Positions 1 through 64,000 of a stretch of DNA of 64,000 nucleotides are shown piece after piece. Each line of letters opens with the position of its first letter. The stretch's first letter is position 1. The DNA comes from Angustibacter luteus. Lineage in GTDB: Bacteria; Actinomycetota; Actinomycetes; Actinomycetales; Angustibacteraceae. Under the pieces are notes generated by a model. It did no database searches. It had not been told where the DNA came from and worked only from the letters and a program-made list of their open reading frames with translations. The translations under genes and the position numbers were made by a program. The DNA is taken from contig NZ_BAABFP010000007.1 of assembly GCF_039541115.1 (NCBI RefSeq), forward strand, positions 212,290 through 276,289. Reading direction: 5' to 3'.

Positions 1-207
1 CTGACGGCGCTCGGGCTGCTGCTGATCGCCCGCGAGCTGCTGCGCGGTCACGCGCGGGTTCGGACGCCGGGAGTGTTCTTCCAGGCCCTCCTGCTCCTGC
101 TGGTGCCGAGCATGTGGTCCGCCGGCAACCCGCTGCTCGCGGCCGGTGTCGGCGTCCTGGCGGGGACGGCCGTGGTCTCGATCGTGCTGGCCACCCGCCG
201 GGCGTGA
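1..207 (+). CDS. C-terminal fragment of an integral membrane protein (partial)
   Basis: An open frame runs in from the window edge and ends at TGA 205-207, giving 68 residues with no start in the window. The fragment has two strongly hydrophobic stretches separated by a short Trp/Ser/Asn loop and ends in a positively charged ATRRA tail, so it is the last one or two membrane spans of a membrane protein. The family cannot be named from this piece. A promoter-like region and a new transcription unit follow, so it is probably not in the operon with the sugar transporter downstream. Confidence 0.6.
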   Translation: MTALGLLLIARELLRGHARVRTPGVFFQALLLLLVPSMWSAGNPLLAAGVGVLAGTAVVSIVLATRRA

Positions 208-342
208 CCCGCGTGAGCGGCACATCATGGGCAACGAGTGACAAACCCTCGCGAACCCCCTTGACGCTGTCGAACATTTGATTGTAAACCTTACGAACAT
301 ATTGCGGTGGCCCCGTCTTCGTCCATGTCCAGGGAGCTGAGA
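208..342 (+). promoter_or_regulatory. promoter region of the sugar ABC operon
   Basis: This is a locally AT-rich gap before the transporter operon. TTGACG at 261-266 matches a -35 box, and TAAACC at 285-290 is a weak -10 candidate 18 bases further on. The 7-mer CGAACAT occurs twice as a direct repeat (271-277 and 294-300), 23 bases apart, around the proposed -10; it could be a regulator site. The Shine-Dalgarno AGGGAG at 331-336 sits 6 bases before ATG 343 and decides that start over the upstream GTG 307 and ATG 325. Confidence 0.4.
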
Positions 343-1608
343 ATGGCCCGACTCACGCGCACGTCCGTCCTCGTCTGCACCGCCGCGCTGGCGGTGGGAC
401 TCACCGCCTGCGGCGGTGGGACGGGAGCATCAAGCAACGACGCCGACGGCAAGTCCGGTGACGCGAAGACCATCAAGCTGGTCGCGGCCGAGTACTCCAG
501 TGGGACCAAGGCGTTCTGGGACAAGTTCGCGACCGCCTACAAGGCGAAGACCGGGAACACCCTCGACGTGCAGGTGGTCAGCTGGACCGACATCGACCAG
601 CAGTCCAGCACGATGATCCAGAACGGCAACCCGCCGGACATCCTGAACCTGAACGCCTACGCCAGCTACGCCAAGGACGACCTGCTCTACTCGGCGGACG
701 ACGTGCTGTCCCCGGCGGTCAAGGACGACCTCATCCCGGCCTTCGTGAAGTCCGGGACCTACAACGGCAAGCTCTACGGCATGCCCGACCTGTCGTCGGC
801 GCGCGCCCTCTTCTACAACAAGAAGCTGTTCCAGCAGGCCGGCATCAGCGCGCCGCCCACCACCTGGGCCGACTTCGAGGCCGACGCCAAGAAGGTCAGC
901 GCCCTCGGCGGCGGGAACGTCGGCTACGCCATGCCGCTCGGGCCGGAGGAGTCGCAGGCCGAGTTCTCCATCTGGCTGGTGAACAACGGCGGCGACTGGA
1001 AGACCGACGGCAAGTGGAGCATCAACTCGGCGAAGAACGTCGAGACGCTGAACTTCCTGAAGAAGCTCGCCGTCACCGACAAGGTCACCCAGAACAACCC
1101 CGGCAAGACCAACCGCACGGACGGCGCCTTCGCGCTCTTCGGGTCCGGCAAGGCCGGCATGGTGGTCGGCTTCTCACCGCTGTCCGCCGAGCTCGACAAG
1201 AGCAAGGCCGTCGACTACGCCGTCGCCCCCATGCCCAGCGCCGACGGCAGCGCCCCGCAGACCTACGGCGTCACCGACTACCTGATGGCCTTCAAGAAGA
1301 AGGGCAACCAGGACGCCGTGAAGGCCTTCTACGACCTGTATTACCAGCCGGACCAGGTCAACACCTTCATCAAGGCCGAGGGCTTCCTTCCGGTGACCAA
1401 GACCGGGCTGACCACCTTCCAGTCCGAGAAGGCGCTCGCGGTCTACCTGCAGACCCTGCCCAACGTGCACCTCACGCCCACGGACGACCCGGGCTGGGAC
1501 AAGGTCAAGCTCGCGGTCCAGCAGAACCTGGGCTCCGCGGTCGCACCTGACGGCAACCCGCAGAAGGTGCTGGACGCCTTGCAGCAGCAGGCCGAGTCCG
1601 GCAGCTGA
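343..1608 (+). CDS. extracellular sugar-binding lipoprotein of an ABC importer
   Basis: A 421-residue family 1 solute-binding protein that would capture a sugar or oligosaccharide outside the membrane and hand it to the permeases encoded next. The N-terminus is a lipoprotein signal: charged MARLTR, a hydrophobic core, then lipobox LTAC with the lipidated Cys near residue 28, followed by a Gly/Ser linker. The mature part has the usual features of the fold, such as a PPDILNLN segment and the YNKKLFQQAG segment. It stops 2 bases before the first permease gene, so the three genes form one operon. The ligand cannot be deduced. Start chosen at 343 because of the AGGGAG ribosome site. Confidence 0.9.
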   Translation: MARLTRTSVLVCTAALAVGLTACGGGTGASSNDADGKSGDAKTIKLVAAEYSSGTKAFWDKFATAYKAKTGNTLDVQVVSWTDIDQQSSTMIQNGNPPDILNLNAYASYAKDDLLYSADDVLSPAVKDDLIPAFVKSGTYNGKLYGMPDLSSARALFYNKKLFQQAGISAPPTTWADFEADAKKVSALGGGNVGYAMPLGPEESQAEFSIWLVNNGGDWKTDGKWSINSAKNVETLNFLKKLAVTDKVTQNNPGKTNRTDGAFALFGSGKAGMVVGFSPLSAELDKSKAVDYAVAPMPSADGSAPQTYGVTDYLMAFKKKGNQDAVKAFYDLYYQPDQVNTFIKAEGFLPVTKTGLTTFQSEKALAVYLQTLPNVHLTPTDDPGWDKVKLAVQQNLGSAVAPDGNPQKVLDALQQQAESGS

Positions 1609-1610
1609 GC

Positions 1611-2564
1611 GTGTCGCAGAGCACGCTGCGTCAGGCGGGGCCGGCCACCAGCCGGCCCCGCCGACGGGGCACCCGCGACGCGACCTCGGGCTGGGTCGCC
1701 CTGCTGTGGCTCGGCCCGGCGCTGCTGCTCATCGGCGGCGTCGTGGTCTTCCCGGCGGTCGCCCTGGTCAAGGCGTCCCTCAGCGAGTACTCCATCACCG
1801 GGCTGCGCAAGGGCCCCGCGGGTCTGGACAACTACCGGCACGTGATCGAGCACCCGGCGCTGGGCACCGTCCTGCGCACCACCGCGATCTGGGTGGTCGC
1901 CGTGGTGATCCTGACCATGCTGATCAGCCTCGCGCTGGCCCAGTTCCTGTCGAAGCAGTTCGTCGGACGCCGGTTCGTGCGCTGGGCGATCATCGTGCCC
2001 TGGGCGGCGTCCCTGATCATCACCGCGCGGCTGTTCACCCTGCTGCTGGACTACTACCACGGCATCGCGAACACGCTGCTGGTCGCGCTGCCGTTCGTCG
2101 ACCAGCCGGTGGATTTCCTCGGTGACGACCGGTTCACGCTGGCCTCCATCGTCGCGGTCGGCGTCTTCGTCTCGGTGCCGTTCGTGACCTACGTGCTGCT
2201 GGCCGGCCTGAACGCCATCCCGGACGACGTCTACGAGGCGGCGCGCATCGACGGCGCCGGGCCGTGGCAGGTCTACCGGCGGATCACGTTGCCGCTGCTC
2301 GCCCCGGCGCTCTCGGTGTCGACGGTGCTGAGCATCATCTACGTCTTCAACTCGTTCCCCGTCGTCTACACGCTGAACGACCGCAACCCCGGCTTCAGCC
2401 ACGACACGACCATCACCTGGATGTACAAGCTGGCGTTCAAGAGCGCCGAGAAGGACGTCGGGATGTCGGCTGCCGCCGGGGTGTTCAACGTGCTGCTGAT
2501 CCTGGCCGCAGTGGCCGTCTACCTGCGGGTCACCCGCGGTGCGACGCAGGAGAACCAGGCATGA
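1611..2564 (+). CDS. sugar ABC transporter permease (MalF/UgpA type)
   Basis: A 317-residue inner-membrane permease with six or seven predicted spans. The EAA loop that contacts the ATPase is clear near the C-terminal third (EAARIDGAGPWQVYRRITLP). The N-terminus is a short charged cytoplasmic tail before the first span. GTG start 2 bases after the binding-protein stop; the downstream permease overlaps its stop as ATGA, so translation is probably coupled. It would pair with the second permease as a heterodimer. No ATPase gene is linked, as is common for actinobacterial CUT1 importers that share an MsiK-like ATPase encoded elsewhere. Confidence 0.92.
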   Translation: MSQSTLRQAGPATSRPRRRGTRDATSGWVALLWLGPALLLIGGVVVFPAVALVKASLSEYSITGLRKGPAGLDNYRHVIEHPALGTVLRTTAIWVVAVVILTMLISLALAQFLSKQFVGRRFVRWAIIVPWAASLIITARLFTLLLDYYHGIANTLLVALPFVDQPVDFLGDDRFTLASIVAVGVFVSVPFVTYVLLAGLNAIPDDVYEAARIDGAGPWQVYRRITLPLLAPALSVSTVLSIIYVFNSFPVVYTLNDRNPGFSHDTTITWMYKLAFKSAEKDVGMSAAAGVFNVLLILAAVAVYLRVTRGATQENQA

Positions 2565-3466
2565 GCGCCGCGACGCAGACCAGCCCGGTCGACCAGACCC
2601 GCGGCACCCGCCCGGCCCGACGTCCGGCGTCCGGGCCCTCGCGGTGGCGGCGGGTGCGTCCCGTGGTGCTGCCGATCGTCGGCCTCGCGGTGGGGCTGGT
2701 CTTCCTGGCCCCGTACATCGTCATGCTGCTCGACGCGCTGCGGCCCAGCTCGGACGTCCTCGCCTCGCCCGCGACCTTCCTGCCGCGGCGCTGGCAGTGG
2801 GACACGTTCGGCACCGTGCTGAGCGACACCCGCTTCCTCGCCTGGCTGCGGACCTCCGTGGTGGTCGCGACCGCGTCCACCATGGTGGTGCTGCTGGTGT
2901 CCGTGCCGGCCGCCTACTTCACCGGACGGGTGCGCTACCCCGGCCGGCGGCTCTTCCTGCTCGTCGTGCTGGTCACCCAGATGTTCAGCCCGACCGCCCT
3001 GGTGGTCGGGCTGTACCGGGAGTTCTTCGAGCTCAACCTCGTGAACACCTACCTGGCGATCATCCTGACCAACGCGGCCTTCAACCTGGCCTTCGCGATC
3101 TGGATCCTGCAGGCGTTCTTCGCCTCGATCCCGGCCGAGGTCGAGGAGGCCGCCGAGCTGGACGGCTGCGGCCGGCTCGCCACCATGTGGCGGATCATGC
3201 TGCCGCTCACCCGTCCGGGCATCGTCACCTCGGTGATCTTCACGTTCATCGCCGCCTGGAACGAGTACGTCGTCGCGCTGACCCTGATGCAGGACGACGC
3301 GAAGAAGCCGCTCACCGTCGGGATCAGCAGCTACGTCACCGGGTACCAGCAGCACTGGGACCAGCTCTTCGCGGCCTCGCTGATCGCCGTCGTCCCGGTG
3401 GTCATCCTGTTCGCGGCCATCGAGAAGCACCTCGTCGGCGGGCTCACTGCGGGGTCGATCAAGTAG
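2561..3466 (+). CDS. sugar ABC transporter permease (MalG/UgpE type)
   Basis: A 301-residue second permease of the importer. ATG 2561 overlaps the stop of the preceding gene as ATGA. A Pro/Arg/Ser-rich cytoplasmic tail of about 35 residues precedes the first membrane span. The EAA motif (EVEEAAELDGCGRLATMWR) and the ending GLTAGSIK are typical of CUT1 MalG-like subunits. It is the last gene of the operon: no ATPase or glycosidase follows, and a convergent sigma-factor gene begins only 19 bases later with no obvious terminator between them. Confidence 0.92.
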   Translation: MSAATQTSPVDQTRGTRPARRPASGPSRWRRVRPVVLPIVGLAVGLVFLAPYIVMLLDALRPSSDVLASPATFLPRRWQWDTFGTVLSDTRFLAWLRTSVVVATASTMVVLLVSVPAAYFTGRVRYPGRRLFLLVVLVTQMFSPTALVVGLYREFFELNLVNTYLAIILTNAAFNLAFAIWILQAFFASIPAEVEEAAELDGCGRLATMWRIMLPLTRPGIVTSVIFTFIAAWNEYVVALTLMQDDAKKPLTVGISSYVTGYQQHWDQLFAASLIAVVPVVILFAAIEKHLVGGLTAGSIK

Positions 3467-3485
3467 CGCGGTGCTGACCGAGGCG

Positions 3486-4247
3486 TCAGCCGAGGTCCTC
3501 GAGGCCCTTGCGCAGGTCGTCGACGGTGCGCGACAGCAGGCGGGAGACGTGCATCTGCGAGATGCCGAGCTCGTCGGCGATCTCGTTCTGGGACAGGCCG
3601 CGGAAGAAGCGCAGCACCAGGATCCGCTTCTCGCGGGCCGGCAGGCGGTGCAGCAGCGGGCGCAGGGACTCGCGGTCCACCACGTCTTCGAGGGCCGTGT
3701 CGACCAGCGCGATGTCCGCGTCGAGGCCGTCGATCGGGCCCTCCAGCGGGACGGTGCTGTAGGCCTGCTGGGCCTCCAGCGCCTCGATGGCCTCCTCGGT
3801 GCTGATCCCCACCTGCTCCGCGAGCTCGTGCACCGTCGGGGCGCGTCCCAAGGCCTGGTTCAGCTCGGCCCGCGCCCCCTCGAGCTGGGTCTGCAGCTCC
3901 TGCAGGCGCCGCGGGACGCGCAGCGCCCAGCCCCGGTCCCGGAAGTGCCGCTTGATCTCGCCGAGGATGGTCGGTGTCGCGAACGTGGTGAGCGCCGCCC
4001 CGCGGTCCGGGTCGAACCGGTCGACCGCGTTGATCAGGCCGATGGTGCCCACCTGGATCAGGTCGTCCAGTGGCTCGCCGAGGTCGCGGTAGCGCTGCGC
4101 CAGGTAGCGGACGAGGGGCAGGTTCTCCTCGACCAGCTGGGTGCGCAGCTCGGCCCGGCGCGGGTCCTGGGCGGGCAGGGCCGCGAGCTCCTGGGCGACG
4201 TCCGTGTTGGAGCCGGGGGTCGCGGCGCGGGCGCCGACGACCGTCAT
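3486..4247 (-). CDS. RNA polymerase sigma factor, SigB/SigF/SigG family
   Basis: A 253-residue group 3 sigma-70 factor for stress or developmental promoters. Region 2 is seen as LVEENLPLVRYLAQRYRDLG then DDLIQVGTIGLINAVDRFDP; region 3 follows, and region 4 has a helix-turn-helix at QNEIADELGISQMHVSRLL. Region 1.1 is absent, as expected for the group. It lies just downstream of an RsbW-like gene, the usual partner switch arrangement, but no anti-anti-sigma gene is visible. ATG 4247 is chosen; GTG 4253 is an in-frame alternative. The junction with the upstream gene carries a 17-bp-period tandem duplication that places a second ATG ahead of this start. Confidence 0.9.
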   Translation of the reverse strand: MTVVGARAATPGSNTDVAQELAALPAQDPRRAELRTQLVEENLPLVRYLAQRYRDLGEPLDDLIQVGTIGLINAVDRFDPDRGAALTTFATPTILGEIKRHFRDRGWALRVPRRLQELQTQLEGARAELNQALGRAPTVHELAEQVGISTEEAIEALEAQQAYSTVPLEGPIDGLDADIALVDTALEDVVDRESLRPLLHRLPAREKRILVLRFFRGLSQNEIADELGISQMHVSRLLSRTVDDLRKGLEDLG

Positions 4248-4276
4248 GCCCACTGCCCGCTCATGCCCACTGCCCC
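4244..4276. repeat. 17-bp-period tandem duplication across the anti-sigma/sigma junction
   Basis: TCATGCCCACTGCCC occurs at 4244-4258 and again at 4261-4275, period 17. On the minus strand each copy reads GGGCAGTGGGCATGA. The upstream copy supplies the last codons and stop of the RsbW-like gene with an overlapping ATGA; the downstream copy supplies the sigma start. Between them lies a six-codon mini-ORF (MSGQWA) ending at the sigma ATG. The likely ancestor is a simple ATGA overlap that became split by slippage or unequal exchange. Confidence 0.9.
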
Positions 4277-4695
4277 GCGCCGGCTCGTACGGTCAGCCGG
4301 ATCCACGTCCGGCGGGCGCCCTCGACGTCCTCGTGCCCGGACTCCAGCGAGTCGACCAGCGCGGACAGCACGGCCCAGGCGTAGGCGCTGCGGTCCGGCA
4401 GCTCGACGTCGGGACCGCTGACGTCCACGGTGAGCGCGCCCTCGGCCAGCGTGAAGAGGCACGACAGGTGGTCCGGCGGCGCGTCGGCCGGTCGCCGGAT
4501 CAGGAGGGTGCAGGCCTCGTCGATGGCGATCCGCAGGTCCTCGATGCGGTCCAGGGTCAGGTCGAAGCGGGCGGCCAGCCCGGCCGTGGCGGTCCGGACC
4601 ACGGCGACGTACGCGGCGCTCGCCGGGACCTCCAGCTCGACCACGTCGGCAGCGTGGGTGACGTCGACGGACCCGACCTCGGTCAACGCCGCCAC
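4261..4695 (-). CDS. RsbW-like anti-sigma regulatory factor
   Basis: A 144-residue GHKL/HATPase-fold protein of the actinobacterial RsbW/UsfX type that would bind and restrain the sigma factor encoded directly downstream. The helix DRIEDLRIAIDEACTLLI corresponds to the N-box region. In the usual N-box an Asn follows the Glu, but here the sequence is DEACTLL, and no clear DxGxG nucleotide motif is visible, so ATP binding or kinase activity is doubtful. GTG start at 4695, preceded by the possible ribosome site AGGTGG. Its 3' end is inside the tandem duplication shared with the sigma gene. Confidence 0.82.
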   Translation of the reverse strand: MAALTEVGSVDVTHAADVVELEVPASAAYVAVVRTATAGLAARFDLTLDRIEDLRIAIDEACTLLIRRPADAPPDHLSCLFTLAEGALTVDVSGPDVELPDRSAYAWAVLSALVDSLESGHEDVEGARRTWIRLTVRAGAGQWA

Positions 4696-4817
4696 GACCC
4701 ACCTACCCGCTCACGAACCTGCGCACCCACCTGCACGGCCCCATCCTGACGCGCCTGGCGGTCGTCGTCCACGGGAACGGTCGGACTGGTCCGGGACATC
4801 CCTTTCGTGCCCTCCGG

Positions 4818-5351
4818 TCACGCCTGGGCGGCGAGCTTCTGCAGCGCGTCGCCGTCCATCCGGTAGACCGTCCACTCGTCCTGCCCGACGGCGCCGAGCG
4901 AGCGGTAGAAGCCGAGGGCCGGCTCGTTCCAGTCCAGCACCCACCACTCCAGCCGGGGGTACTTCCGGTCGGCGCAGATCTTGGCCAGCCGGGCCAGGAA
5001 CGCCTTGCCGATGCCGCTGCCGCGCTGGTCCGGCTGGACGAACAGGTCCTCCAGCCAGATGCCGTGCCGGCTCGTCCAGGTCGAGAAGGTGACGTACCAG
5101 ACCGCCATGCCGACCAACCGGGTCGAGCCGTCCGGGTCGGTCACCTCGGCGACCAGCGCGCTGGCCCCGGCCGGGCCGTCCGTCGGGAAGAGCGCGGCCT
5201 GCAGGAACTCCTCCGTGGACTCCACGTGGTGCAGCGACTCCTCGTACACCGCGAGCTCCTTGATGAGCCGCAGGATGTCCGGGACGTCGCCCGAGACGGC
5301 TTCGCGGATGAGTGCTGGGGGAGTGGGAGCCGGGGTCAGGTCGTCGGACAT
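4818..5351 (-). CDS. GNAT family N-acetyltransferase
   Basis: A 177-residue single-domain acetyltransferase. The acetyl-CoA loop is visible as LFVQPDQRGSGIGKAFLARL, followed by LEWWVLDWNEPALGFYRSLGA, the pattern of the diamine-acetyltransferase-like GNAT branch. Substrate is unknown. ATG 5351 is preceded on its strand by TACGGT six bases upstream and no Shine-Dalgarno, consistent with leaderless transcription. The frame stays open to 5525, but that extension is Arg/Pro-rich and unlike the family. Confidence 0.85.
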   Translation of the reverse strand: MSDDLTPAPTPPALIREAVSGDVPDILRLIKELAVYEESLHHVESTEEFLQAALFPTDGPAGASALVAEVTDPDGSTRLVGMAVWYVTFSTWTSRHGIWLEDLFVQPDQRGSGIGKAFLARLAKICADRKYPRLEWWVLDWNEPALGFYRSLGAVGQDEWTVYRMDGDALQKLAAQA

Positions 5352-5664
5352 GGGGTGACCGTAGCGCTCGCGGCGGACAGCGGGCAGTCGTCTTGCCACA
5401 GCGCCATGGAGCCCGGCAACGGCCAAGTCACCGCCTGCACGCTGGCACCGCGACGGCTCTCTTGACGGGGCGCTGCTCACTGGGGTGACGGCGGGCTGCA
5501 GGAGCGACTCGTCCGGACAGTGCACGGCTGACGCTCAGGGCACGTGTGACGACACCGGCAGTCGTTCGGACAGCACGACCTGAGGGCGCGCTGGGCGACC
5601 CATGACGCCGTCCACCACGGCCCAGAACACACGGGCGCCGCAGTGCTGGGATCGGAGCGGCGCC
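5352..5664. other. 313-bp gap without a supported gene
   Basis: This gap lies between the 3' end of the FHA-FtsK gene and the 5' end of the GNAT gene. Apart from the -10-like TACGGT (5358-5363, minus) of the GNAT gene I see no RNA, terminator or convincing ORF. One minus frame ending at 5535 gives a protein-like tail (VVDGVMGRPARPQVVLSERL), but it has no start, ribosome site or complete domain; a gene remnant is possible and unproven. Confidence 0.3.
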
Positions 5665-8600
5665 TCACAGCGCCACCTGGACGGCGGTCGTGGCCCCGCG
5701 CAGCACCAGGACGCCGCGGCCCGGAGCCGCCGACTCGACCGGCTCGACCCGCACGCCGAACGGGTCGCCGTCGTGCGGGCTGTGCGGGCCGAGCAGGACG
5801 CCGGTGCGCTGCCGCAACGCCGCGGCCACAAAGGGCGCGCTGACCGGCAGGTGTCCGGCCTCCGTGCGGAGGGCCAGGGCCAAGCAGTGGGGGCCGGGAT
5901 CCCTGGCCAGCTGCTCCAGGGCGCCGGCGACCGCCGGGTCGTGAGCGACCCGCTCAGCGTCGTCCACCAGCACGCAGGCGCCGGCCACGGGGTCCGCCGG
6001 TCGCGCCATGAGCAGACGCAGGAGCTCCGGTCCGTCGGTCGCGGTGGGCCAGCCGCCCTCGTGCAGCGGCCCGCCGAGCGGGGCGAGCGCGATCACCCGG
6101 CGACCCCGCGCGTGCAGCTGCCGTGCGACCACCGCGAGCACCTGCGAGCGCCCGCTACCGGCCGGACCCAGGACCACCCACCGGCGGTGCACGGCCGGAT
6201 CCACGGCCACGGGCAGGGCCTCGTCTCCGCCGACCCCCAGCAGCACACCGGCGCCGTCCCAGGCATCGAGCTCGGTGAGGTGCAGCAGGTCGGGGAGCCG
6301 GCGCAGGCGCAGCGCCCGCTCGGCGAGGCCGGAGGCCGCGGTGGGAGATGCCGCGAGCGTGGCACGGAGCTGCTCGCCGTCGGCGCGGACGAGCTGGACC
6401 TGGCGTCCACCGGGTAGGTGGATCACCCGGCCCGCCGGCAGTCGCGAGGGGACAGCGGACGTCGGCACCCCGGCCAGCAGGAGGTCGGTGGGGTCGGTCG
6501 GCCGCAGCAGCAGCCGCTGGCCCACGAGCGACCCGATCCGCGAGGTCAGGACGGCACGCCCACCCGCCACCACCAGCCGCAGACCGGCCCGCTCGCCGTC
6601 CCGGACGAGAGAGAGCAGGGCGTCCAGGCCGCGTCCGTGGTCCACCCGCTCCAGGCCCTCGGCCAGCGACTCCCACCCGTCCACCAGCAGCACCGTCGCC
6701 CGGCCGGGCCGCTCGGTGCCTGGACCCCGCCGGTCGTTCAGCTGCGAGGACAGCCGGTCCACGAGGCGAGCCACGACGGTGGCCGGCTCGCCGGTCAGCA
6801 CCGTGCCCAGCTGCGGCAGCGACGGCCGGGCTCCTGGGTCCAAGGCCCGCGCGAGTGCCCCGCCGGCTGCGTCGACCACATGCACGTGGTGGCCCTCGGG
6901 CGAGGCCAGCAACGCTGTCGCGAGCGCCAGCAGGGCATTGGTCCGTCCGGTGCGCGGTGCCCCGCTGATCGCCAGGTGCGAGTCGACCAGCGGGTCCCAG
7001 CCGAAGGGCTCCTGGCGTCCCTCGACGGGCAGGTCGGCCAGCCCCCACGCCGGTGCCCCGCCGGCTGCCGCACCCCGCAGGTCAGCGGACGCGAGCTGCT
7101 CGGGGAGCGGTGGCAGCCACGGGCTCGGTGGTGGTTCGGCGCCGACCAGGGCGCTCGCCGCTCGCATGGACCGCACCAGCGCCGCCAGCTCGTCGGCGTG
7201 CGGGTCCACCGGGACGGGGTGTCCAGCCGGTAGCACGAGGGGCCGGCTGATCCGGGGGCCGTGCGCGGTGCCGCCGGCCAGCGCCGTCTGGAATGCGGTG
7301 AGGGACTTCGACCCGGCGCGGAACAGCCCACGGCCCGGGACGCCGTCCGGCAGCACCGCGGCGTCCGCCGCGTCCAGCACGTCCTCGGAGTCGACCCGGT
7401 CGCGCACCCGCAGGCAGATGCGCAGGTTGACGTTCGCCTTGATGTCCGCGGTCACGATGCCGGCCGGGCGCTGGGTGGCGAGCACCAGGTGCACGCCCAG
7501 CGACCGCCCGACCGCGGCCAGTCGGACCAGGCCGTCCAGGAAGTCCGGGAGCTCGCCGGCCAGGAGCCGGAACTCGTCGATCACGAGCACCAACCGGGCC
7601 AGTGCGGGGCGCCCCGGTTCGTCGTCGCACCATCGTTGGTAGGCGCCCAGGTCTGCCGCCCCGACCTCGGCCAGCAGGCGCTCTCGGCGGGTCAGCTCGG
7701 CCTGCAACGCGGTCAGCGCCCGAGCCGCCAGGTGCCCGTCCAGGTCACTGACCACCCCGAGGACGTGCGGCAGGTCGGCGCAACGCCGGAACGCGGCCCC
7801 GCCCTTGTAGTCCACCAGCACGAACGACAGCTCGTCCGGCCGGTTGCCGAGCGCCAACGAGGTCACCAGGGTGAGCAGCAGCTCGGACTTGCCCGCGCCC
7901 GTCGTGCCCGCCACCAGCGTGTGCGGCCCGTCGGCGAGCAGGTCGACGCAGACCCGCCCGTCCCGGCCCGCGCCGAGGGTGACCGTCGTCGACCGGGGAG
8001 AGCGTCGCCAGCTGTCGGCCAACGCTGCCGGATCGGCGGCATCGACGTCGAGCAGGGACGTGAGGGCGACCGAGACCGGAAGGGAGTCGCCCCCCGCGGG
8101 TTCTGGCGTGGCCTCGCGGAACGGGGCGAGGGCGCGTGCGAGCTCGTCCGCCCACGCGGCACCGACGCCGTCCGGCGCGAGGTCCCAGCCGGCTCCGTCA
8201 CCGTCGGCACCGTGGGCATTGTCGGCACCGTCGGTACCGAGGCCACCGAGGCCTCGGGTGCTCGCCGGGCCGCTGCTCGGCAGGGTGATGCTGAGCCCGC
8301 ACTCACTGGGGAGCTCCGAGGCGCTCCCGGCCAGGCAGATCGTGTGCACGCCCACCGCGGGGCCGTGACGCAGCACCGTGGCCAGGGCGGGGTCCTGGCC
8401 CACGGGGTTCCCGCCCGCGGCGCCGCGGGCCGTCGCGCGCAGGTCCAGCAGGACGACGATCGCGGCCTCAGCCCCTCTCGGCTGGCCTGCTGGACGCCGG
8501 GTGGAGCGACCGTCGGCCCGCTCGATCCGGCGCTGCACCTCGTGCTCGAGGTCGACGAGCGACCCAGCGAACCGGTGCGGGAGCCACCGTGCCCACGACC

Positions 8601-9894
8601 AGGTGGTCGCCGGACCGATCACCGCCAGCCGTACCCCCCGCGGTGAGCACCGTCCGGCCAGCTGACCGACGAGGTAGCGACCCAGGGCCGTGACCCGTGC
8701 TTCGTCGCCGGCCAGCCCCAGGTGCTGCGCCCGGTCCAGCGGCAGGGTGGCCGGGGCGTCGTCGAGCCACTGCAGCTCGCCGTCCGCCTCGCCCGACACC
8801 TGGCCGGTGCCGACCCGGACCGAGGAGCGGCACCGCCGAGCGCCGAGCACGACGGACAGCAGGTCGTCGTCTCCTGGGCCGCGTTGCCACAGCCTCGCCG
8901 TGGGCTGGTGCACCGTCTCGGAGAGCTCGGCCGCGTCGCCGGCGAGCGCCCGGCGACGCTCCAGCTCGTCGCGCAGCGCGGCGAGCCGGGCCTGGTCGGC
9001 GGCGTCGTCGCGAACCTTCCAGGCCGCCTGCTCCGAGCGGTGGCGGCGCCCCCGTCCCAGTCGCTCGGCGACGGTCGTCGACAGCATGGCCACCGGTCCG
9101 AGCAGGCCGAAGGCCAGGTACGTCGGCTGGTGCAGGAGCAGTGCCATCGGGACGCACAGCAGCAGCGGCAGCGCGACGGCGATCCACGGGATGCGCGTCG
9201 GCGCGGGCGGTGTCGGGGCTGCCGGGCGGCTGATCCGGGTTGGCTCGACGGTGAGGTCCGTGCGGGGCGCGCGATTCACCTCGATGCCACCGTTGCCGTC
9301 GCCTCGCAGGGACGCCGGCGCCGAGCCGGTCACCCGGACCACGAGCGTCGACTCGCCCACTCGGATCCGTTGCCCCGGGCGGACCTGACGACCCGTCGGC
9401 CCCACCGGCTCGCCGTCCAGGAGGCTGCCGTTGCTCGAACCCAGGTCGTGCACCACCGTGCCGCCCGGGTCGACGCGGATGCGCAGGTGCAGGCGTGACA
9501 CCGAGGGGTCCGCCAGCTGCAGGTCGGCTGCCCCGCCACGGCCGATCGTGTGCGGTCCTGGCTGCAGGGGTATCCGTCGGCCGGCATCGGGCCCGGCCAC
9601 CACGCAGAGCTCGAGTACGCCGGCGGTGCGCTCGCCCGCGCGGCGTTCGGTCGCCGCCCCCGCCGGCACGGCAACCAGCAGGACCCCCTCCACCAATGGA
9701 GGCGTGCCGAGCGCCAGGTCCGGCGGCAACCGCCGACCGCGGATGGTCAGCGCGCTGTCGGCGCCGGCTCCCACCTGACCCAGCAGCGCGCCGCTCACCT
9801 CGCCGAGGAGGGTGCCGGCCGGCGCGCGGACGTCGACGTCCAGTGCGGACGCGGGCGACCGCGCGTCGATCACGGTGCAGCGCAAGGGGTTCAC
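5665..9894 (-). CDS. EssC/EccC-like FHA-FtsK/SpoIIIE ATPase
   Basis: A 1,409-residue membrane ATPase. Residues about 1-90 are a small beta-rich domain; 90-170 form an FHA phosphothreonine-binding domain (TIGRGGAADLQLADPSVSRLHL, then DLGSSNGSLLDG). Two spans follow at about 235-280, then three FtsK/SpoIIIE ATPase modules. The first is canonical, with Walker A GTTGAGKS (Lys 669) and Walker B LVLVIDEF. The second (GAPRTGRTN) and third (GPAGSGRSQ) have Arg for the Walker Lys, as in type VII secretion ATPases where only one site drives transport. A Gly/Ala/Asp-rich low-complexity stretch lies near residues 545-565. No WXG100, EccB, EccD or mycosin gene is present. It is divergent from the tad locus. 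GTG start without a clear ribosome site. Confidence 0.88.
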   Translation of the reverse strand: MNPLRCTVIDARSPASALDVDVRAPAGTLLGEVSGALLGQVGAGADSALTIRGRRLPPDLALGTPPLVEGVLLVAVPAGAATERRAGERTAGVLELCVVAGPDAGRRIPLQPGPHTIGRGGAADLQLADPSVSRLHLRIRVDPGGTVVHDLGSSNGSLLDGEPVGPTGRQVRPGQRIRVGESTLVVRVTGSAPASLRGDGNGGIEVNRAPRTDLTVEPTRISRPAAPTPPAPTRIPWIAVALPLLLCVPMALLLHQPTYLAFGLLGPVAMLSTTVAERLGRGRRHRSEQAAWKVRDDAADQARLAALRDELERRRALAGDAAELSETVHQPTARLWQRGPGDDDLLSVVLGARRCRSSVRVGTGQVSGEADGELQWLDDAPATLPLDRAQHLGLAGDEARVTALGRYLVGQLAGRCSPRGVRLAVIGPATTWSWARWLPHRFAGSLVDLEHEVQRRIERADGRSTRRPAGQPRGAEAAIVVLLDLRATARGAAGGNPVGQDPALATVLRHGPAVGVHTICLAGSASELPSECGLSITLPSSGPASTRGLGGLGTDGADNAHGADGDGAGWDLAPDGVGAAWADELARALAPFREATPEPAGGDSLPVSVALTSLLDVDAADPAALADSWRRSPRSTTVTLGAGRDGRVCVDLLADGPHTLVAGTTGAGKSELLLTLVTSLALGNRPDELSFVLVDYKGGAAFRRCADLPHVLGVVSDLDGHLAARALTALQAELTRRERLLAEVGAADLGAYQRWCDDEPGRPALARLVLVIDEFRLLAGELPDFLDGLVRLAAVGRSLGVHLVLATQRPAGIVTADIKANVNLRICLRVRDRVDSEDVLDAADAAVLPDGVPGRGLFRAGSKSLTAFQTALAGGTAHGPRISRPLVLPAGHPVPVDPHADELAALVRSMRAASALVGAEPPPSPWLPPLPEQLASADLRGAAAGGAPAWGLADLPVEGRQEPFGWDPLVDSHLAISGAPRTGRTNALLALATALLASPEGHHVHVVDAAGGALARALDPGARPSLPQLGTVLTGEPATVVARLVDRLSSQLNDRRGPGTERPGRATVLLVDGWESLAEGLERVDHGRGLDALLSLVRDGERAGLRLVVAGGRAVLTSRIGSLVGQRLLLRPTDPTDLLLAGVPTSAVPSRLPAGRVIHLPGGRQVQLVRADGEQLRATLAASPTAASGLAERALRLRRLPDLLHLTELDAWDGAGVLLGVGGDEALPVAVDPAVHRRWVVLGPAGSGRSQVLAVVARQLHARGRRVIALAPLGGPLHEGGWPTATDGPELLRLLMARPADPVAGACVLVDDAERVAHDPAVAGALEQLARDPGPHCLALALRTEAGHLPVSAPFVAAALRQRTGVLLGPHSPHDGDPFGVRVEPVESAAPGRGVLVLRGATTAVQVAL

Positions 9895-10014
9895 CCGAGA
9901 AGTCTGGCGGAATCGCCGGGAGGGCTGCGGAGCTTATCCACAGATCTTGACGGTCCGCTTCTCCCGGTATGTCCGATTGTCTAGAGTGGACGGGTCGAGG
10001 CTCGAGGGGGGCTC
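9895..10014. promoter_or_regulatory. divergent promoter region of FHA-FtsK and the tad operon
   Basis: The 120-bp gap contains a perfect consensus DnaA box TTATCCACA at 9934-9942, TTGACG at 9947-9952 and a strong -10-like TAGAGT at 9982-9987 for the rightward tad operon (these last two are too far apart to pair). GAGGGGGG just before ATG 10015 serves as the ribosome site. Leftward, CAGACT lies six bases before the FHA-FtsK GTG on the minus strand, a possible leaderless -10. Confidence 0.4.
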
Positions 10015-11322
10015 ATGGGGGTGCAGGACGGTGCGCGCGGCCGGGTCGAGCAGGTCGTGCGAGAGCTCGTGCGGCGCTCGGGGATCGACCCTCTGCAGGA
10101 CGGCGCCGCCGTCCGCGAGCTGGTCGAGGAGGCGGTGAACGACTACGAGGAGCGGTCGTTGAGCGGGGGGCTGCCACCGGTCGAGGACCGGTCGGCGCTG
10201 GTGGGCGCCGTCTGGGCCGCGGTCGCGGGATTCGGTGCCCTGCAACGGTTCCTGGACGACCCGAGCGTCGAGGAGATCTGGGTCAACGAACCCGGCAAGG
10301 TGTTCGTCGCGCGAGGCGGGCTGCCGGAGCTGACCACGACGATGCTCACCGCGCAGTCCCTCGCCGACCTGGTGGAGCGCATGCTGTCGACGTCCGGCCG
10401 GCGGGTCGACCTGTCCAGCCCGTTCGTCGACGCCAGCCTGCCCGACGGTTCGCGGCTGCACGTGGTGATCCCGGACGTGACCCGCGAGCACTGGGCCGTG
10501 AACATCCGCAAGTTCGTGGTCCGGGCGCGGCACCTCGAGGACCTCGTCCGGCTCGGCTCGCTGAGCTCGCAGGTCGCAGCCTTCCTCGAGGCCAGCGTGC
10601 GGGCCGGGCTGAACGTGCTGGTGGCCGGTGGAACCCAGGCCGGGAAGACCACGCTGCTGAACTGCCTCGCCGGCGCCATCGACTCCCGTGAGCGCATCAT
10701 CACCTGCGAGGAGGTGTTCGAGCTTCAGCTCGCCGGACGCGACGTCGTCGCCATGCAGTGCCGGCAGCCGAACCTCGAGGGCGCCGGCGAGATCCCGCTG
10801 CGCCGGCTGGTGAAGGAGTCACTGCGCATGCGCCCCTCCCGCATCATCGTCGGCGAGGTCCGGCAGGAGGAGAGCCTGGACATGCTCTTGGCGCTGAACA
10901 GCGGCCTGCCCGGGATGTGCACGGTGCACGCGAACAGCGCACGCGACGCGCTCGTCAAGATGTGCACCCTTCCGCTGCTGGCCGGTGAGAACGTGAGCTC
11001 GCGGTTCGTGGTGCCGACCGTGGCCTCGAGCATCGACCTGGTCGTCTACATCCGGCTCGACCCGGATGGTCGGCGACGGGTGGCCGAGGTGGTCGCCGTG
11101 TCCGGCCGCGTCGAGGCCGACGTGGTCGAGACCACGGACGTGTTCACCAGTCGCGGTGGCCGGCTCCAGCGGGCTGCGGGCTTCCCGCCGCACCCCGAAC
11201 GCTACGAACGGGTCGGCATCGACGTCGCCCGGCTGCTCGCGCCGCGCGAGGGCGACGGCGCAGCGGTGAGCGGATCGCCCTCGGACGTCGACGTCCCGTC
11301 TCTCGCGGGCCTCCCGACGTGA
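10015..11322 (+). CDS. cpaF: TadA/CpaF-type secretion ATPase
   Basis: A 435-residue hexameric ATPase that powers Flp/Tad pilus assembly at the inner membrane. An N-terminal helical domain (to about residue 120) precedes the RecA-like core: Walker A GGTQAGKTTLL with Lys 211, Asp box RIITCEEVFELQL, Walker B RPSRIIVGEVRQEESLDML and His box CTVHANSARDAL. Length fits TadA/CpaF. First gene of a tightly packed operon; its stop overlaps the tadB GTG as GTGA. In Mycobacterium the gene before it encodes the MinD-like Ssd/TadZ; here that slot is taken by the divergent FHA-FtsK gene. Confidence 0.93.
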   Translation: MGVQDGARGRVEQVVRELVRRSGIDPLQDGAAVRELVEEAVNDYEERSLSGGLPPVEDRSALVGAVWAAVAGFGALQRFLDDPSVEEIWVNEPGKVFVARGGLPELTTTMLTAQSLADLVERMLSTSGRRVDLSSPFVDASLPDGSRLHVVIPDVTREHWAVNIRKFVVRARHLEDLVRLGSLSSQVAAFLEASVRAGLNVLVAGGTQAGKTTLLNCLAGAIDSRERIITCEEVFELQLAGRDVVAMQCRQPNLEGAGEIPLRRLVKESLRMRPSRIIVGEVRQEESLDMLLALNSGLPGMCTVHANSARDALVKMCTLPLLAGENVSSRFVVPTVASSIDLVVYIRLDPDGRRRVAEVVAVSGRVEADVVETTDVFTSRGGRLQRAAGFPPHPERYERVGIDVARLLAPREGDGAAVSGSPSDVDVPSLAGLPT

Positions 11323-12188
11323 CCGGGTTGGGACTCGGGCTGGCGCTAGGGGTCGGGTTGTTCCTGATGTGGCGGTCCTGCTGGCCCGCCCCGCAGCTGC
11401 CGCTGTCCACGTCCGGGCGAGTGCCGGGACGTCTCTGGTGCGACCGGGTGGTGCAGGACGCCCGGCTCGTCGGCATCGGCCCGCGGGCCCTCTCCGCGGC
11501 CTGCCTGGCCTGCGGGTCGGCCGCTGCCCTGCTCCTCCTGGCGGTCACCCGGGTGCCACCGGTGGCCGGCTGCTTCGCCCTCATGGCCGGCGCCGCTCCG
11601 CTGGTGGTGGTGCGGGGACGCGCCCGCCGCCGCCGCGCCAGCCTGCGTGAGATGTGGCCCGAGGCGGTCGACAACCTCGCGTCAGCGGTGCGAGCCGGAC
11701 TGTCCCTCCCTGAGGCGCTCAGCCAGCTGGCCGTCCGCGGGCCGGCGCCGCTGCGCCCGGCCTTCTCGGCGTTCGCTCGCGACTACCGGTCGAGCGGGAG
11801 GTTCCACGACGCCCTCGACACGCTCAAGGACCGGCTCGCCGACCCGGTGGGTGACCGCATCGTCGAGTCCCTGCGGATCGCCCGCGAGGTCGGCGGCACC
11901 GACCTGGGTCGGCTCTTGCGCACCCTGTCCGGGTTCCTTCGCCAAGAAGCCCGCATGCGCTCCGAGCTGGAGGGCCGCCAGGGCTGGACGGTCAACGGCG
12001 CGCGGGTCGCCGTCGCGGCGCCGTGGATCGTCCTGCTGCTGCTCGCCACGCGCCCCGAATCCGTCGCTGCCTACAGCCGACCCGCTGGCGTCGTGGTGCT
12101 CGTCGGTGGCGCCCTCGTCTCGGCGCTGTCCTATGCGGCGATGCTGCGCATCGCCCGCCTGCCCGAGGAACGGCGGGTCCTTCGGTGA
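11319..12188 (+). CDS. tadB: TadB-like inner-membrane pilus assembly protein
   Basis: A 289-residue protein with two N-terminal spans, a cytoplasmic T2SS-F (GspF-like) helical domain (RASLREMWPEAVDNLASAV, then ARMRSELEGRQGWTV) and two C-terminal spans. It would form the platform that couples CpaF to pilin extraction, with TadC. GTG 11319 overlaps the cpaF stop and its own stop overlaps the next GTG, indicating translational coupling along the operon. Confidence 0.88.
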   Translation: MTGLGLGLALGVGLFLMWRSCWPAPQLPLSTSGRVPGRLWCDRVVQDARLVGIGPRALSAACLACGSAAALLLLAVTRVPPVAGCFALMAGAAPLVVVRGRARRRRASLREMWPEAVDNLASAVRAGLSLPEALSQLAVRGPAPLRPAFSAFARDYRSSGRFHDALDTLKDRLADPVGDRIVESLRIAREVGGTDLGRLLRTLSGFLRQEARMRSELEGRQGWTVNGARVAVAAPWIVLLLLATRPESVAAYSRPAGVVVLVGGALVSALSYAAMLRIARLPEERRVLR

Positions 12189-13132
12189 GCGCCGTGACGG
12201 TCTCCTGCGACTGGCTCGGCTGCCTGATCGGGCTCGCGCTCGGCTGCGGGATCCTCCTGCTGCTGTCCGGACTGCCGTTCCTGCGCCGACCTGGGCTGGC
12301 AGAGCGCCTCGGGCCGTACGTGCACGACGTGAGCGCGCCGAGCCGGTTGCTGCGCTCGGGCGGTGAGCGCGGCCGGGTCGGCGCGCCCGCACCGGCGCGG
12401 GCGGCCGTCGAGCGGCTCTGCAGTGCCCTCGACCGGCTGCTGGGCGGATCGACGTCGCTCGGTGCGCGGCTGGAGCGTGCCGGACTCGGCCTGGACGTGC
12501 CCGGGTTTCGAGCTCAGCAGGTGCTGTGCGGGGCCGGCGGTGCGGCAGCCGGCGCCGCGCTCAGCGCTGCGGCCTGGTCCCGGCACCCCCGCGCGTTGCT
12601 GCCGCTCGCGTTCCTCGTCGTCGCGGCGGCCGGCGCCGGTGTCATGGCCCGCGACTGGTACCTGACCCACCAGGTGCGGCGCCGGGAGCAGCGGATGCTC
12701 GAAGAGCTGCCGACGGTCGCCGAGATGCTCGCCCTCGCCGTCGGTGCCGGTGAGGGTCCCGTCGCCGCGCTCCACCGGGTCGCCGCCCTGACCGGCGGCG
12801 AGCTGGCCGGCGAGCTCCGCCGTGCGCTCTCGGACACCCACGCCGGCGCGTCCCTCGTCCTCGCGCTCCAGGGCGTGTCCCGGCGGACCGGCCTGCCCGC
12901 CCTCGCCAGGTTCGTCGACGGCGTGGTCATCGCGGTCGAGCGCGGGACGCCACTGGCCGACGTGCTGCGGGCGCAGGCACAGGACGTCCGGCAGAGCGGG
13001 CAGCGCGCCCTGATGGACACAGCCGGGCGCAAGGAGGTCGCGATGATGGTGCCGGTGGTCTTCGGCGTGCTGCCGGTCACGGTGCTGTTCGCGGTGTACC
13101 CAGGGTTCGCGTTCCTGCGCCTTGGTCTGTGA
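12185..13132 (+). CDS. tadC: TadC-like inner-membrane pilus assembly protein
   Basis: A 315-residue second T2SS-F protein. A first span near residue 15 is followed by a charged linker, further spans, a cytoplasmic helical domain (QRMLEELPTVAEMLALAVGAGEG region) and a final span with AVYPGFAFLRLGL at the end. The open frame extends upstream inside tadB, but GTG 12185, overlapping tadB's stop as GTGA, is the natural start. Order cpaF-tadB-tadC matches the mycobacterial locus. Confidence 0.87.
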   Translation: MSAVTVSCDWLGCLIGLALGCGILLLLSGLPFLRRPGLAERLGPYVHDVSAPSRLLRSGGERGRVGAPAPARAAVERLCSALDRLLGGSTSLGARLERAGLGLDVPGFRAQQVLCGAGGAAAGAALSAAAWSRHPRALLPLAFLVVAAAGAGVMARDWYLTHQVRRREQRMLEELPTVAEMLALAVGAGEGPVAALHRVAALTGGELAGELRRALSDTHAGASLVLALQGVSRRTGLPALARFVDGVVIAVERGTPLADVLRAQAQDVRQSGQRALMDTAGRKEVAMMVPVVFGVLPVTVLFAVYPGFAFLRLGL

Positions 13133-13162
13133 CTGAAGAGAACGACCGACGAGAGGAACACG

Positions 13163-13366
13163 ATGCACGCCCACGTCCTCACCGCCCTGCTCGCGACCCG
13201 GATCCGCGCCCGGCTCGCCGCCGGCGGGCCGTCCGATCGCGGCGACGTCCCCGGGTGGGTGCTCGTCACCGTCATGACCGCAGGCCTGGTGGCCGGCCTG
13301 TGGGCGGTCGCCGGTGACACGCTCAACGACCTCTTCCGCGACTCCATCCGCGGTGTCGCACCCTGA
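13163..13366 (+). CDS. Flp-type pilin (DUF4244-like)
   Basis: A 67-residue protein placed where the Flp pilin lies in mycobacterial tad loci (Rv3656c-like, DUF4244). A charged leader ending RGD is followed by VPGWVLVTVMTAGLVAGLWA, a single hydrophobic helix, then a short C-terminal tail. This is class III prepilin architecture, although the usual Glu at +5 of the mature pilin is not evident. GAGAGGAAC upstream is a good ribosome site for ATG 13163. No prepilin peptidase is encoded in the window. Confidence 0.78.
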   Translation: MHAHVLTALLATRIRARLAAGGPSDRGDVPGWVLVTVMTAGLVAGLWAVAGDTLNDLFRDSIRGVAP

Positions 13367-13775
13367 GCGCCGCGGCCACGGCGACCGCGGTTCTGCCGCG
13401 GTGGACTTCGCCCTGGTCGGCGCCCTGCTGTCCCTGCTCTTTGCGGCGCTGCTCCAGCTGGTGCTGGTCCTGCACGTGCGGAACACGGCGATCGACTGCG
13501 CCGCCGAGGGAGCCCGTCTCGGGGCCAGGGCAGACCGGGTTCCCGCGGACGGGCTCGCCCGCGCCCGTGAGCTGCTGGCCAGTGAGCTGCCAGGTCGCGT
13601 CGGTCCCCGACCGGACGACGCCGGCGTCGCGCTCGTGCAGGTCTCCGGCGTCCAGGCGGTCGAGGTGACCCTCACCGTGCCGTTGCCAGTGCTCGGCGTG
13701 CTCGGCTACGCAGGGTCCACCACCGTCCGGGGCCACGCCTTCGTCGAGGCGCAGCCCTTCGGAGGGACGGGGTGA
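13353..13775 (+). CDS. TadE-like minor pseudopilin
   Basis: A 140-residue protein with the TadE signature near its start, DRGSAAVDFALVGALLSLLF, where the typical Glu of the class III processing region is Asp. One membrane helix precedes a secreted domain. GTG 13353 overlaps the end of the pilin gene by 14 bases; the frame is open further upstream (13314), but that lies inside the pilin gene. It is the counterpart of Rv3655c and would be a minor pilin or assembly factor. Confidence 0.8.
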   Translation: MSHPERRGHGDRGSAAVDFALVGALLSLLFAALLQLVLVLHVRNTAIDCAAEGARLGARADRVPADGLARARELLASELPGRVGPRPDDAGVALVQVSGVQAVEVTLTVPLPVLGVLGYAGSTTVRGHAFVEAQPFGGTG

Positions 13776-14278
13776 GCACGCGAGCACGCGGTGTCCGCCG
13801 GCGCGCAGCCCTGGCGCGGGGGCCGGCCGACGCGGGAAACGCGCTGGTCGAGTTCTGCGTCCTCGGCGTGCTCCTGCTCGTCCCCGTCGTCTACCTGGTG
13901 CTGGTCCTGGGCCGGGTCGAAGCCGCGGCGTTCGCCGCGCAGCGCGCCGCCCGCGAGGGCGGCCGGGCATTCGTGACCGCGTCCGACGTGGACCAGGCGC
14001 GAGCGCGAGCGGACGCCGCCGCCGCCCTCGCGCTCGCCGACCAGGGGGTCCTGGGGCGGGGCCGCATCACCATCGACTGCGAGCACGCCGACTGCCTGTC
14101 GCCCGATGGTCGGGTGACCGTCTCCACCGAGGTGGACGTCGCGCTGCCCGGGGTGCCGAGGCTGCTCGACCGGGCATTCCCCACGCGCGTGCAGGTCACC
14201 GCCCAACAGGTCAGCGTCGTCGACCGGTTCCGCAGCAAGCAGGCTGGCCCGGACGCTGGACGGGTGGGCTCCCGATGA
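13772..14278 (+). CDS. second TadE-like minor pseudopilin
   Basis: A 168-residue protein with an N-terminal class III-like segment (GNALVEFCVLGVLLLVPVVYL) that keeps the Glu, then an exported domain containing a Cys pair (DCEHADC). GTG 13772 overlaps the previous stop as GTGA. It belongs to the tad operon and is probably processed by the same prepilin peptidase as the pilin. The Cys pair suggests a disulfide outside the membrane. Confidence 0.78.
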   Translation: MSTRARGVRRRAALARGPADAGNALVEFCVLGVLLLVPVVYLVLVLGRVEAAAFAAQRAAREGGRAFVTASDVDQARARADAAAALALADQGVLGRGRITIDCEHADCLSPDGRVTVSTEVDVALPGVPRLLDRAFPTRVQVTAQQVSVVDRFRSKQAGPDAGRVGSR

Positions 14279-14787
14279 GGCGGAGTCGGCGAGCAGCCCA
14301 CCCGCTCGCCCGGCGCCTGCCTCCAGCGGGCGACGACAGCGGGCAGCTCAGCCTGCTGATCCTCGGCTACCTTGTGGTGGCGCTCGCCCTGGTCGTCGTC
14401 GTGGTCGACGCGACCGCCGTCCACCTCGCCCGGACCCAGCTGCTCGACGCCGCCGACGCGGCCGCGCTCGACGCCGCCGACGCCGTCGACGAAGGCGGCG
14501 TCTACGGCGGTTCGGGCGTGGGTGGGGGAGAGGGCGGGGACCAGATCAGGCTGACCGACGCCGCGGTGCGGCGGCAGGTGCGCGACTACCTCGCCGGGTA
14601 CCCGCCGCCGCGTCGGCTGACCGAGCTGACGGTGGCCCGCGGGACGGGCGCCACTGACGGCGCGAGCGCCACGGTCGTGCTCACCGGCGACGTCCGGCTC
14701 CCCATCGGCGGCTGGGTCGTGGCCGGGCTGAGCGACGGCATCTCCGTCACCGTGCGCTCGACGGCCACCGCGCGGCTCCAGCCTTGA
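14275..14787 (+). CDS. TadG-like pilus-locus protein
   Basis: A 170-residue protein with an N-terminal span DSGQLSLLILGYLVVALALV and the ARTQLLDAADAAALDAADA helix seen in Rv3654c/TadG-like proteins that close actinobacterial tad operons. The remainder is a predicted extracytoplasmic domain. ATG 14275 overlaps the preceding stop as ATGA. It ends 13 bases before a convergent gene with no hairpin between them. Confidence 0.75.
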   Translation: MRRSRRAAHPLARRLPPAGDDSGQLSLLILGYLVVALALVVVVVDATAVHLARTQLLDAADAAALDAADAVDEGGVYGGSGVGGGEGGDQIRLTDAAVRRQVRDYLAGYPPPRRLTELTVARGTGATDGASATVVLTGDVRLPIGGWVVAGLSDGISVTVRSTATARLQP

Positions 14788-14800
14788 GCGGGACCGCGGC

Positions 14801-15349
14801 TCAGGCCTCGCGGCCCAGGAACGCCAGCAGCTTCGTCTGCTCGTCGGCGTCGTCCGGCACCTCGACCTCCGGACCGAAGGCGCCGGGGGAGCGCAGCGCG
14901 TCGCCGAACCCCTCGACGTCCTGCCAGGCCCGCTCGATCTCGTCCTGCGGGATGGTCAGGTCCCCGCCGGTGGCCTTCGCCAGGTCCCAGCGGTGCGTCA
15001 CCAGGTCACCCGAGAGGAACGTGTCCACCGCCTTCGCGAACGAGGAGCGCCCGAAGAACCCGTCGAACTCCACGTCCGCGAGCGCCGGGTCGGCCAGCTC
15101 CTCCTCCACCTGCGTCCGGACCGCCTCGAACGCACCCAGCGGGTCGTCGTCCACCGAGGGCCCCGGCCGCTGCTCGCGCCCCACGAGCTCCTCGAACATC
15201 GACAACGTCGACACCACGTGCGCGACCACGCCGCGCGCATCCCAGTCCGGGCACGGCGACGGGCTGTCCCAGCGGTCCGGCGGTACCGCGCGGATGGTGT
15301 CCGCGAAGGCGTCGGCGTTGCGGCGGTAGCGGTCCAGGATCTGTGTCAT
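14801..15349 (-). CDS. DinB/mycothiol-dependent enzyme family protein (TIGR03086-like)
   Basis: A 182-residue four-helix-bundle protein. The metal-site pattern is visible as CPDWDARGVVAHVVSTL near the N-terminus and LVTHRWDLAKATG in the middle, as in mycothiol-dependent maleylpyruvate isomerase relatives. Such proteins transfer or isomerise with mycothiol as cofactor; the substrate is unknown. ATG 15349 has GGGTGGTGG upstream on its strand. It diverges from an AraC-type regulator that could control it. Confidence 0.8.
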   Translation of the reverse strand: MTQILDRYRRNADAFADTIRAVPPDRWDSPSPCPDWDARGVVAHVVSTLSMFEELVGREQRPGPSVDDDPLGAFEAVRTQVEEELADPALADVEFDGFFGRSSFAKAVDTFLSGDLVTHRWDLAKATGGDLTIPQDEIERAWQDVEGFGDALRSPGAFGPEVEVPDDADEQTKLLAFLGREA

Positions 15350-15428
15350 GCCACCACCCTCACGCGGATCCCGCGGCACCGCTTGAACGAACGCGACACC
15401 GTCGCGCCCACCTCCTAGGCTCGCCAGC

Positions 15429-16247
15429 GTGGTGCAGCCCGCCGAGCAGGACAGCCGCGGCATCGTCGACCCCGCCGCCGGCCTGGACCGGTTCGCGCTC
15501 GACCGGCACGCGCCGTCCGATCACGTCGCCCGCTACGTCGGCTGGTACTGGGTCGTCACCTGGGACCTGCCGCCCGGCCAGTCCTACCCCCAGCACGTGC
15601 TGCCGCACCCCGTCGTCAACCTGGTCATCGAGCGGGCCTCGGCGCTCGCCGTGGGGGTGCACCGCGGGCAGACCACCAAGGTGCTCCAGGGCCACGGGCG
15701 CGCCCTCGGCGTGATGTTCCGACCCGGCGGCTTCAGCCCCCTCGCCCCCGGACCCATGACCCAGCTCACCGACCGGGCCGCGCACCTCGTCGACTGGCTC
15801 GGGCCAGCCGCCGGCCAGTGGGCGGACGACGTCCGCGGTGCTCGCGACCAGACCGCGATGGTCGCCGCGGCCGAACGCTTCCTGGGCGGGCGCCTGCCCG
15901 CCGGTCGCCACCCCTGCGAGGCTGCCACCGCGCTCGTCGACGAGGTGGTCGCCGACCCGACGCTGCGCCGCGTCGACGCCCTCGCCGCGCACGCCGGGGT
16001 CAGCGAGCGGACCCTGCAGCGGATGTTCGCCGAGCACGTCGGGGTCTCGCCCAAGTGGGTCATCCGCCGGTACCGGATCTACGAGGCGGCCGAGGCCGTC
16101 GCGCACGGGCAGGACGTCGTCTGGGCCGACCTGGCGGCCGACCTCGGCTTCGCCGACCAGGCCCACCTGACCCGCGAGTTCAAGCAGGCCTTCGGGGTGC
16201 CACCGGCCGAGTACGCCGTGCGGCAGCGGGCCGCGGCCGCAGGTTGA
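15429..16247 (+). CDS. AraC family transcriptional regulator
   Basis: A 272-residue regulator with an N-terminal cupin-like domain of the DUF6597 type ([24 protein letters not shown]) and a C-terminal AraC pair of helix-turn-helices: [20 protein letters not shown], then [23 protein letters not shown] 15429 lies seven bases after TAGGCT (15416-15421), so the mRNA may be leaderless. Effector and targets are unknown; the divergent DinB gene is the obvious candidate. Confidence 0.88.
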
Positions 16248-16299
16248 TGATCTCTCCCACGTGCCGTCCCGCCCGCCCTCTGCCGTAGATTGGACGCTC

Positions 16300-17415
16300 G
16301 TGGCCGCCGTCGACTTCCCCGCTGAGCTCCGAGACCTCCGAACGACCGTCGAGTCGATCCGGCAGGTGACGGACGTCGGGCGCCTCAAGGCCGACATCGC
16401 CGACCTCGAGCAGCAGTCCGCCGCACCGGACCTGTGGGACGACCCCGAGGCCGCGCAGAAGGTCACCAGCAGGCTCAGCCACCTCGGCGCCGAGCTCGAG
16501 CGCTACGAGACGATCGCCCAGCGCGTCGACGACCTCGAGGTGCTCGTGCAGATGGCCGAGGAGGAGGACGACGCCGACACCCTCGCCGAGGCCGAGCGCG
16601 AGCTCACCTCGCTGCGCAAGGCCGTGGGGGAGCTCGAGGTCCGCACCCTGCTCAACGGCGAGATGGACGAGCGCGAGGCGCTGGTCACCATCCGCGCCGA
16701 GGCTGGTGGCGTGGACGCCGCCGACTTCGCCGAGATGCTGCTGCGCATGTACCTGCGCTGGGCCGAGCGGCACGGCTACGGCACCGAGGTGATGGACACC
16801 TCGTACGCCGAGGAGGCGGGCCTGAAGTCCGCCACCTTCGCCGTCCACGCCCCGTACGCCTACGGCACGCTGCAGGTCGAGCAGGGCACCCACCGGCTGG
16901 TCCGGATCAGCCCCTTCGACAACCAGGGACGCCGCCAGACCAGCTTCGCCGGCGTCGAGGTGCTGCCGGTCACCGAGGTCACCGACCACGTGGACATCCC
17001 CGAGGCCGAGATCAAGGTCGACGTGTTCCGCTCGTCCGGCCCCGGCGGCCAGAGCGTCAACACCACCGACTCCGCCGTCCGGATGACGCACATCCCGACC
17101 GGCATCGTGGTCTCGATGCAGAACGAGAAGTCGCAGATCCAGAACCGCGCCGCCGCGCTCAAGGTGCTGCAGTCCCGGCTGCTGCAGGTGCGCAAGGCCG
17201 AGGAGCGGGCCGCCATGGACGCCCTCAAGGGGGACGGCGGGTCCAGCTGGGGCAACCAGATGCGCTCCTACGTGCTGCACCCGTACCAGATGGTCAAGGA
17301 CCTGCGCACCGAGCACGAGGTCGGCAACACCAGCGCCGTGTTCGACGGCGACATCGACGGATTCCTTGAGGCCGGTATCCGCTGGAAGCGCACCAGCGAC
17401 CGCGCCGAGGCCTAA
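16300..17415 (+). CDS. prfB: peptide chain release factor 2
   Basis: A 371-residue RF2 that ends translation at UGA and UAA. It has the N-terminal coiled-coil domain, the stop-codon recognition tripeptide in [16 protein letters not shown] and the catalytic GGQ in [20 protein letters not shown]. The frame is continuous from GTG 16300, so the programmed +1 frameshift known from many bacterial prfB genes is absent. TAGATT at 16286-16291 sits eight bases before the GTG with no Shine-Dalgarno, suggesting a leaderless mRNA. It heads the conserved prfB-ftsEX-smpB neighbourhood. Confidence 0.97.
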
Positions 17416-17488
17416 GCGACACCAATCCGCAACGCCCGGTCACCCGAAGTTACCGGGAGTGCTCAGCTTCGCCACGTACCCTGAGCCG

Positions 17489-18178
17489 GTGATCCGGCTC
17501 GACAACGTGACCAAGTCCTACGCCTCGGGGCAGCGCCCTGCCCTCGACAAGGTGTCCGTGGAGGTGGAGCGCGGCGAGTTCGTCTTCATCGTCGGCGCCT
17601 CCGGCTCCGGCAAGTCGACCCTGCTGCGGCTCGTCCTCAAGGAGGAGAAGGCCACCTCCGGGACCGTGCACGTCGCCGGGCGCGACCTGGCCGCCCTGTC
17701 CAGCCGCCGGGTGCCGATGCTGCGCCGCCAGATGGGCGCCGTCTTCCAGGACTTCCGGCTGCTGCCCAGCAAGACCGTGTTCCAGAACGTCGCCTTCGCG
17801 CTGCAGGTCATCGGCAAGCCGCGCCACACCATCAGCCAGGTCGTCCCCGAGACCCTCGAGCTGGTCGGGCTGGGCGGCAAGGAGAACCGCATGCCGCACG
17901 AGCTCTCCGGCGGTGAGCAGCAGCGCGTCGCCATCGCCCGGGCCTTCGTGAACCGGCCCGCGATCCTGCTCGCCGACGAGCCCACCGGCAACCTCGACCC
18001 GACCACCAGCATCGGCATCATGCGGCTGCTGGACCGGATCAACCGGACCGGCACCACCATCGTCATGGCCACCCACGACGACGAGATCGTGGACCAGATG
18101 CGCAAGCGCGTCGTGGAGCTCGAGGACGGCCACCTGGTGCGCGACCAGGCCCGCGGCGTCTACGGCTCCCAGCGCTAG
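17489..18178 (+). CDS. ftsE: cell division ATP-binding protein FtsE
   Basis: A 229-residue ABC ATPase, the usual FtsE length. Walker A is [11 protein letters not shown], the Q loop follows at [12 protein letters not shown], the signature is [14 protein letters not shown] and Walker B is [13 protein letters not shown]. With FtsX it forms the divisome complex that activates cell-wall hydrolases. GTG 17489 is chosen from family length; TACCCT at 17477-17482, six bases upstream, fits a leaderless start. ftsX follows after 31 bases. Confidence 0.96.
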
Positions 18179-18209
18179 GCAGTACCGAACCACCGACCCG
18201 AAGGAAGTC

Positions 18210-19118
18210 ATGCGCCTGCAGTTCGTGCTCAGCGAGATGGTGATCGGCCTGCGCCGGAACCTGTCGATGACGGTTTCGCTGGTCCTGGTGACCATGGTGT
18301 CGTTGGTCTTCTTCGGCTTCGGACTGCTGTCCAGCATGCAGGTCAACGAGATGAAGGACTTCTGGTACGGCAAGGTCGAGGTCTGGATCGCGCTCTGCCC
18401 GGCGCGCTCGCTCGAGCCCTCGTGCGCCACCGGTGAGGTCACCCAGGCGCAGAAGGATCAGCTGAGCGCCCAGCTCGACTCGCTGAAGCCGCTGGTCAAG
18501 ACCGTCTACTTCGAGTCCAAGGACGAGGCGTACAACCACTTCGTCCAGCAGTTCAAGGACTCGGCGATCAAGGACAGCGTCAAGCCCGACCAGATGCAGG
18601 AGAGCTTCCGGGTCAAGCTCTCCGACCCGAAGAAGTACGACGTGGTGGCCAGCGCGTTCGAGGGCGCACCAGGCGTCGAGCGGGTGATCGACCAACGCAA
18701 GCTGCTCAGCACGCTGTTCTACGCCCTGAACCGGATCACCATCGGTGCCTGGATCTTCGCCGGGGCCATGACGCTGTCCGCCGTCCTGCTGGTCGCCACG
18801 ACCGTGCGGTTGTCCGCCTTCAACCGCAGACGCGAGATCGGCATCATGCGGCTGGTCGGGGCGTCCAACCTGTTCATCCAGCTGCCCTTCCTGCTCGAGG
18901 CGATCCTGGCCACCGTGCTCGGGTCGGTGATCGCCATCGGCACGCTGTGGGCGCTGACCCACTTCGCGGTGCAGGGCTGGCTCGCGCAGAAGATGCAGTT
19001 CATCCCGTTCGTGACGGGTGCCGACGTGCTCAGCATCGCCCCGATCGTGGCCGGCATCGGTCTCGTCATCGCGGTGCTGACGTCGTTCCTGACGATGCGG
19101 CGCTACCTCAAGGTCTGA
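18210..19118 (+). CDS. ftsX: cell division protein FtsX
   Basis: A 302-residue membrane protein with four spans: one after the short cytoplasmic N-terminus, then an extracellular domain of about 120 residues with two Cys (CPARSLEPSC), and three C-terminal spans containing RRREIGIMRLVGASNLFIQLPF. ATG 18210 has ribosome site AAGGAAG. The extracellular domain is the expected docking site for the coiled-coil peptidase encoded directly downstream. Confidence 0.95.
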   Translation: MRLQFVLSEMVIGLRRNLSMTVSLVLVTMVSLVFFGFGLLSSMQVNEMKDFWYGKVEVWIALCPARSLEPSCATGEVTQAQKDQLSAQLDSLKPLVKTVYFESKDEAYNHFVQQFKDSAIKDSVKPDQMQESFRVKLSDPKKYDVVASAFEGAPGVERVIDQRKLLSTLFYALNRITIGAWIFAGAMTLSAVLLVATTVRLSAFNRRREIGIMRLVGASNLFIQLPFLLEAILATVLGSVIAIGTLWALTHFAVQGWLAQKMQFIPFVTGADVLSIAPIVAGIGLVIAVLTSFLTMRRYLKV

Positions 19119-19149
19119 GGCGCTCGCCTCCCCGGTTTCGGCTGATGCT

Positions 19150-19223
19150 TGTGATACCAATGTGACGTCTGGGACGTCACCGTGCGTGCCCGCGCCGGTA
19201 CCCAACACCGAGGAGCACTGCCC
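19150..19223 (+). promoter_or_regulatory. inverted and direct repeats upstream of the LytM peptidase
   Basis: GTGACGTC at 19162-19169 and GACGTCAC at 19173-19180 form a perfect 8-bp inverted repeat around TGG. The related half GTGAT at 19151-19155 lies 11 bases before GTGAC. The arrangement suggests a regulator site; MtrA-type response regulators control M23 peptidases in related bacteria, but the match is only suggestive. AGGAG near 19211 is the ribosome site of the gene. Confidence 0.35.
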
Positions 19224-20474
19224 ATGCGACTGGCCCGCACGTCGCGGCTGACCCTGGCCGCCGTCGTCACGGCCCTCGTGGCCACGCTGATCGCACCGGC
19301 GGGAACCGCCAACGCCGGGCCGGCCGACAAGAAGAAGCAGGTCGATCGCAAGATCAACGCCCTGCAGGACGACCTGGAGGACACCTCCGCCGACCTGGTC
19401 GCCGCCTACCGCAAGCTGCAGCGGATCGAGGGTCAGCTGCCCGCGGCCAAGGCCGAGGTCGTCGCCGCCCAGGCCAAGCTGGCCGCCGCGCGGGCCCACG
19501 ATGCCGAGGTCGGCCGACAGCTCACCGTGGCCCGGGCGCAGGAGGCCAAGGCCGACGACGACCTCGCCGCCACCCAGGCCTCCACCAGCGAGACCACCGA
19601 CAAGCTGGCCAGCATCGCCCGGCAGGCCTACCAGACCGCCGGCATGGGTGAGCTCACCGTTGCCCTGCAGGCGCAGAGCGCCGACGACTTCGCCCAGCGC
19701 GTGGTGTCCGTCGACACCGCCATGTCGCTGCAGGGCCAGGCGCTCGCCCAGCTGGACGTCGACCGCGCCCAGATCCAGGCCAAGCAGGCCCGGCTGGTCG
19801 CCGTCCGCCAGCAGGTGGCCGCCCTCAAGGCCAGGGCCGAAGCCGGACTGGCCCGAGCCGCCGTCCTGGAGCAGCAGGCCGAGGCCGCCCAGGCCCGCCT
19901 GCAGGCCCTCGTCGCCGACCAGGCCCAGACGGTCCGCGCCATCTCCGCCCGCAAGGCCGCCGAGCGCAAGCGGCTCAACGCCCTCGAGGTCCAGGCCCGC
20001 AGGCTGCGCGCCCAGCTCGCCGCCATCGCCCGCGCCCAGCTGCGTCGCGCGCACAGCACGGGCGGCGGCATGCCGTCCGGCGGCTTCCTGTCCCGCCCGG
20101 TCGCCGGCGGCTGGATCTCCTCGGAGTTCGGCCGCCGGTTCCACCCGATCCTGCACTACTGGCGCCTGCACGCCGGCATGGACTTCGCCGTGGGCTGCGG
20201 CACCCCCGTGCACGCGGCGGCCAACGGGAGCGTGGTCAGCGCCGGCTGGGGCGGCGGCTACGGCAACCGCATCGTCGTCTCGCACGGCGTCGTCAAGGGC
20301 GTCAGCCTGGCCACGTCGTACAACCACCTGTCCCGGATCATCGTGCACGGCGGGCACGTGAGCCGCGGCCAGCTGATCGGCTACTCCGGGACCACCGGCA
20401 GCTCCACCGGATGCCACCTGCACTTCGAGACCTACGACAACGGCACGCCGGTCAACCCGCGTCGCTGGCTCTGA
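19224..20474 (+). CDS. secreted coiled-coil M23 (LytM) peptidase, probable FtsEX partner
   Basis: A 416-residue exported murein endopeptidase. Signal peptide: MRLARTSR, a hydrophobic core, cleavage near TANA. Residues about 35-265 form a long Ala/Gln/Lys-rich coiled coil, as in EnvC-type proteins activated by FtsEX. The C-terminal LytM domain keeps the zinc and catalytic residues: [18 protein letters not shown] and [11 protein letters not shown], so it should be enzymatically active. ATG 19224 follows AGGAG; the longer frame upstream is not family-like. Position directly after ftsX supports the partnership. Confidence 0.9.
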
Positions 20475-20568
20475 GTCGGCGGAACTCGATAGGGCCGCGC
20501 CGCGTCCGACCGGTAGCGTGTCCGGTCGGCGACACGGGATCGCCGGTCAGCAGCAAGGAGACAGCACG

Positions 20569-21039
20569 GTGGCCAAGGAGTCGGGGCGCAAGCTCATCGC
20601 GAGCAACCGCAAGGCGCGGCACGACTACACGATCGAGGACGTCTTCGAGGCCGGCATCGTGCTGTCCGGCACCGAGGTGAAGTCGCTGCGCGCCGGACGC
20701 GCGTCGCTGGTCGACGGGTTCGTCAGCTTCTACGGGCACGAGGCGTGGCTCGAGGCCGTGCACATCGCCGAGTACGTGTCCGGTACCTGGACCAACCACC
20801 CCCCGCGCCGCCGACGCAAGCTGCTGCTGCACCGCGACGAGATCACCCGGCTCGAGCAGGCGGTGAACCAGAGCGGCCTGACCGTCGTCCCCCTGCAGCT
20901 GTACTTCCTGGACGGTCGGGCGAAGGTCGAGATCGCCCTCGCCCGGGGCAAGAAGAACTACGACAAGCGGCAGGCGCTGCGCGAGCGGCAGGACAACCGC
21001 GAGGCCGACCGCGCGATGTCCCGGCGCGAGTCGCAGTGA
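20569..21039 (+). CDS. smpB: SsrA-binding protein SmpB
   Basis: A 156-residue tmRNA partner that brings alanyl-tmRNA into the A site of stalled ribosomes. Family landmarks are [27 protein letters not shown], then [16 protein letters not shown] and the basic tail [23 protein letters not shown] that reaches the decoding centre. GTG 20569 follows AAGGAG at a good spacing. The tmRNA gene is about 11 kb downstream rather than adjacent. The stop overlaps the next gene's GTG as GTGA. Confidence 0.96.
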
Positions 21040-22916
21040 AGCGCCGCATCGGACGGCGCGTCGCAGGGCTCGCGGTCGTGGTGGCTGCCGCCGTCGGCGT
21101 CGGACTCGGGACGGCGGCTCCGGCCCTCGCCGCGGACACCGAGTCGATCCGCAGCTTCCAGGCCAAGGTCACCGTGGACGACAGCGGCGCCCTGCACATC
21201 ACCGAGACCATCGAGTACCAGTTCTCCGGCAGCGACCACCACGGCATCGAGCGCGACCTGACCACGATGCAGAGCGTGGACGGCAGCGACCAGGTGCGCG
21301 TGTACCCGGTGAGCGACGTCCGGGTCTCCAGCCCCAGCGGCGCGCCGGACGACGAGGAGACGCAGGATCTCGGGTCCACGACGCGGATCAGGATCGGCGA
21401 CCCGAACGAGACGGTCTCGGGCACCCAGACCTACGTCATCGCCTACACGGTGAAGGGTGCCTTCAACCGGTTCACCGAACCGCAGACCGCTGCCGACGGC
21501 ACCGTCACCGCGCCGCACGACGAGCTGTACTGGAACCTGACCGGCGACGAGTGGGAGGTGCCGATCGAGTCGGTTCAGGCCACCGTGACCGCGCCGCAGC
21601 CAGCCACGGCGGCGCAGTGCTTCCAAGGCGCGCGCGGGTCCACCGACACCTGCCCGGCGACCGCAGGCGCGACGTCGACGTTCAGGTCGACCGGTCTCCA
21701 GCCGCACCAGGGCATGTCGATCCTCCTGGCCTACCCGCTGAACACCGTCTCGGACGTCGCCCCGATCCTGCAGGACCCGCCGCGCGACGGCCTCGACCAG
21801 CTGCTCGACGTCTCGCCCTTCTCGATCGGCGGGGCCGTGCTGCTCTTCGGGCTGATCGCCGGGGGCATGTCGCTGCTGGTCCGGCGCCGGGGGCGGGACG
21901 CCGCCTACGTGGGCCTGACTCCCGGGCTCCTGCCGGTCAGCGGACAGCAGGTCGGCGAGCAGCCCGTCACCCGTCAACCCAAGGACGTCGCCGTCCAGTT
22001 CACCCCGCCCGCCGGGCTGCACCCCGGCCAGATCGGCACCCTGATGGACGAGGTCGCCAACCCGGTGGACGTCACGGCGACCATCATCGACCTCGCCGTG
22101 CGCGGGTTCCTGCGGATCGAGGAGATCACCAACGACAAGGGCACCAAGGTCAAGGACTGGCGGCTCATCGTGGTGCTGCCGGCGCCGGCCGAGCAGCTCG
22201 AGGCCTACGAGCTGGCGCTCATGCAGGCGCTGTTCAAGGGGCGCGACCAGGTGGAGCTCAAGGGCGAGCTGCGCAACACGTTCGCCAGCGACCTGAAGGC
22301 CACCCAGACCCGGCTGTACGACGACGTCACAGCGCGCGGCTGGTTCCGCGGCAACCCCGAGTCCGTGCGCGGCCTGTGGCGGATGCTGGGACTGGCCCTC
22401 ATGGGGCTCGGCTTCGTCGCGCTCTTCTTCGGTGGGCTCAGCTCGATCAACCTGCTCGTCCCCGCCGCGGGCGTGTTCGCCGGCGGGCTCGTCGTCCTGC
22501 TGATGGCCAAGCGGATGCCCGCCCGCACGGCCGAGGGCACCGCGGTGCTCACCCAGGCGCAGGGGTTCCGGCGGTACCTGGAGACCGCCGAGGCCGACCA
22601 GATCCGGTTCGAGGAGGGTCAGGACCTGTTCAGCCGGTACCTGCCCTACGCGATCATCTTCGGCGTCGCCGACCGCTGGGCCAAGGTCTTCGACGACCTG
22701 GCCAAGTCCGGCGCCGCCGTGAACGCCCCCACCTGGTACGTCGGCCACACCCCCACCTGGAGCTACTACTGGCTCGGCGCCAGCATGAGCAGCTTCGAGA
22801 CGACCTCGAACTCGAGCCTCGTCTCCACCCCGGCCTCGTCGGGGAGCAGTGGCTTCAGCGGCGGCGGCGGCTTCTCGGGCGGCGGCGGCGGAGGCGGTGG
22901 CGGCGGGTCCTGGTAG
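21036..22916 (+). CDS. DUF2207 family membrane protein
   Basis: A 626-residue protein with a signal peptide ([24 protein letters not shown]), an extracytoplasmic beta-rich DUF2207 domain of about 200 residues ([15 protein letters not shown]), a first membrane span near residue 265, a cytoplasmic domain and two further spans near residues 450-490. The C-terminus is a Ser/Gly tract ending in a run of glycines and SW, typical of the family. GTG 21036 overlaps the smpB stop, so the two are co-translated. Function is unknown. Its 3' side is the unusual hairpin array. Confidence 0.85.
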
Positions 22917-22921
22917 GGGTC

Positions 22922-23000
22922 GCGGAGGGTGTGCGGTCGGGGTGCCGCGGCTCTCGCAAGCTCGTTTGACGCCGCGGCACCCCGACCGCACACCCTTCGC
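22922..23000 (+). terminator. long hairpin H1 after DUF2207
   Basis: The 26-base arm at 22926-22951 is the exact reverse complement of 22971-22996, and four more outer positions pair if one G-T is allowed. The 19-base loop at 22952-22970 is TCTCGCAAGCTCGTTTGAC. There is no T tract, so it would be a structure-only actinobacterial terminator or an RNA 3'-end stabiliser. The same loop, in inverse orientation, is in the hairpin at 23231-23310. Confidence 0.7.
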
Positions 23001-23230
23001 TCGGTCTCGTCGTCCGCGGACGCCGACTTCGCTGCGCTCAGCGGCGAAGGGCACGCGCCTCGCAGAGCTCGGCCGGGCGCTTCCGCCACTCAGGCCGGAA
23101 TGTGCCGCCGGAAACCGGCCTGGGTCGCGGAAACCGGACTGAGCGGCGGAAGCGGGGTGCCATACCCACTCGACCCCGAGCCCTACAAGGTGAGCTGAGA
23201 GCGTCAGCTGACCAGGACGCTCGCGAAGCA

Positions 23231-23310
23231 GAGCGCGGACGCGGACACCCGAAGGGCGGCGTCAAACGAGCTTGCGAGAGCCGCCCGTAGCGGTGTCTGC
23301 GTCCGCGCTC
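23231..23310 (-). terminator. long hairpin H5 after pyruvate carboxylase
   Basis: The outer stem pairs 23231-23249 (GAGCGCGGACGCGGACACC) with 23292-23310, with one G-T wobble. After a small internal loop, the inner stem GGGCGGC/GCCGCCC (23254-23260, 23280-23286) closes the loop at 23261-23279. Read on the minus strand, the direction of pyc transcription, that loop is TCTCGCAAGCTCGTTTGAC, identical to the loop of the hairpin after DUF2207, although the stems are unrelated. Confidence 0.7.
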
Positions 23311-23327
23311 GGCACCACAGACGAGAC

Positions 23328-26300
23328 CTAGGAGATGACGACCAGCAGGTCGCCGCCCTCCACCTGCTGCTGCGAACCGATCGCCAAGCGCTCGACGGTC
23401 CCGCTGACGGGCGTCGTGATCGAGGCCTCCATCTTCATGGCCTCGATGGTCGCCACGGTCGCGCCGGCCTCGACGGTGGCCCCCTGCTCGACGGCCAGCG
23501 ACACCACGCCGGCGAACGGCGCCGCGACGTGCCCGGACTTCGCCGGGTCGGCCTTCTCAGCGGCCCGGACGTCGACGTCCGCGCTCTCGTCCAGGGTGAG
23601 CACCGGGCGCAGCTGCCCGTTCAACGTCGTCATGACGGTGCGCATCCCGCGCTCGTCGACCTCGCTGACCGACTGGACGCCGACCAGCAGTCGCTTGCCG
23701 GGCTCGATCTCGACCTCGACCTCCGCGCCCGGCCGCAGCCCGTGCAGGAACTGCGCGGTGGGCAGCACCGACAGGTCGCTGTAGGTGTCCCGGGACTGCG
23801 CGAACTCCTTCGTCGGCCCGGGGAACAGCAGCCGGTTGAGCGTGGCCCGACGGTCCGCGGCCAGCCCCTCGACGTCCGCCTCGTCCAGCTCGGCGACCGC
23901 CGGCTTGGACCGGCTGCGACCCGCCAAGGCCTTGCTGCGGAAGGGTTCCGGCCAACCGCCGGGCGGGTCGCCCAGCTCGCCCTGCAGGAAGCCGATCACC
24001 GAGTCGGGGATGTCGTGCGCACCCGGGTCGGCCTCGAAGTCGGCCGGGTCGACGCCCCGGCCCACCAGTGCCAGCGCGAGGTCGCCGACCACCTTGCTGG
24101 ACGGCGTGACCTTGACGATGTTGCCGAGCATCCGGTTCGCGGCCGCGTAGGTGTCCTCGATCGCCTCGAACTTCTGGCCGAGGCCGAGCGCGATGGCCTG
24201 CTGGCGAAGGTTGGACAGCTGCCCGCCGGGGATCTCGTGGGTGTAGACGCGACCGGTCGGCGCCGACAGCCCGGACTCGAAGGGCGCGTACAGCCGGCGC
24301 ACCGCCTCCCAGTACGGCTCCAGGTCGCAGACCGTGCGCAGGTCGAGGCCGGTGGCCCGCTCGGTGCCGTCGGTCGCCGCCACCAGCGCCGACATCGGCA
24401 CCTGGCTGGTGGTGCCCGCCATCGGCGCGCTGGCGACGTCCACCGCGTCCACCCCGGCGTCGATCGCGGCCAGCAGCGTGGCGAGCTGCCCGCCCGCCGT
24501 GTCGTGGGTGTGCAGGTGCACCGGCAGGTCGAACCGCTCGCGCAGCGCCGTGACCAGCACTCGTGCGGCCGGCGCGCGCAGCAGCCCGGCCATGTCCTTG
24601 ATCGCCAGCACGTGTGCGCCGGCCCCGACGATGCGCTCGGCCAGCGCCAGGTAGTAGTCGAGCGTGTACAGCGTCTCGGCCGGGTCGGACAGGTTGCCGG
24701 TGTAGCAGAGGGCGACCTCGGCGACCGCCGTCCCGGTGCGCCGGACGGCCTCGATGGCCGGACGCATCTGCTCCACGTCGTTCAGCGCGTCGAAGACCCG
24801 GAACACGTCGATGCCGGTGCGCGCCGCCTCCTCGACGAACGCGTCCGTGACCTCGACCGGGTACGGCGTGTAGCCGACCGTGTTGCGCCCGCGCAGCAGC
24901 ATCTGCAGGCACAGGTTGGGCATCGCCTCACGCAGCGCCGCCAGCCGGTCCCACGGGTCCTCGGACAGGAACCGCAGGGCCACGTCGTACGTCGCGCCGC
25001 CCCAGGCCTCCACGCTCCACAGCTGCGGGGTCAGCCGGGCCACCGGGGCGGCCGCGGCCAGCAGGTCGCGGGTGCGGACCCGGGTGGCGAGCAGCGACTG
25101 GTGGGCGTCCCGGAACGTCGTGTCGGTGACCGCGACCGCGGTCTGCTCGCGCAGCGCCGCAGCGAACTGCTCCGGCCCGACCCGGACCAGCAGGTCCCGC
25201 GCGCCGGGCGGTGCCGCGGCGTCGACGTCCACGGCCGGCAGCTTGCTGGCCGGGTCGGCCAGGTCGTGACCGGGGCCGTGCGGCTGGTTCACCGTCATGT
25301 GCGCCAGGTAGGTCAGCAGCTTGGTGCCGCGGTCGGCCGGCACCCGAGGGCTCAGCAGCTGCGGGCGCTCATCGATGAAGGACGTCGAGAGCCGTCCCGC
25401 GACGAAGTCCGGCTGGTCGATCAGGCTCTGCAGGAACGGGATGTTGGTGGACACGCCACGGATCCGGAACTCCGACAGGGCGCGGCGGGCCCGGCGGACC
25501 GCCGTCGGGAAGTCGTGCCCGCGACAGGTCAGCTTGACCAGCATCGAGTCGAAGTGCGCGCCGATCTCGGCGCCGACGAAGACCGTGCCGCCGTCCAGCC
25601 GCACTCCCGCACCGCCCGCCGAGCGGTACGTGGTGATGGTGCCGGTGTCGGGGCGGAACCCGTTCGAGGGGTCCTCGGTGGTGATCCGGCACTGCAGCGC
25701 AGCGCCGTTGACCCGGATCGTCGCCTGCGCCAGGCCCAGGTCGTCGAGCGTCTCGCCGCTGGCGATCCGCATCTGGGACTGCACCAGGTCGATGTCGGTG
25801 ACCTCCTCGGTCACCGTGTGCTCGACCTGGATGCGCGGGTTCATCTCGATGAAGACGTACGAACCGTCCGGGTCGAGCAGGAACTCCACGGTGCCGGCGT
25901 TGGCGTACCCGATCTGCCGGGCGAAGGCGACGGCGTGCGCGCACATCGACTCGCGGATCTCGGCCGGCAGGTTCGGCGCCGGGGCGATCTCGACGACCTT
26001 CTGGTGCCGCCGCTGCACCGAGCAGTCCCGCTCGAACAGGTGGACGACGTTGCCGGCCCCGTCGGCCAGCACCTGCACCTCGATGTGCCGCGGCGAGACC
26101 ACGGCCTTCTCCAGGAACACCGTGGCGTCGCCGAAGGCGCTCTCCGCCTCGCGCATGGCGGCCTCGATGGACTCGCGCAGGTCGGCCGGGTCCTCGACCC
26201 GACGCATCCCGCGTCCCCCGCCGCCGGCCACGGCCTTCACGAACAGCGGGAAGCCGACGTCGTCCGCGGCGTCCAGCAGCGTCTGGACGTCGGTGCTCGG

Positions 26301-26708
26301 CGGCGCGCTGCCCAGCACCGGCAGCCCGGCCTCGCGGGCTGCGGTGATCGCGCGGGCCTTGTTGCCGGTGAGCTCCAGGACCGACGCCGGCGGCCCGATG
26401 AAGGTGATCCCGGCCGCCGCGCAGGCCTCGGCGAGCTGCGGGTTCTCGGACAGGAAGCCGTAGCCGGGGTAGACCGCGTCCGCACCCGACTCGCGAGCCA
26501 CCCGGACGATCTCGGCAATGTCCAGGTAGGCGCGCACCGGGTGCCCGGGCTCACCGATCCGGTACGCCTCGTCCGCCTTCGAGCGGTGCTCGCTGCGCCG
26601 GTCCTCGTGGGCGAAGACCGCGACGGTCTGCGCGCCCAGCTCGGTCGCGGCGCGGAAGGCGCGGACGGCGATCTCGCCACGGTTGGCGACCAGGACCTTT
26701 CGGAACAC
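23328..26708 (-). CDS. pyc: pyruvate carboxylase
   Basis: A 1,126-residue anaplerotic enzyme making oxaloacetate from pyruvate, bicarbonate and ATP. Biotin carboxylase is about residues 1-460 (KVLVANRGEIAVRAFRA; ATP loop VAGGGGRGMRRV; IEMNPRIQVEHTVTEEVT). The carboxyltransferase domain starts near 530 (TDTTFRDAHQSLLATRVRT). The biotinyl domain is at the end with EAMKMEAS, Lys 1092. All domains are intact and length is typical. GTG 26708 follows GGAGG on its strand. It is convergent with DUF2207 across the hairpin array. Confidence 0.97.
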   Translation of the reverse strand: MFRKVLVANRGEIAVRAFRAATELGAQTVAVFAHEDRRSEHRSKADEAYRIGEPGHPVRAYLDIAEIVRVARESGADAVYPGYGFLSENPQLAEACAAAGITFIGPPASVLELTGNKARAITAAREAGLPVLGSAPPSTDVQTLLDAADDVGFPLFVKAVAGGGGRGMRRVEDPADLRESIEAAMREAESAFGDATVFLEKAVVSPRHIEVQVLADGAGNVVHLFERDCSVQRRHQKVVEIAPAPNLPAEIRESMCAHAVAFARQIGYANAGTVEFLLDPDGSYVFIEMNPRIQVEHTVTEEVTDIDLVQSQMRIASGETLDDLGLAQATIRVNGAALQCRITTEDPSNGFRPDTGTITTYRSAGGAGVRLDGGTVFVGAEIGAHFDSMLVKLTCRGHDFPTAVRRARRALSEFRIRGVSTNIPFLQSLIDQPDFVAGRLSTSFIDERPQLLSPRVPADRGTKLLTYLAHMTVNQPHGPGHDLADPASKLPAVDVDAAAPPGARDLLVRVGPEQFAAALREQTAVAVTDTTFRDAHQSLLATRVRTRDLLAAAAPVARLTPQLWSVEAWGGATYDVALRFLSEDPWDRLAALREAMPNLCLQMLLRGRNTVGYTPYPVEVTDAFVEEAARTGIDVFRVFDALNDVEQMRPAIEAVRRTGTAVAEVALCYTGNLSDPAETLYTLDYYLALAERIVGAGAHVLAIKDMAGLLRAPAARVLVTALRERFDLPVHLHTHDTAGGQLATLLAAIDAGVDAVDVASAPMAGTTSQVPMSALVAATDGTERATGLDLRTVCDLEPYWEAVRRLYAPFESGLSAPTGRVYTHEIPGGQLSNLRQQAIALGLGQKFEAIEDTYAAANRMLGNIVKVTPSSKVVGDLALALVGRGVDPADFEADPGAHDIPDSVIGFLQGELGDPPGGWPEPFRSKALAGRSRSKPAVAELDEADVEGLAADRRATLNRLLFPGPTKEFAQSRDTYSDLSVLPTAQFLHGLRPGAEVEVEIEPGKRLLVGVQSVSEVDERGMRTVMTTLNGQLRPVLTLDESADVDVRAAEKADPAKSGHVAAPFAGVVSLAVEQGATVEAGATVATIEAMKMEASITTPVSGTVERLAIGSQQQVEGGDLLVVIS

Positions 26709-26837
26709 GAGCAGACCTCCGACCAGCTGCCAGGCGCACGGACACGGGGAGCCTACCGACGTGTCTGATCCGCGGGACGCCGGTCTCCCATCGCGAGATT
26801 GCCTGGTGCGCGAACCGGCCCCGCCGATAGGCAGATC

Positions 26838-28370
26838 GTGATCCGAACCCCCGCCGTGCGCGTCGTCCTGGCCGCGCCGCTCGCCGCGGCCGCCTTCCTG
26901 ATGTCCTCGGTCGGGCCGGGCGCCGGGGCCCTACGGGCCGACGCGACGCCGTCGCCGTCGGTGGCCGGGCTGCCGGCGGTGGTCTGGGGCGCGCACCGCG
27001 CGGGGGCGCTCGAGGCGCCGGACGGCACGCTGGCGGCCGGTCGCGCCCAGCTCGCCGGGGGCGTCGCGACGGTGCTCGACGCCGACGTCCGGCTGCTCGC
27101 GGACGGAACCCCCGTGATCATGCACGACGCGACGGTGGACCGGACGACGACCGGGCACGGCAGCGTGTCCGCGATGACCGCGCCCCAGTGGGCGGCCCTG
27201 CGCACCGATCCCGCGGCGTGGTTCGGGGCCGGATGGCCCGTCGAGCGCCCACCCACGCTCGCCCAGTGGCTGGACGCCTTCGGTGGCCGCACCGTCCTGC
27301 TGCTCGAGGTCAAGCAGTCGCCGGCCGTGGACGCGGTCGAGCGACTCGTCCGGGCCAGGGGGCTGGTCGACTCGGTGATCCTGCAGAGCAACACGCCCAG
27401 CGTCGTCCGGCAGATCGCCGACCGCGGGCTGCACGCCCAGCTCTGGCGCACGGCGGACCAGCTGGCCGCCGACCCGGCCGACACCTGGCGGGACAGCCAC
27501 GCCGAGCAGGTCGAGGTCGCGCCCGCCAGCGCCCCGGCCCAGATCCGTCGTCTGGCGTCACTGGGCCGACCCGTCTGGGCCTTCGCGGTGAACGACCGGG
27601 CGCAGGCGCAGCGGCTGGCCGGGCTGGGGGTCACGGGGTTCGTCTCGGACGACCCCGCCTACGTGTCGGGCGCCGCAGCCGGCTACCCGCGTCGTCCGGT
27701 GCTGGCGACGGTCTCCTCCACGACCGCTCAGGCGGGGGACCGGTTCGCCGCCACCGTCACCACCCGGGTCCCCGCGACGAACTACCTGGCCCCGACGACC
27801 CCGGTCACGGTGCGCTTCGGTGGCCGTGGTGTGCGACTGACCACGGCGGTCAGCGGGGTCCGGCGGGCCACCCTGGCCGCTCCCGCGGCGCCTGGCCGGT
27901 ACCGGGTGGACGTCGTGACCGGGCCGGTGACTGCCGGTGAGACGCGCACCGCCGGTGCCACCCGACGGTCCGCCGCGACCCTCGTCGTGCACCCCGAGGA
28001 CGCGCAGCTCGTCGCCCGTCCCCGGACCCTGCGTCGCGGTGGGACGTACCGCGTCGGCGCCAGCGTGCGGGACTCCGCGTCGTCGGCGTACACCGGCCCA
28101 CGCCGTGAGCGCGGGGGGACCGTCCTCGGGCTCGCCCACGCCCGGGTGCGGGTGCAGGTCCGGGCTGGGACGTCGACCCACGGTCGGATCGTGCTCGACC
28201 GCACGGTGACGGCGGTGGACGACGGGCTCCGGGCCAACGGCATCGGTTCCGCTCTCACGGGGTGGAGCGTGCCCCGGTCCCTGCCGCGCGGTCGGTACAC
28301 GCTGCGCGTCCTGGACGGGGGTGGGTGGTACGACGCCGCGCCGTCCTGCGCCCCGATCTGGGTGCGCTGA
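26838..28370 (+). CDS. secreted glycerophosphodiester phosphodiesterase-like protein
   Basis: A 510-residue exported protein. An N-terminal signal (IRTPAVRVVLAAPLAAAAFLM) precedes a GDPD TIM-barrel of about 240 residues: GAHRAGALEAPDGTLAAG, then LDADVRLLADGTPVIMHDATVDRT. The metal-binding Glu residues of the family (PEN and ExD) appear as Asp here (PDG and DAD). Residues about 285-510 look like Ig-like or beta-sandwich domains with no named family. GTG 26838 is taken as start because the signal peptide begins there. Divergent from pyc. Confidence 0.75.
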   Translation: MIRTPAVRVVLAAPLAAAAFLMSSVGPGAGALRADATPSPSVAGLPAVVWGAHRAGALEAPDGTLAAGRAQLAGGVATVLDADVRLLADGTPVIMHDATVDRTTTGHGSVSAMTAPQWAALRTDPAAWFGAGWPVERPPTLAQWLDAFGGRTVLLLEVKQSPAVDAVERLVRARGLVDSVILQSNTPSVVRQIADRGLHAQLWRTADQLAADPADTWRDSHAEQVEVAPASAPAQIRRLASLGRPVWAFAVNDRAQAQRLAGLGVTGFVSDDPAYVSGAAAGYPRRPVLATVSSTTAQAGDRFAATVTTRVPATNYLAPTTPVTVRFGGRGVRLTTAVSGVRRATLAAPAAPGRYRVDVVTGPVTAGETRTAGATRRSAATLVVHPEDAQLVARPRTLRRGGTYRVGASVRDSASSAYTGPRRERGGTVLGLAHARVRVQVRAGTSTHGRIVLDRTVTAVDDGLRANGIGSALTGWSVPRSLPRGRYTLRVLDGGGWYDAAPSCAPIWVR

Positions 28371-28398
28371 CCGGCGCCCGACCCGACACACTGGGTGC

Positions 28399-28866
28399 AT
28401 GGCACGCACCATCGCGCAGAACACCTCGGTCGACCTCGACGCGCTGCTCGACTTCGTCCGCCCACGGCACCACTTCCTGCTGGTCACCCGGCGCGCCGAC
28501 GGATCGGCCCAGGCGTCCCCGGTCACCGGGGGAGTGGACGAGGAGGGTCGGCTGGTCATCTCCACCTACCCCGAGCGAGCCAAGGTCGCGAACGCCCGAC
28601 GCGACCCGCAGGTGGCGGTCGTCGTCCTGTCCGACGACTTCGGCGGTGCCTGGGTGCAGGTGGACGGCACCTGCGAGGTGCTCGACCTGCCCGAGGCACT
28701 CGAACCGCTCGTCGACTACTTCCGGGCCATCTCGGGCGAGCACCCGGACTGGGACGAGTACCGGCAGGCCATGACCGCGCAGGGCAAGTCGCTGCTGCGG
28801 ATCACGCCGACCCGGTGGGGACCGGTCGCCACCGGCGGCTTCCCGGCCAGGCTCGCCGACGGCTGA
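28399..28866 (+). CDS. PPOX-class F420-dependent oxidoreductase-like protein
   Basis: A 155-residue split beta-barrel protein of the pyridoxamine-phosphate-oxidase fold (FVRPRHHFLLVTRRADGSAQASPVTGGVDEEGRLVISTYPERAKVANARRDPQVAVVV), typical of TIGR03618-like F420 enzymes in actinobacteria. Cofactor and substrate are not proven by sequence. ATG 28399 is chosen from domain length; the upstream in-frame part is Arg/Pro-rich shadow sequence. CACACT six bases upstream is a weak leaderless -10 candidate. Confidence 0.8.
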   Translation: MARTIAQNTSVDLDALLDFVRPRHHFLLVTRRADGSAQASPVTGGVDEEGRLVISTYPERAKVANARRDPQVAVVVLSDDFGGAWVQVDGTCEVLDLPEALEPLVDYFRAISGEHPDWDEYRQAMTAQGKSLLRITPTRWGPVATGGFPARLADG

Positions 28867-28874
28867 CCGCCGCC

Positions 28875-29366
28875 TCAGACCTGCGACGAGTCGGGTGGGT
28901 ACGGGTTCGCGGCCGTGAAGGCGTGCGGCGTGGGCCCGAACATCCGGAGGTGGCGCAGCCGCTGCTCCGCCTCCACCAGCCGCTGGTGCTGCCCCGCCGG
29001 TACCCACCACAGGGCGCTGCTCGCCTCCGGGTGCCGGACGAACCAGGAGCGCCGCTGCCGCAGCGCCTCGCGGTGCGGGGAGCTGTGCACGAACGCGTCG
29101 AGCGCTTCGAGCGACTCCCAGACCGACAGGTTGACCACGAGCCCGGCGCTGTCGCCGACGTCCCAGTCGAACGGTCGGTTGCGGGCGCCCGGGGGCACCT
29201 CGACGAAGGTGCGCCAGACGAAGCCCCGGGCGCCCGCGCCGGCGACCTCGATCGGGCCTGACGCCGCGACGAAGCCGGCCAGCTGCTCGGACGACAGCGG
29301 GGCGAGCAGGCGCGAGACGTTGACCTGCGCCAGGTGCAGGCGCTGCGTCGTCGGCGAGCCGTCCAC
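28875..29366 (-). CDS. DUF3291 domain protein
   Basis: A 163-residue protein with the DUF3291 pattern: LHLAQVNVSRLLAPL at the start, FDWDVGDSAGLVVNLSVWESLEALDAFVHSSPHREAL in the middle and SSALWWVPAGQHQRLVEAEQRL near the end, a dimeric ferredoxin-like (monooxygenase-type) fold. Function is unknown. GTG 29366 starts eight bases after the zwf stop on the same strand, so it is probably the second gene of a zwf unit. The long frame upstream of it is only the shadow of zwf. Confidence 0.75.
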   Translation of the reverse strand: MDGSPTTQRLHLAQVNVSRLLAPLSSEQLAGFVAASGPIEVAGAGARGFVWRTFVEVPPGARNRPFDWDVGDSAGLVVNLSVWESLEALDAFVHSSPHREALRQRRSWFVRHPEASSALWWVPAGQHQRLVEAEQRLRHLRMFGPTPHAFTAANPYPPDSSQV

Positions 29367-29374
29367 GCTGCGGC

Positions 29375-30811
29375 TCAGGCGCCGGCCACGTTCGGGTCGC
29401 GCCAGGTCCGCTCGAACGGCAGCCGCCACGCCGTGGGAGCGACGAGCTGGTGGATCTGGTTCGGACCCCAGGAGCCGCGGGCGTACGGCCGCACCGGCGG
29501 CGGGTTCTCCAGCAGCGGCACCGAGACCTCCCAGAGCCGCTCGATGCCGTCGGCGGTGGTGAACAGCGTGTGGTCGCCGCGCATCGCGTCGTAGATGAGC
29601 CGCTCGTACGCCTCCAGCCCGGCGCCGGCCCAGTTCGTCTCCTGCATCGCGAACTGCATGCTCAGCTTGTCGAGCTTCATGCCCGGCCCCGGACGCTTGC
29701 CGTAGAACGACAGCGACATCCGGGACTTGTCCGCGAGGTCGAACGTCAGGTGGTCCGGGCCGAGCTGGCCGACGCCCGAGCCGGCCGGGAACATGCTGCG
29801 CGGCGGCTCCTTGAACGCGATCGAGATGATCCGCGCGCCCTCGGCGAGGTGCTTGCCGGTGCGCAGGTAGAACGGCACCCCGGCCCAGCGCCAGTTGTCG
29901 ATCTCGCACTTGAGCGCGATGAAGGTCTCGGTCTCGGACTCCGGCGCGACCCCCGGCTCGTCCCGGTACCCGGCGTACTGGCCGCGGACCACGTTCGACG
30001 GGTCGATCGGCGCCATCGACCGGAAGACCTTGTTCTTCTCCTCGCTGATCGCGAACGGCTCGAGCGCCGTCGGCGGCTCCATCGCGGTGAAGGCCAGCAC
30101 CTGGAACAGGTGGGTGACCACCATGTCCCGGTAGGCGCCGGTGGCCTCGTAGAAGGTGGCGCGGCTCTCCAGACCGAGCTCCTCCGGGACGTCGATCTGG
30201 ATGTGGTCGATGTTGTTGCGGTGCCAGATCGGCTCGAACAGCCCGTTGGCGAACCGGAAGGCCAGGATGTTCTGCGCCGCCTCCTTGCCCAGGAAGTGGT
30301 CGATCCGGAAGATCTGCTTCTCCAGGAAGACCTCGTGCAACGCGGCGTTCAGCGAGACCGCCGAGGCGAGGTCGGTACCGAACGGCTTCTCCATGATGAT
30401 CCGGCTGCGCTCGACGAGCTTGGCCTCCTCGAGCATGCTCACCACCGCCAGGGCGGCCTTGGGGGGGACCGACAGGTAGTGCAGGCGCAGCGTGTCCTGG
30501 CCCAGCTCGGACTCGGCCGCCTCCACCGTCGCGCGCAGGCCGTCCGGCCCGGCCGCCCCGGGCACGTAGCGCAGGCAGGACGCGAACGCCGTCCACTGGT
30601 CCGGCGTCAGCGGATGACCGCTGAAGTCGTCCACGGCGGTGCGCGCGAACTCGACGAAGGACTCCTGGTCGTACTCCTCCAGGGACGTGCCGACGACCCG
30701 CATCTGCGGGACCAGCCCGGACTGGAACAGGTGCAGCAGACCCGGCAGCAGCTTGCGCTTGGCCAGGTCTCCGGTGGCACCGAACAGGACGACGACGTAG
30801 GGGTCAGCCAT
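29375..30811 (-). CDS. zwf: glucose-6-phosphate 1-dehydrogenase
   Basis: A 478-residue enzyme that makes NADPH and 6-phosphogluconolactone in the oxidative pentose phosphate pathway. The nucleotide-binding site is VVLFGATGDLAKRKLLPGL near the start, the active-site motif is RIDHFLGKEAAQN with the catalytic His, and the C-terminal half (NWRWAGVPFYLRTGKHL) is intact. ATG 30811 is preceded six bases upstream by TACGCT on the minus strand, without Shine-Dalgarno, so a leaderless mRNA is likely. It is not next to tal, tkt or opcA as in many actinobacteria; it may be a second zwf copy. Confidence 0.95.
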   Translation of the reverse strand: MADPYVVVLFGATGDLAKRKLLPGLLHLFQSGLVPQMRVVGTSLEEYDQESFVEFARTAVDDFSGHPLTPDQWTAFASCLRYVPGAAGPDGLRATVEAAESELGQDTLRLHYLSVPPKAALAVVSMLEEAKLVERSRIIMEKPFGTDLASAVSLNAALHEVFLEKQIFRIDHFLGKEAAQNILAFRFANGLFEPIWHRNNIDHIQIDVPEELGLESRATFYEATGAYRDMVVTHLFQVLAFTAMEPPTALEPFAISEEKNKVFRSMAPIDPSNVVRGQYAGYRDEPGVAPESETETFIALKCEIDNWRWAGVPFYLRTGKHLAEGARIISIAFKEPPRSMFPAGSGVGQLGPDHLTFDLADKSRMSLSFYGKRPGPGMKLDKLSMQFAMQETNWAGAGLEAYERLIYDAMRGDHTLFTTADGIERLWEVSVPLLENPPPVRPYARGSWGPNQIHQLVAPTAWRLPFERTWRDPNVAGA

Positions 30812-30869
30812 CTGCGCAGCGTAGGCAGTGCCGGGCCGCAGCGGCACCCCCTTCAGGGCACGAAGCGGT

Positions 30870-31892
30870 TCAGCTGTCCGGCTCCAGGCGGACCAGCATC
30901 TTGCCGGTGTTGCCGCCGGACAGCAGCGAGCGGAACGCCTCCGGCGCCGACCCGATGCCCTCGGTGACCGTCTCGCGCCAGGTGATCTTGCCCTCGGCGA
31001 GCCAGCCGGCCATGTCCGTCAGGAACCGCGGGCGGGCGTCGGCGTGGTCGCCGACCAGGAAGCCGCGCAGCGTCAACCTGTTCTGCACCAGGCGAACCAG
31101 GTTCCGCGGTCCGGGCGGCGGCTCGGTCGCGTTGTACGCCGACACCGCGCCGCACAGCGCGGCCCGGCCGTGCAGCCGCAGCGCGCCGATCGCGGCCTCC
31201 AGGTGGTCCCCACCCACGTTGTCGAAGTAGACGTCGATGCCTTCCGGCGCCACCTCGCGCAGCTGCTGGCGGATCGGGGCGGCCTTGTAGTCCAGCGCGT
31301 GCGTCACGCCGAGCTCGTCGAGCAGCCACTGGGTCTTGGCCGGCCCGCCCGCGCTGCCGATCACCTGCGAAGCGCCCTTGAGCCGGGCGATCTGGCAGAC
31401 CAGCGAGCCCACCGCACCCGCCGCCGCCGACACAAAGACGACGTCGCCCTCCTGCATCGCGGCCACGTCGAGCAGCCCGGCGTACGCCGTCAGGCCGGGC
31501 ATCCCCAGCGCACCGAGGTATGCCTGCGGCGGGGCGAGCTCGACGTCCACCCGCTGGGTGCGCCGGCCCGGCAGGACGGCGCGCTCGCGCCAGCCCAGCC
31601 CGTGCAGCACGGTGTCCCCGACCGCCAGCCCCTCGACGTCCGGACCGACCTGCTCGACGACCCCGACGGCGCCGCCGTCCATCGGCTCGTCCAGGGCGAA
31701 GGGCGCCACGTAGGACTTCGCGTCGTTCATCCGCCCACGCATGTACGGGTCGACGCTCAGCCACGTGTTGCGAACCAGCACCTCGCCGGGCCCGGGGTCG
31801 TCCAGCTCGTGCTCGACGAGGGCCACGTCGTCGTCGACCACCTCGCCGTTCGGTCGGCGGACGAGGTGCCAGGCGGCGCTGGTGACGGGCAT
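30870..31892 (-). CDS. zinc-independent NADPH-dependent oxidoreductase (MDR, LTB4DH-like)
   Basis: A 340-residue medium-chain dehydrogenase/reductase of the leukotriene-B4 dehydrogenase/CurA type. Landmarks are VRNTWLSVDPYMRGRMND, the Rossmann segment VFVSAAAGAVGSLVCQIARLKG and VDVYFDNVGGDHLEAAI (seen as IDVYFDNVGGDHLEA). These enzymes reduce alkenals or alkenones with NADPH; the substrate here is unknown. ATG 31892 has GAGAGGA upstream. Divergent from the tmRNA gene. Confidence 0.88.
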   Translation of the reverse strand: MPVTSAAWHLVRRPNGEVVDDDVALVEHELDDPGPGEVLVRNTWLSVDPYMRGRMNDAKSYVAPFALDEPMDGGAVGVVEQVGPDVEGLAVGDTVLHGLGWRERAVLPGRRTQRVDVELAPPQAYLGALGMPGLTAYAGLLDVAAMQEGDVVFVSAAAGAVGSLVCQIARLKGASQVIGSAGGPAKTQWLLDELGVTHALDYKAAPIRQQLREVAPEGIDVYFDNVGGDHLEAAIGALRLHGRAALCGAVSAYNATEPPPGPRNLVRLVQNRLTLRGFLVGDHADARPRFLTDMAGWLAEGKITWRETVTEGIGSAPEAFRSLLSGGNTGKMLVRLEPDS

Positions 31893-32014
31893 GCAGGGGT
31901 CCTCTCGATCGGGGTGGGGCACAAAGTCCTTGCTTACCTCGTTACAGTGGATGCGACAACTCAACAGCGGTAGTGGAACGGTGGGTTGGCCACCAGGCAA
32001 GGCCGCACCCCAAC

Positions 32015-32384
32015 GGGGGTGATCGGTTTCGACGTTGGTCGTACTCCCAGGAGAAGCGGGTCGAGGATGCACGGTTATCTCGTAAACGCTCCGTGCAAAC
32101 CCATAGGTGCCGATTCCAAGCGCACCGACTTCGCCCTCGCCGCCTGAGCGAGCTGCGTAAGTCCGTCAGCCCGGGAGTGCTCTCGGCCCGGTAGCTGGCG
32201 TCATCAAGAGAGCCACTGCTCGTTGCCTGCGTCGCAGGGGTAACGGGGATTTCAACTGCGACTGAGCCCGGCAGCGACGTGCCTGCGAGATCGCTGGGGC
32301 CGAGAAACACCAGAGCAGGCTGCACCCGGAGAAGTCCTGGTTCTGCGCTAGCGGACGCGGGTTCGATTCCCGCCACCTCCACCA
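32015..32384 (+). ncRNA. ssrA: transfer-messenger RNA (tmRNA)
   Basis: One-piece tmRNA of about 370 nt. The 5' GGGGGTGATCGGTTTCGACG and the 3' tRNA-like half (GCGGGTTCGATTCCCGC T-arm, acceptor strand CACCTCC at 32374-32380, encoded CCA) form the acceptor stem, one G-T included. The resume codon is GCC 32109-32111 after CATAGGT; the tag is ADSKRTDFALAA, ending TGA 32145-32147, with the LAA protease signal. It would work with SmpB (20569) to rescue stalled ribosomes. A strong hairpin at 32441-32484 follows. Confidence 0.97.
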
Positions 32385-32440
32385 GATCCATCAGACCCAT
32401 CAGCGCCACCACGACCCACCACCACTACCGCGCCCAGATC

Positions 32441-32484
32441 AGAGAAGTGGGGCACCCCGGGCGACCGGGGTGCCCCACTTCTCT
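32441..32484 (+). terminator. terminator hairpin after tmRNA
   Basis: A perfect 20-bp stem (32441-32460 with 32465-32484; arm AGAGAAGTGGGGCACCCCGG) is closed by the tetraloop GCGA, a GNRA-type loop. It lies 57 bases after the tmRNA CCA end and before the next gene. There is a weak T-containing tail only, as usual for actinobacterial intrinsic terminators. Confidence 0.9.
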
Positions 32485-32546
32485 GTTCTCGGTCAGCGCG
32501 GGCTGAGGCGCTGGCGCCGGCGGCCGACGGGGTTGATCATGAGCAG

Positions 32547-33107
32547 GTGAGCGAGCCGCCTGACCCCACGCCGCGCCAGGACCGGCTGCGTGAGGACCTC
32601 AACCGCGAGTACTACGCCGCGCTCGGCGCGGTCTCCGAGTACGACGGGCGCCTGATGGTCATCAAGGGCTGGTCGGTGACCTTGTCGCTGGCCGCGCTCG
32701 GGCTCGGCTTCCAGCAGCAGCACTACGCGCTGTTCGGGCTGGCGGCCGTCACGGCGCTCGGGTTCTGGTTCCTGGACGTCCTGCTGAAGGGCTACCAGAT
32801 GCGGTACTACGCCCGGATGCGGGACATCGAGGTCGCCACCTACCGGCTGAACGCGGTCGAGCTGGAGGGTCTCGGCCTGGTCTCCGCCCCGCGGATCGAC
32901 ATGTCCTGGGACTACAAGGGCGAGGGACGGGACTGGCGCACCGATGCGCCGGTCCGCCGGGACGCCAAGGAGCTGCGGTACATGCACCACCTGCCGTACC
33001 TGATGCCGCACGTCTTCCTGCCGCACGTCGTCGCCGTCGTCCTGGGCACAGGGCTGTTCCTGGCGGCCGTGCTGGGCGCGTCGTGGCTGGACGGGTTGGC
33101 CCCCTAG
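32547..33107 (+). CDS. conserved membrane protein of unknown function (possibly RipA family)
   Basis: A 186-residue protein with an N-terminal charged helix, two adjacent membrane spans (about residues 45-65 and 68-85), a cytoplasmic segment rich in Tyr, Arg and Asp, and a final span near 155-175. The YYAALGAVSEYDGRLMVIKGWSVTLSLAALG opening resembles small actinobacterial proteins annotated as RipA-family octameric membrane proteins; this assignment is uncertain. GTG 32547; an ATG eight bases earlier leads straight to a stop. Confidence 0.65.
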   Translation: MSEPPDPTPRQDRLREDLNREYYAALGAVSEYDGRLMVIKGWSVTLSLAALGLGFQQQHYALFGLAAVTALGFWFLDVLLKGYQMRYYARMRDIEVATYRLNAVELEGLGLVSAPRIDMSWDYKGEGRDWRTDAPVRRDAKELRYMHHLPYLMPHVFLPHVVAVVLGTGLFLAAVLGASWLDGLAP

Positions 33108-33142
33108 CGATGAGTCGGACGCCGCGGCAGGGTCTGGAGTGC

Positions 33143-34288
33143 ATGAGCACCCTGGCGCAGGTCCTGGACCAGCACACCGGCGGGACGGCGGCACCGGGTG
33201 CGGTCGCGCTCGTGGCCCGCGGCGACGACCTCGAGGTCGCGGCGGCCGGCTCGCGGCACGCCGACGGCGGTGCGCCGATGACCCGGGACACGGTGTTCCG
33301 CATTGCGTCCCTGACCAAGCCGATCGTGGCCGCCGCCACGATGATGCTCGTCGACGACGGCCGGATCGCCCTCGACGAACCCGTCGACCGGTGGCTGCCC
33401 GAGCTCGCGGCGCCCGTTGTCGTCCGGACGCCGGACGCCGCGGTCGGCGACGTCGTCCCCGCCCTTCGCCCGATCACGGTCGAGGACCTGCTGACCTTCC
33501 GGGCGGGCTACGGCTTCCCGTCCGACTTCAGCCTGCCCGCCGTCGGCCTGCTGTTCAGCGAGCTGCTGCAGGGGCCGCCGCAGCCGCAGCACGTGGCGCC
33601 GCCGGACGAGTGGATGGCCGCACTGGCCAGGATCCCGATGCTGCACCAGCCCGGCGAGGCGTGGCTCTACAACACCTGCTCCGACGTCCTCGGCGTGCTG
33701 CTCGCCCGGGCCAGCGGACTCGACCTGCCCGACCTGCTGGCCGAGCGGCTCTTCGAGCCGCTCGGCATGCGGGACACCGGGTTCGCCGTCCCGGCGGCCG
33801 ACCTCGACCGGTTCGCCAGCTTCTACCGGGCCGGTCCCGACGGCGGGTTGGAGCTCGTCGACGCGCCCGACGGGCAGTGGAGCAGCCCGCCCGCATTCCC
33901 CTCTGGCGCAGGGGGTCTGGTCTCCACGGCGGACGACTGGCTCGCCTTCGCCCGGCTGCTGCTGGCTGGGGGAGCGGTGCACGGCCGACGGCTGCTGACC
34001 GAGGACTCGGTCCGCCGGATGACCACCGACCACCTGAGCGCCGAGCAGCGTCGCGACAGCACCCTGTTCCTCGAGGGACAGGGTTGGGGCTACGGCGGAT
34101 CCGTGGACGTCGCCGCCGTCGACCCGTGGAACGTGCCCGGTCGCTACGGCTGGGTCGGCGGCAGCGGGACGGCCGCCTTCCTCACACCGAGCACGGGTGC
34201 GGTGAGCATCCTGCTGACCCAGCTGGAGCTCACCGGACCGACCCCGCCGGACGTGATGCGGGAGCTCTGGCGGTACGCCGCAGGCTAG
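33143..34288 (+). CDS. serine hydrolase of the beta-lactamase/class C family
   Basis: A 381-residue serine beta-lactamase-fold hydrolase. The catalytic SxxK is SLTK, Ser 56 and Lys 59; WLYNTCSDVLGVLL supplies the Tyr-Asn element, and WGYGGSVDV with GRYGWVGGSGTAAF lies near the third motif. No signal peptide is visible, so a cytoplasmic esterase- or peptidase-like role fits better than antibiotic resistance. ATG 33143 is chosen (TGGAG upstream); ATG 33110 is the alternative. Its TAG stop shares the four bases CTAG with the stop of the convergent TetR gene. Confidence 0.87.
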   Translation: MSTLAQVLDQHTGGTAAPGAVALVARGDDLEVAAAGSRHADGGAPMTRDTVFRIASLTKPIVAAATMMLVDDGRIALDEPVDRWLPELAAPVVVRTPDAAVGDVVPALRPITVEDLLTFRAGYGFPSDFSLPAVGLLFSELLQGPPQPQHVAPPDEWMAALARIPMLHQPGEAWLYNTCSDVLGVLLARASGLDLPDLLAERLFEPLGMRDTGFAVPAADLDRFASFYRAGPDGGLELVDAPDGQWSSPPAFPSGAGGLVSTADDWLAFARLLLAGGAVHGRRLLTEDSVRRMTTDHLSAEQRRDSTLFLEGQGWGYGGSVDVAAVDPWNVPGRYGWVGGSGTAAFLTPSTGAVSILLTQLELTGPTPPDVMRELWRYAAG

Positions 34289-34965
34289 GCGGGGAGCGCG
34301 ACCGGCAGGTCCACCGACAGCTCGGCCGGCAGGATGGTCGGCAGCCCGAGCAGCGCGGGCAGCACCCGGTCGGTCATCGCGTCGAGGACGACCCCGGCCT
34401 CGGCGTCCGACAGGTGCACCGCGAGCCGCACCACGGTGGCGGCCAGGTGCGCCGCCACGAAGCAGAGCAGGTTGAGGTCGACCGAGACCGGCCCGGGAAC
34501 GACGCCGCGGAACACGTCCGCGAGCTGCACGCCCGCGGCACGGCTGTCGGTCACGTCCGCGGCCACCATGTCCGGGTCGCCGCTGGCCGCCGTCCACACC
34601 GCGGCGAACGTCGCGTCGCTGCGGAACAGGTCCCAGTAGGCCCGCATCGAGGTCGACACCGCGGCCCGGGCCTCGTCCTGGGTGCTGACCGGTGCGAGGA
34701 CCGCGACGACCTCGTCGCGCACGATGCCCGAGTACCGTTCCAGCAGCGTCTGCAGGATGGCCTGCTTGTTGGGGAAGTAGCGGTAGACCGACGGCAGGCG
34801 GATGCCCGCGCGGTCCGCGACGTCGCTCATCGACGTCGCGTCCACCCCGCTCTGCGCGATCAGCGCGGCCGCCGCGTCGAGGATGCTCTCGACGCGTTGG
34901 CGGCTGCGGCGCTGCTCGGGCTGACGCCGCGGCGCGATGGCGTCGCGCGCACTGCTCTCGCTCAT
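34285..34965 (-). CDS. TetR family transcriptional regulator
   Basis: A 226-residue repressor-type protein. The N-terminal helix-turn-helix is RVESILDAAAALIAQSGVDATSMSDVADRAGIRLPSVYRYFPNKQAIL; the rest is an all-helical ligand and dimer domain. ATG 34965 has GAGAGGA upstream. It is convergent with the serine hydrolase and overlaps it by four bases; no operator in either promoter could be recognised, and the ligand is unknown. Confidence 0.88.
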   Translation of the reverse strand: MSESSARDAIAPRRQPEQRRSRQRVESILDAAAALIAQSGVDATSMSDVADRAGIRLPSVYRYFPNKQAILQTLLERYSGIVRDEVVAVLAPVSTQDEARAAVSTSMRAYWDLFRSDATFAAVWTAASGDPDMVAADVTDSRAAGVQLADVFRGVVPGPVSVDLNLLCFVAAHLAATVVRLAVHLSDAEAGVVLDAMTDRVLPALLGLPTILPAELSVDLPVALPA

Positions 34966-35052
34966 CCGCGCATCCTCTCACCCGAACGGCCGAGCGAGAG
35001 GGCAGTTGGCGAAAGGTCCTCACCTCGCCGCGAGAGGCGGTGACGCCCGCGC

Positions 35053-35085
35053 GGGGCCGGCCGCGCTGGTTGCGCGACCGGCCCC
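35053..35085 (-). terminator. terminator hairpin after the oligopeptide-binding protein
   Basis: GGGGCCGGCCGCGC (35053-35066) pairs with 35072-35085 across a five-base loop, with one mismatch. It lies 14 bases beyond the stop of the binding-protein gene in its direction of transcription and before the TetR gene. Confidence 0.7.
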
Positions 35086-35099
35086 GTGGTGCGGTTCTG

Positions 35100-36857
35100 C
35101 TACTTCTTGACGTACAGGTCCGCGTAGCTCCAGGAGCCGTACGGTGCCCACAGGTAGACCTTGCTGGCGTCGCCGCTCGCGGCACCGACCTTGGAGCCGG
35201 CCAGCCGCTGGGTGCGGGCGAACCGGGTCGGCAGGATCCACGCCTGCTCCATGGCCTCCTTGTTCAGGTCCTTCCACATCTGGGACTGCTTGGCGCGGTC
35301 CAGCTCACCCTTCGCGGCGTCGGACTTGGAGGTGAAGTCCTTGTCGTCGGCCTGCGAGAGGTTGAAGCCACCGGCCGGGGTGAACAGCTCCGGGATGACG
35401 GTGGAGGCGTTCAGCCAGTCCGGGCCCCAGCCCGCGTTGGCCATGGCCTCTTCCTTGGTCGGGTCCTGGACGATCGAGTAGTACTCGCCCGGCGGCAGCG
35501 CGGACAGCTTGAGCTTGATCCCGGCGCGGGCCAAGGACGCCTGCAGCGCGGCCGCCGCCTTGTCGTTCACCGGGGTCTTCGAGTACTGGTACGTCAGCTC
35601 CGGCATCGCGGCACCCGACTCGGCGATCAGCTTCTTGGCCAGGTCGACGTTGCCGGTGTCCGGGATCTGCGCCCCGTACATGCCGTCCCACATACCCGAC
35701 TTGGCGTAGTCGGCCGAGAGGTTCGGCTTGATCGCGCCGTCCGCCAGGTCACCGGCGAACGAGCCACCGGCGATCGTCCGCAGTGCCGAGCGGTCGGTCG
35801 CGGCCAGGATCGCCTGCCGCTGCTTGACGTTCGGCACCTTCTTCGTGTTGATCGCGATGTAGCGGGTGTACGGGTCGTAGTCGTTGACGCGGCGGTCCGC
35901 GAAGCGCGGGTCGTTGAACACCGTCGTCAGCGACGAGGTGTCCAGCGCGTCGCGGGAGATCGCCATCGCGTCCTCACCGGCGTCCGCCTCGAGACGCTGG
36001 TCGATCGTGGTGGGCTGGATCGCGAACTTGACCACGATCTTGTCCGGGTACGCACCCCGGTAGCCGTCGTCCTGACCCGTCCAGTTGGTGTTGCGCTCCA
36101 TCACCAGCTGCTGGCCCTTGGTGTACTCGGTGATCTTGTAGGGACCGTTGGACTGCACGTTGTCGTCGTACTTCTCACCCGTGTCCTTGGCCTTCGGCAC
36201 CGGGGCGAACGCCGTCAGCGTGACGGTGTAGTTGAAGTCACCGGCCGGCTTGGCCAGGTTGAACGTGATGGTCTTACCGTCGCTCGAGCAGGAGACGGCC
36301 TTGTCGAACGCAGCCGTGTTGTTGTTCGAGGTGACGTACGGGCCCTTGTACGTGGAGTTGCCGTCCTTGTCCTTCGGGATGTCCAGGAGGCTGATCGCGT
36401 AGGTCGGACCGTCGGTGATGACGGTCTGCGCGAAGGTGCGCGAGACGCCGTACTTGATGTCCGCGCAGGTCGAGTCCGATCCGTCCTGCCACTTCGCACC
36501 GTCGCGCAGCGTGAACGCCCACGTCTTGCCGCCGTTGCTGGCCTTGCCGGTGTCGCTGGCGAGGTCGCCGACCAGCTTGCCGGCCTCGTTCCCGTCCCGG
36601 CTGATCTTGTACGTCGTCAGCGTCCGGTTCAGGTACGCGCTGGCGAACGCGAGGTCCTCACCGGTGTAGTTGCGCTGCGGGTCGAGGTGGTTGAACTGCT
36701 CCAGGGTCGTCAGGAACGTCAGGGTGCCGCCCTTCGCTGCGGTGTCCCCGCCCCCCGACGTTCCGCCGCTGTCGTCGTTGCCGCCGCACGCGGCCAGCGC
36801 GAGTGCGCCGACGGCCGCGACTGCGACGAAGCGCAGACCGGTCTTGGCCTTGCCCAT
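35100..36857 (-). CDS. orphan family 5 peptide/oligopeptide-binding lipoprotein
   Basis: A 585-residue SBP_bac_5 (DppA/OppA-like) extracellular binding protein. The signal peptide MGKAKTGLRFVAVAAVGALALAACGG ends in lipobox LAAC, then a Ser/Gly linker. The family landmarks are TFLTTLEQFNHLDPQRNY at the start of the mature domain and KTWAFTLRDGAKWQDGSDSTCADIKYG. AGGAGGAG precedes ATG 36857. No permease or ATPase genes are adjacent, so it is an orphan that must use a transporter encoded elsewhere. It diverges from a GH87-like enzyme, which may share its upstream region. Confidence 0.9.
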   Translation of the reverse strand: MGKAKTGLRFVAVAAVGALALAACGGNDDSGGTSGGGDTAAKGGTLTFLTTLEQFNHLDPQRNYTGEDLAFASAYLNRTLTTYKISRDGNEAGKLVGDLASDTGKASNGGKTWAFTLRDGAKWQDGSDSTCADIKYGVSRTFAQTVITDGPTYAISLLDIPKDKDGNSTYKGPYVTSNNNTAAFDKAVSCSSDGKTITFNLAKPAGDFNYTVTLTAFAPVPKAKDTGEKYDDNVQSNGPYKITEYTKGQQLVMERNTNWTGQDDGYRGAYPDKIVVKFAIQPTTIDQRLEADAGEDAMAISRDALDTSSLTTVFNDPRFADRRVNDYDPYTRYIAINTKKVPNVKQRQAILAATDRSALRTIAGGSFAGDLADGAIKPNLSADYAKSGMWDGMYGAQIPDTGNVDLAKKLIAESGAAMPELTYQYSKTPVNDKAAAALQASLARAGIKLKLSALPPGEYYSIVQDPTKEEAMANAGWGPDWLNASTVIPELFTPAGGFNLSQADDKDFTSKSDAAKGELDRAKQSQMWKDLNKEAMEQAWILPTRFARTQRLAGSKVGAASGDASKVYLWAPYGSWSYADLYVKK

Positions 36858-37226
36858 GTCGTCTCCTCCTGGTTGGTGTGCCAGAGCAGACGTCCCGGTC
36901 CGGGACCGGCGAGTTGCATGGTGGGACCTGTGAACGTCCCTTCCACCCTTCATCTCCAGGGGTGCCGACCGATAGGGCCCGTTGTCGAACCGTGACACCA
37001 CTGCGACCCGCGGGTGCTCACGCGGTCTCGATCGTCACCGCGCCGACATCGTCCTGTGACTCATCGACACCGTCCTGTGACCTCGAACGGAGTAGTTGCG
37101 GGAAGAATTACGTGCGCCAGTGCAGGTTCTCAACAAGTCGAAGAAAGTTTATGGCAGAACCTGGGAATTTCCCTACGGTGGTTCTAAGGTCACCTCTAGT
37201 GCCCCGTCGAGAGAGGCGAGTCCCCG
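36858..37226. promoter_or_regulatory. repeat-rich divergent upstream region (binding protein / GH87-like enzyme)
   Basis: This 369-bp gap holds no ORF but several symmetric elements. Two 21-bp direct repeats, 37044-37064 and 37065-37085, share CGACA-CGTCCTGTGAC. CAGGTTCT (37123-37130) and AGAACCTG (37156-37163) are 8-bp inverted arms 25 bases apart. GGGAATTTCCC at 37163-37173 is a perfect palindrome. The stretch 37090-37190 is clearly less GC-rich than its surroundings, as expected of a regulated promoter. Confidence 0.55.
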
Positions 37227-39254
37227 ATGAAGCGGACCACCAGCGCCATCGCTGCGATCACTGCCACCGCCACCGCGACTGCCGCTGTGGTGGTGGGTCT
37301 GGGACTGGGCTTCGCCACCCCGGCCGCGGCCGCGGCCTCGCCGCCCTTGGTGACCCGCGCCGCGCTGGACGCGGCGCTGGTGGCCGGACGCGGCGCCGAC
37401 GTCCCCTTCCTGGAGCAGGAGGCCGAGTCTGCGCGGACCACCGGCTCCGTCATCGGCCCGGACCGCACGGCCTACACGCTGGCGGCCGAGGCGTCCGGCC
37501 GGACGGCCGTGCGGCTGCTGCCCGGCCAGTACGTCGAGTTCACCCTGCCGAAGCCGGCCAACGCCCTCACGGTGCGCTACAGCATCCCGGACGCGCCGGA
37601 CGGCGGCGGCATCACGGCGCCGCTGGACGTCACGCTGGACGGCCGCAGCCACCGGAGCATGACCCTGACGTCGCAGTACTCCTGGCTGTACAACCAGTAC
37701 CCGTTCAGCAACGACCCGGGCGCCGACCTGCTGCACCCCGACTGGTGGATCACCGAGTGCCAGTGCGTGCCCAGTGCGACGACGCCGTCGCCGGCCATCA
37801 CCAAGCCCTTCCGGCCCAGCCACTTCTACGACGAGCAGCGGCTGCTGCTCGGGCGCACGCTGCGGGCCGGCGACACCGTGCGGCTGACCGCGCCGAAGGG
37901 CACCCGGGCCGCCTGGACCGTCATCGACCTGCTCGACTCCGAGCTCGTCGGCCGCCCGCACGTGAACCTGCGCGCCGCGAACGTGCTGCTGTTCGGGGCC
38001 GACCCCACCGGACGGCGGGACGCGGCTCCCGCGTTCGACCGGGCGATCGCGTTCGCCCGGGCGCACCACCTGCCCGTGTACGTGCCTCCCGGGGTGTTCC
38101 AGGTGAACCGTCACGTGGTCGTCGACGACGTGAGCATCGAGGGCGCCGGCAGCTGGTACACGGTCGTGCGCGGCCACCAGGTCACCCTCGCCGCGCCCGC
38201 GCCGGACGGCTCGGTGCACACCGGGGTCGGCTTCTACGGCAAGGACGCCTCGGTCGGCGGCAGCACCAACGTGCACCTGTCCGGCTTCGCGATCGAGGGC
38301 GACGTGCGCGAACGCATCGACACCGACCAGGTGAACGGCGTCGGCGGCGCGATGAGCGCGTCCACCATCGACGGCCTGTACGTCCACCACACCAAGGTCG
38401 GGCTGTGGTTCGACGGGCCGATGCACGGCCTGACGGTGCGCGACTCGGTCATCGCCGACCAGGTCGCGGACGGGGTCAACTTCCACACGGGCGTCACGGA
38501 CTCCGCGGTGCGCAACACCTTCGTGCGCAACACGGGCGACGACGGTCTGGCGATGTGGGCCGAGACGACGCAGAACGCGCGCAACACCTTCGACCACAAC
38601 ACCGTCCAGTCGCCGGTGCTGGCCAACGGCATCGCGATCTACGGCGGCACCGACACCACGGTGTCGAACAACCTGGTCGCCGACCCGGTCCGCGAGGGCA
38701 GCGCCCTGCAGGTCGGCTCGCGGTTCGGCGCCCAGCCGTTCACCGGCCACCTGTGGATCACGGACAACACCACCGTGCGGGCCGGCACCTACGAGCTCAA
38801 CTGGAACATCGGCCTGGGCGCCCTGTGGTTCTACGCCCTCGAACGGGACATCGACGCCGACGTCCAGGTGGTCGGGGACGCCTTCCTGGACAACACGTAC
38901 AACGCCGTCATGCTGGTCAGCGACTGGCCGGTGAAGGACCTGTACTCGATCACGAACGTCCACCTCAAGGACGTCAGGGTCGACGGCACCGGCACCTCCG
39001 TGGTGAGCGCGCGGGCCATGGGCTCGGCCACGTTCGAGAACGTGGACGCGCGGAACGTCGGCGCCGTCGGCGTGAACAACTGCGGCTCCTTCCACTTCAC
39101 CGCCGCCGGATCGGAGTTCGCGCTGACCGACCTCGGCGGCAACGACGGCGGCGGGACCACCGGGCCGTGGCTGGCGCCGTGGGAGCTGCCGAACACCATC
39201 ACCTGTGCCGACCGCCCGGGCGTCGTCCCGCCGCCCGCGCCGTCCCGCTGGTGA
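37227..39254 (+). CDS. secreted GH87-like alpha-1,3-glucanase (mycodextranase type)
   Basis: A 675-residue exported beta-helix glycosidase. The signal peptide ends in FATPAAAAA. Residues about 60-205 look like a carbohydrate-binding beta-sandwich; from about 245 a right-handed parallel beta-helix follows (NVLLFGADPTGRRDAAPAFDRAI; STIDGLYVHHTKVGLWFDG). The Asp set characteristic of GH87 can be placed at Asp 415 (ADGVNFHTG) and Asp 438-439 (NTGDDGLAMW). Such enzymes cut alpha-1,3-glucan of fungal walls or biofilms. A different beta-helix polysaccharidase cannot be excluded. ATG 37227 with GAGAGG upstream. Confidence 0.78.
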   Translation: MKRTTSAIAAITATATATAAVVVGLGLGFATPAAAAASPPLVTRAALDAALVAGRGADVPFLEQEAESARTTGSVIGPDRTAYTLAAEASGRTAVRLLPGQYVEFTLPKPANALTVRYSIPDAPDGGGITAPLDVTLDGRSHRSMTLTSQYSWLYNQYPFSNDPGADLLHPDWWITECQCVPSATTPSPAITKPFRPSHFYDEQRLLLGRTLRAGDTVRLTAPKGTRAAWTVIDLLDSELVGRPHVNLRAANVLLFGADPTGRRDAAPAFDRAIAFARAHHLPVYVPPGVFQVNRHVVVDDVSIEGAGSWYTVVRGHQVTLAAPAPDGSVHTGVGFYGKDASVGGSTNVHLSGFAIEGDVRERIDTDQVNGVGGAMSASTIDGLYVHHTKVGLWFDGPMHGLTVRDSVIADQVADGVNFHTGVTDSAVRNTFVRNTGDDGLAMWAETTQNARNTFDHNTVQSPVLANGIAIYGGTDTTVSNNLVADPVREGSALQVGSRFGAQPFTGHLWITDNTTVRAGTYELNWNIGLGALWFYALERDIDADVQVVGDAFLDNTYNAVMLVSDWPVKDLYSITNVHLKDVRVDGTGTSVVSARAMGSATFENVDARNVGAVGVNNCGSFHFTAAGSEFALTDLGGNDGGGTTGPWLAPWELPNTITCADRPGVVPPPAPSRW

Positions 39255-39355
39255 CCCGCGGCGATCGCGCCAGATCAGGTACCAAAGTGACGGGTGCGAT
39301 TCCCTGGTTCGGTCTGCCATCTGCCGTTACGGTGTGACCGGACCAGGAGGTGTCG

Positions 39356-39406
39356 TTGAACACGACCGCAGCAGGGGTGCGCTGGATCACCGCCACGGGG
39401 ATGTGA
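39356..39406 (+). CDS. putative 16-residue upstream ORF before the giant surface protein
   Basis: The best Shine-Dalgarno near the giant gene, AGGAGG at 39345-39350, does not serve its GTG. Five bases after it TTG 39356 opens a short frame, MNTTAAGVRWITATGM, ending ATG-TGA at 39401-39406. The giant gene's GTG 39413 follows six bases later in the same frame and has no ribosome site of its own. Translation by reinitiation is the simple reading. Stop readthrough or a sequence error that hides a longer N-terminus are alternatives. Confidence 0.45.
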   Translation: MNTTAAGVRWITATGM

Positions 39407-39412
39407 GCCGTC

Positions 39413-42400
39413 GTGCGTGGCCGGGGGGTGCGAGCGATCTGGGTCCGCTGTGTCGCCGTCGCCTCGCTGGTGGCCGCCGTCACCTTCGTCGCACCGCCGA
39501 TCGCGGCCGTCGCGGCCCCCGGGGTCTCGCTCGGCAAGACCGCTAGCGGGCAGGTGCGCGCCGGCGAGCCGATCACCTACACGCTGACCGCGACCAACCC
39601 GACGAGCAACCCCGACGCCACAGTCGAGTACAACCTCAGCTACACCGACGTCCTGCCGGCCGGCGTGACCTACGTGCCCGGTTCGACGAGCGTGAACCGG
39701 ATCGGCGAACCGCAGGTGATCAGCGGACCCGGCGCCGGCCAGACCACCCTGGTCTGGGCGAACGTCGCCGACATCGTCGCCGGTGGCTCCTTCACCCTCA
39801 CCTTCCAGGCGACCCCCGACCCCACCCTCTACCCCGTCGGGGCGACCGTGCCGAACCCCGGCGCCAAGCTCTACGCGAACACCGACCCTCAAGAGGCGCC
39901 GCGCTTCGACGCGAGCGGCACCGTCGTCGGCGGCACCTTCACCGAGTCGGCGTCCTCGAACTCGACGGTCACCACCATCTCCGCGCTCGACCTGAGCAAG
40001 AGCGAGCCGAGCCCCGAGGGCGAGCTGCTGCGCGGCGTGCACGACCACCCAACGGTCTACACGCTCACCGCGACCCAGGCCCAGGGTGGCGCCACCAACG
40101 GTGCGGTACTGGTCGACTACCTCCCGGCCAGCCTGGAGTTCCTCGGCTGCGGCGGGGTCGACAACTCCAGCGCCCCGGAGTACGCCGGCGCCCCTTCGTT
40201 GACCACGACCCCGACGCCGGCCGGTTGCGTGAACCCGAGCTCGGTGACCACGGTCCAGAACCCGGCTGGACACCCGGCGGGCATCTACACGCGCGTGCAG
40301 TGGAACATCGGCACCATCGCGGCCGGGGCGACCGTCACCCGCACGTACGCGGCCGGCGTCCCGTTGCACGCCAACGTGATGTGGCCGGCCACCCCACCCA
40401 CCGGTCTCGGCCAGGTCGCCAACCTGGACAACAACACCGGCCCGTCCAGCCGGGAGACCACGTCGGAGGCCTCGGCGACGAACACCGCCACCATCACCGG
40501 CACGTACGACGGCCCGGTGGTGGACGGCGGCACGAACGTGGTGGACGTCGACGCCGACGAGAGCGTCAGCATCGAGGACCTGCGGATGCACAAGTCCGTG
40601 AGTCCCGGGACGTTCAGCGCCGGCAGCATCGCGACGTACACGCTCGTGGTGGACGCCTCGGAGTACGTGAGCGCGGGCTTCCAGATCACCGACACCATCC
40701 CGTCCGGGGTCTGCCCGCTCGGCGGGCCGGGCACCAACTACGGCGGGATCCCGGACTGCGCCGGCAGTGTGGCGACCGCGCCCTCGATCCCGTACGAGAG
40801 CGTCACGCCCAACCCGGACGGCACCTTCACGGTCGTCTTCGACCCGCAGTCCTTCCCGTCCAAGAACGGCACGCTGACCATCACCTACCAGGGCTTCATG
40901 CTCGAGACCTACCTGGACGGGCCGCGCGAGGGCGAGCCGACGACCACCGGTGACGAGTTCACCAACACCGCCACGGTCGCCGGGACCACCACCCCGATCG
41001 CGAGCACCGGCGAGACCGGGACCCAGGCCGTCACCGACGAGTCGTCCGCGACCCAGGAGACGAGCGGGCCCTCGATCGACAAGACGATGCTGGCTCGCGC
41101 CGACACCACCGGTGCCTGCCCGACGGACGTGGGTGACTACGGGCACCCGGCCGACCTGCCGCCCGGCTCCACCGACTTCCGGCTCGGCGACCTGGTCTGC
41201 TTCGCGCTCGAGGTGGCTTTCCCCGGCACCTCGGAGACCCGGAACCCCACGGTCGCCGACTTCCTGCCGCCGGGCTTCGAGCTGGTCAACGGCTCGGTGC
41301 GGGTGGGCGACGGCTCGACCGCTCCGAGCACGTTCAGCACGACGCCGAACTCGGTGATCTGGGAGCTGGGCGCGCCGCCCGGCAACGACCGCTTCGTCGA
41401 CCAGGGCGCGATCTTCCGGGCGGTCCTGCAGGCCCGGGTGACCGACGCCACGGCGCTGCCGGCCGGCGAGGTCCGGCAGAACCAGATGAAGCTCAGCATC
41501 GAGGATGCGAACGGTGCCAGCGCCACCTTCCGTCGCTCGATCGACGTGACCATCGCCGCGCCGCCGGCCATCGGGCTGGTCAAGGGCGTCGAGTCCGTCG
41601 ACGTCCCGGCCAGCGGCCCGAACGCGGCCGGGAGCAACGTGGACGGCTCGCTCGTCGGCGGTGGCTCGGTGGCGACCTTCCGGATCGACCTGACGAACAA
41701 CGGCGCCGGCGCGACCGCGGCACCCGCGGGGGCGTTCGACGTCTGGGACGTCCTGCCGGCCGGGATCACCTGCGCCGACGTCGACAACGTGCGCGGCTCA
41801 CCGGCACCGGCCGACCCGCTGGTGGTGGCGTGCACCGACCCGGGCGACGGCGCCCACCCCGTGTTCGCCGGGTCCGACGCACTGAGCCTGCTGCGCGTCA
41901 CCACGGTCCTGGACCCGGACGGCGCGACCGTGGACGAGCAGGTGCTCGACCCGGGCGAGCGGCTGAGCCTGCTGTACGACGTCACCATTCCGACCCCGGC
42001 CGGCGTCTCGCACACCTACACGAACACGGCGTACCTGCACAGCTTCCAGGTCCCCACGGACGTCGGCACGGCCGCCACCTACTACCCGCAGGACAACATC
42101 GACCCGAGCATCCCGGACGCGGACCAGCTCGCCCAGCCGGCCTCGGACCCGTCCAACGTCCGGACGCCGGGGGTCACGGTCGCCAAGACCGGCACGACCT
42201 CCATCACCGAGACCAACAACAACGCCGCGAACCAGGCCACCGTCGGCGAGACCGTCAGCTACACCTACGCCGCCACGGTTCCGGCGCACACCTCCATCTT
42301 CTCGGGCGTGCTGTCAGACCCCCTGCCTGCCGCGATCGTGATCGTGCCGCCGGCCACGCTGACGTACTTCCCCGACGCCACGTCGCCGACCACCGCCCCG

Positions 42401-45400
42401 GTCCCGGCCGGGGTGACCATCAACCCGGCGACCGGCGAGGTCACCTTCCCGGCGACGTACGAGAACACCACCGGCACGAACCAGCGCTTCGCGGTCACGC
42501 TGACCGTGCGGGTGGACAGCGCCGCCCTCCCGGCGGCGCAGAACAACATCGTCCGCACCAACACCGCCCGGTTCGAGAGCCTGAGCGAGCCCGGCGGGTC
42601 CGCGCTGCCGCCGATCACGGCCAGCTACCCCGTCACGCTGCGCCAGCCCGCCCCGGCCATCACCAAGACCAACAACCTGCCGCTGGCCAACGGCGGCGAC
42701 ACGGTGACCTTCACCATCACCGCCTCCAACGGGTCGACCAACCGCACGCCCCTGCACGACGCCTTCATCACCGACTGCATCCCGAGCGGTCTGACCTTCC
42801 AGGCGTACGGCCCGTCGCCCGGGCGGACGCCGGTCGGCGGTAGCGGCGCCAACGGCTGTGCCGTAGGCACGACGCTGCTGGTCTGGCAGCTCGACGACCT
42901 GGCGCCCGGCGCGAGTGTCACCCGCACCTACACGGCGAGCGTGCCGCCGAACGCGGTCGGTGGCGTGAAGTACACGAACACCGCGGTGCTCACCGGTAGC
43001 AGCCTGGATGACAACAAGACCGATCCGCTGGCCGCGGACAACCCGCTCGAGCGCAGCTACGCCGTGAGCGCCAGCTCGAGCGTGACCATCGCCGGCGCCG
43101 ACCTGGTCAAGACGGTCACCCCGGAGCGCGCCCCGGTCGGTGCCACGGTCACCTACACGGTCACGGTGGACCTGCCGCCGAACACGCTGTTCTTCGACGG
43201 TGCCCTCGTCGACCAGCGGCCGGCGGGTATCGGCAACATCCAGCTGCAGTCGTTCTCCTGCGTGATCCTCTCGACCCCGCAGCAGGCGTGCCCGCAGGTC
43301 TTCACGCCCAACCCGCTGACGCCGGTGCCGCAACCGGACGGGTCCGTCCTCACCGCGAACCTGATCGGCGACGTCCCCGCCGTGCCCAACGTGCGGCGGT
43401 TCACCATCACGTACACCGGGTTGGTCACGGACGTCCCGGCGAACGTGGCCGGGCGGGTGGCGACCAACACGGCCCACGCGGCCTGGAACACGGTGAACGG
43501 GTCCACCCCGACCCGGGCGGACAACGCGTGGACCCAGTCCGGGGGGCCGGGGTCGGCGTCCGTGACGGTGCTCGAGCCGAACGTCACGACGACCAAGTCG
43601 GTCAGCGACACCACGCCGGAGCCGACGGACGTGTTCACCTACACCGTCACCCTGACCAACGCGAACACCGCCACCAGCAGCGCCGCCTACCGCGGCTACA
43701 TCCGTGACGTCGTCCCGGTCGGCGTCGTCGTCGACCCGGCCACGATCTCCAACGGTGGCACCATCGCTGGAGCCGATCCGGTCAACGGTGGCGGCACGAT
43801 CTCCTGGAACGACCTCGGCGCCGGACAGCCCCTGGCGCCCGGCGCGTTCCTCGGCCTGACGTACGACGCGAAGCTGGCGCCGTCGACCATCCTGACCGGG
43901 GCCGGCCTGACGAACACCGCGACGAACCTCGCCTACGACAGCGTGCCGACCGACCCGCACCGCACCTACGCCGGCGGCAGCGCCACCGCCACGGTCACCC
44001 CGGACTTCCCGCGGCTGACCACGACCAAGGCCGCGGTCGACCCGGCGCCGGCGTACCTGGGTGACCCGTTCACCTGGCGCGTCACCGTCACCAACACCGG
44101 CGGGGCCACCGCCTTCGGCGTCGACGTCACGGACCTGCTGCCGGTGGGCTGGACGTACGAGGACGGCACGGCCCGCGTCTCGGTCGCCGGCGGTCCCGCG
44201 GTGGCGGAGGAGCCGGTCACGCTCGGCCGGGTGCTGACCTGGCAGAACGAGGGCACCCTGCAGCCCGGCCAGGCAGTGGTCGTCACCTTCCAGGCGACCC
44301 CGGGCTCGTCCGTGGTCAGCACCCCCGGGGTCGGGTCGACCGTGCCTCAGGTGAACACCGCCAGCGGCGCCGGTGAGGACGCCACCGGGGCGACCGGGAA
44401 CGCGTCCGGTCCGTACAGCGCCGGCAGCACGACGGCCCAGACCCGGATCGACTCGGCCGACCTCACGCTCACCAAGACGCATGTCGACCCGGTCGTCGCC
44501 GGTGGGCGGGCCACCTGGCAGGTGACGGTCACCAACGCCGGAGCCGACACGGCGGTCGGGCCGTTCTCGGTGACCGACACCCTGCCGTCCGGCGTGACGT
44601 TCTCGTCCGCGACCGGCACCGGGTGGTCCTGCAGCCGGTCCGGCGTGACCGTGACCTGCACGCGCACGAACGCGAACGAGACCCTGGCGCCCGGGGCCAG
44701 CCTGCCCGTGATCACGGTCGTCACCGACGTGGCCGCCGACACCGCGAGCGGCACCACGTTCACGAACGCGGCCACCGCGACCGACCGCACCTACGACCCC
44801 GACCTGTCCAACAACACCGACACCGACACCGCGACCGTGACCACGCAGGCCGACCTCGCCGTCGCCAAGGCGCACGCCGCCCCGCTGCTCGCCGGCGCGC
44901 GGGCGACGTGGACCCTGGACGTGACCAACCTGGGCCCGTCGGTCGCGCTGGCACCCGTCACCGTGACCGACACGCTCCCGGCCGGGACGACGTTCGTGTC
45001 GGCGGCCGGTAGCGGCTGGGCGTGCACCGGAGCAGGGACGGCGCTGACCTGCACGCGAGCCGCCGACCTGCCGGTGGGCCCGGCGCCCCAGATCACCGTG
45101 CGCGCCGACGTCGACCCCGACGTGACCGGCACGCTGGAGAACACCGCCCACGTCGAGAGCCCGACCACGGACCCGGTGCCGGGCAACAACACGGACGTCG
45201 ACCCCGGCGCGGTCGTCACCCTCGCCAACCTGGCCATCGACAAGTCGCACAACGGGCCGTTCACCGCTGGCAGCAGCAACACCTACCTGTTCACCGTGCA
45301 CAACGCCGGCCCGTCCGACGCCGCCGGGCCGGTCACCATCACCGACACCCTGCCCGACGTGCTGACCTACACCGGGTTCACCAGCGTCACCGGCACCTGG

Positions 45401-48064
45401 GCCTGCTCGGCCTCCGGCCAGGACGTCACCTGCACGCTCGCCGCCGGGCTGGCGAACGACGCCGACGCGGCGGTCCGGATCGACGTGGACGTCGCCGCGG
45501 ACGCCCCGCCCGAGGCGATCCTGAACACGGCGCACGTGGGCAGCCCCACGACGGACCCGATCCCGGCGAACAACACCGACGACGACAACACGGACGTCGA
45601 CGTCACCAGCGACCTCGCGGTGACCAAGTCGCACACCGGCCCGGCGACCGCAGGTGAGGACTTCAGCTGGCAGGTGGACGTCACCAACAACGGTCCCTCG
45701 GACAACCCCGGCCCGGTCACCGCGTCAGACACGCTGCCGCCCCGCACCAGCTACGTCTCGGCCACCGGCACCGGCTGGGACTGCTCGGCCGTCGGCCGCA
45801 TCGTGACCTGCACCCGGGACGGCGTGCTGGCCGCCGGCGAGGACGCGGCGCCGATCACCATCACCGCCGCGGTGGCCTCGGACGCCGGTCCCACCGTCCT
45901 GCTGAACAGCGTCTCGGTCTCGGGCACCGCGCACGACGACGACCTGTCGAACAACAGCGACTCCGATCCGACCATCGTGCTCAACGACGCCAACGTGTCG
46001 ATCGCCAAGACCCGGCTCGGCCCGGCGACGGTACCGGCCGGATCCACGGTGACCTACGAGCTCGACGTGGCCAACGAGGGCCCGTCGGACGCGGACGGCA
46101 TCGTCGTCAGCGACACCGCACCGGCCGGACTGCGGCCCGTGAGCGTGACGCCGCCAACCGGCCAGGGCTGGGACTGCCTCATCACCGGCCAGCTCGTGCG
46201 CTGCACCAACGACAGCGCACCGGTCGGCGCCAGCGCGACGATCACCGTGGACGCCGTCACCGACCCCAGCGCACCCGATGGCACCACGCTGACGAACACC
46301 GCGACCATCGCGACCTCGACGTCCGGTGACGACCCCGCGGACAACACCGACACGGCGACGGTGACCACCGCCCGAGAGGCCGACCTGCGGCTGACCAAGA
46401 CGCACGAGCCGGCGGGGGTCGCCGCAGCCGGGGAGCCGGTCACCTTCCGGATCGCGGTGCGGAACGCCGGGCCGTCCATCGCGGTCGGCACGCTGACCGT
46501 CGTCGACACGCTCCCCGACGGTCTCACCTTCGTCTCGGCCGCGTCGCCCTGGTCGTGCACCGACGCCACGCCCGGCCCGTCCCAGGTGACGTGCACGTAC
46601 ACCCCCGCCGAGCCGATCCCGCCGAACGGCAACGCGCCCCCGCTGCTGATGACCGTGCAGGTCGACGCCGCCGCGCCCGCCGGGACGTACACCAACGAAG
46701 CCACGGTGAGCGGCGAGGTCGACGACCCGACGCCGAGCAACAACACCGATACCGACGACGTCCCGGTGCAACCGGTGGCCAACGTCAGCGTCACCAAGAC
46801 GCACACCGGCACCGCCCACATCGGCGACGACACCACGTTCCAGATCGCGGCGCACAACGACGGACCCTCGCAGGCCCAGGACGTGGTCGTCACCGATCTT
46901 CTGCCGAGCGGGCTGACCCTGGTCTCGGCCTCGGGTACGGGCTGGACCTGCGCCACGCCGGGGAACTCGGTGCGCTGCGTCCTGGACGACCCGCTCGACC
47001 CGACGGCCACCACCGAGCCGATCGACGTGGTCACCACCGTCGGTCCGCTGGCCTACCCGTCGGTCGCCAACACCGCCCGGGTCACCACCTCGACCTCCGG
47101 CGACGACCCGGACGACAACGACGCGGTCGACAGCCTCGCCGTCCCGGCCCAGGTGGACCTGTCGATCCGCAAGGCGCACACCGGTGACTTCGTGGTGGGC
47201 GAGCAGGCCACCTGGCGGATCCTGGTGCACAACTCCGGCCCGACACCCGACCCCGGCCCGATCGTGGTCGCCGACACGCTGCCGGCGGGCGTCACCTACG
47301 TCTCGGGCAGCGGCAACGGCTGGCGCTGCGCCGCCGTCCGGCAGGCCGTGCGCTGCGTGAACACGGGCGGGTTGGCGATCGACCAGTCCCGGTTGGTGTC
47401 GATCAAGGTCATGGTCGAGCCGTCCGCCTACCCGGCCGTGGTGAACTCCGCGACGGTCCGCTCGCCGGCGGAGGACCTCGACCCGGCCAACAACACCGAC
47501 ACCGACCCGGCCGACATCATCCCGGTGTCGCACCTGACCATCGCCAAGGACGTCATCGACCAGGACGGTGGTCGGGTCACCTTCGGCATCGTGGTGACCA
47601 ACCACGGCCCGAGCGCCACGACGACGCCGGTCGTGGTCACCGACCCGATGCCGGCCGGGGCGACCCTGGTGGGCTTCACCGGCTCCGGCTGGCAGTGCAC
47701 GTCGCAGGGCCAGACTGCGACCTGCACGTACGCCGCACCGCTCGCCTCGGGCGCCAGCACCCCGCGCCTCAGCATCGTGGCCGACCTGGACACCACGGCC
47801 CAACCCGTCGTGAACACCGCGACGGTGACCGGCGGCCAGCCGGACCCGTGCCCGGACTGCGGGGACAGCGACGACGCCAGCGCCTCGAACCCGCCCGCGC
47901 TCCTCCCCGACCAGGCCGGGTCCGGGCTGCCGCGCACCGGCGCCAACGTCGGTCTCACCGTGCAGGCGGCGTTGGTCCTGCTCGGCTGCGGGTTCGTGAT
48001 GGTGGCCGGGACCCGGCGTCGTCGGCCTGCAAAGGCGGTGTCGTCCCGGCACCGGAGGCCGTAG
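39413..48064 (+). CDS. giant LPXTG-anchored surface protein with DUF11 repeats
   Basis: A 2,883-residue cell-wall protein. The signal peptide ends near IAAVAAPG. Residues about 40-1,680 are larger, variable DUF11-like Ig domains (GEPITYTLTATNP; VTYTVTVDLPP). From about nt 44450 to 47850, nine regular repeats of about 125 residues each begin with a Thr/Ser-Lys-x-His element (ADLTLTKTHVDP) and end in a DxxNNTDTD turn. Almost all carry two Cys about nine residues apart (GWSCSRSGVTVTC), likely intradomain disulfides. The end is a sorting signal: LPRTG at 47927-47941, a hydrophobic span and a basic tail. It suggests a long stalk for adhesion. No sortase gene is in the window. Confidence 0.9.
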   Translation: MRGRGVRAIWVRCVAVASLVAAVTFVAPPIAAVAAPGVSLGKTASGQVRAGEPITYTLTATNPTSNPDATVEYNLSYTDVLPAGVTYVPGSTSVNRIGEPQVISGPGAGQTTLVWANVADIVAGGSFTLTFQATPDPTLYPVGATVPNPGAKLYANTDPQEAPRFDASGTVVGGTFTESASSNSTVTTISALDLSKSEPSPEGELLRGVHDHPTVYTLTATQAQGGATNGAVLVDYLPASLEFLGCGGVDNSSAPEYAGAPSLTTTPTPAGCVNPSSVTTVQNPAGHPAGIYTRVQWNIGTIAAGATVTRTYAAGVPLHANVMWPATPPTGLGQVANLDNNTGPSSRETTSEASATNTATITGTYDGPVVDGGTNVVDVDADESVSIEDLRMHKSVSPGTFSAGSIATYTLVVDASEYVSAGFQITDTIPSGVCPLGGPGTNYGGIPDCAGSVATAPSIPYESVTPNPDGTFTVVFDPQSFPSKNGTLTITYQGFMLETYLDGPREGEPTTTGDEFTNTATVAGTTTPIASTGETGTQAVTDESSATQETSGPSIDKTMLARADTTGACPTDVGDYGHPADLPPGSTDFRLGDLVCFALEVAFPGTSETRNPTVADFLPPGFELVNGSVRVGDGSTAPSTFSTTPNSVIWELGAPPGNDRFVDQGAIFRAVLQARVTDATALPAGEVRQNQMKLSIEDANGASATFRRSIDVTIAAPPAIGLVKGVESVDVPASGPNAAGSNVDGSLVGGGSVATFRIDLTNNGAGATAAPAGAFDVWDVLPAGITCADVDNVRGSPAPADPLVVACTDPGDGAHPVFAGSDALSLLRVTTVLDPDGATVDEQVLDPGERLSLLYDVTIPTPAGVSHTYTNTAYLHSFQVPTDVGTAATYYPQDNIDPSIPDADQLAQPASDPSNVRTPGVTVAKTGTTSITETNNNAANQATVGETVSYTYAATVPAHTSIFSGVLSDPLPAAIVIVPPATLTYFPDATSPTTAPVPAGVTINPATGEVTFPATYENTTGTNQRFAVTLTVRVDSAALPAAQNNIVRTNTARFESLSEPGGSALPPITASYPVTLRQPAPAITKTNNLPLANGGDTVTFTITASNGSTNRTPLHDAFITDCIPSGLTFQAYGPSPGRTPVGGSGANGCAVGTTLLVWQLDDLAPGASVTRTYTASVPPNAVGGVKYTNTAVLTGSSLDDNKTDPLAADNPLERSYAVSASSSVTIAGADLVKTVTPERAPVGATVTYTVTVDLPPNTLFFDGALVDQRPAGIGNIQLQSFSCVILSTPQQACPQVFTPNPLTPVPQPDGSVLTANLIGDVPAVPNVRRFTITYTGLVTDVPANVAGRVATNTAHAAWNTVNGSTPTRADNAWTQSGGPGSASVTVLEPNVTTTKSVSDTTPEPTDVFTYTVTLTNANTATSSAAYRGYIRDVVPVGVVVDPATISNGGTIAGADPVNGGGTISWNDLGAGQPLAPGAFLGLTYDAKLAPSTILTGAGLTNTATNLAYDSVPTDPHRTYAGGSATATVTPDFPRLTTTKAAVDPAPAYLGDPFTWRVTVTNTGGATAFGVDVTDLLPVGWTYEDGTARVSVAGGPAVAEEPVTLGRVLTWQNEGTLQPGQAVVVTFQATPGSSVVSTPGVGSTVPQVNTASGAGEDATGATGNASGPYSAGSTTAQTRIDSADLTLTKTHVDPVVAGGRATWQVTVTNAGADTAVGPFSVTDTLPSGVTFSSATGTGWSCSRSGVTVTCTRTNANETLAPGASLPVITVVTDVAADTASGTTFTNAATATDRTYDPDLSNNTDTDTATVTTQADLAVAKAHAAPLLAGARATWTLDVTNLGPSVALAPVTVTDTLPAGTTFVSAAGSGWACTGAGTALTCTRAADLPVGPAPQITVRADVDPDVTGTLENTAHVESPTTDPVPGNNTDVDPGAVVTLANLAIDKSHNGPFTAGSSNTYLFTVHNAGPSDAAGPVTITDTLPDVLTYTGFTSVTGTWACSASGQDVTCTLAAGLANDADAAVRIDVDVAADAPPEAILNTAHVGSPTTDPIPANNTDDDNTDVDVTSDLAVTKSHTGPATAGEDFSWQVDVTNNGPSDNPGPVTASDTLPPRTSYVSATGTGWDCSAVGRIVTCTRDGVLAAGEDAAPITITAAVASDAGPTVLLNSVSVSGTAHDDDLSNNSDSDPTIVLNDANVSIAKTRLGPATVPAGSTVTYELDVANEGPSDADGIVVSDTAPAGLRPVSVTPPTGQGWDCLITGQLVRCTNDSAPVGASATITVDAVTDPSAPDGTTLTNTATIATSTSGDDPADNTDTATVTTAREADLRLTKTHEPAGVAAAGEPVTFRIAVRNAGPSIAVGTLTVVDTLPDGLTFVSAASPWSCTDATPGPSQVTCTYTPAEPIPPNGNAPPLLMTVQVDAAAPAGTYTNEATVSGEVDDPTPSNNTDTDDVPVQPVANVSVTKTHTGTAHIGDDTTFQIAAHNDGPSQAQDVVVTDLLPSGLTLVSASGTGWTCATPGNSVRCVLDDPLDPTATTEPIDVVTTVGPLAYPSVANTARVTTSTSGDDPDDNDAVDSLAVPAQVDLSIRKAHTGDFVVGEQATWRILVHNSGPTPDPGPIVVADTLPAGVTYVSGSGNGWRCAAVRQAVRCVNTGGLAIDQSRLVSIKVMVEPSAYPAVVNSATVRSPAEDLDPANNTDTDPADIIPVSHLTIAKDVIDQDGGRVTFGIVVTNHGPSATTTPVVVTDPMPAGATLVGFTGSGWQCTSQGQTATCTYAAPLASGASTPRLSIVADLDTTAQPVVNTATVTGGQPDPCPDCGDSDDASASNPPALLPDQAGSGLPRTGANVGLTVQAALVLLGCGFVMVAGTRRRRPAKAVSSRHRRP

Positions 48065-48074
48065 CGTTCGGGCC

Positions 48075-49001
48075 GTGGCACTGCCCTGGGACGAGCCGAG
48101 CTGGCTGGACGAGATCATCGCGTGGACCGCTGCGAACGCGCGGCTGACCGGTCCGGTGCAGGTGGTGCACCGGCGAGCCTGGTCGGCCCTGCTGCTGGCA
48201 CCGACCACGGGTGGCGCGCTGTTCGTCAAGGCGACCGCTCCGTCGTCCCGGCACGAGGTGGGGCTGACCCAGCTGCTCGCCGCCTACGAGCCGGGCCTGA
48301 CCGTCGAGCTGGTCGCCGCGGACGTCGAGCGCGGCTGGCTGCTCATGCACGACGCGGGGGAGCCGCTGCGGGACCGGCTGGAGCGCGACGACGACCTCGC
48401 GGCGGTCGAGCGGCTCTACCGCCGGTACGGCGAGCTGCAGCGCGACCTGTCCGACCGGGCCGAGCTGCTGCTGGCCCTCGGCACCCCGGACCGCCGGCTC
48501 GCCAGGATCCCCGAGCTCGCGGCGACCGTCGGCGCCGACCCCTCGCTCGTTGGGCAGCTCGTCGCGGCGACCCGGGTCTGCCCGCTGCCGGACACGCTGG
48601 TGCACGAAGAGATCCACGACGGCAACCTGGTGGTCCGCCGGACCGACAGCCGCGACGACCTGGTGATCATCGACTGGGCGGACAGCTGCGTCGGGCACCC
48701 GTTCTTCGGCGTCGTGGTCGGTCTGCGCAGCCTCGGCGACCGCCTCGGGCTGGAGCCTGGAGCCCCTGCGTTGCAACGGTTGGTGGACTCCTACCTCGGG
48801 GCCTGGACCGACCTGGCGCCCGTCGAGGAGCTGCGGGCCGTCTTCGCCCCGGCCTACCGGCTGGGCATGTTGAACCGGGCGCTGAGCTGGAGCGTCTGGG
48901 ACGAGGGGTTCGACGACGCCACCCGGGCCGAGTACGGCCACTACGCCGACGCGTGGCTGCAGGAGTTCACCGAGGCTGAGAATCCGCTGCCGGGGACGTG
49001 A
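48075..49001 (+). CDS. phosphotransferase (APH/choline kinase-like fold)
   Basis: A 308-residue kinase-fold protein. The catalytic loop is LVHEEIHDGNLVV (HxDxxxGN variant with Glu-Glu-Ile-His-Asp-Gly-Asn) and the metal Asp is in VIIDWADSCVGHPFF; KAT near residue 55 supplies the ATP Lys. Substrate is unknown; resistance should not be assumed. The -10-like TAGCGT (48062-48067) contains the stop codon of the giant gene and lies seven bases before GTG 48075, so a leaderless mRNA is likely. Its TGA directly abuts the stop of the convergent gene (TGATCA). Confidence 0.85.
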   Translation: MALPWDEPSWLDEIIAWTAANARLTGPVQVVHRRAWSALLLAPTTGGALFVKATAPSSRHEVGLTQLLAAYEPGLTVELVAADVERGWLLMHDAGEPLRDRLERDDDLAAVERLYRRYGELQRDLSDRAELLLALGTPDRRLARIPELAATVGADPSLVGQLVAATRVCPLPDTLVHEEIHDGNLVVRRTDSRDDLVIIDWADSCVGHPFFGVVVGLRSLGDRLGLEPGAPALQRLVDSYLGAWTDLAPVEELRAVFAPAYRLGMLNRALSWSVWDEGFDDATRAEYGHYADAWLQEFTEAENPLPGT

Positions 49002-49640
49002 TCAGCCGCGGACGCGCTCGAGCCACTCGTGGCCCGGGTGCACCTGCTCCAACGCGATGGACAGCCAGGCCCGGCGTCCGGCACCGAGCTCGGGGAGCAC
49101 CTCGTCGAAGTCGCTACGGTCCTTGTCCCGCAACGCCTTCGCCTTGAACAGCAGCACGATCTCCGGTGCGACGAACGGGATGCCGCCCTCGGTCCGCTCG
49201 ACCACCGCGTCGTACGGGACGCGGATCGAGGGGTTCCGGCGGCAGATCCAGGTGTCGCCGTCGTGCGGCTCGCGGAACACGTCCAGCCGGTACGCGCCGT
49301 CCGGGTCACGCAGCCAGGTCTGGTGGTGCTGGGCCATCGCCTCGGCGGCGCCGGGGCGGTCCAGCGGCCAGCGCCGCCCGTCGCCGATCACGTCGAACTC
49401 GTTCGGGCGCAAGGCGTCCCGCAGCTCGGAGAAGCCGGCCAGCGGCACCGCGATCTCCAGGTCCTCGTGGTCGCGGCGCCGACGCCCGACGTAGAGGTCG
49501 AGGGCCCAGCCGCCGGCGATCCCCCACGGGGCGTCGACACCGGCCAGCAGCGCCGCCGCCTGCTCGGGTTCCCACGCCGCCCAGCGGTCGACGTCCACCG
49601 TCAGGCCACCTGAAGGGCTCGTGACATCCGGGTCGTCCAC
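49002..49640 (-). CDS. nucleotidyltransferase-fold protein (aminoglycoside adenylyltransferase-like)
   Basis: A 212-residue protein with the motif GIAGGWALDLYVGRRRRDHEDLEIAVP, the GG-W-D/H-D-D pattern of the AadB/LinB-like nucleotidyltransferases that are widespread in actinobacteria. The second Asp of the usual DxD pair is Glu (HEDLEI). Physiological substrate unknown. GTG 49640 start. Adjacent and convergent with the phosphotransferase; the pair resembles drug-modifying folds, but this is a fold similarity only. Confidence 0.8.
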   Translation of the reverse strand: MDDPDVTSPSGGLTVDVDRWAAWEPEQAAALLAGVDAPWGIAGGWALDLYVGRRRRDHEDLEIAVPLAGFSELRDALRPNEFDVIGDGRRWPLDRPGAAEAMAQHHQTWLRDPDGAYRLDVFREPHDGDTWICRRNPSIRVPYDAVVERTEGGIPFVAPEIVLLFKAKALRDKDRSDFDEVLPELGAGRRAWLSIALEQVHPGHEWLERVRG

Positions 49641-49668
49641 CCGTCCGTTCTACACCTGTTCGGGCGGT

Positions 49669-50193
49669 TCAGGACGACTGCGGGCCCTGGCCGCGCACCT
49701 CGCGCACCTTCTCCATGGCCGACCGGAGGTCACCCAGCCACTCGTCGGCGTTGTCACCCACCAGCCGCACGCACCAGGCGAGGGCGTGGGCTCGGGAGCG
49801 GGCCACGCCGGCCTCGACCAGGGTGTCGAGCACCTGGCGCTCGGGCTGGCGCAGCCGCGTCATCACCGGCACGGCGAGGTGGGTGAAGAGCTGGACCGAG
49901 TCGCCGGTCCGCACCCCCCAGGCCACCTTCCGGTCGAAGCGGTGCTCGGCCTCGCGCGCGACGGCGATCCGCCGCTCGCGGGTGTCCTCGCGCCAGCCCT
50001 GCACGCGCCCGGCCAGGGCCTGGGCGCGCTCGGCGTCGGTGGCGTCGTCGGCGAGCGACGGGGCGCCCAGCGCGAGGACGACGGTGATCTCCTCACGGTC
50101 GACGGTCACCTCGGGGGCGCCGTCGGTGGTCCACTCCTGCGGCAGGCGCCCGGTGAGCCAGGCGCGGACCTCTGCTGTGCTGTCAGTCGTCAT
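49669..50193 (-). CDS. conserved actinobacterial hypothetical protein
   Basis: A 174-residue protein I do not recognise. It has an acidic N-terminal half with a beta-strand stretch (EVTVDREEITVVLALG), a central charged segment (REDTRERRIAVAREAEHRFDRKVAWGVRTG) and a helical C-terminus (VARSRAHALAWCVRLVGDNADEWLGDLRSAMEKV) that resembles a small DNA-binding or dimer helix pair. An inverted repeat TTACTCG-N6-CGTGTAA (50204-50223) lies 10-30 bases before its ATG and overlaps the -10-like TATAAG, which suggests autoregulation. Confidence 0.65.
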   Translation of the reverse strand: MTTDSTAEVRAWLTGRLPQEWTTDGAPEVTVDREEITVVLALGAPSLADDATDAERAQALAGRVQGWREDTRERRIAVAREAEHRFDRKVAWGVRTGDSVQLFTHLAVPVMTRLRQPERQVLDTLVEAGVARSRAHALAWCVRLVGDNADEWLGDLRSAMEKVREVRGQGPQSS

Positions 50194-50203
50194 GTGACGA
50201 TGA

Positions 50204-50223
50204 TTACTCGCTTATACGTGTAA
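50204..50223 (-). promoter_or_regulatory. putative operator over the promoter of the 174-residue protein
   Basis: TTACTCG (50204-50210) and CGTGTAA (50217-50223) form an inverted repeat matching at 6 of 7 positions with a six-base centre. On the minus strand the centre is TATAAG, a -10-like box about 18 bases before ATG 50193. This AT-rich symmetric site stands out from the GC-rich surroundings. Confidence 0.5.
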
Positions 50224-50240
50224 CGCCAGCATGTTCGCTG

Positions 50241-50708
50241 TCAGCGTGCGCGGGCCGCGAGGAGCACGTCGCGGGTCACCTCCAGCTGACCGAGGTGCTG
50301 GGCGAGCTCCTCGTACAGGTGGATCACGGCACCGCCCTGAGTGCGGCCCAGTGGCAAGGAGGAGTCGTCCTCATCGAGGGCGCCGCGGACCGGCGCCGCC
50401 GGCTCCAGGTCGTCCAGGTCGGCGACCAGCTGCTCGCGCGCCGCCCGGACCCGCAGCACCAGCCCCGCGACGTCGCCGCCGGCCCGGAACTCCGCCTCGC
50501 GATCACGCTCGATGCGGCGGCCGGCCACGGCGTACCCGCCCCAGAACTCCATGACGCCGAGGCAGTGCGTCACGACCGCGTACGGCGAGTTCGCGCCCGG
50601 GGTGTCCAAGCGCTGGTTCGCGCCCTCGTCGCCCAGCTCGCCGAGGATCGCCACCATCGCGTCCAGGGCGGCGTCGACGTACCAGAGGTAGTCCTGCGTC
50701 GAGATCAT
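50241..50708 (-). CDS. DinB family protein (mycothiol transferase-like)
   Basis: A 155-residue four-helix-bundle protein. Metal-ligand candidates are VVTHCLGVMEFWGGYAVAGR and IHLYEELAQHLGQLEVTRDVL, matching the DinB superfamily His pattern. These proteins use mycothiol, bacillithiol or related thiols; the substrate is unknown. ATG 50708 directly follows a 17-bp palindrome. It is probably co-transcribed with the acyltransferase gene upstream (gap of 7 bases). Confidence 0.78.
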   Translation of the reverse strand: MISTQDYLWYVDAALDAMVAILGELGDEGANQRLDTPGANSPYAVVTHCLGVMEFWGGYAVAGRRIERDREAEFRAGGDVAGLVLRVRAAREQLVADLDDLEPAAPVRGALDEDDSSLPLGRTQGGAVIHLYEELAQHLGQLEVTRDVLLAARAR

Positions 50709-50725
50709 CCGACCATCATGGTCGG
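50709..50725. repeat. 17-bp palindrome at the acyltransferase/DinB junction
   Basis: CCGACCATCATGGTCGG has perfect 8-bp arms around one central C. It contains the acyltransferase stop codon and ends immediately before the DinB start codon, so it could hide the DinB start in a hairpin, terminate transcription or bind a protein. Confidence 0.5.
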
Positions 50726-51795
50726 CGGGCACGCGGCCGCAACCACCGTTGCGCCCACGTCCGGGGCTCGACGAACGGGCCGGCCACGAACCGCACCGGG
50801 GGCAGCACGGTGACGACGCAGAACGCCACGGCGGCCAGCACGCCGACCAGCGTGGCGATCGTGGGAGCCGGCCGGCCGAGCAGGCCCGACCAGGCCAGCA
50901 CCGTGAGCAGCGGGAGGTGCAGCAGGTACGGGTACATGGTGTGTCGTCCCGCTTCGGCGGCCCAGCGTCCGACTCGGGTCGGCGCGCCCGGTCGCCCCGG
51001 CACAAGCACCAGGAGGCAGACGGCCAGCACCGTCGTCAACGCGAGGGCGGCCAGCCGCGCGAGGACGCCGTGCAGCCCGCCCTGCCCGAGCGCATCGTAG
51101 GAGTCGCGGCCGAAGAAGATCGTGCGATCGAAGGTCGGCTGGTGCCCGGCCACCCACAGCCCCCACCCCGCCAGCAGCAGCCCACCGGCCGCCCGGGCAG
51201 CGGGCAGCGTCCGCCAGTGGCTCACCCGGTCCACCACCCACGGCCCGGCGACGAACACGGGCAGGAAGAACGCGATCCGGGACAGCGACAGGTGGTCGCC
51301 GATCCTCGGGCTCAGCCCGGCCAGCAGGGCGAGCGCCAGGGCCGGCAGCACCGGCCACCGCAGTCCGTGGAACCACGGCCCCAGCAGGCGCCAGGCGGCC
51401 AGCGCCACCAGGAACCACAGCCCGAACGTCTGGCTGGTGAAGCTCCAGGACGGGTGGGCTCCCTCGAAGACCCGGTTGGCAGCGAAGGCCAGCAGCTGGA
51501 AGACCACGTACGGCACCAGCAGCTGCCAGAAGATCTTGGTCAGCCCCTCGCCCGAGGCCCGTTGCCGCCGCGCGCCCCAACCGGCCAGCAGCACCAGTCC
51601 CGCGATGTGGAAGGTGTACACGAAGTCGGAGATCGCCCGAGCGAGATCGCTGCGTCCGCGCAGGAGGCCGACGACGTGGCCGATCACCACCAGCGTGATC
51701 GCCACCCAGCGTGCCTGGTCCACCCAGGTCTGGCGCACCCGCGGCGGTTGGCCCGGTGGCGCGTCCGGAGCGGGATCGGACGTGGTGGAGCTCAC
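50716..51795 (-). CDS. acyltransferase 3 family membrane protein
   Basis: A 359-residue protein with about ten predicted spans and the family opening RVRQTWVDQARWVAITLVVIGHVVG (WVD..R; Ile-Gly-His catalytic His). Such proteins transfer acyl groups to extracytoplasmic sugars or wall polymers; the acceptor is unknown. GTG 51795 is chosen because GAGGA lies five bases upstream; ATG 51855 would add 20 residues. Divergent from the SUKH gene. Confidence 0.8.
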   Translation of the reverse strand: MSSTTSDPAPDAPPGQPPRVRQTWVDQARWVAITLVVIGHVVGLLRGRSDLARAISDFVYTFHIAGLVLLAGWGARRQRASGEGLTKIFWQLLVPYVVFQLLAFAANRVFEGAHPSWSFTSQTFGLWFLVALAAWRLLGPWFHGLRWPVLPALALALLAGLSPRIGDHLSLSRIAFFLPVFVAGPWVVDRVSHWRTLPAARAAGGLLLAGWGLWVAGHQPTFDRTIFFGRDSYDALGQGGLHGVLARLAALALTTVLAVCLLVLVPGRPGAPTRVGRWAAEAGRHTMYPYLLHLPLLTVLAWSGLLGRPAPTIATLVGVLAAVAFCVVTVLPPVRFVAGPFVEPRTWAQRWLRPRARRP

Positions 51796-51904
51796 CTGCG
51801 TCCTCGGCTCACGCTGCACTGCGGTCCTCTCGTCCAGGGGAGGCTGACGAGGCATCACTGTAGGGCGGTGGATCTTCGGCGGAGGTTTTGGCAGAGTCGG
51901 GCGG

Positions 51905-52633
51905 GTGTTCGGCCGCCGCAAGCAACCGTCGTCGCTGACCCTCTGGTGCACGGCGGACCCGCCGACCCTGCGCGCCCTCGCCGAGGTGGGCTGGCGTTCC
52001 TTCCCCCAGGCGGGTGCCCAGGACACCGCGCTCGAGTCGTTCCGGCTGCGTGACGACGCGGTGCACGTGGCCCGCAGTGACCTGGTCGCCGCACAGGGGG
52101 AGGGATCGGTCGTCGTCTTCGACGTCGCCCCCGACCTGCCGGACTGGAGCGGCGTCGTCACGGACGGCGACCGGCTGCGGATCCCCAAGGGTCGCCGGCT
52201 GACCAAGGCCCTCGTCGGCGAGATCAGCGAGGAGGCCCAGTACCAGCGCGGGGTGCCGCACGCCGAGGTGGACGCCGTCCGGGACGCCTTCGGCTGGCCC
52301 GTGCCCAGCGCCTGGCGCGAGATGGTCACCGCCGCCGGCTGGCTGCGCCGTGGCTGGATGCTCAGCGGCGCATACGTCGAGCTGCACCCGCCGGTGGATG
52401 CCATCCGGGTCACCCGGGAATGGACGAGCGAGATGATCTACCACCCCGGCGTGCTGGTGATCGGTTCGAACGGCGCCGACCGGCACCTGGCGGTCGACCT
52501 GCGCGAGGACGACCCGGCCGTACACCTCGTCGAGCCGTCCAGCGTCGGGTGGGAGGACACGGTCGTCCAGGCGCCCAGCGTGCGGGTGCTCGCGCACCGG
52601 CTGGAGACCGGGGACTTCGGTTACCTGGCCTGA
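51905..52633 (+). CDS. SUKH/SMI1-KNR4-like domain protein
   Basis: A 242-residue protein. The C-terminal half fits the SMI1/KNR4 (SUKH) fold: FGWPVPSAWREMVTAAGW, YVELHPPVDAIRVTREWTSE, VLVIGSNGADRHLAVDLRE. The N-terminal half (about 110 residues) has no recognised domain. SUKH proteins often serve as immunity proteins for contact-dependent toxins, but no toxin gene is nearby, so this may be a housekeeping relative. GTG 51905. Confidence 0.72.
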   Translation: MFGRRKQPSSLTLWCTADPPTLRALAEVGWRSFPQAGAQDTALESFRLRDDAVHVARSDLVAAQGEGSVVVFDVAPDLPDWSGVVTDGDRLRIPKGRRLTKALVGEISEEAQYQRGVPHAEVDAVRDAFGWPVPSAWREMVTAAGWLRRGWMLSGAYVELHPPVDAIRVTREWTSEMIYHPGVLVIGSNGADRHLAVDLREDDPAVHLVEPSSVGWEDTVVQAPSVRVLAHRLETGDFGYLA

Positions 52634-52649
52634 CGAACCCCGCAGCCGG

Positions 52650-52655
52650 TACCCT
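52650..52655 (+). promoter_or_regulatory. -10-like box of the trp leader
   Basis: TACCCT lies seven bases before the leader-peptide GTG. With transcription starting at or next to that GTG, the leader would be translated without a Shine-Dalgarno site. A convincing -35 is not visible. Confidence 0.45.
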
Positions 52656-52662
52656 TGACCTC

Positions 52663-52701
52663 GTGACCTGCACCGTGAACCGCGCGTGGTGGCTGCCGTA
52701 G
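52663..52701 (+). CDS. trp leader peptide (Trp-Trp)
   Basis: A 12-residue peptide, MTCTVNRAWWLP, read from GTG 52663 to TAG 52699-52701. The two tandem Trp codons (52687-52692) sit just at the 5' side of attenuator segment 1, so a ribosome that stalls for lack of charged tRNA-Trp would cover segment 1. GTG 52675 is an in-frame alternative. It is too short for routine gene finding. Confidence 0.85.
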   Translation: MTCTVNRAWWLP

Positions 52702-52749
52702 CTCGGCGGCCCACTGACGCATCCCCTCTGGCCGCCGCACGGCGGCCAG
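52691..52749 (+). promoter_or_regulatory. ribosome-mediated transcription attenuator of trpS
   Basis: Four segments can be placed. Segment 1 GGCTGCCG (52691-52698) pairs with segment 2 CGGCGGCC (52704-52711; one G-U). Segment 2 GGCGGCC (52705-52711) can instead pair with segment 3 GGCCGCC (52730-52736). Segments 3 and 4, CTGGCCGCC (52728-52736) and GGCGGCCAG (52741-52749), form a perfect 9-bp terminator stem with a GCAC loop. Trp starvation would favour 2:3 and read-through into trpS. Confidence 0.85.
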
Positions 52750-52819
52750 GCGCACGGTCTCTCGTAGACACTTCTCCCGGTCCGGCGTGACGGCGTCCGC
52801 CGACCGACGGAGACCTGCC

Positions 52820-53923
52820 ATGACCAGCACCACAGCCATCACCGCCAGTACCATCATCGCGAGCCAGCCCGCGCCGTCCGACGCCATCCTCGCCGAACGC
52901 GCCGACGTCCTGGCCCATCCTGGGCGCTACCGGGTCCTCACCGGGGACCGGCCCACCGGGGCGCTGCACCTCGGGCACTACCTCGGCACGCTGCGCGAGC
53001 GCGTGCGGCTGCAGGACGCCGGGGTGCCGACGTACCTCGTCATCGCCGACTACCAGGTGATCACCGACCGGGTCGACACCAGCGAGGTCGCGGCGAGCAT
53101 CCGCGAGCTGGTGCTCGACTACCTGGCCTGCGGCATCGACCCGGCGCGCACCACTGTGTTCGTGCACAGCGCCGTCCCCGAGATCGGCCAGCTCATGCTG
53201 CCGCTGCTGTCCGCGACGACCCTGTCCGAGCTGCGCCGCAACCCGACCGTGAAGGCGGAGGTCGCCGAGTCCGGGTCCAGCGCCATCGGCGGGCTGATGC
53301 TCACCTACCCGGTGCACCAGGCGGCGGACATCCTCTCCGTCGGCGGCACCCTCGTGCCGGTCGGCGGGGACCAGCTGCCGCACCTGGAGCAGAGCCGCGC
53401 CGTCGCCCGACGGATCAACGAGCGGTACGGCGCCGGGCAGGTCGTGCTGACGCCCCCGCAGGCGCTGCTCACCGAGGCGCCGCGGTTGCTGGGCACCGAC
53501 GGGCGCAAGATGTCCAAGAGCCGGCGCAACGCCATCGACCTCGGCGCCAGCGAGGACGAGACCGCTCGCCTGGTGCGCGGCGCCGTCACGGACTCGTTGC
53601 GGCACATCACCTACGACCCGGTCGCGCGGCCCGAGGTGTCCAGCCTGCTGCTGGTGGCGGCGCTGTGCACCGACCGGACGCCGCTGGAGGTCGCCGACGA
53701 GGTGGGCGGTGGCGGCGCGTCAGCGCTCAAGGTAGTGGTGACGGAGGCCGTCAACGAGCACCTGCGCCCGATCCGCGCCCGCCGGCGCGAGCTCGAGCGC
53801 GACCCCGCCGTCGTCCGGGACGTGCTGAGGTCCGGCGTCGAGCGGGCCCGGCCGGTGGCGGCGGCCACCCTGGCCCGGGTGCATGAGGCCCTGGGGCTGA
53901 GCTACGACCTGGGCTTGGCGTAG
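52820..53923 (+). CDS. trpS: tryptophanyl-tRNA synthetase (auxiliary type)
   Basis: A 367-residue class I synthetase charging tRNA-Trp. The HIGH-like motif is LTGDRPTGALHLGHYLGTL and the KMSKS loop is GRKMSKSRRNAI at residues 230-234. The GDRPTG opening differs from the GIQPTG of the common housekeeping enzyme and resembles the auxiliary, often indolmycin-insensitive TrpRS of actinomycetes (for example S. coelicolor TrpRS1), which is also known to be controlled by attenuation. ATG 52820 follows CGGAGACC. The 3' end overlaps the convergent acetyltransferase gene by 22 bases. Confidence 0.92.
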   Translation: MTSTTAITASTIIASQPAPSDAILAERADVLAHPGRYRVLTGDRPTGALHLGHYLGTLRERVRLQDAGVPTYLVIADYQVITDRVDTSEVAASIRELVLDYLACGIDPARTTVFVHSAVPEIGQLMLPLLSATTLSELRRNPTVKAEVAESGSSAIGGLMLTYPVHQAADILSVGGTLVPVGGDQLPHLEQSRAVARRINERYGAGQVVLTPPQALLTEAPRLLGTDGRKMSKSRRNAIDLGASEDETARLVRGAVTDSLRHITYDPVARPEVSSLLLVAALCTDRTPLEVADEVGGGGASALKVVVTEAVNEHLRPIRARRRELERDPAVVRDVLRSGVERARPVAAATLARVHEALGLSYDLGLA

Positions 53924-54438
53924 GGGAGGGCCAGCTCGAACCAGGCGACGTCCCAGTACCGGCCGAACTTGCGACCCACCTCGCGGTAGGTGCCGAGCGG
54001 GGTGAACCCGATGGCCCGGTGCAGCGCCACCGACGCGTCGTTCGGGACGGCGATCCCGGCGTACGCGCGGTGCAGGTCCTCGCGGGCCAGCCCGGCGAGC
54101 AGTGCCTCGTACAGCCGGCGGCCGAGGCCCTGTCCCACGGCGTCCGGCCGGCAGTAGATCGTCGTCTCGACCGAGGTGTCGTACGCCGGCTTGGGTCGCA
54201 GCGGGCTGCTCGTCGCGTAGCCGAGCACCTCGCCGTCGGCGTCCGCGACCAGCAGGCGGTGCGGACCGGTCGCCGCGTAGTGGTCGAACCACGCCTGCCG
54301 GTCCGGCACGGAGAAGGGCGTGACGTCGAACGTCGCGTTGGAGCCGGTCACGTAGTGGTTGTAGATCTCGGTCAGGGCTGGCAGGTCGCCCAGGACGCCG
54401 GGGCGGATCGCAGCCGGGGTGACGGTCGTGGCGCTCAC
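53902..54438 (-). CDS. GNAT acetyltransferase, phosphinothricin acetyltransferase-like
   Basis: A 178-residue acetyltransferase with the PAT/MddA pattern: ILEIYNHYV-like opening (LTEIYNHYVTGSNATFDVTPFS), YCRPDAVGQGLGRRLYEALL as acetyl-CoA loop, and GIAVPNDASVALHRAIGFTPLGTYREVGRKFGRYWDVAWFEL. Such enzymes acetylate methionine sulfoximine, methionine sulfone or phosphinothricin-like amino acids. GTG 54438 chosen from family length; ATG 54459 is an alternative. Confidence 0.85.
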   Translation of the reverse strand: MSATTVTPAAIRPGVLGDLPALTEIYNHYVTGSNATFDVTPFSVPDRQAWFDHYAATGPHRLLVADADGEVLGYATSSPLRPKPAYDTSVETTIYCRPDAVGQGLGRRLYEALLAGLAREDLHRAYAGIAVPNDASVALHRAIGFTPLGTYREVGRKFGRYWDVAWFELALPYAKPRS

Positions 54439-54533
54439 GGCACGATTGTCTCGAACCATGCGGTGTCTCGGCATGCGAGAAGTCTCGTCTTGAGGGTTGG
54501 GCTTTGCCCAGATCGGCCGATATCTTCCTCGAA

Positions 54534-54612
54534 GGTCATGAGTGCCAGCAGATAGCCCCGGCTTGCTGGCCGGCAACCCTCCTACCGCGGTGGGGTGCCC
54601 CGGGTGAGGACC
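54534..54612 (+). promoter_or_regulatory. SAM-IV riboswitch
   Basis: The segment follows the SAM-IV consensus: GGTCATGAGTGCCAGC, then the AGCCCCGGCTTGCTGGCCGG core, GGCAACCCTCC, CCGCGGTGGGGTGCCCCGGGTGA and the closing GACC. P1 pairs GGTC (54534-54537) with GACC (54609-54612). SAM-IV aptamers are known from actinobacteria and usually switch sulfur-metabolism genes off when S-adenosylmethionine is plentiful. It lies 80 bases before a cysteine desulfurase-like gene; the expression platform is probably in 54613-54690. Confidence 0.93.
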
Positions 54613-54692
54613 TGGCGTCGACGAGGTGTTGACGCAAGCGCGGACCCGCCAACGGCACGGTAGCCCAGGGTCCCTGGACCTTGGAGTACCCG

Positions 54693-56108
54693 TTGTCCGT
54701 TCAGCACAGCACTCAGCAGACCCAGGCACAGCAGACCCAGCCGCAGTCCAGCGCCCAGCCGCGTCAGGACGCCGACTTCCCGGGCGCCGGGCCGCTCCTG
54801 CCCGTCGTCGGCGCCGAGCTCCAGGTCCCGGTCGTGACCGGCGGCACCGTGCGGTACGCCAACCTCGACTACGCCGCGAGTGCGCCGGCCCTGGAGTCCG
54901 TCGAGGCGCACCTGGCCGAGGTCCTGCCCTACTACGCGAGCGTGCACCGCGGGGCGGGCTACGCGTCCCAGGTGTCCACCGCGGTGCTCGAGCGGGCCCG
55001 GGCCACGGTCGGCCGCTTCGTCGGCGCCCGCCAGGGCGACGTCGTCGTCTTCACCCGCAACACCACGGACGCGCTGAACCTGCTCGCCGGCTGCCTGCCC
55101 ACGTGGGGCGACGTCGTGTTCCTGGACGCCGAGCACCACGCCAACCTGCTGCCCTGGCAGCGCACCGCGCACCGTTATGTGCCCGTGCGCGCGTCGCTGG
55201 AGTCCACCCTCGCCTCCCTCGAGTCGGCACTGCGCGAGCAGCCGGCCGCCCTCGTGGCCATCACCGGCGCGTCCAACGTGACCGGTGAGGAGCTGCCGAT
55301 CGATCGGGTCGTGGCCATCGCGCACCGGCACGGTGCGCGGGTCGTGGTGGACGCGGCGCAGCTCGCACCGCACCGCCGCATCGACCTGGACGCGACCGGC
55401 GTCGACTACCTGGCGTTCAGCGGTCACAAGCTCTACGCCCCTTACGGCACAGGCGTTCTGGTCGGTCGACGCGACTGGCTGGACCGTGGCACGCCGTACC
55501 TGGCCGGCGGGGGTGCCGTCCGCAACGTCACCCTCGAGCGCACCGACTGGGCCTGCGCGCCGCAGCGGCACGAGGGCGGGACCCCGAACGTGCTGGGCGC
55601 CGCGGCCCTGGCCGCCGCCTGCGACGCGCTCGCCGCCCTCCCCGAGGCCGCGCTCGAGGTGCACGAGGCGGCCCTGCGCGAGCGGTTGGTGCACGGACTG
55701 ACCGAGCTGGCCGGCGTCCAGGTGCACCGGATCTTCGATGACGCGCCGTCCTCCATCGGTGTGGTGACCTTCACCGTCGACGGCTACGACCCCGGCCTGG
55801 TGGCGGCCTACCTGTCCGCCGAGCACGGCATCGGCGTGCGGGACGGCAAGTTCTGCGCACACCCGCTGCTGGCCCGGCTCGGGCTGGACGACGGCGCCGT
55901 GCGCGCCAGCGTCGGGGTCGGCTCGCGGACCGAGGACGTCGACCGGCTGGTCGCCGCCGTCGCCACCCTGATCGACGCCGGACCGTCCTGGGCGTACGCG
56001 AACGTGGACGGTCGGCTGCAGCCGTCGCCGGACCCGCGCCCGCTGCCGGCCTGGGCCACCGGCGCCGGCACCGTCGGTGCGGCGCCCTGCACCCCCGAGC
56101 CGAGCTGA
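54693..56108 (+). CDS. SufS-like cysteine desulfurase (class V aminotransferase)
   Basis: A 471-residue PLP enzyme. Landmarks are ANLDYAASAPALESV, HHANLLPWQ, DAAQLAPHRRIDL and SGHKLYAPYGTGVL with the PLP Lys 246. The group II catalytic Cys is retained as VRDGKFCAHPLL (Cys 388). It would release sulfur from cysteine. TTG 54693 is chosen because GGAG lies six bases upstream; TTG 54681 would lack a site. The first 30 residues are unusually Gln-rich and not part of the fold. The SAM-IV riboswitch upstream ties it to sulfur/methionine status. Confidence 0.85.
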   Translation: MSVQHSTQQTQAQQTQPQSSAQPRQDADFPGAGPLLPVVGAELQVPVVTGGTVRYANLDYAASAPALESVEAHLAEVLPYYASVHRGAGYASQVSTAVLERARATVGRFVGARQGDVVVFTRNTTDALNLLAGCLPTWGDVVFLDAEHHANLLPWQRTAHRYVPVRASLESTLASLESALREQPAALVAITGASNVTGEELPIDRVVAIAHRHGARVVVDAAQLAPHRRIDLDATGVDYLAFSGHKLYAPYGTGVLVGRRDWLDRGTPYLAGGGAVRNVTLERTDWACAPQRHEGGTPNVLGAAALAAACDALAALPEAALEVHEAALRERLVHGLTELAGVQVHRIFDDAPSSIGVVTFTVDGYDPGLVAAYLSAEHGIGVRDGKFCAHPLLARLGLDDGAVRASVGVGSRTEDVDRLVAAVATLIDAGPSWAYANVDGRLQPSPDPRPLPAWATGAGTVGAAPCTPEPS

Positions 56109-56115
56109 GGCCCGG

Positions 56116-56955
56116 TCAGCCGAGCGACGCGACGGCTTGGACGACGACGTCCGGCTCCTCGTCGACGATCCAGTGCGTGCCGGTCAGGTCGATCCGTCGG
56201 TACGGACCGTCGACGTAGTCGGCGCACCACTGCGCGGCCGCCCGGCCCACGCCGAGGTCGTGCTCGGCGGAGACGTACACGGTGGGCACGGTGACGTGCG
56301 GCACCGCGGCGAACTCCGGGCCGCCCATGGCGCGGTACCAGGACAGCGGGCCGCGCAGGCCGGCCTCGCTCAGCAGCGGGGCCAGGTAGCCCTGGACCTC
56401 GTCAGCGGTCAGCGCACCGCCCTGGAAGAACCGGCGCAGCACCGCTGCGTCGTCCGCCAGCAGGACCCGTTCGGCCGTGTTCTCCTTGCGCAGCAGCTGG
56501 AAGTAGCCGGACAGCTCCTGCTGCTGGGCGTCCTCGCGGATGGCGCGGCCGAACGCGTGCGGGTGCGGCACCGACAGCGCGACCAGGCCGCGGACGCGCT
56601 GCGGGTGGTGCGCGGCCAGCGCCCAGCCGACCAGCGCACCCCAGTCGTGGCCGACCACGAGCGCGCGCTCGGCGCCGGCGTCGTCCAGCACTGCGAGCGC
56701 GTCGGCCACCAGGGCGTCCAGGCGGTAGGCGTCGACGTCGCGGGGCTGCGGGGCGGGGGAGTAGCCGCGCTGGTCGGGAGCGAGCGTGCGCAGGCCGAGC
56801 TGGTGCAGGCCGGGAAGGCAGCGGTCCCACATCCCGCCGTGCTGCGGGAACCCGTGCAGCAGTAGGGCGACCGGGGCGTCCTCGGGTCCCTCGTCGCGGA
56901 CCCGCACGGTGAAGGCGGTGCCGGCGTGCTGACGGGTCACGGGTCGCAGGGTCAC
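56116..56955 (-). CDS. alpha/beta hydrolase, epoxide hydrolase-like
   Basis: A 279-residue hydrolase. The oxyanion element is LLLHGFPQHGGMWDRCLP, the nucleophile elbow is VVGHDWGALVGWALA with Asp as nucleophile, as in epoxide hydrolases and haloalkane dehalogenases, and the catalytic His is in TGTHWIVDEEP. The cap region (RKENTAERVLL) is typical. GTG 56955. It is divergent from the bfaA-bfaB pair and convergent with the desulfurase gene, 7 bases apart. Confidence 0.87.
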   Translation of the reverse strand: MTLRPVTRQHAGTAFTVRVRDEGPEDAPVALLLHGFPQHGGMWDRCLPGLHQLGLRTLAPDQRGYSPAPQPRDVDAYRLDALVADALAVLDDAGAERALVVGHDWGALVGWALAAHHPQRVRGLVALSVPHPHAFGRAIREDAQQQELSGYFQLLRKENTAERVLLADDAAVLRRFFQGGALTADEVQGYLAPLLSEAGLRGPLSWYRAMGGPEFAAVPHVTVPTVYVSAEHDLGVGRAAAQWCADYVDGPYRRIDLTGTHWIVDEEPDVVVQAVASLG

Positions 56956-57019
56956 GCCGCAACACCTACCACGGCGACCCCCGAGCGCGATGTCGGACGG
57001 CGGCGATAGCATCCATAGC

Positions 57020-58474
57020 GTGGCTCAGGACGTCGCACCTGAACGGACCACGGCGGGTAGGCCCGTGACTGGCTATCCCGCCGCGGTGGAACGTCTGCGC
57101 GCTGAGTTCGCCGCCCTGCCGGCGGACCAGCCGGTGCGGCTGGCGAAGAAGACCAGCAACCTGTTCCGGCCGCGCGAGCGGTCGGCGCGCGCCGGCCTCG
57201 ACGTGTCCGGCCTCGACCACGTCTTCGAGATCGACCCCGAGCGGCGGACCGCCTACGTCGGCGGCATGACGACGTACGAGCGCCTCGTCGACGCCACGCT
57301 GGCGCACGGGCTGATGCCGACGGTCGTCCCGCAGCTGAAGACCATCACCCTCGGTGGTGCGTTGACCGGCCTCGGGATCGAGTCGTCGTCCTGGCGGGCC
57401 GGGCTGCCGCACGAGGCGGCCCTGTCCTTCGACGTGCTGACCGGGGCCGGCGAGATCGTCCGGGCCACCCCGGACGGCCCGGACGCCGAGCTGTTCCGGG
57501 TGTTCCCGAACTCCTACGGCACGCTCGGCTACGCGGCGGCCGCGACCATCGAGCTGACGCCCGTGCACCCCTACGTTCGCCTACGGCACGTGCGGTTCAC
57601 GGACCTGGACGCGCTCGGTGCGGCGATCGCCGACCTGGTGCGCGGCGCGCAGGACGGCCGGGCCAGCTGGGACGGCGAGCCGGTGGACTTCATCGACGGC
57701 TCGGTCTTCCCGACCCCGCCGGACGCCGACGGCCCGGCGCTCGAGGCGTTCCTGACCCTGGGCACGTGGGCCGACAACGCGCCGTACACCTCCGACTACA
57801 CCGGTCAGGACGTCTACTACCGGTCGGTGCGGTCCCGCCGGGAGGACTGGCTGACGGTGCGGGACTACCTGTGGCGCTGGGACACCGACTGGTTCTGGTG
57901 CTCGCGCGCGCTCGGCGTGCAGAACCCGCGCATCCGGCGCTGGGTGCCCAAGCAGTACCTGCGCAGCGACGTCTACCAGCGGATCATCGGGTTGGAGAAC
58001 CGCTACCACGTCAAGGCTCGGATGGATGCCCGCAAGGGACTGCCGGAGCGCGAGCGGGTCGTGCAGGACGTCGAGATCCCGGTGGAGCGCACCGCCGACT
58101 TCCTGCGCTGGTTCATCGACACCGTGCCGATCGAGCCGATCTGGCTGTGCCCGTTGCGGCTGAGCCGTCCCGCGCCGACGGCCGACGGCACCTGGCCGCT
58201 GTACCCGCTCGGTCCGGACAGCCTCTACGTGAACGTCGGCTTCTGGTCGACCGTGCCGATCGCCGCGGGCGACCAGGACGGCGACGTGAACCGCCGCATC
58301 GAGGCCAAGGTCGCCGAGCTGGACGGCCACAAGTCCCTGTACTCCGACTCGTACTACGAGCCGGAGGAGTTCTGGCAGCTCTACGGCCGCGCCGAGTACG
58401 AGGCGGCCAAGCGGCGGTACGACCCGGATGAGCGTCTGCTCGATCTCTACGACAAGGCGGTGAGGCGACGGTGA
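57020..58474 (+). CDS. bfaA: FAD-binding reductase for 10-methyl fatty acid synthesis (BfaA/TmsA-like)
   Basis: A 484-residue flavoprotein related to DHCR24-type FAD oxidases/reductases: FEIDPERRTAYVGGMTTYERLV and LGGALTGLGIESSSWRAGLPHEAAL bind FAD. Directly followed by a cyclopropane-synthase-like methyltransferase with a GTGA overlap, the arrangement of Rv3719-Rv3720, where this partner reduces the 10-methylene chain to 10-methyl (tuberculostearic-type) lipids. GTG 57020 with TAGCAT at 57007-57012 suggests a leaderless mRNA; ATG 56990 is the alternative. Confidence 0.85.
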   Translation: MAQDVAPERTTAGRPVTGYPAAVERLRAEFAALPADQPVRLAKKTSNLFRPRERSARAGLDVSGLDHVFEIDPERRTAYVGGMTTYERLVDATLAHGLMPTVVPQLKTITLGGALTGLGIESSSWRAGLPHEAALSFDVLTGAGEIVRATPDGPDAELFRVFPNSYGTLGYAAAATIELTPVHPYVRLRHVRFTDLDALGAAIADLVRGAQDGRASWDGEPVDFIDGSVFPTPPDADGPALEAFLTLGTWADNAPYTSDYTGQDVYYRSVRSRREDWLTVRDYLWRWDTDWFWCSRALGVQNPRIRRWVPKQYLRSDVYQRIIGLENRYHVKARMDARKGLPERERVVQDVEIPVERTADFLRWFIDTVPIEPIWLCPLRLSRPAPTADGTWPLYPLGPDSLYVNVGFWSTVPIAAGDQDGDVNRRIEAKVAELDGHKSLYSDSYYEPEEFWQLYGRAEYEAAKRRYDPDERLLDLYDKAVRRR

Positions 58475-59790
58475 GCGTGCTCGGTCAGTTCAAGCAGGAT
58501 CCCGGTAGGCGTGGGCCCATGAGCATCGCGGAGGCCTTCGACATGGTCGTCGGACCGGTCGAGGGGCTGAGCTTCACGGCGTACGACGGGTCCCGGACCG
58601 GGTCGGCCGACGCGCCGATCCAGCTGCGGCTGGTGAACCCGCGCGGCCTGGCCTACATCGCCGGGGCGCCGTCCTCGCTCGGGATGGCCCGGGCCTACCT
58701 GATGGAGGACCTCGAGGTCGACGGGATCCACCCCGGCGACCCGTACGAGCTGCTCCGGCGGGCTCAGACCCTGCTTGCGCCCAAGCGGCCGGCTCCGGCT
58801 GACGCGGCTCGCGCCCTGCGGTCCTTCGGCAAGCTCGCCCTGACGATGCCGCCGCCGCCGCCCAACGAGGTGCCCAGCGGGTGGCACCGGGCCCTGCACG
58901 GCCTGCGGCACTCGCAACGGCGCGACGCCGAGGCGATCCACCACCACTACGACGTGAGCAACCGGTTCTACGAGATCGTGCTCGGGTCGTCCATGGCGTA
59001 CACCTGTGCCTGCTACCCGAGCGACAGCGCGACGCTGGAGGAGGCCCAGGCGAACAAGTTCGACCTGGTCTGCCGCAAGCTCGGCCTGCAGCCCGGCATG
59101 CGGCTGCTGGACGTCGGCTGCGGCTGGGGTGGCATGGTGCGGCACGCCGTGCGCGAGTACGGCGTGACGGCCATCGGGGTCACGCTCTCGAAGGACCAGG
59201 CCCAGTGGGCGCAGGCGGCGATCGCCGCGGACGGCCTGTCCGGCAAGGCCACGGTCCGCCACCAGGACTACCGGCACGTCGCCGAGACGGGCTTCGACGC
59301 GGTCAGCTCCATCGGGCTGACCGAGCACATCGGGGTGCACAACTACCCGGCGTACTTCCGGTTCCTGCGCTCGCGGCTCGTGCCGGGCGGCCGGCTGCTC
59401 AACCACTCGATCACCCGGATGGACAACCTGCACCCGGGGATCAAGCGCCGCGGCTTCATCGACCGGTACGTCTTCCCGGACGGCGAGCTGACCGGGGTCG
59501 GCTCGATCATCACGGCCATGCAGGACGAGGGCCTGGAGGTCCAGCACGAGGAGAACCTGCGCCGGCACTACGCCCGGACGCTGGCCGCCTGGTGCGACAA
59601 CCTCGTGCAGGGCTGGGACGAGGCGGTCGCGGAGGCCGGGCTGGCCACTGCCAAGGTCTGGGGTCTCTACATGGCGGGCTCGCGGCTGGCGTTCGACCGC
59701 CAGGACATCGAGCTCCACCAGGTGCTGGCCACCCGGACCGACGAGGGTGGCGACCCGCACTTCCCGATGCGTCCGGACTGGGGTGTTTGA
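58471..59790 (+). CDS. bfaB: SAM-dependent methyltransferase for 10-methyl fatty acids (BfaB/TmsB-like, CFA synthase family)
   Basis: A 439-residue CFA/CMAS-family enzyme. An N-terminal lipid-binding domain of about 120 residues precedes the methyltransferase core: HHHYDVSNRFYEIVLGSSMAYTCA, SAM loop LLDVGCGWGGMVRHAV, and SSIGLTEHIGVHNYPAYF. It would methylenate an oleoyl chain of a phospholipid at C10; the upstream flavoprotein completes the reduction. GTG 58471 overlaps bfaA's stop. The 3' end, DWGV and stop, lies in a 17-bp tandem duplication. Confidence 0.88.
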   Translation: MSVLGQFKQDPGRRGPMSIAEAFDMVVGPVEGLSFTAYDGSRTGSADAPIQLRLVNPRGLAYIAGAPSSLGMARAYLMEDLEVDGIHPGDPYELLRRAQTLLAPKRPAPADAARALRSFGKLALTMPPPPPNEVPSGWHRALHGLRHSQRRDAEAIHHHYDVSNRFYEIVLGSSMAYTCACYPSDSATLEEAQANKFDLVCRKLGLQPGMRLLDVGCGWGGMVRHAVREYGVTAIGVTLSKDQAQWAQAAIAADGLSGKATVRHQDYRHVAETGFDAVSSIGLTEHIGVHNYPAYFRFLRSRLVPGGRLLNHSITRMDNLHPGIKRRGFIDRYVFPDGELTGVGSIITAMQDEGLEVQHEENLRRHYARTLAAWCDNLVQGWDEAVAEAGLATAKVWGLYMAGSRLAFDRQDIELHQVLATRTDEGGDPHFPMRPDWGV

Positions 59791-59807
59791 CGGACTGGGG
59801 TGTTTGA
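59774..59807. repeat. 17-bp tandem duplication at the end of bfaB
   Basis: CGGACTGGGGTGTTTGA occurs at 59774-59790 and again, without gap, at 59791-59807. The first copy supplies the last codons and TGA of bfaB; the second is non-coding and carries a second TGA in a shifted frame. Both copies are identical, so the event is recent. Confidence 0.95.
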
Positions 59808-59931
59808 CGGCGGTCTGGTTCGCCCACTCGGGTGGCCGGGTGAGGTTCGGCTGACGGCCGCACCGGCAGGGGGTTTGCTTCCGGTAGAAACGCGTGAGCC
59901 GTGCAGCCCCGCCGGCCGTCGAGGAGCCCAG

Positions 59932-61290
59932 ATGCCGTTGCAGGACGTCGATGGGTTCCTCGACGCCCACGACGTGCTCGTCTTCCGCCGCGTCGGCAAC
60001 CGGTGGACCCATCTGGGTGGGCTCGGCCGCGGCGCCACCTGGGCGGGCTCGGTGGACGGCGACGAGCTCTCCGACCACGGGCTGCAGGCGGCGCTGTCGC
60101 GCGGGCGCCCGGTCCGCCGGCACGGTCAGCGGCCGCACGCCGTGCTCGGCCCCTACCGGGCCTCGACCTCGGCCGTGGTGCGGCTGGACGCCTACCACGC
60201 AGTGGTGCTCGGCTCCGGCCAACCGGACGCCGACCTGCTGCGCCTGGACGACAACCAGCTGCTCGACCTCGCCGCGCGAGCGACCGAGCGGGTCACCGCC
60301 GCTGCTCCGGCTCGCCACCTCGCCGACGAGCTCGTCGTGCTCTCCGCGCAGCGGGACCTGTCGGCCGGTGCTCCCGTCGGCGTCAGCCAGCTGCTCCTCC
60401 ACGTGGCCGCGTCCGTGGCCAACGCGGTGTCCTGCGCCCTCGGCGCCATCTGGCTGGACGACGACCGGCACGCCGTGGCGACGCCCGAGTGGACCCCGGA
60501 CGGCGGAGCGCAGCGGGCCGTCGTCGCCGCCCGCACGCTTGCGGCCGAAACCGGCGAGCTGCTCGTCGTCCAGGACGCGTCCGCCCGGCCGCTGCCCGCG
60601 CCGATCGGCCCCGACCCAGCGGTCTCGTCGTACCTGACCGTGCCGATCGAGGTGGACGGCGTGCGCGGGTGCCTGCTGCTGGTGCACACCCAGGGCGCGC
60701 CGAGCCGGTTCACCCCGCTGTGCGAGCAGATCGCCGTCCAGCTCGCCCAGGTCGGCTCGCAGATGCTCGAGGTGGCCAGCACGCACGACGAGCTGGTGCG
60801 CCAGCTGGACTCCTCGCGCGAGCACGCCATCAGCGACCCGCTGACCGGGGCGGCCAACCGGCGCGGCTGGGACGAGGCCGTGACCCGGGCCCGCGACCAC
60901 ATCGCCGCCGGCGGCACGGTCACCGTCGTGTCCGTGGACCTGGACGACCTCAAGGTGGTCAACGACACCCACGGGCACGGTGCCGGCGACGAGCTGATCA
61001 TCGCGTGCGCGCACGCCCTGCGGCGCTGCGTGCGCGGCCAGCCGGACGTGATCGCCCGGCTCGGCGGCGACGAGTTCGCCCTGCTGCTGCGCGGCTACGA
61101 GATCGATCCGGCCGAGATCGCGGAGCGGCTGCGCCGGTCGCTGGAGCGCACCCTGACCGGGCACGGCCTTCCCCTGCGCACCTCGGTCGGCGCCGCGACC
61201 TGCCCGCCCCGGGGCTCGATCGACGACGCGGTCCGCCGGGCGGACGTCGAGATGTACCGGGACAAGCGGGCCCGTCGCCAGTCCGGCTGA
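59932..61290 (+). CDS. GGDEF diguanylate cyclase with GAF-like sensor
   Basis: A 452-residue cytoplasmic signalling enzyme making cyclic di-GMP. The first 150 residues are a small N-terminal domain (DGFLDAHDVLVFRRVGNRWTHLGG); a GAF-like domain spans about 150-290; a short coiled-coil leads to GGDEF (DPLTGAANRRGWDEAV, DLKVVNDTHGHGAGDELI, RLGGDEFALLL with GGDEF at 378-382). The active site is intact; the RxxD inhibitory site five residues before GGDEF is not present (RGQPD). ATG 59932 with GAGGAG upstream; the frame opens earlier but without a site. Confidence 0.9.
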   Translation: MPLQDVDGFLDAHDVLVFRRVGNRWTHLGGLGRGATWAGSVDGDELSDHGLQAALSRGRPVRRHGQRPHAVLGPYRASTSAVVRLDAYHAVVLGSGQPDADLLRLDDNQLLDLAARATERVTAAAPARHLADELVVLSAQRDLSAGAPVGVSQLLLHVAASVANAVSCALGAIWLDDDRHAVATPEWTPDGGAQRAVVAARTLAAETGELLVVQDASARPLPAPIGPDPAVSSYLTVPIEVDGVRGCLLLVHTQGAPSRFTPLCEQIAVQLAQVGSQMLEVASTHDELVRQLDSSREHAISDPLTGAANRRGWDEAVTRARDHIAAGGTVTVVSVDLDDLKVVNDTHGHGAGDELIIACAHALRRCVRGQPDVIARLGGDEFALLLRGYEIDPAEIAERLRRSLERTLTGHGLPLRTSVGAATCPPRGSIDDAVRRADVEMYRDKRARRQSG

Positions 61291-61356
61291 GGTCCACCCG
61301 GTCGCGCCGGGCCGGGGCTGCGCTTGAATGGGGACCTCGAGCGACGAGAGGCAACC

Positions 61357-62826
61357 ATGACTGCGGCACCCAGCGTCTCCTACTCGATCACGGTGCGGTT
61401 GGAGCTGCCGGCCCGACCGACCGCGGTCAGCGAGCTCACCACGGTGATCGAGCGCGGCGGCGGGCTGGTCACGGCGCTGGACGTCACGGCGTCCGGCGCG
61501 GACCGGGTCCGCGTCGACGTCACGTGCGCGGCGCGGGACGTCGGCCACGCGAACACGCTGGTCGACGAGATGCGCGGGGTTCCCGGGGTCGAGATCGGCA
61601 AGGTCAGCGACCGCACCTTCCTGGCCCACCTCGGCGGCAAGCTGACCATCGAGTCCAAGGTGCCGATCCGCAACCGGGACGACCTCTCGCTGGTCTACAC
61701 CCCCGGGGTGGCGCGGATCTGCCGCGCCATCGCCGACGACCCCTCCGACGCGCGGCGGCTCACCATCAAGCGCAACACGGTGGCCGTGGTCACCGACGGC
61801 TCGGCCGTGCTCGGCCTCGGCAACCTCGGGCCGCTGGCCGCGTTGCCGGTCATGGAGGGCAAGGCCGCGCTGTTCAAGCGGTTCGCCGGCATCGACGCCT
61901 TCCCGATCTGCCTGGACACCCAGGACACCGACGAGATCGTGGCGGCCGTCAAGGCCATCGCGCCGGTGTTCGCCGGGATCAACCTCGAAGACATCAGCGC
62001 ACCGCGCTGCTTCGAGATCGAGCGGCGGCTGCGCGCCGAGCTCGACATCCCGGTCTTCCACGACGACCAGCACGGCACGGCCATCGTGACGCTCGCCGCG
62101 TTGACCAACGCCCTGCGCGTCGTGCGCAAGGCGCTGCCCGACGTCCGGATCGTCATGTCCGGGGCCGGCGCGGCCGGCACCGCGATCCTGACCTTGCTGC
62201 TGCACGCCGGGGCGCGGGACGTCGTCGTGTGCGACGTGGCCGGCGTCGTGGCCGGCGACCGGCCGGACGTGCTGGCCGCGCCGGACTCGGCCCTGGCCGG
62301 CGTCGCCGCGCGCACCAACCCGCGCGGTGTGAGCGGCACCCTGCGCGAGGCGCTCGTCGGCGCGGACGTGTTCATCGGCGTCTCGGCCCCCGGCATCCTC
62401 ACCGGCGACGACATCGCCACCATGGCGTCGGACGCGATCGTCTTCGCGATGGCCAACCCCGACCCGGAGGTCGACCCGGTCGACGCGGCCCAGCACGCGG
62501 CCGTCGTGGCCACCGGGCGCAGTGACTTCGCGAACCAGATCAACAACGTGCTGGCCTTCCCGGGCGTGTTCCGCGGCTTGCTCGACGCCCAGTCCACGAA
62601 GATCACCGAGGCGGTGCTGCTGGCGGCGGCCACCGCCCTGGCCGGGGTGGTCGCCGACGACGAGCTGAACGCCACCTACATCGTGCCCAGCGTGTTCCAC
62701 CCCGACGTCACGAAGGTCGTCGCCGCCGCTGTGCACCAGGCGGCCGGCCCCGCCCCCGTCCAGGCGCACCCGCACTCCAGCTCGCTCCCGGCGGCCGAGG
62801 CCGGCCCGACGTTCGGCCGCACGTGA
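61357..62826 (+). CDS. NAD(P)-dependent malic enzyme with N-terminal ACT domain
   Basis: A 489-residue enzyme that oxidatively decarboxylates malate to pyruvate. Residues about 8-90 are an ACT-like regulatory domain (SYSITVRLELPARPTAVSELTTVIERGGG). The malic enzyme core follows: DLSLVYTPGVARICRAI, GSAVLGLGNLGPLAALPVMEGKAALFK, GINLEDISAPRCFEIE and DDQHGTAIV. The Rossmann site is VMSGAGAAGTAIL. ATG 61357 has GAGAGG upstream. Its stop overlaps the YqgE gene's GTG. Confidence 0.93.
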   Translation: MTAAPSVSYSITVRLELPARPTAVSELTTVIERGGGLVTALDVTASGADRVRVDVTCAARDVGHANTLVDEMRGVPGVEIGKVSDRTFLAHLGGKLTIESKVPIRNRDDLSLVYTPGVARICRAIADDPSDARRLTIKRNTVAVVTDGSAVLGLGNLGPLAALPVMEGKAALFKRFAGIDAFPICLDTQDTDEIVAAVKAIAPVFAGINLEDISAPRCFEIERRLRAELDIPVFHDDQHGTAIVTLAALTNALRVVRKALPDVRIVMSGAGAAGTAILTLLLHAGARDVVVCDVAGVVAGDRPDVLAAPDSALAGVAARTNPRGVSGTLREALVGADVFIGVSAPGILTGDDIATMASDAIVFAMANPDPEVDPVDAAQHAAVVATGRSDFANQINNVLAFPGVFRGLLDAQSTKITEAVLLAAATALAGVVADDELNATYIVPSVFHPDVTKVVAAAVHQAAGPAPVQAHPHSSSLPAAEAGPTFGRT

Positions 62827-63374
62827 ACCTCACGGGGCAGCTGCTGCTGGCGACCCCGACGCTGCGCGAGCCCACGTTCCACCGCACCGTCGTGCTGCTG
62901 CTCGACCACGGCGACGACGGTGGGCTCGGCGTGGTGCTGAACCGGCCGATGGAGGTGGACGTCGCCACGGTGCTGCCGCCCTGGCAGCCCTGGACGACGG
63001 ACCCGGGCGTGCTGTTCCAGGGCGGCCCCGTTGCGCTGGACTCCGCGCTGGGGCTGGTCGGGGTCCCCGGCGACGGCGACGAGCCGCCCGGGGTGCGCCG
63101 GATCAACGGGTCGCTGGGCCTGGTCGACCTGGACACCGACCCGGACGACGTCGTCCAGTCGCTGTCCGGGCTGCGGGTCTTCGCCGGCTACGCCGGGTGG
63201 TCGTCCGGCCAGCTCGAGCGCGAGATCGAGGAGGGCGCCTGGTACGTCGTGGATGCCGAGCCGCGGGACGCGTTCACCGACCAGCCCGACCTGCTCTGGC
63301 GGTCCGTCCTGCGCCGCCAGGGTGGGGACCTCGCCTTCGTCGCGACCTTCCCCGAGGACCCCGAGCTCAACTAG
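62823..63374 (+). CDS. YqgE/AlgH family protein (DUF179)
   Basis: A 183-residue single-domain protein with the family opening GQLLLATPTLREPTFHRTVVLLLDHGDDGGLGVVLNRP and the later RVFAGYAGWSSGQLEREIEEGAWYVV. Function is not established. GTG 62823 overlaps the malic enzyme stop as GTGA, so the two are co-translated. Confidence 0.92.
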   Translation: MNLTGQLLLATPTLREPTFHRTVVLLLDHGDDGGLGVVLNRPMEVDVATVLPPWQPWTTDPGVLFQGGPVALDSALGLVGVPGDGDEPPGVRRINGSLGLVDLDTDPDDVVQSLSGLRVFAGYAGWSSGQLEREIEEGAWYVVDAEPRDAFTDQPDLLWRSVLRRQGGDLAFVATFPEDPELN

Positions 63375-63408
63375 GAACGACCCCGGTGCGGCGAACTAGA
63401 CTGGCGCG

Positions 63409-63720
63409 ATGAGCCACGAGGACCCGTTCGCGAACCCCGGCGAGCCGCAGCCGCAGGAGCAGCCGGCCAGCAGTCCGCAACGCACCGCCGTGCTCGAGCG
63501 CGAGACCGTCGAGGAGACCCGGGTCGAGCCGGGGGACCACGAGCGGTTCGCGCACTACGTGCGCAAGGAGAAGATCCTGGAGAGCGCGCTGTCCGGCGAC
63601 CCGGTGATCGCGCTGTGCGGCAAGGTCTGGGTACCGGGCCGCGACCCGAACCGGTTCCCGGTGTGCCCCGCCTGCAAGGAGATCTACGAGGGCCTGCGCG
63701 CGCCGGACGAAAACAGCTGA
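63409..63720 (+). CDS. DUF3039 domain protein
   Basis: A 103-residue actinobacterial protein. An acidic, Gln/Glu/Pro-rich N-terminal half precedes the DUF3039 segment HERFAHYVRKEKILESALSGDPVIALCGKVWVPGRDPNRFPVCPACKEIY, with three Cys of a likely zinc knuckle. Function unknown. TAGACT (63397-63402) lies six bases before ATG 63409 with no Shine-Dalgarno, so the mRNA is probably leaderless. Confidence 0.9.
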   Translation: MSHEDPFANPGEPQPQEQPASSPQRTAVLERETVEETRVEPGDHERFAHYVRKEKILESALSGDPVIALCGKVWVPGRDPNRFPVCPACKEIYEGLRAPDENS

Positions 63721-63754
63721 CCGGACGCCACCCCCGGACATTTTGCTAAGAATT

Positions 63755-63775
63755 GACCATTTGGGGGGAATGGTC
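63755..63775. repeat. inverted repeat before the last gene
   Basis: GACCATT (63755-63761) and AATGGTC (63769-63775) are perfect 7-bp arms around TGGGGGG. It lies in an AT-richer stretch after DUF3039 and could be an operator of the secreted protein or a weak terminator. Confidence 0.45.
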
Positions 63776-63803
63776 CGCACCGACTCCTGGCTACGTTGCC
63801 ACG

Positions 63804-64000
63804 ATGAAATCTGCCTCCCGACTCCTCCTCGCCCTGGCCAGCTCCACCGGCGTCGTCGCCGCCCTGGCCGTCATCCCCGCCTCGTCCGCCACCGCCGGCG
63901 CCGCCCCCGGCCCGACGACCTCGTCGTCCGCCCGCGCCTGCGAGACGCACACCGACACCGTGGCCGCTCGCGGAACCAAGGGCCGCGCCGACGCCAACGA
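63804..64000 (+). CDS. N-terminus of a secreted protein (partial)
   Basis: The frame runs off the window. MKSASRLLLALASSTGVVAALAVI is a signal peptide core, with cleavage near SATAGA. The mature part begins with a Thr/Ser linker and a Cys (SSARACETHTDTVAARG). It could be the propeptide region of a secreted zinc metalloprotease, but too little is present to assign. TACGTT at 63792-63797, six bases before ATG, fits a leaderless start. Confidence 0.7.
   Translation, partial: MKSASRLLLALASSTGVVAALAVIPASSATAGAAPGPTTSSSARACETHTDTVAARGTKGRADAN

Follow-up and report, generated by a model that had tools for sequence, protein, structure and literature searches.

The window analysed here is a 64,000-nt stretch of the Angustibacter luteus genome in which the gene for a DUF2207 membrane protein (20745..22916, plus strand; Pfam PF09972 and PF20990) faces the pyruvate carboxylase gene pyc (23328..26708, minus strand; identified by Pfam). 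Both genes were taken from the open reading frame list, and the true start of the DUF2207 frame is probably later than listed. Each gene is followed by a long hairpin. The hairpin 3' of DUF2207 (22922..23000, plus strand) has 30-nt arms with one mismatch (22922-22951 and 22971-23000) and a 19-nt apical loop, TCTCGCAAGCTCGTTTGAC, at 22952..22970. The hairpin 3' of pyc (23231..23310, minus strand), whose arms were read off the sequence at about 23231-23260 and 23280-23310, carries the identical 19-mer as its apical loop at 23261..23279, which on the plus strand is the exact reverse complement. As the sequence-only reading had stated, the same loop lies in sense at both gene 3' ends, 35 nt past the DUF2207 stop and 48 nt past the pyc stop. 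The folds of the two hairpins were unlike: pairing was almost perfect at DUF2207, and at pyc a 7-bp upper stem was separated from the lower stem by an asymmetric internal loop. A fold of 22917-23330 showed several hairpins, and the largest of those between the two long ones (approximately 23079-23134) belongs to another dispersed palindrome family. This second family consists of TTCCGCC(A/G)CTCAGGCCGG and its reverse complement, often with several units adjoining, and occurred at six places in 366,741 bases sampled, including 23076-23155 of the window; the other sites were L041:6330, L042:7435, L045:8506, and L051:916 and 6507.

The 19-mer had seven exact matches in the whole genome (4,159,170 bases), and all seven were the tips of long hairpins when folded. 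Nothing else lay within two mismatches, the nearest other ungapped site being a single one with three mismatches, and the reversed pattern gave no matches at up to three mismatches in the same 4.16 Mb. With seven copies against none for the reversed control, the recurrence of the 19-mer exceeds chance. At up to one or two mismatches it was found in its own genome only, that is, in one of two genomes of the genus and one of four of the family, two of the family genomes searched being 62% and 73% complete. There were no stretches with the 19-mer in a public species contig set, which may omit records very near the genome of the window, no exact matches in viral contigs, and no match to the loop in the plasmids searched. 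The tip motif, in several spellings, was not found in the literature searched. As regards relatives, for which a search with the 19-mer had been proposed, the exact sequence was absent from the other genomes searched and variants of it were present in the other species of the genus.

The suggestion that the loop marks a genomic repeat family was borne out by the seven exact 19-mers and by a wider family of 12 hairpins in this genome, with two secure members in G001, the other genome of the genus compared. The G001 hairpin at pdxS has the variant loop TGTCGCAAGCTCCTTCAC, and a search with this sequence at up to two mismatches in five genomes added two hairpins in this genome and one in G001; a fifth match, in G019, was rejected as no hairpin was found there. 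A covariance model, R1, built from 11 members (alignment A1), brought the count here up by three: one hairpin follows atpD (C2:302689) and two lie at a pair of M7 peptidase genes (C5:463654 and C5:464558). In a sample of ~356 kb of this genome, window included, and 17 kb of G001 loci, the eight known members present scored at least 69.2 bits with R1 and everything else at most 21.5 bits; the DUF2207 hairpin matched over 22930-22992 (74.1 bits) and the pyc hairpin over 23240-23301 (69.2 bits). The M7 peptidase copies lay outside this sample and scored 53–54 bits. In the whole-genome model searches, 137 candidates were scored per genome in the search that found the M7 copies and 13 in a search of 396 genomes, so weak members may be missed. 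A third match in G001 (C1:169982; E 0.029, 32.4 bits, loop TGCTCGCCAGGGCTCGCGTCAC) is a candidate member only; judged by eye, it lies inside a partly masked DUF222/HNH-type frame (L095:1232-2383), and it was left out of the 14-member alignment A4 and the model R2. One of the copies in this genome, at an HTTM-like gene, also adjoins a DUF222/HNH gene.

The 14 aligned members have a common plan: a variable lower stem, a small internal loop, a 7-bp covarying upper stem, and an apical loop of 18–21 nt. The model gives the lower stem 12 bp, but in most members it extends further, and total arms are 28–37 nt in 12 of the 14 as drawn, mismatches included. The internal loop is 3x3, typically CC-TNC-GG opposite CC-TNC-GG, and is closed or nearly so in the pdxS, DUF2207 and rlmB hairpins, while the upper stem is 99% paired. 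The core of the apical loop is UCGCAAGCUC, or UCGCCAGCUC at an MFS gene, and the bases before UCGC and after GCUC could pair in every member (C-G in ten, G-C in four). Across the 14 members, 93.6% of cells were paired; shuffling lowered this to 60.0%, and sliding gave no more than 47.7%. Eighteen of the 19 modelled pairs changed on both sides, possibly an overcount, as the stems of some members may have no common ancestor. The element therefore covaries beyond the controls, with the structure itself drawn from these sequences; for that reason, and since some stems are perhaps non-homologous, the figures demonstrate pairing rather than a number of compensations. G-U pairs made up three of ~249 cells in the 19 modelled pairs. 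In the wider fold with 50-nt flanks each hairpin had 0–7 of them, a total of 48 among the 533 pairs of the 14 members. Being few in the modelled pairs but not in the wider fold, they argue only weakly for a stem functional on both strands.

On sequence comparison, tip and stem appear uncoupled, the same tip standing on stems that match at chance and near-identical stems carrying different tips. At stem positions 5-22 below the loop, the mean agreement of shuffled arms was 5.84 of 18 (sd 1.88; 99th percentile, 10). The DUF2207 stem agreed with those of the other 13 members at 3–7 of these 18 positions, and the rlmB stem at 2–7, which is the level of chance, and both carry the exact tip in common with five other members. 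Many of the remaining pairs of stems reached 10 of 18 or more, and the MFS and atpD stems agreed at 17 of 18 (or 21 of 22 stem positions) with tips that differ. For the lower stem (positions 13-30; shuffled mean 6.07, 99th percentile 11 of 18), five of 91 pairs reached 11 of 18, namely MFS/atpD (14), pyc/G001 atpD (12), pdxS/snap1 (11), MFS/G001 atpD (11), and atpD/G001 atpD (11). The stems had been described from sequence alone as unrelated. This holds for the lower stems, which are close to chance for most pairs of members, but not for the pairs nearest the loop and the internal loop, which are common to most members. The claim of a conserved tip on a variable stem stood, with the tip changing less than the lower stem in the second species too. 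The seven identical tips show no changes in 133 positions. Since tips vary at several positions within the family, these seven suggest a strict sub-class or recent copying.

Position mainly at gene 3' ends was likewise confirmed, with ten of the 12 hairpins in sense at a gene end. Besides DUF2207 and pyc, the genes for DUF4032 and a SpoU methyltransferase (called rlmB) face each other, each with a hairpin in sense. Single sense copies follow pdxS (facing kynU), an rpfB-like gene (before an rRNA adenine dimethylase gene), an MFS gene (facing DUF3145), atpD, and an M7 peptidase gene (facing gcvP). Another sense copy lies at the end of the HTTM-like gene, which scores below the Pfam cut-off and faces the DUF222/HNH gene; there the stop codon falls inside the conserved loop, so the 5' stem arm is coding (L001:1473-1547). 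Of the two others, one lies between the divergent EamA gene and a gene without a Pfam match, at neither gene's 3' end, and one is antisense, between two M7 peptidase genes. A lone hairpin between convergent genes is in sense to one of them whichever way round it lies; where orientation could be judged, at tandem genes and the two opposed pairs, six were in sense and one antisense, which is not decisive. The flanking genes had no obvious common function by Pfam. At atpD, no ORF of the size of atpC follows directly in either species (L094 and L083), the gap in L094 being 183 nt and containing the hairpin; a 205–206-aa ORF, without a Pfam match in L094, lies downstream of atpD in both species, in G001 after a further ORF.

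The two secure hairpins of G001 follow pdxS and atpD, the same genes as here, and have variant tips. At other loci G001 differs. Hairpins of a different type follow its DUF2207 gene (4-nt loop) and its gcvP (3-nt loop), a small hairpin with a 3-nt loop lies near the end of rlmB, and no hairpin was found directly after the MFS or rpfB genes. The gap between EamA and its divergent neighbour is 55 nt without a hairpin in G001 versus 128 nt here (GTG starts assumed), the latter being 83 nt of hairpin plus 45 nt as split by eye. Gene content in the rlmB/DUF4032 and pyc neighbourhoods is unlike between the two genomes.

The hairpins share one trait of intrinsic terminators, a GC-rich hairpin at a gene 3' end, which ten of 12 form in sense after a stop codon. 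A T-rich tract after the stem was found in none of the 14 members, in which the 8 nt following the stem held at most four T (three, by eye, at pyc and snapAS). A terminator scan of 22800-23400 gave no sites; it considered only loops of 3–8 nt and is blind to these hairpins. The earlier suggestion of paired terminators is weakened, because there is no T-tract and one copy lies between divergent genes. No Rfam family matched at gathering score in nine loci holding 11 of the 14 members (all but the atpD copy of this genome and the two M7 peptidase copies), and six matches were all far below it. A reading of the loop as peptide (SRKLV stop) was rejected because the frame differs between members, with stop-to-loop distances of 35, 37, 38, 40 and 48. 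GTAG occurs 5' of the hairpin at pdxS, DUF2207, DUF4032 and rlmB, where by eye its TAG is the stop codon.

Several known systems resemble the family in part. REP/BIME and other intergenic palindromic repeats are likewise dispersed intergenic palindromes, sometimes in opposed pairs and mostly after genes; they have a conserved stem, a 5' GTAG/GGAG tag and a RAYT transposase, whereas here the tip is fixed and the stem largely free. Structured RNAs of the Rfam and comparative-genomics type share covarying helices and conserved internal and apical loops, but this family has 12 copies in one genome and is secure in only two species. A paper on EcpR1, one of the alpha-rhizobial trans-sRNAs, reportedly uses the terms 'conserved loop' and 'variable stem'; these are free-standing sRNAs. 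Intrinsic (Rho-independent) terminators also place a GC-rich hairpin with a unique stem soon after the stop codon; the family differs in lacking a T-tract and in its conserved loop of 18–21 nt, the loops allowed by TransTermHP being 3–13 nt (PMC1852404). A repeated genomic sequence inside gene-end hairpins is also a trait of the DUS/USS uptake-signal terminators of Neisseria and Pasteurellaceae, in which, as that source describes them, complementary signal copies form the hairpin and signals generally occur at least 1,000 times (PMC1852404); here the repeat is the loop, with seven exact copies in a family of 12. A literature search for actinobacteria found nothing on intrinsic terminators with conserved loops, nor on REP/RAYT.

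Together, these results suggest that the tip is either read by some component of the cell or copied between hairpins. We tentatively prefer, at somewhat less than an even chance, a genus-limited family of long 3'-end hairpins whose tip is recognised in trans. The hairpin would be transcribed as part of the mRNA 3' end, its stem may block exonucleases or polymerase, from both sides for convergent genes, and the tip and internal loop would be bound by a trans-acting factor. Because the lower stem would need only to pair, it could drift by template-switch repair or compensatory change with the tip held. Template switching can create and repair stems (PMC8794818); we infer that it applies to these hairpins. 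The tip-core complement TCGCAAGCTC occurred at 13 sites in the genome, 11 in the family and two in long open frames (11 sites for its reversed control), so no separate complementary RNA site was seen outside long open frames, and the reader of the tip would more likely be a protein than an RNA. The seven identical tips, the pairing beyond controls, the pdxS and atpD hairpins in both species and the ten of 12 sense positions argue for recognition in trans; the copy between divergent genes, the antisense copy and the lack of an obvious common function among the flanking genes argue against it, nor would recognition by itself call for seven tips that agree even where the rest of the family differs. 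A serious rival, which we consider plausible but on balance doubtful, is spread at the level of DNA, in which gene conversion transfers the tip alone, or a ~43-nt core comprising tip, upper stem and internal loop, between hairpins, or a small mobile palindrome of the REP/MITE type inserts, and the gene-end location reflects insertion preference or tolerance. The uncoupling of tip and stem at DUF2207, rlmB, and MFS versus atpD fits such spread, as do the hairpin-free EamA gap of G001 and the other kinds of hairpin, or none, at its DUF2207, gcvP, rlmB, MFS and rpfB loci. However, the stems of known palindromic repeats are conserved, unlike those here, conversion over ~20 nt is short for homologous recombination, and both species retain the pdxS and atpD copies.

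It seems unlikely that these are ordinary bidirectional 3'-end hairpins with a functionless tip, produced when a few hairpins were duplicated entire and template switching then quickly rewrote their stems, with the old tips left in place. Their placement behind stop codons and in the gaps of convergent genes, the partial stem similarity among most members and the capacity of template switching to make and repair stems (PMC8794818) agree with such an origin, yet an unselected tip should drift like the stem, and the seven tips are unchanged over lower stems close to chance; the missing T-tract also speaks against it. Least probable by far is the proposed kissing interaction, in which the complementary loops of the window would pair on a read-through RNA and co-regulate DUF2207 and pyc. 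The two loops are indeed perfectly complementary on one strand, and a second such pair exists at DUF4032/rlmB (C8:292,000-292,254). Nevertheless, kissing was not supported as a rule, opposed pairs with complementary loops in convergent genes occupying only two of ten intergenic places, and for eight of the 12 hairpins the nearest 400 nt hold no opposed copy; the M7 peptidase copies are opposed too, but ~0.9 kb apart and with loops differing by one base. Tips in the sense RNAs are identical or similar rather than complementary, and the interaction requires read-through of convergent genes. Returning to recognition in trans, a more specific and rather speculative form would make the ~20-nt tip a unit apart from the stem, exchanged between, or constant across, gene-end hairpins with unrelated stems, and read by a genus-specific factor that marks the 3' ends of scattered transcripts. 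The stem is the usual yardstick for gene-end hairpins; a fixed tip on a free stem would point either to a 3'-end recognition system or to tiny loops spreading without their stems. Both readings are directly testable at 12 sites in one genome, two of them in common with a sister species.

An order-wide model search of 396 genomes gave matches at E ≤ 0.05 in seven, two of which belong to the genus. Of the five others a single one is plausible, G314, with a hairpin between sdhB and the next gene (loop TCTCGCAAGCTCGTTCTAC; 42.3 bits and a per-genome E of 1.1e-4), suggestive only given the 396 genomes searched. Matches in G117, G274 and G161 had no tip anatomy, lay inside long open frames and were dropped. 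Six more genomes with model E of 0.15–0.93 were viewed and also dropped, G030 standing partly apart; G030, which belongs to another family of the order, has a hairpin (L088 centre, 26.3 bits) with CTCGCAAGCTCG at and beside the tip and the motif partly in the stem. A further 54 stretches, about the number expected by chance by our own estimate, gave no secure new member, and the best of them (L155; 41.1 bits, E 1.8e-5, tip chosen beforehand) was within a 329-codon open frame. Among the 30 loci of further tip matches that were examined, a stem score of at least 8 occurred only in the two genus members and two prmC cases. A near match of the tip in G052, G150 and the Actinomyces records L128 and L131, and with one additional difference in L115, sits in hairpins in G052, G150 and L128; it was dropped from the family because it is the coding start of prmC, after prfA (LDWSQAPLRLR, open frames). 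The prmC sequences in common suggest that Actinomyces belongs to the order. The start of prmC in some Actinomyces (L107/L165, L166 and L128) forms a strong hairpin, with a stem score of 18–20, around a conserved coding stretch.
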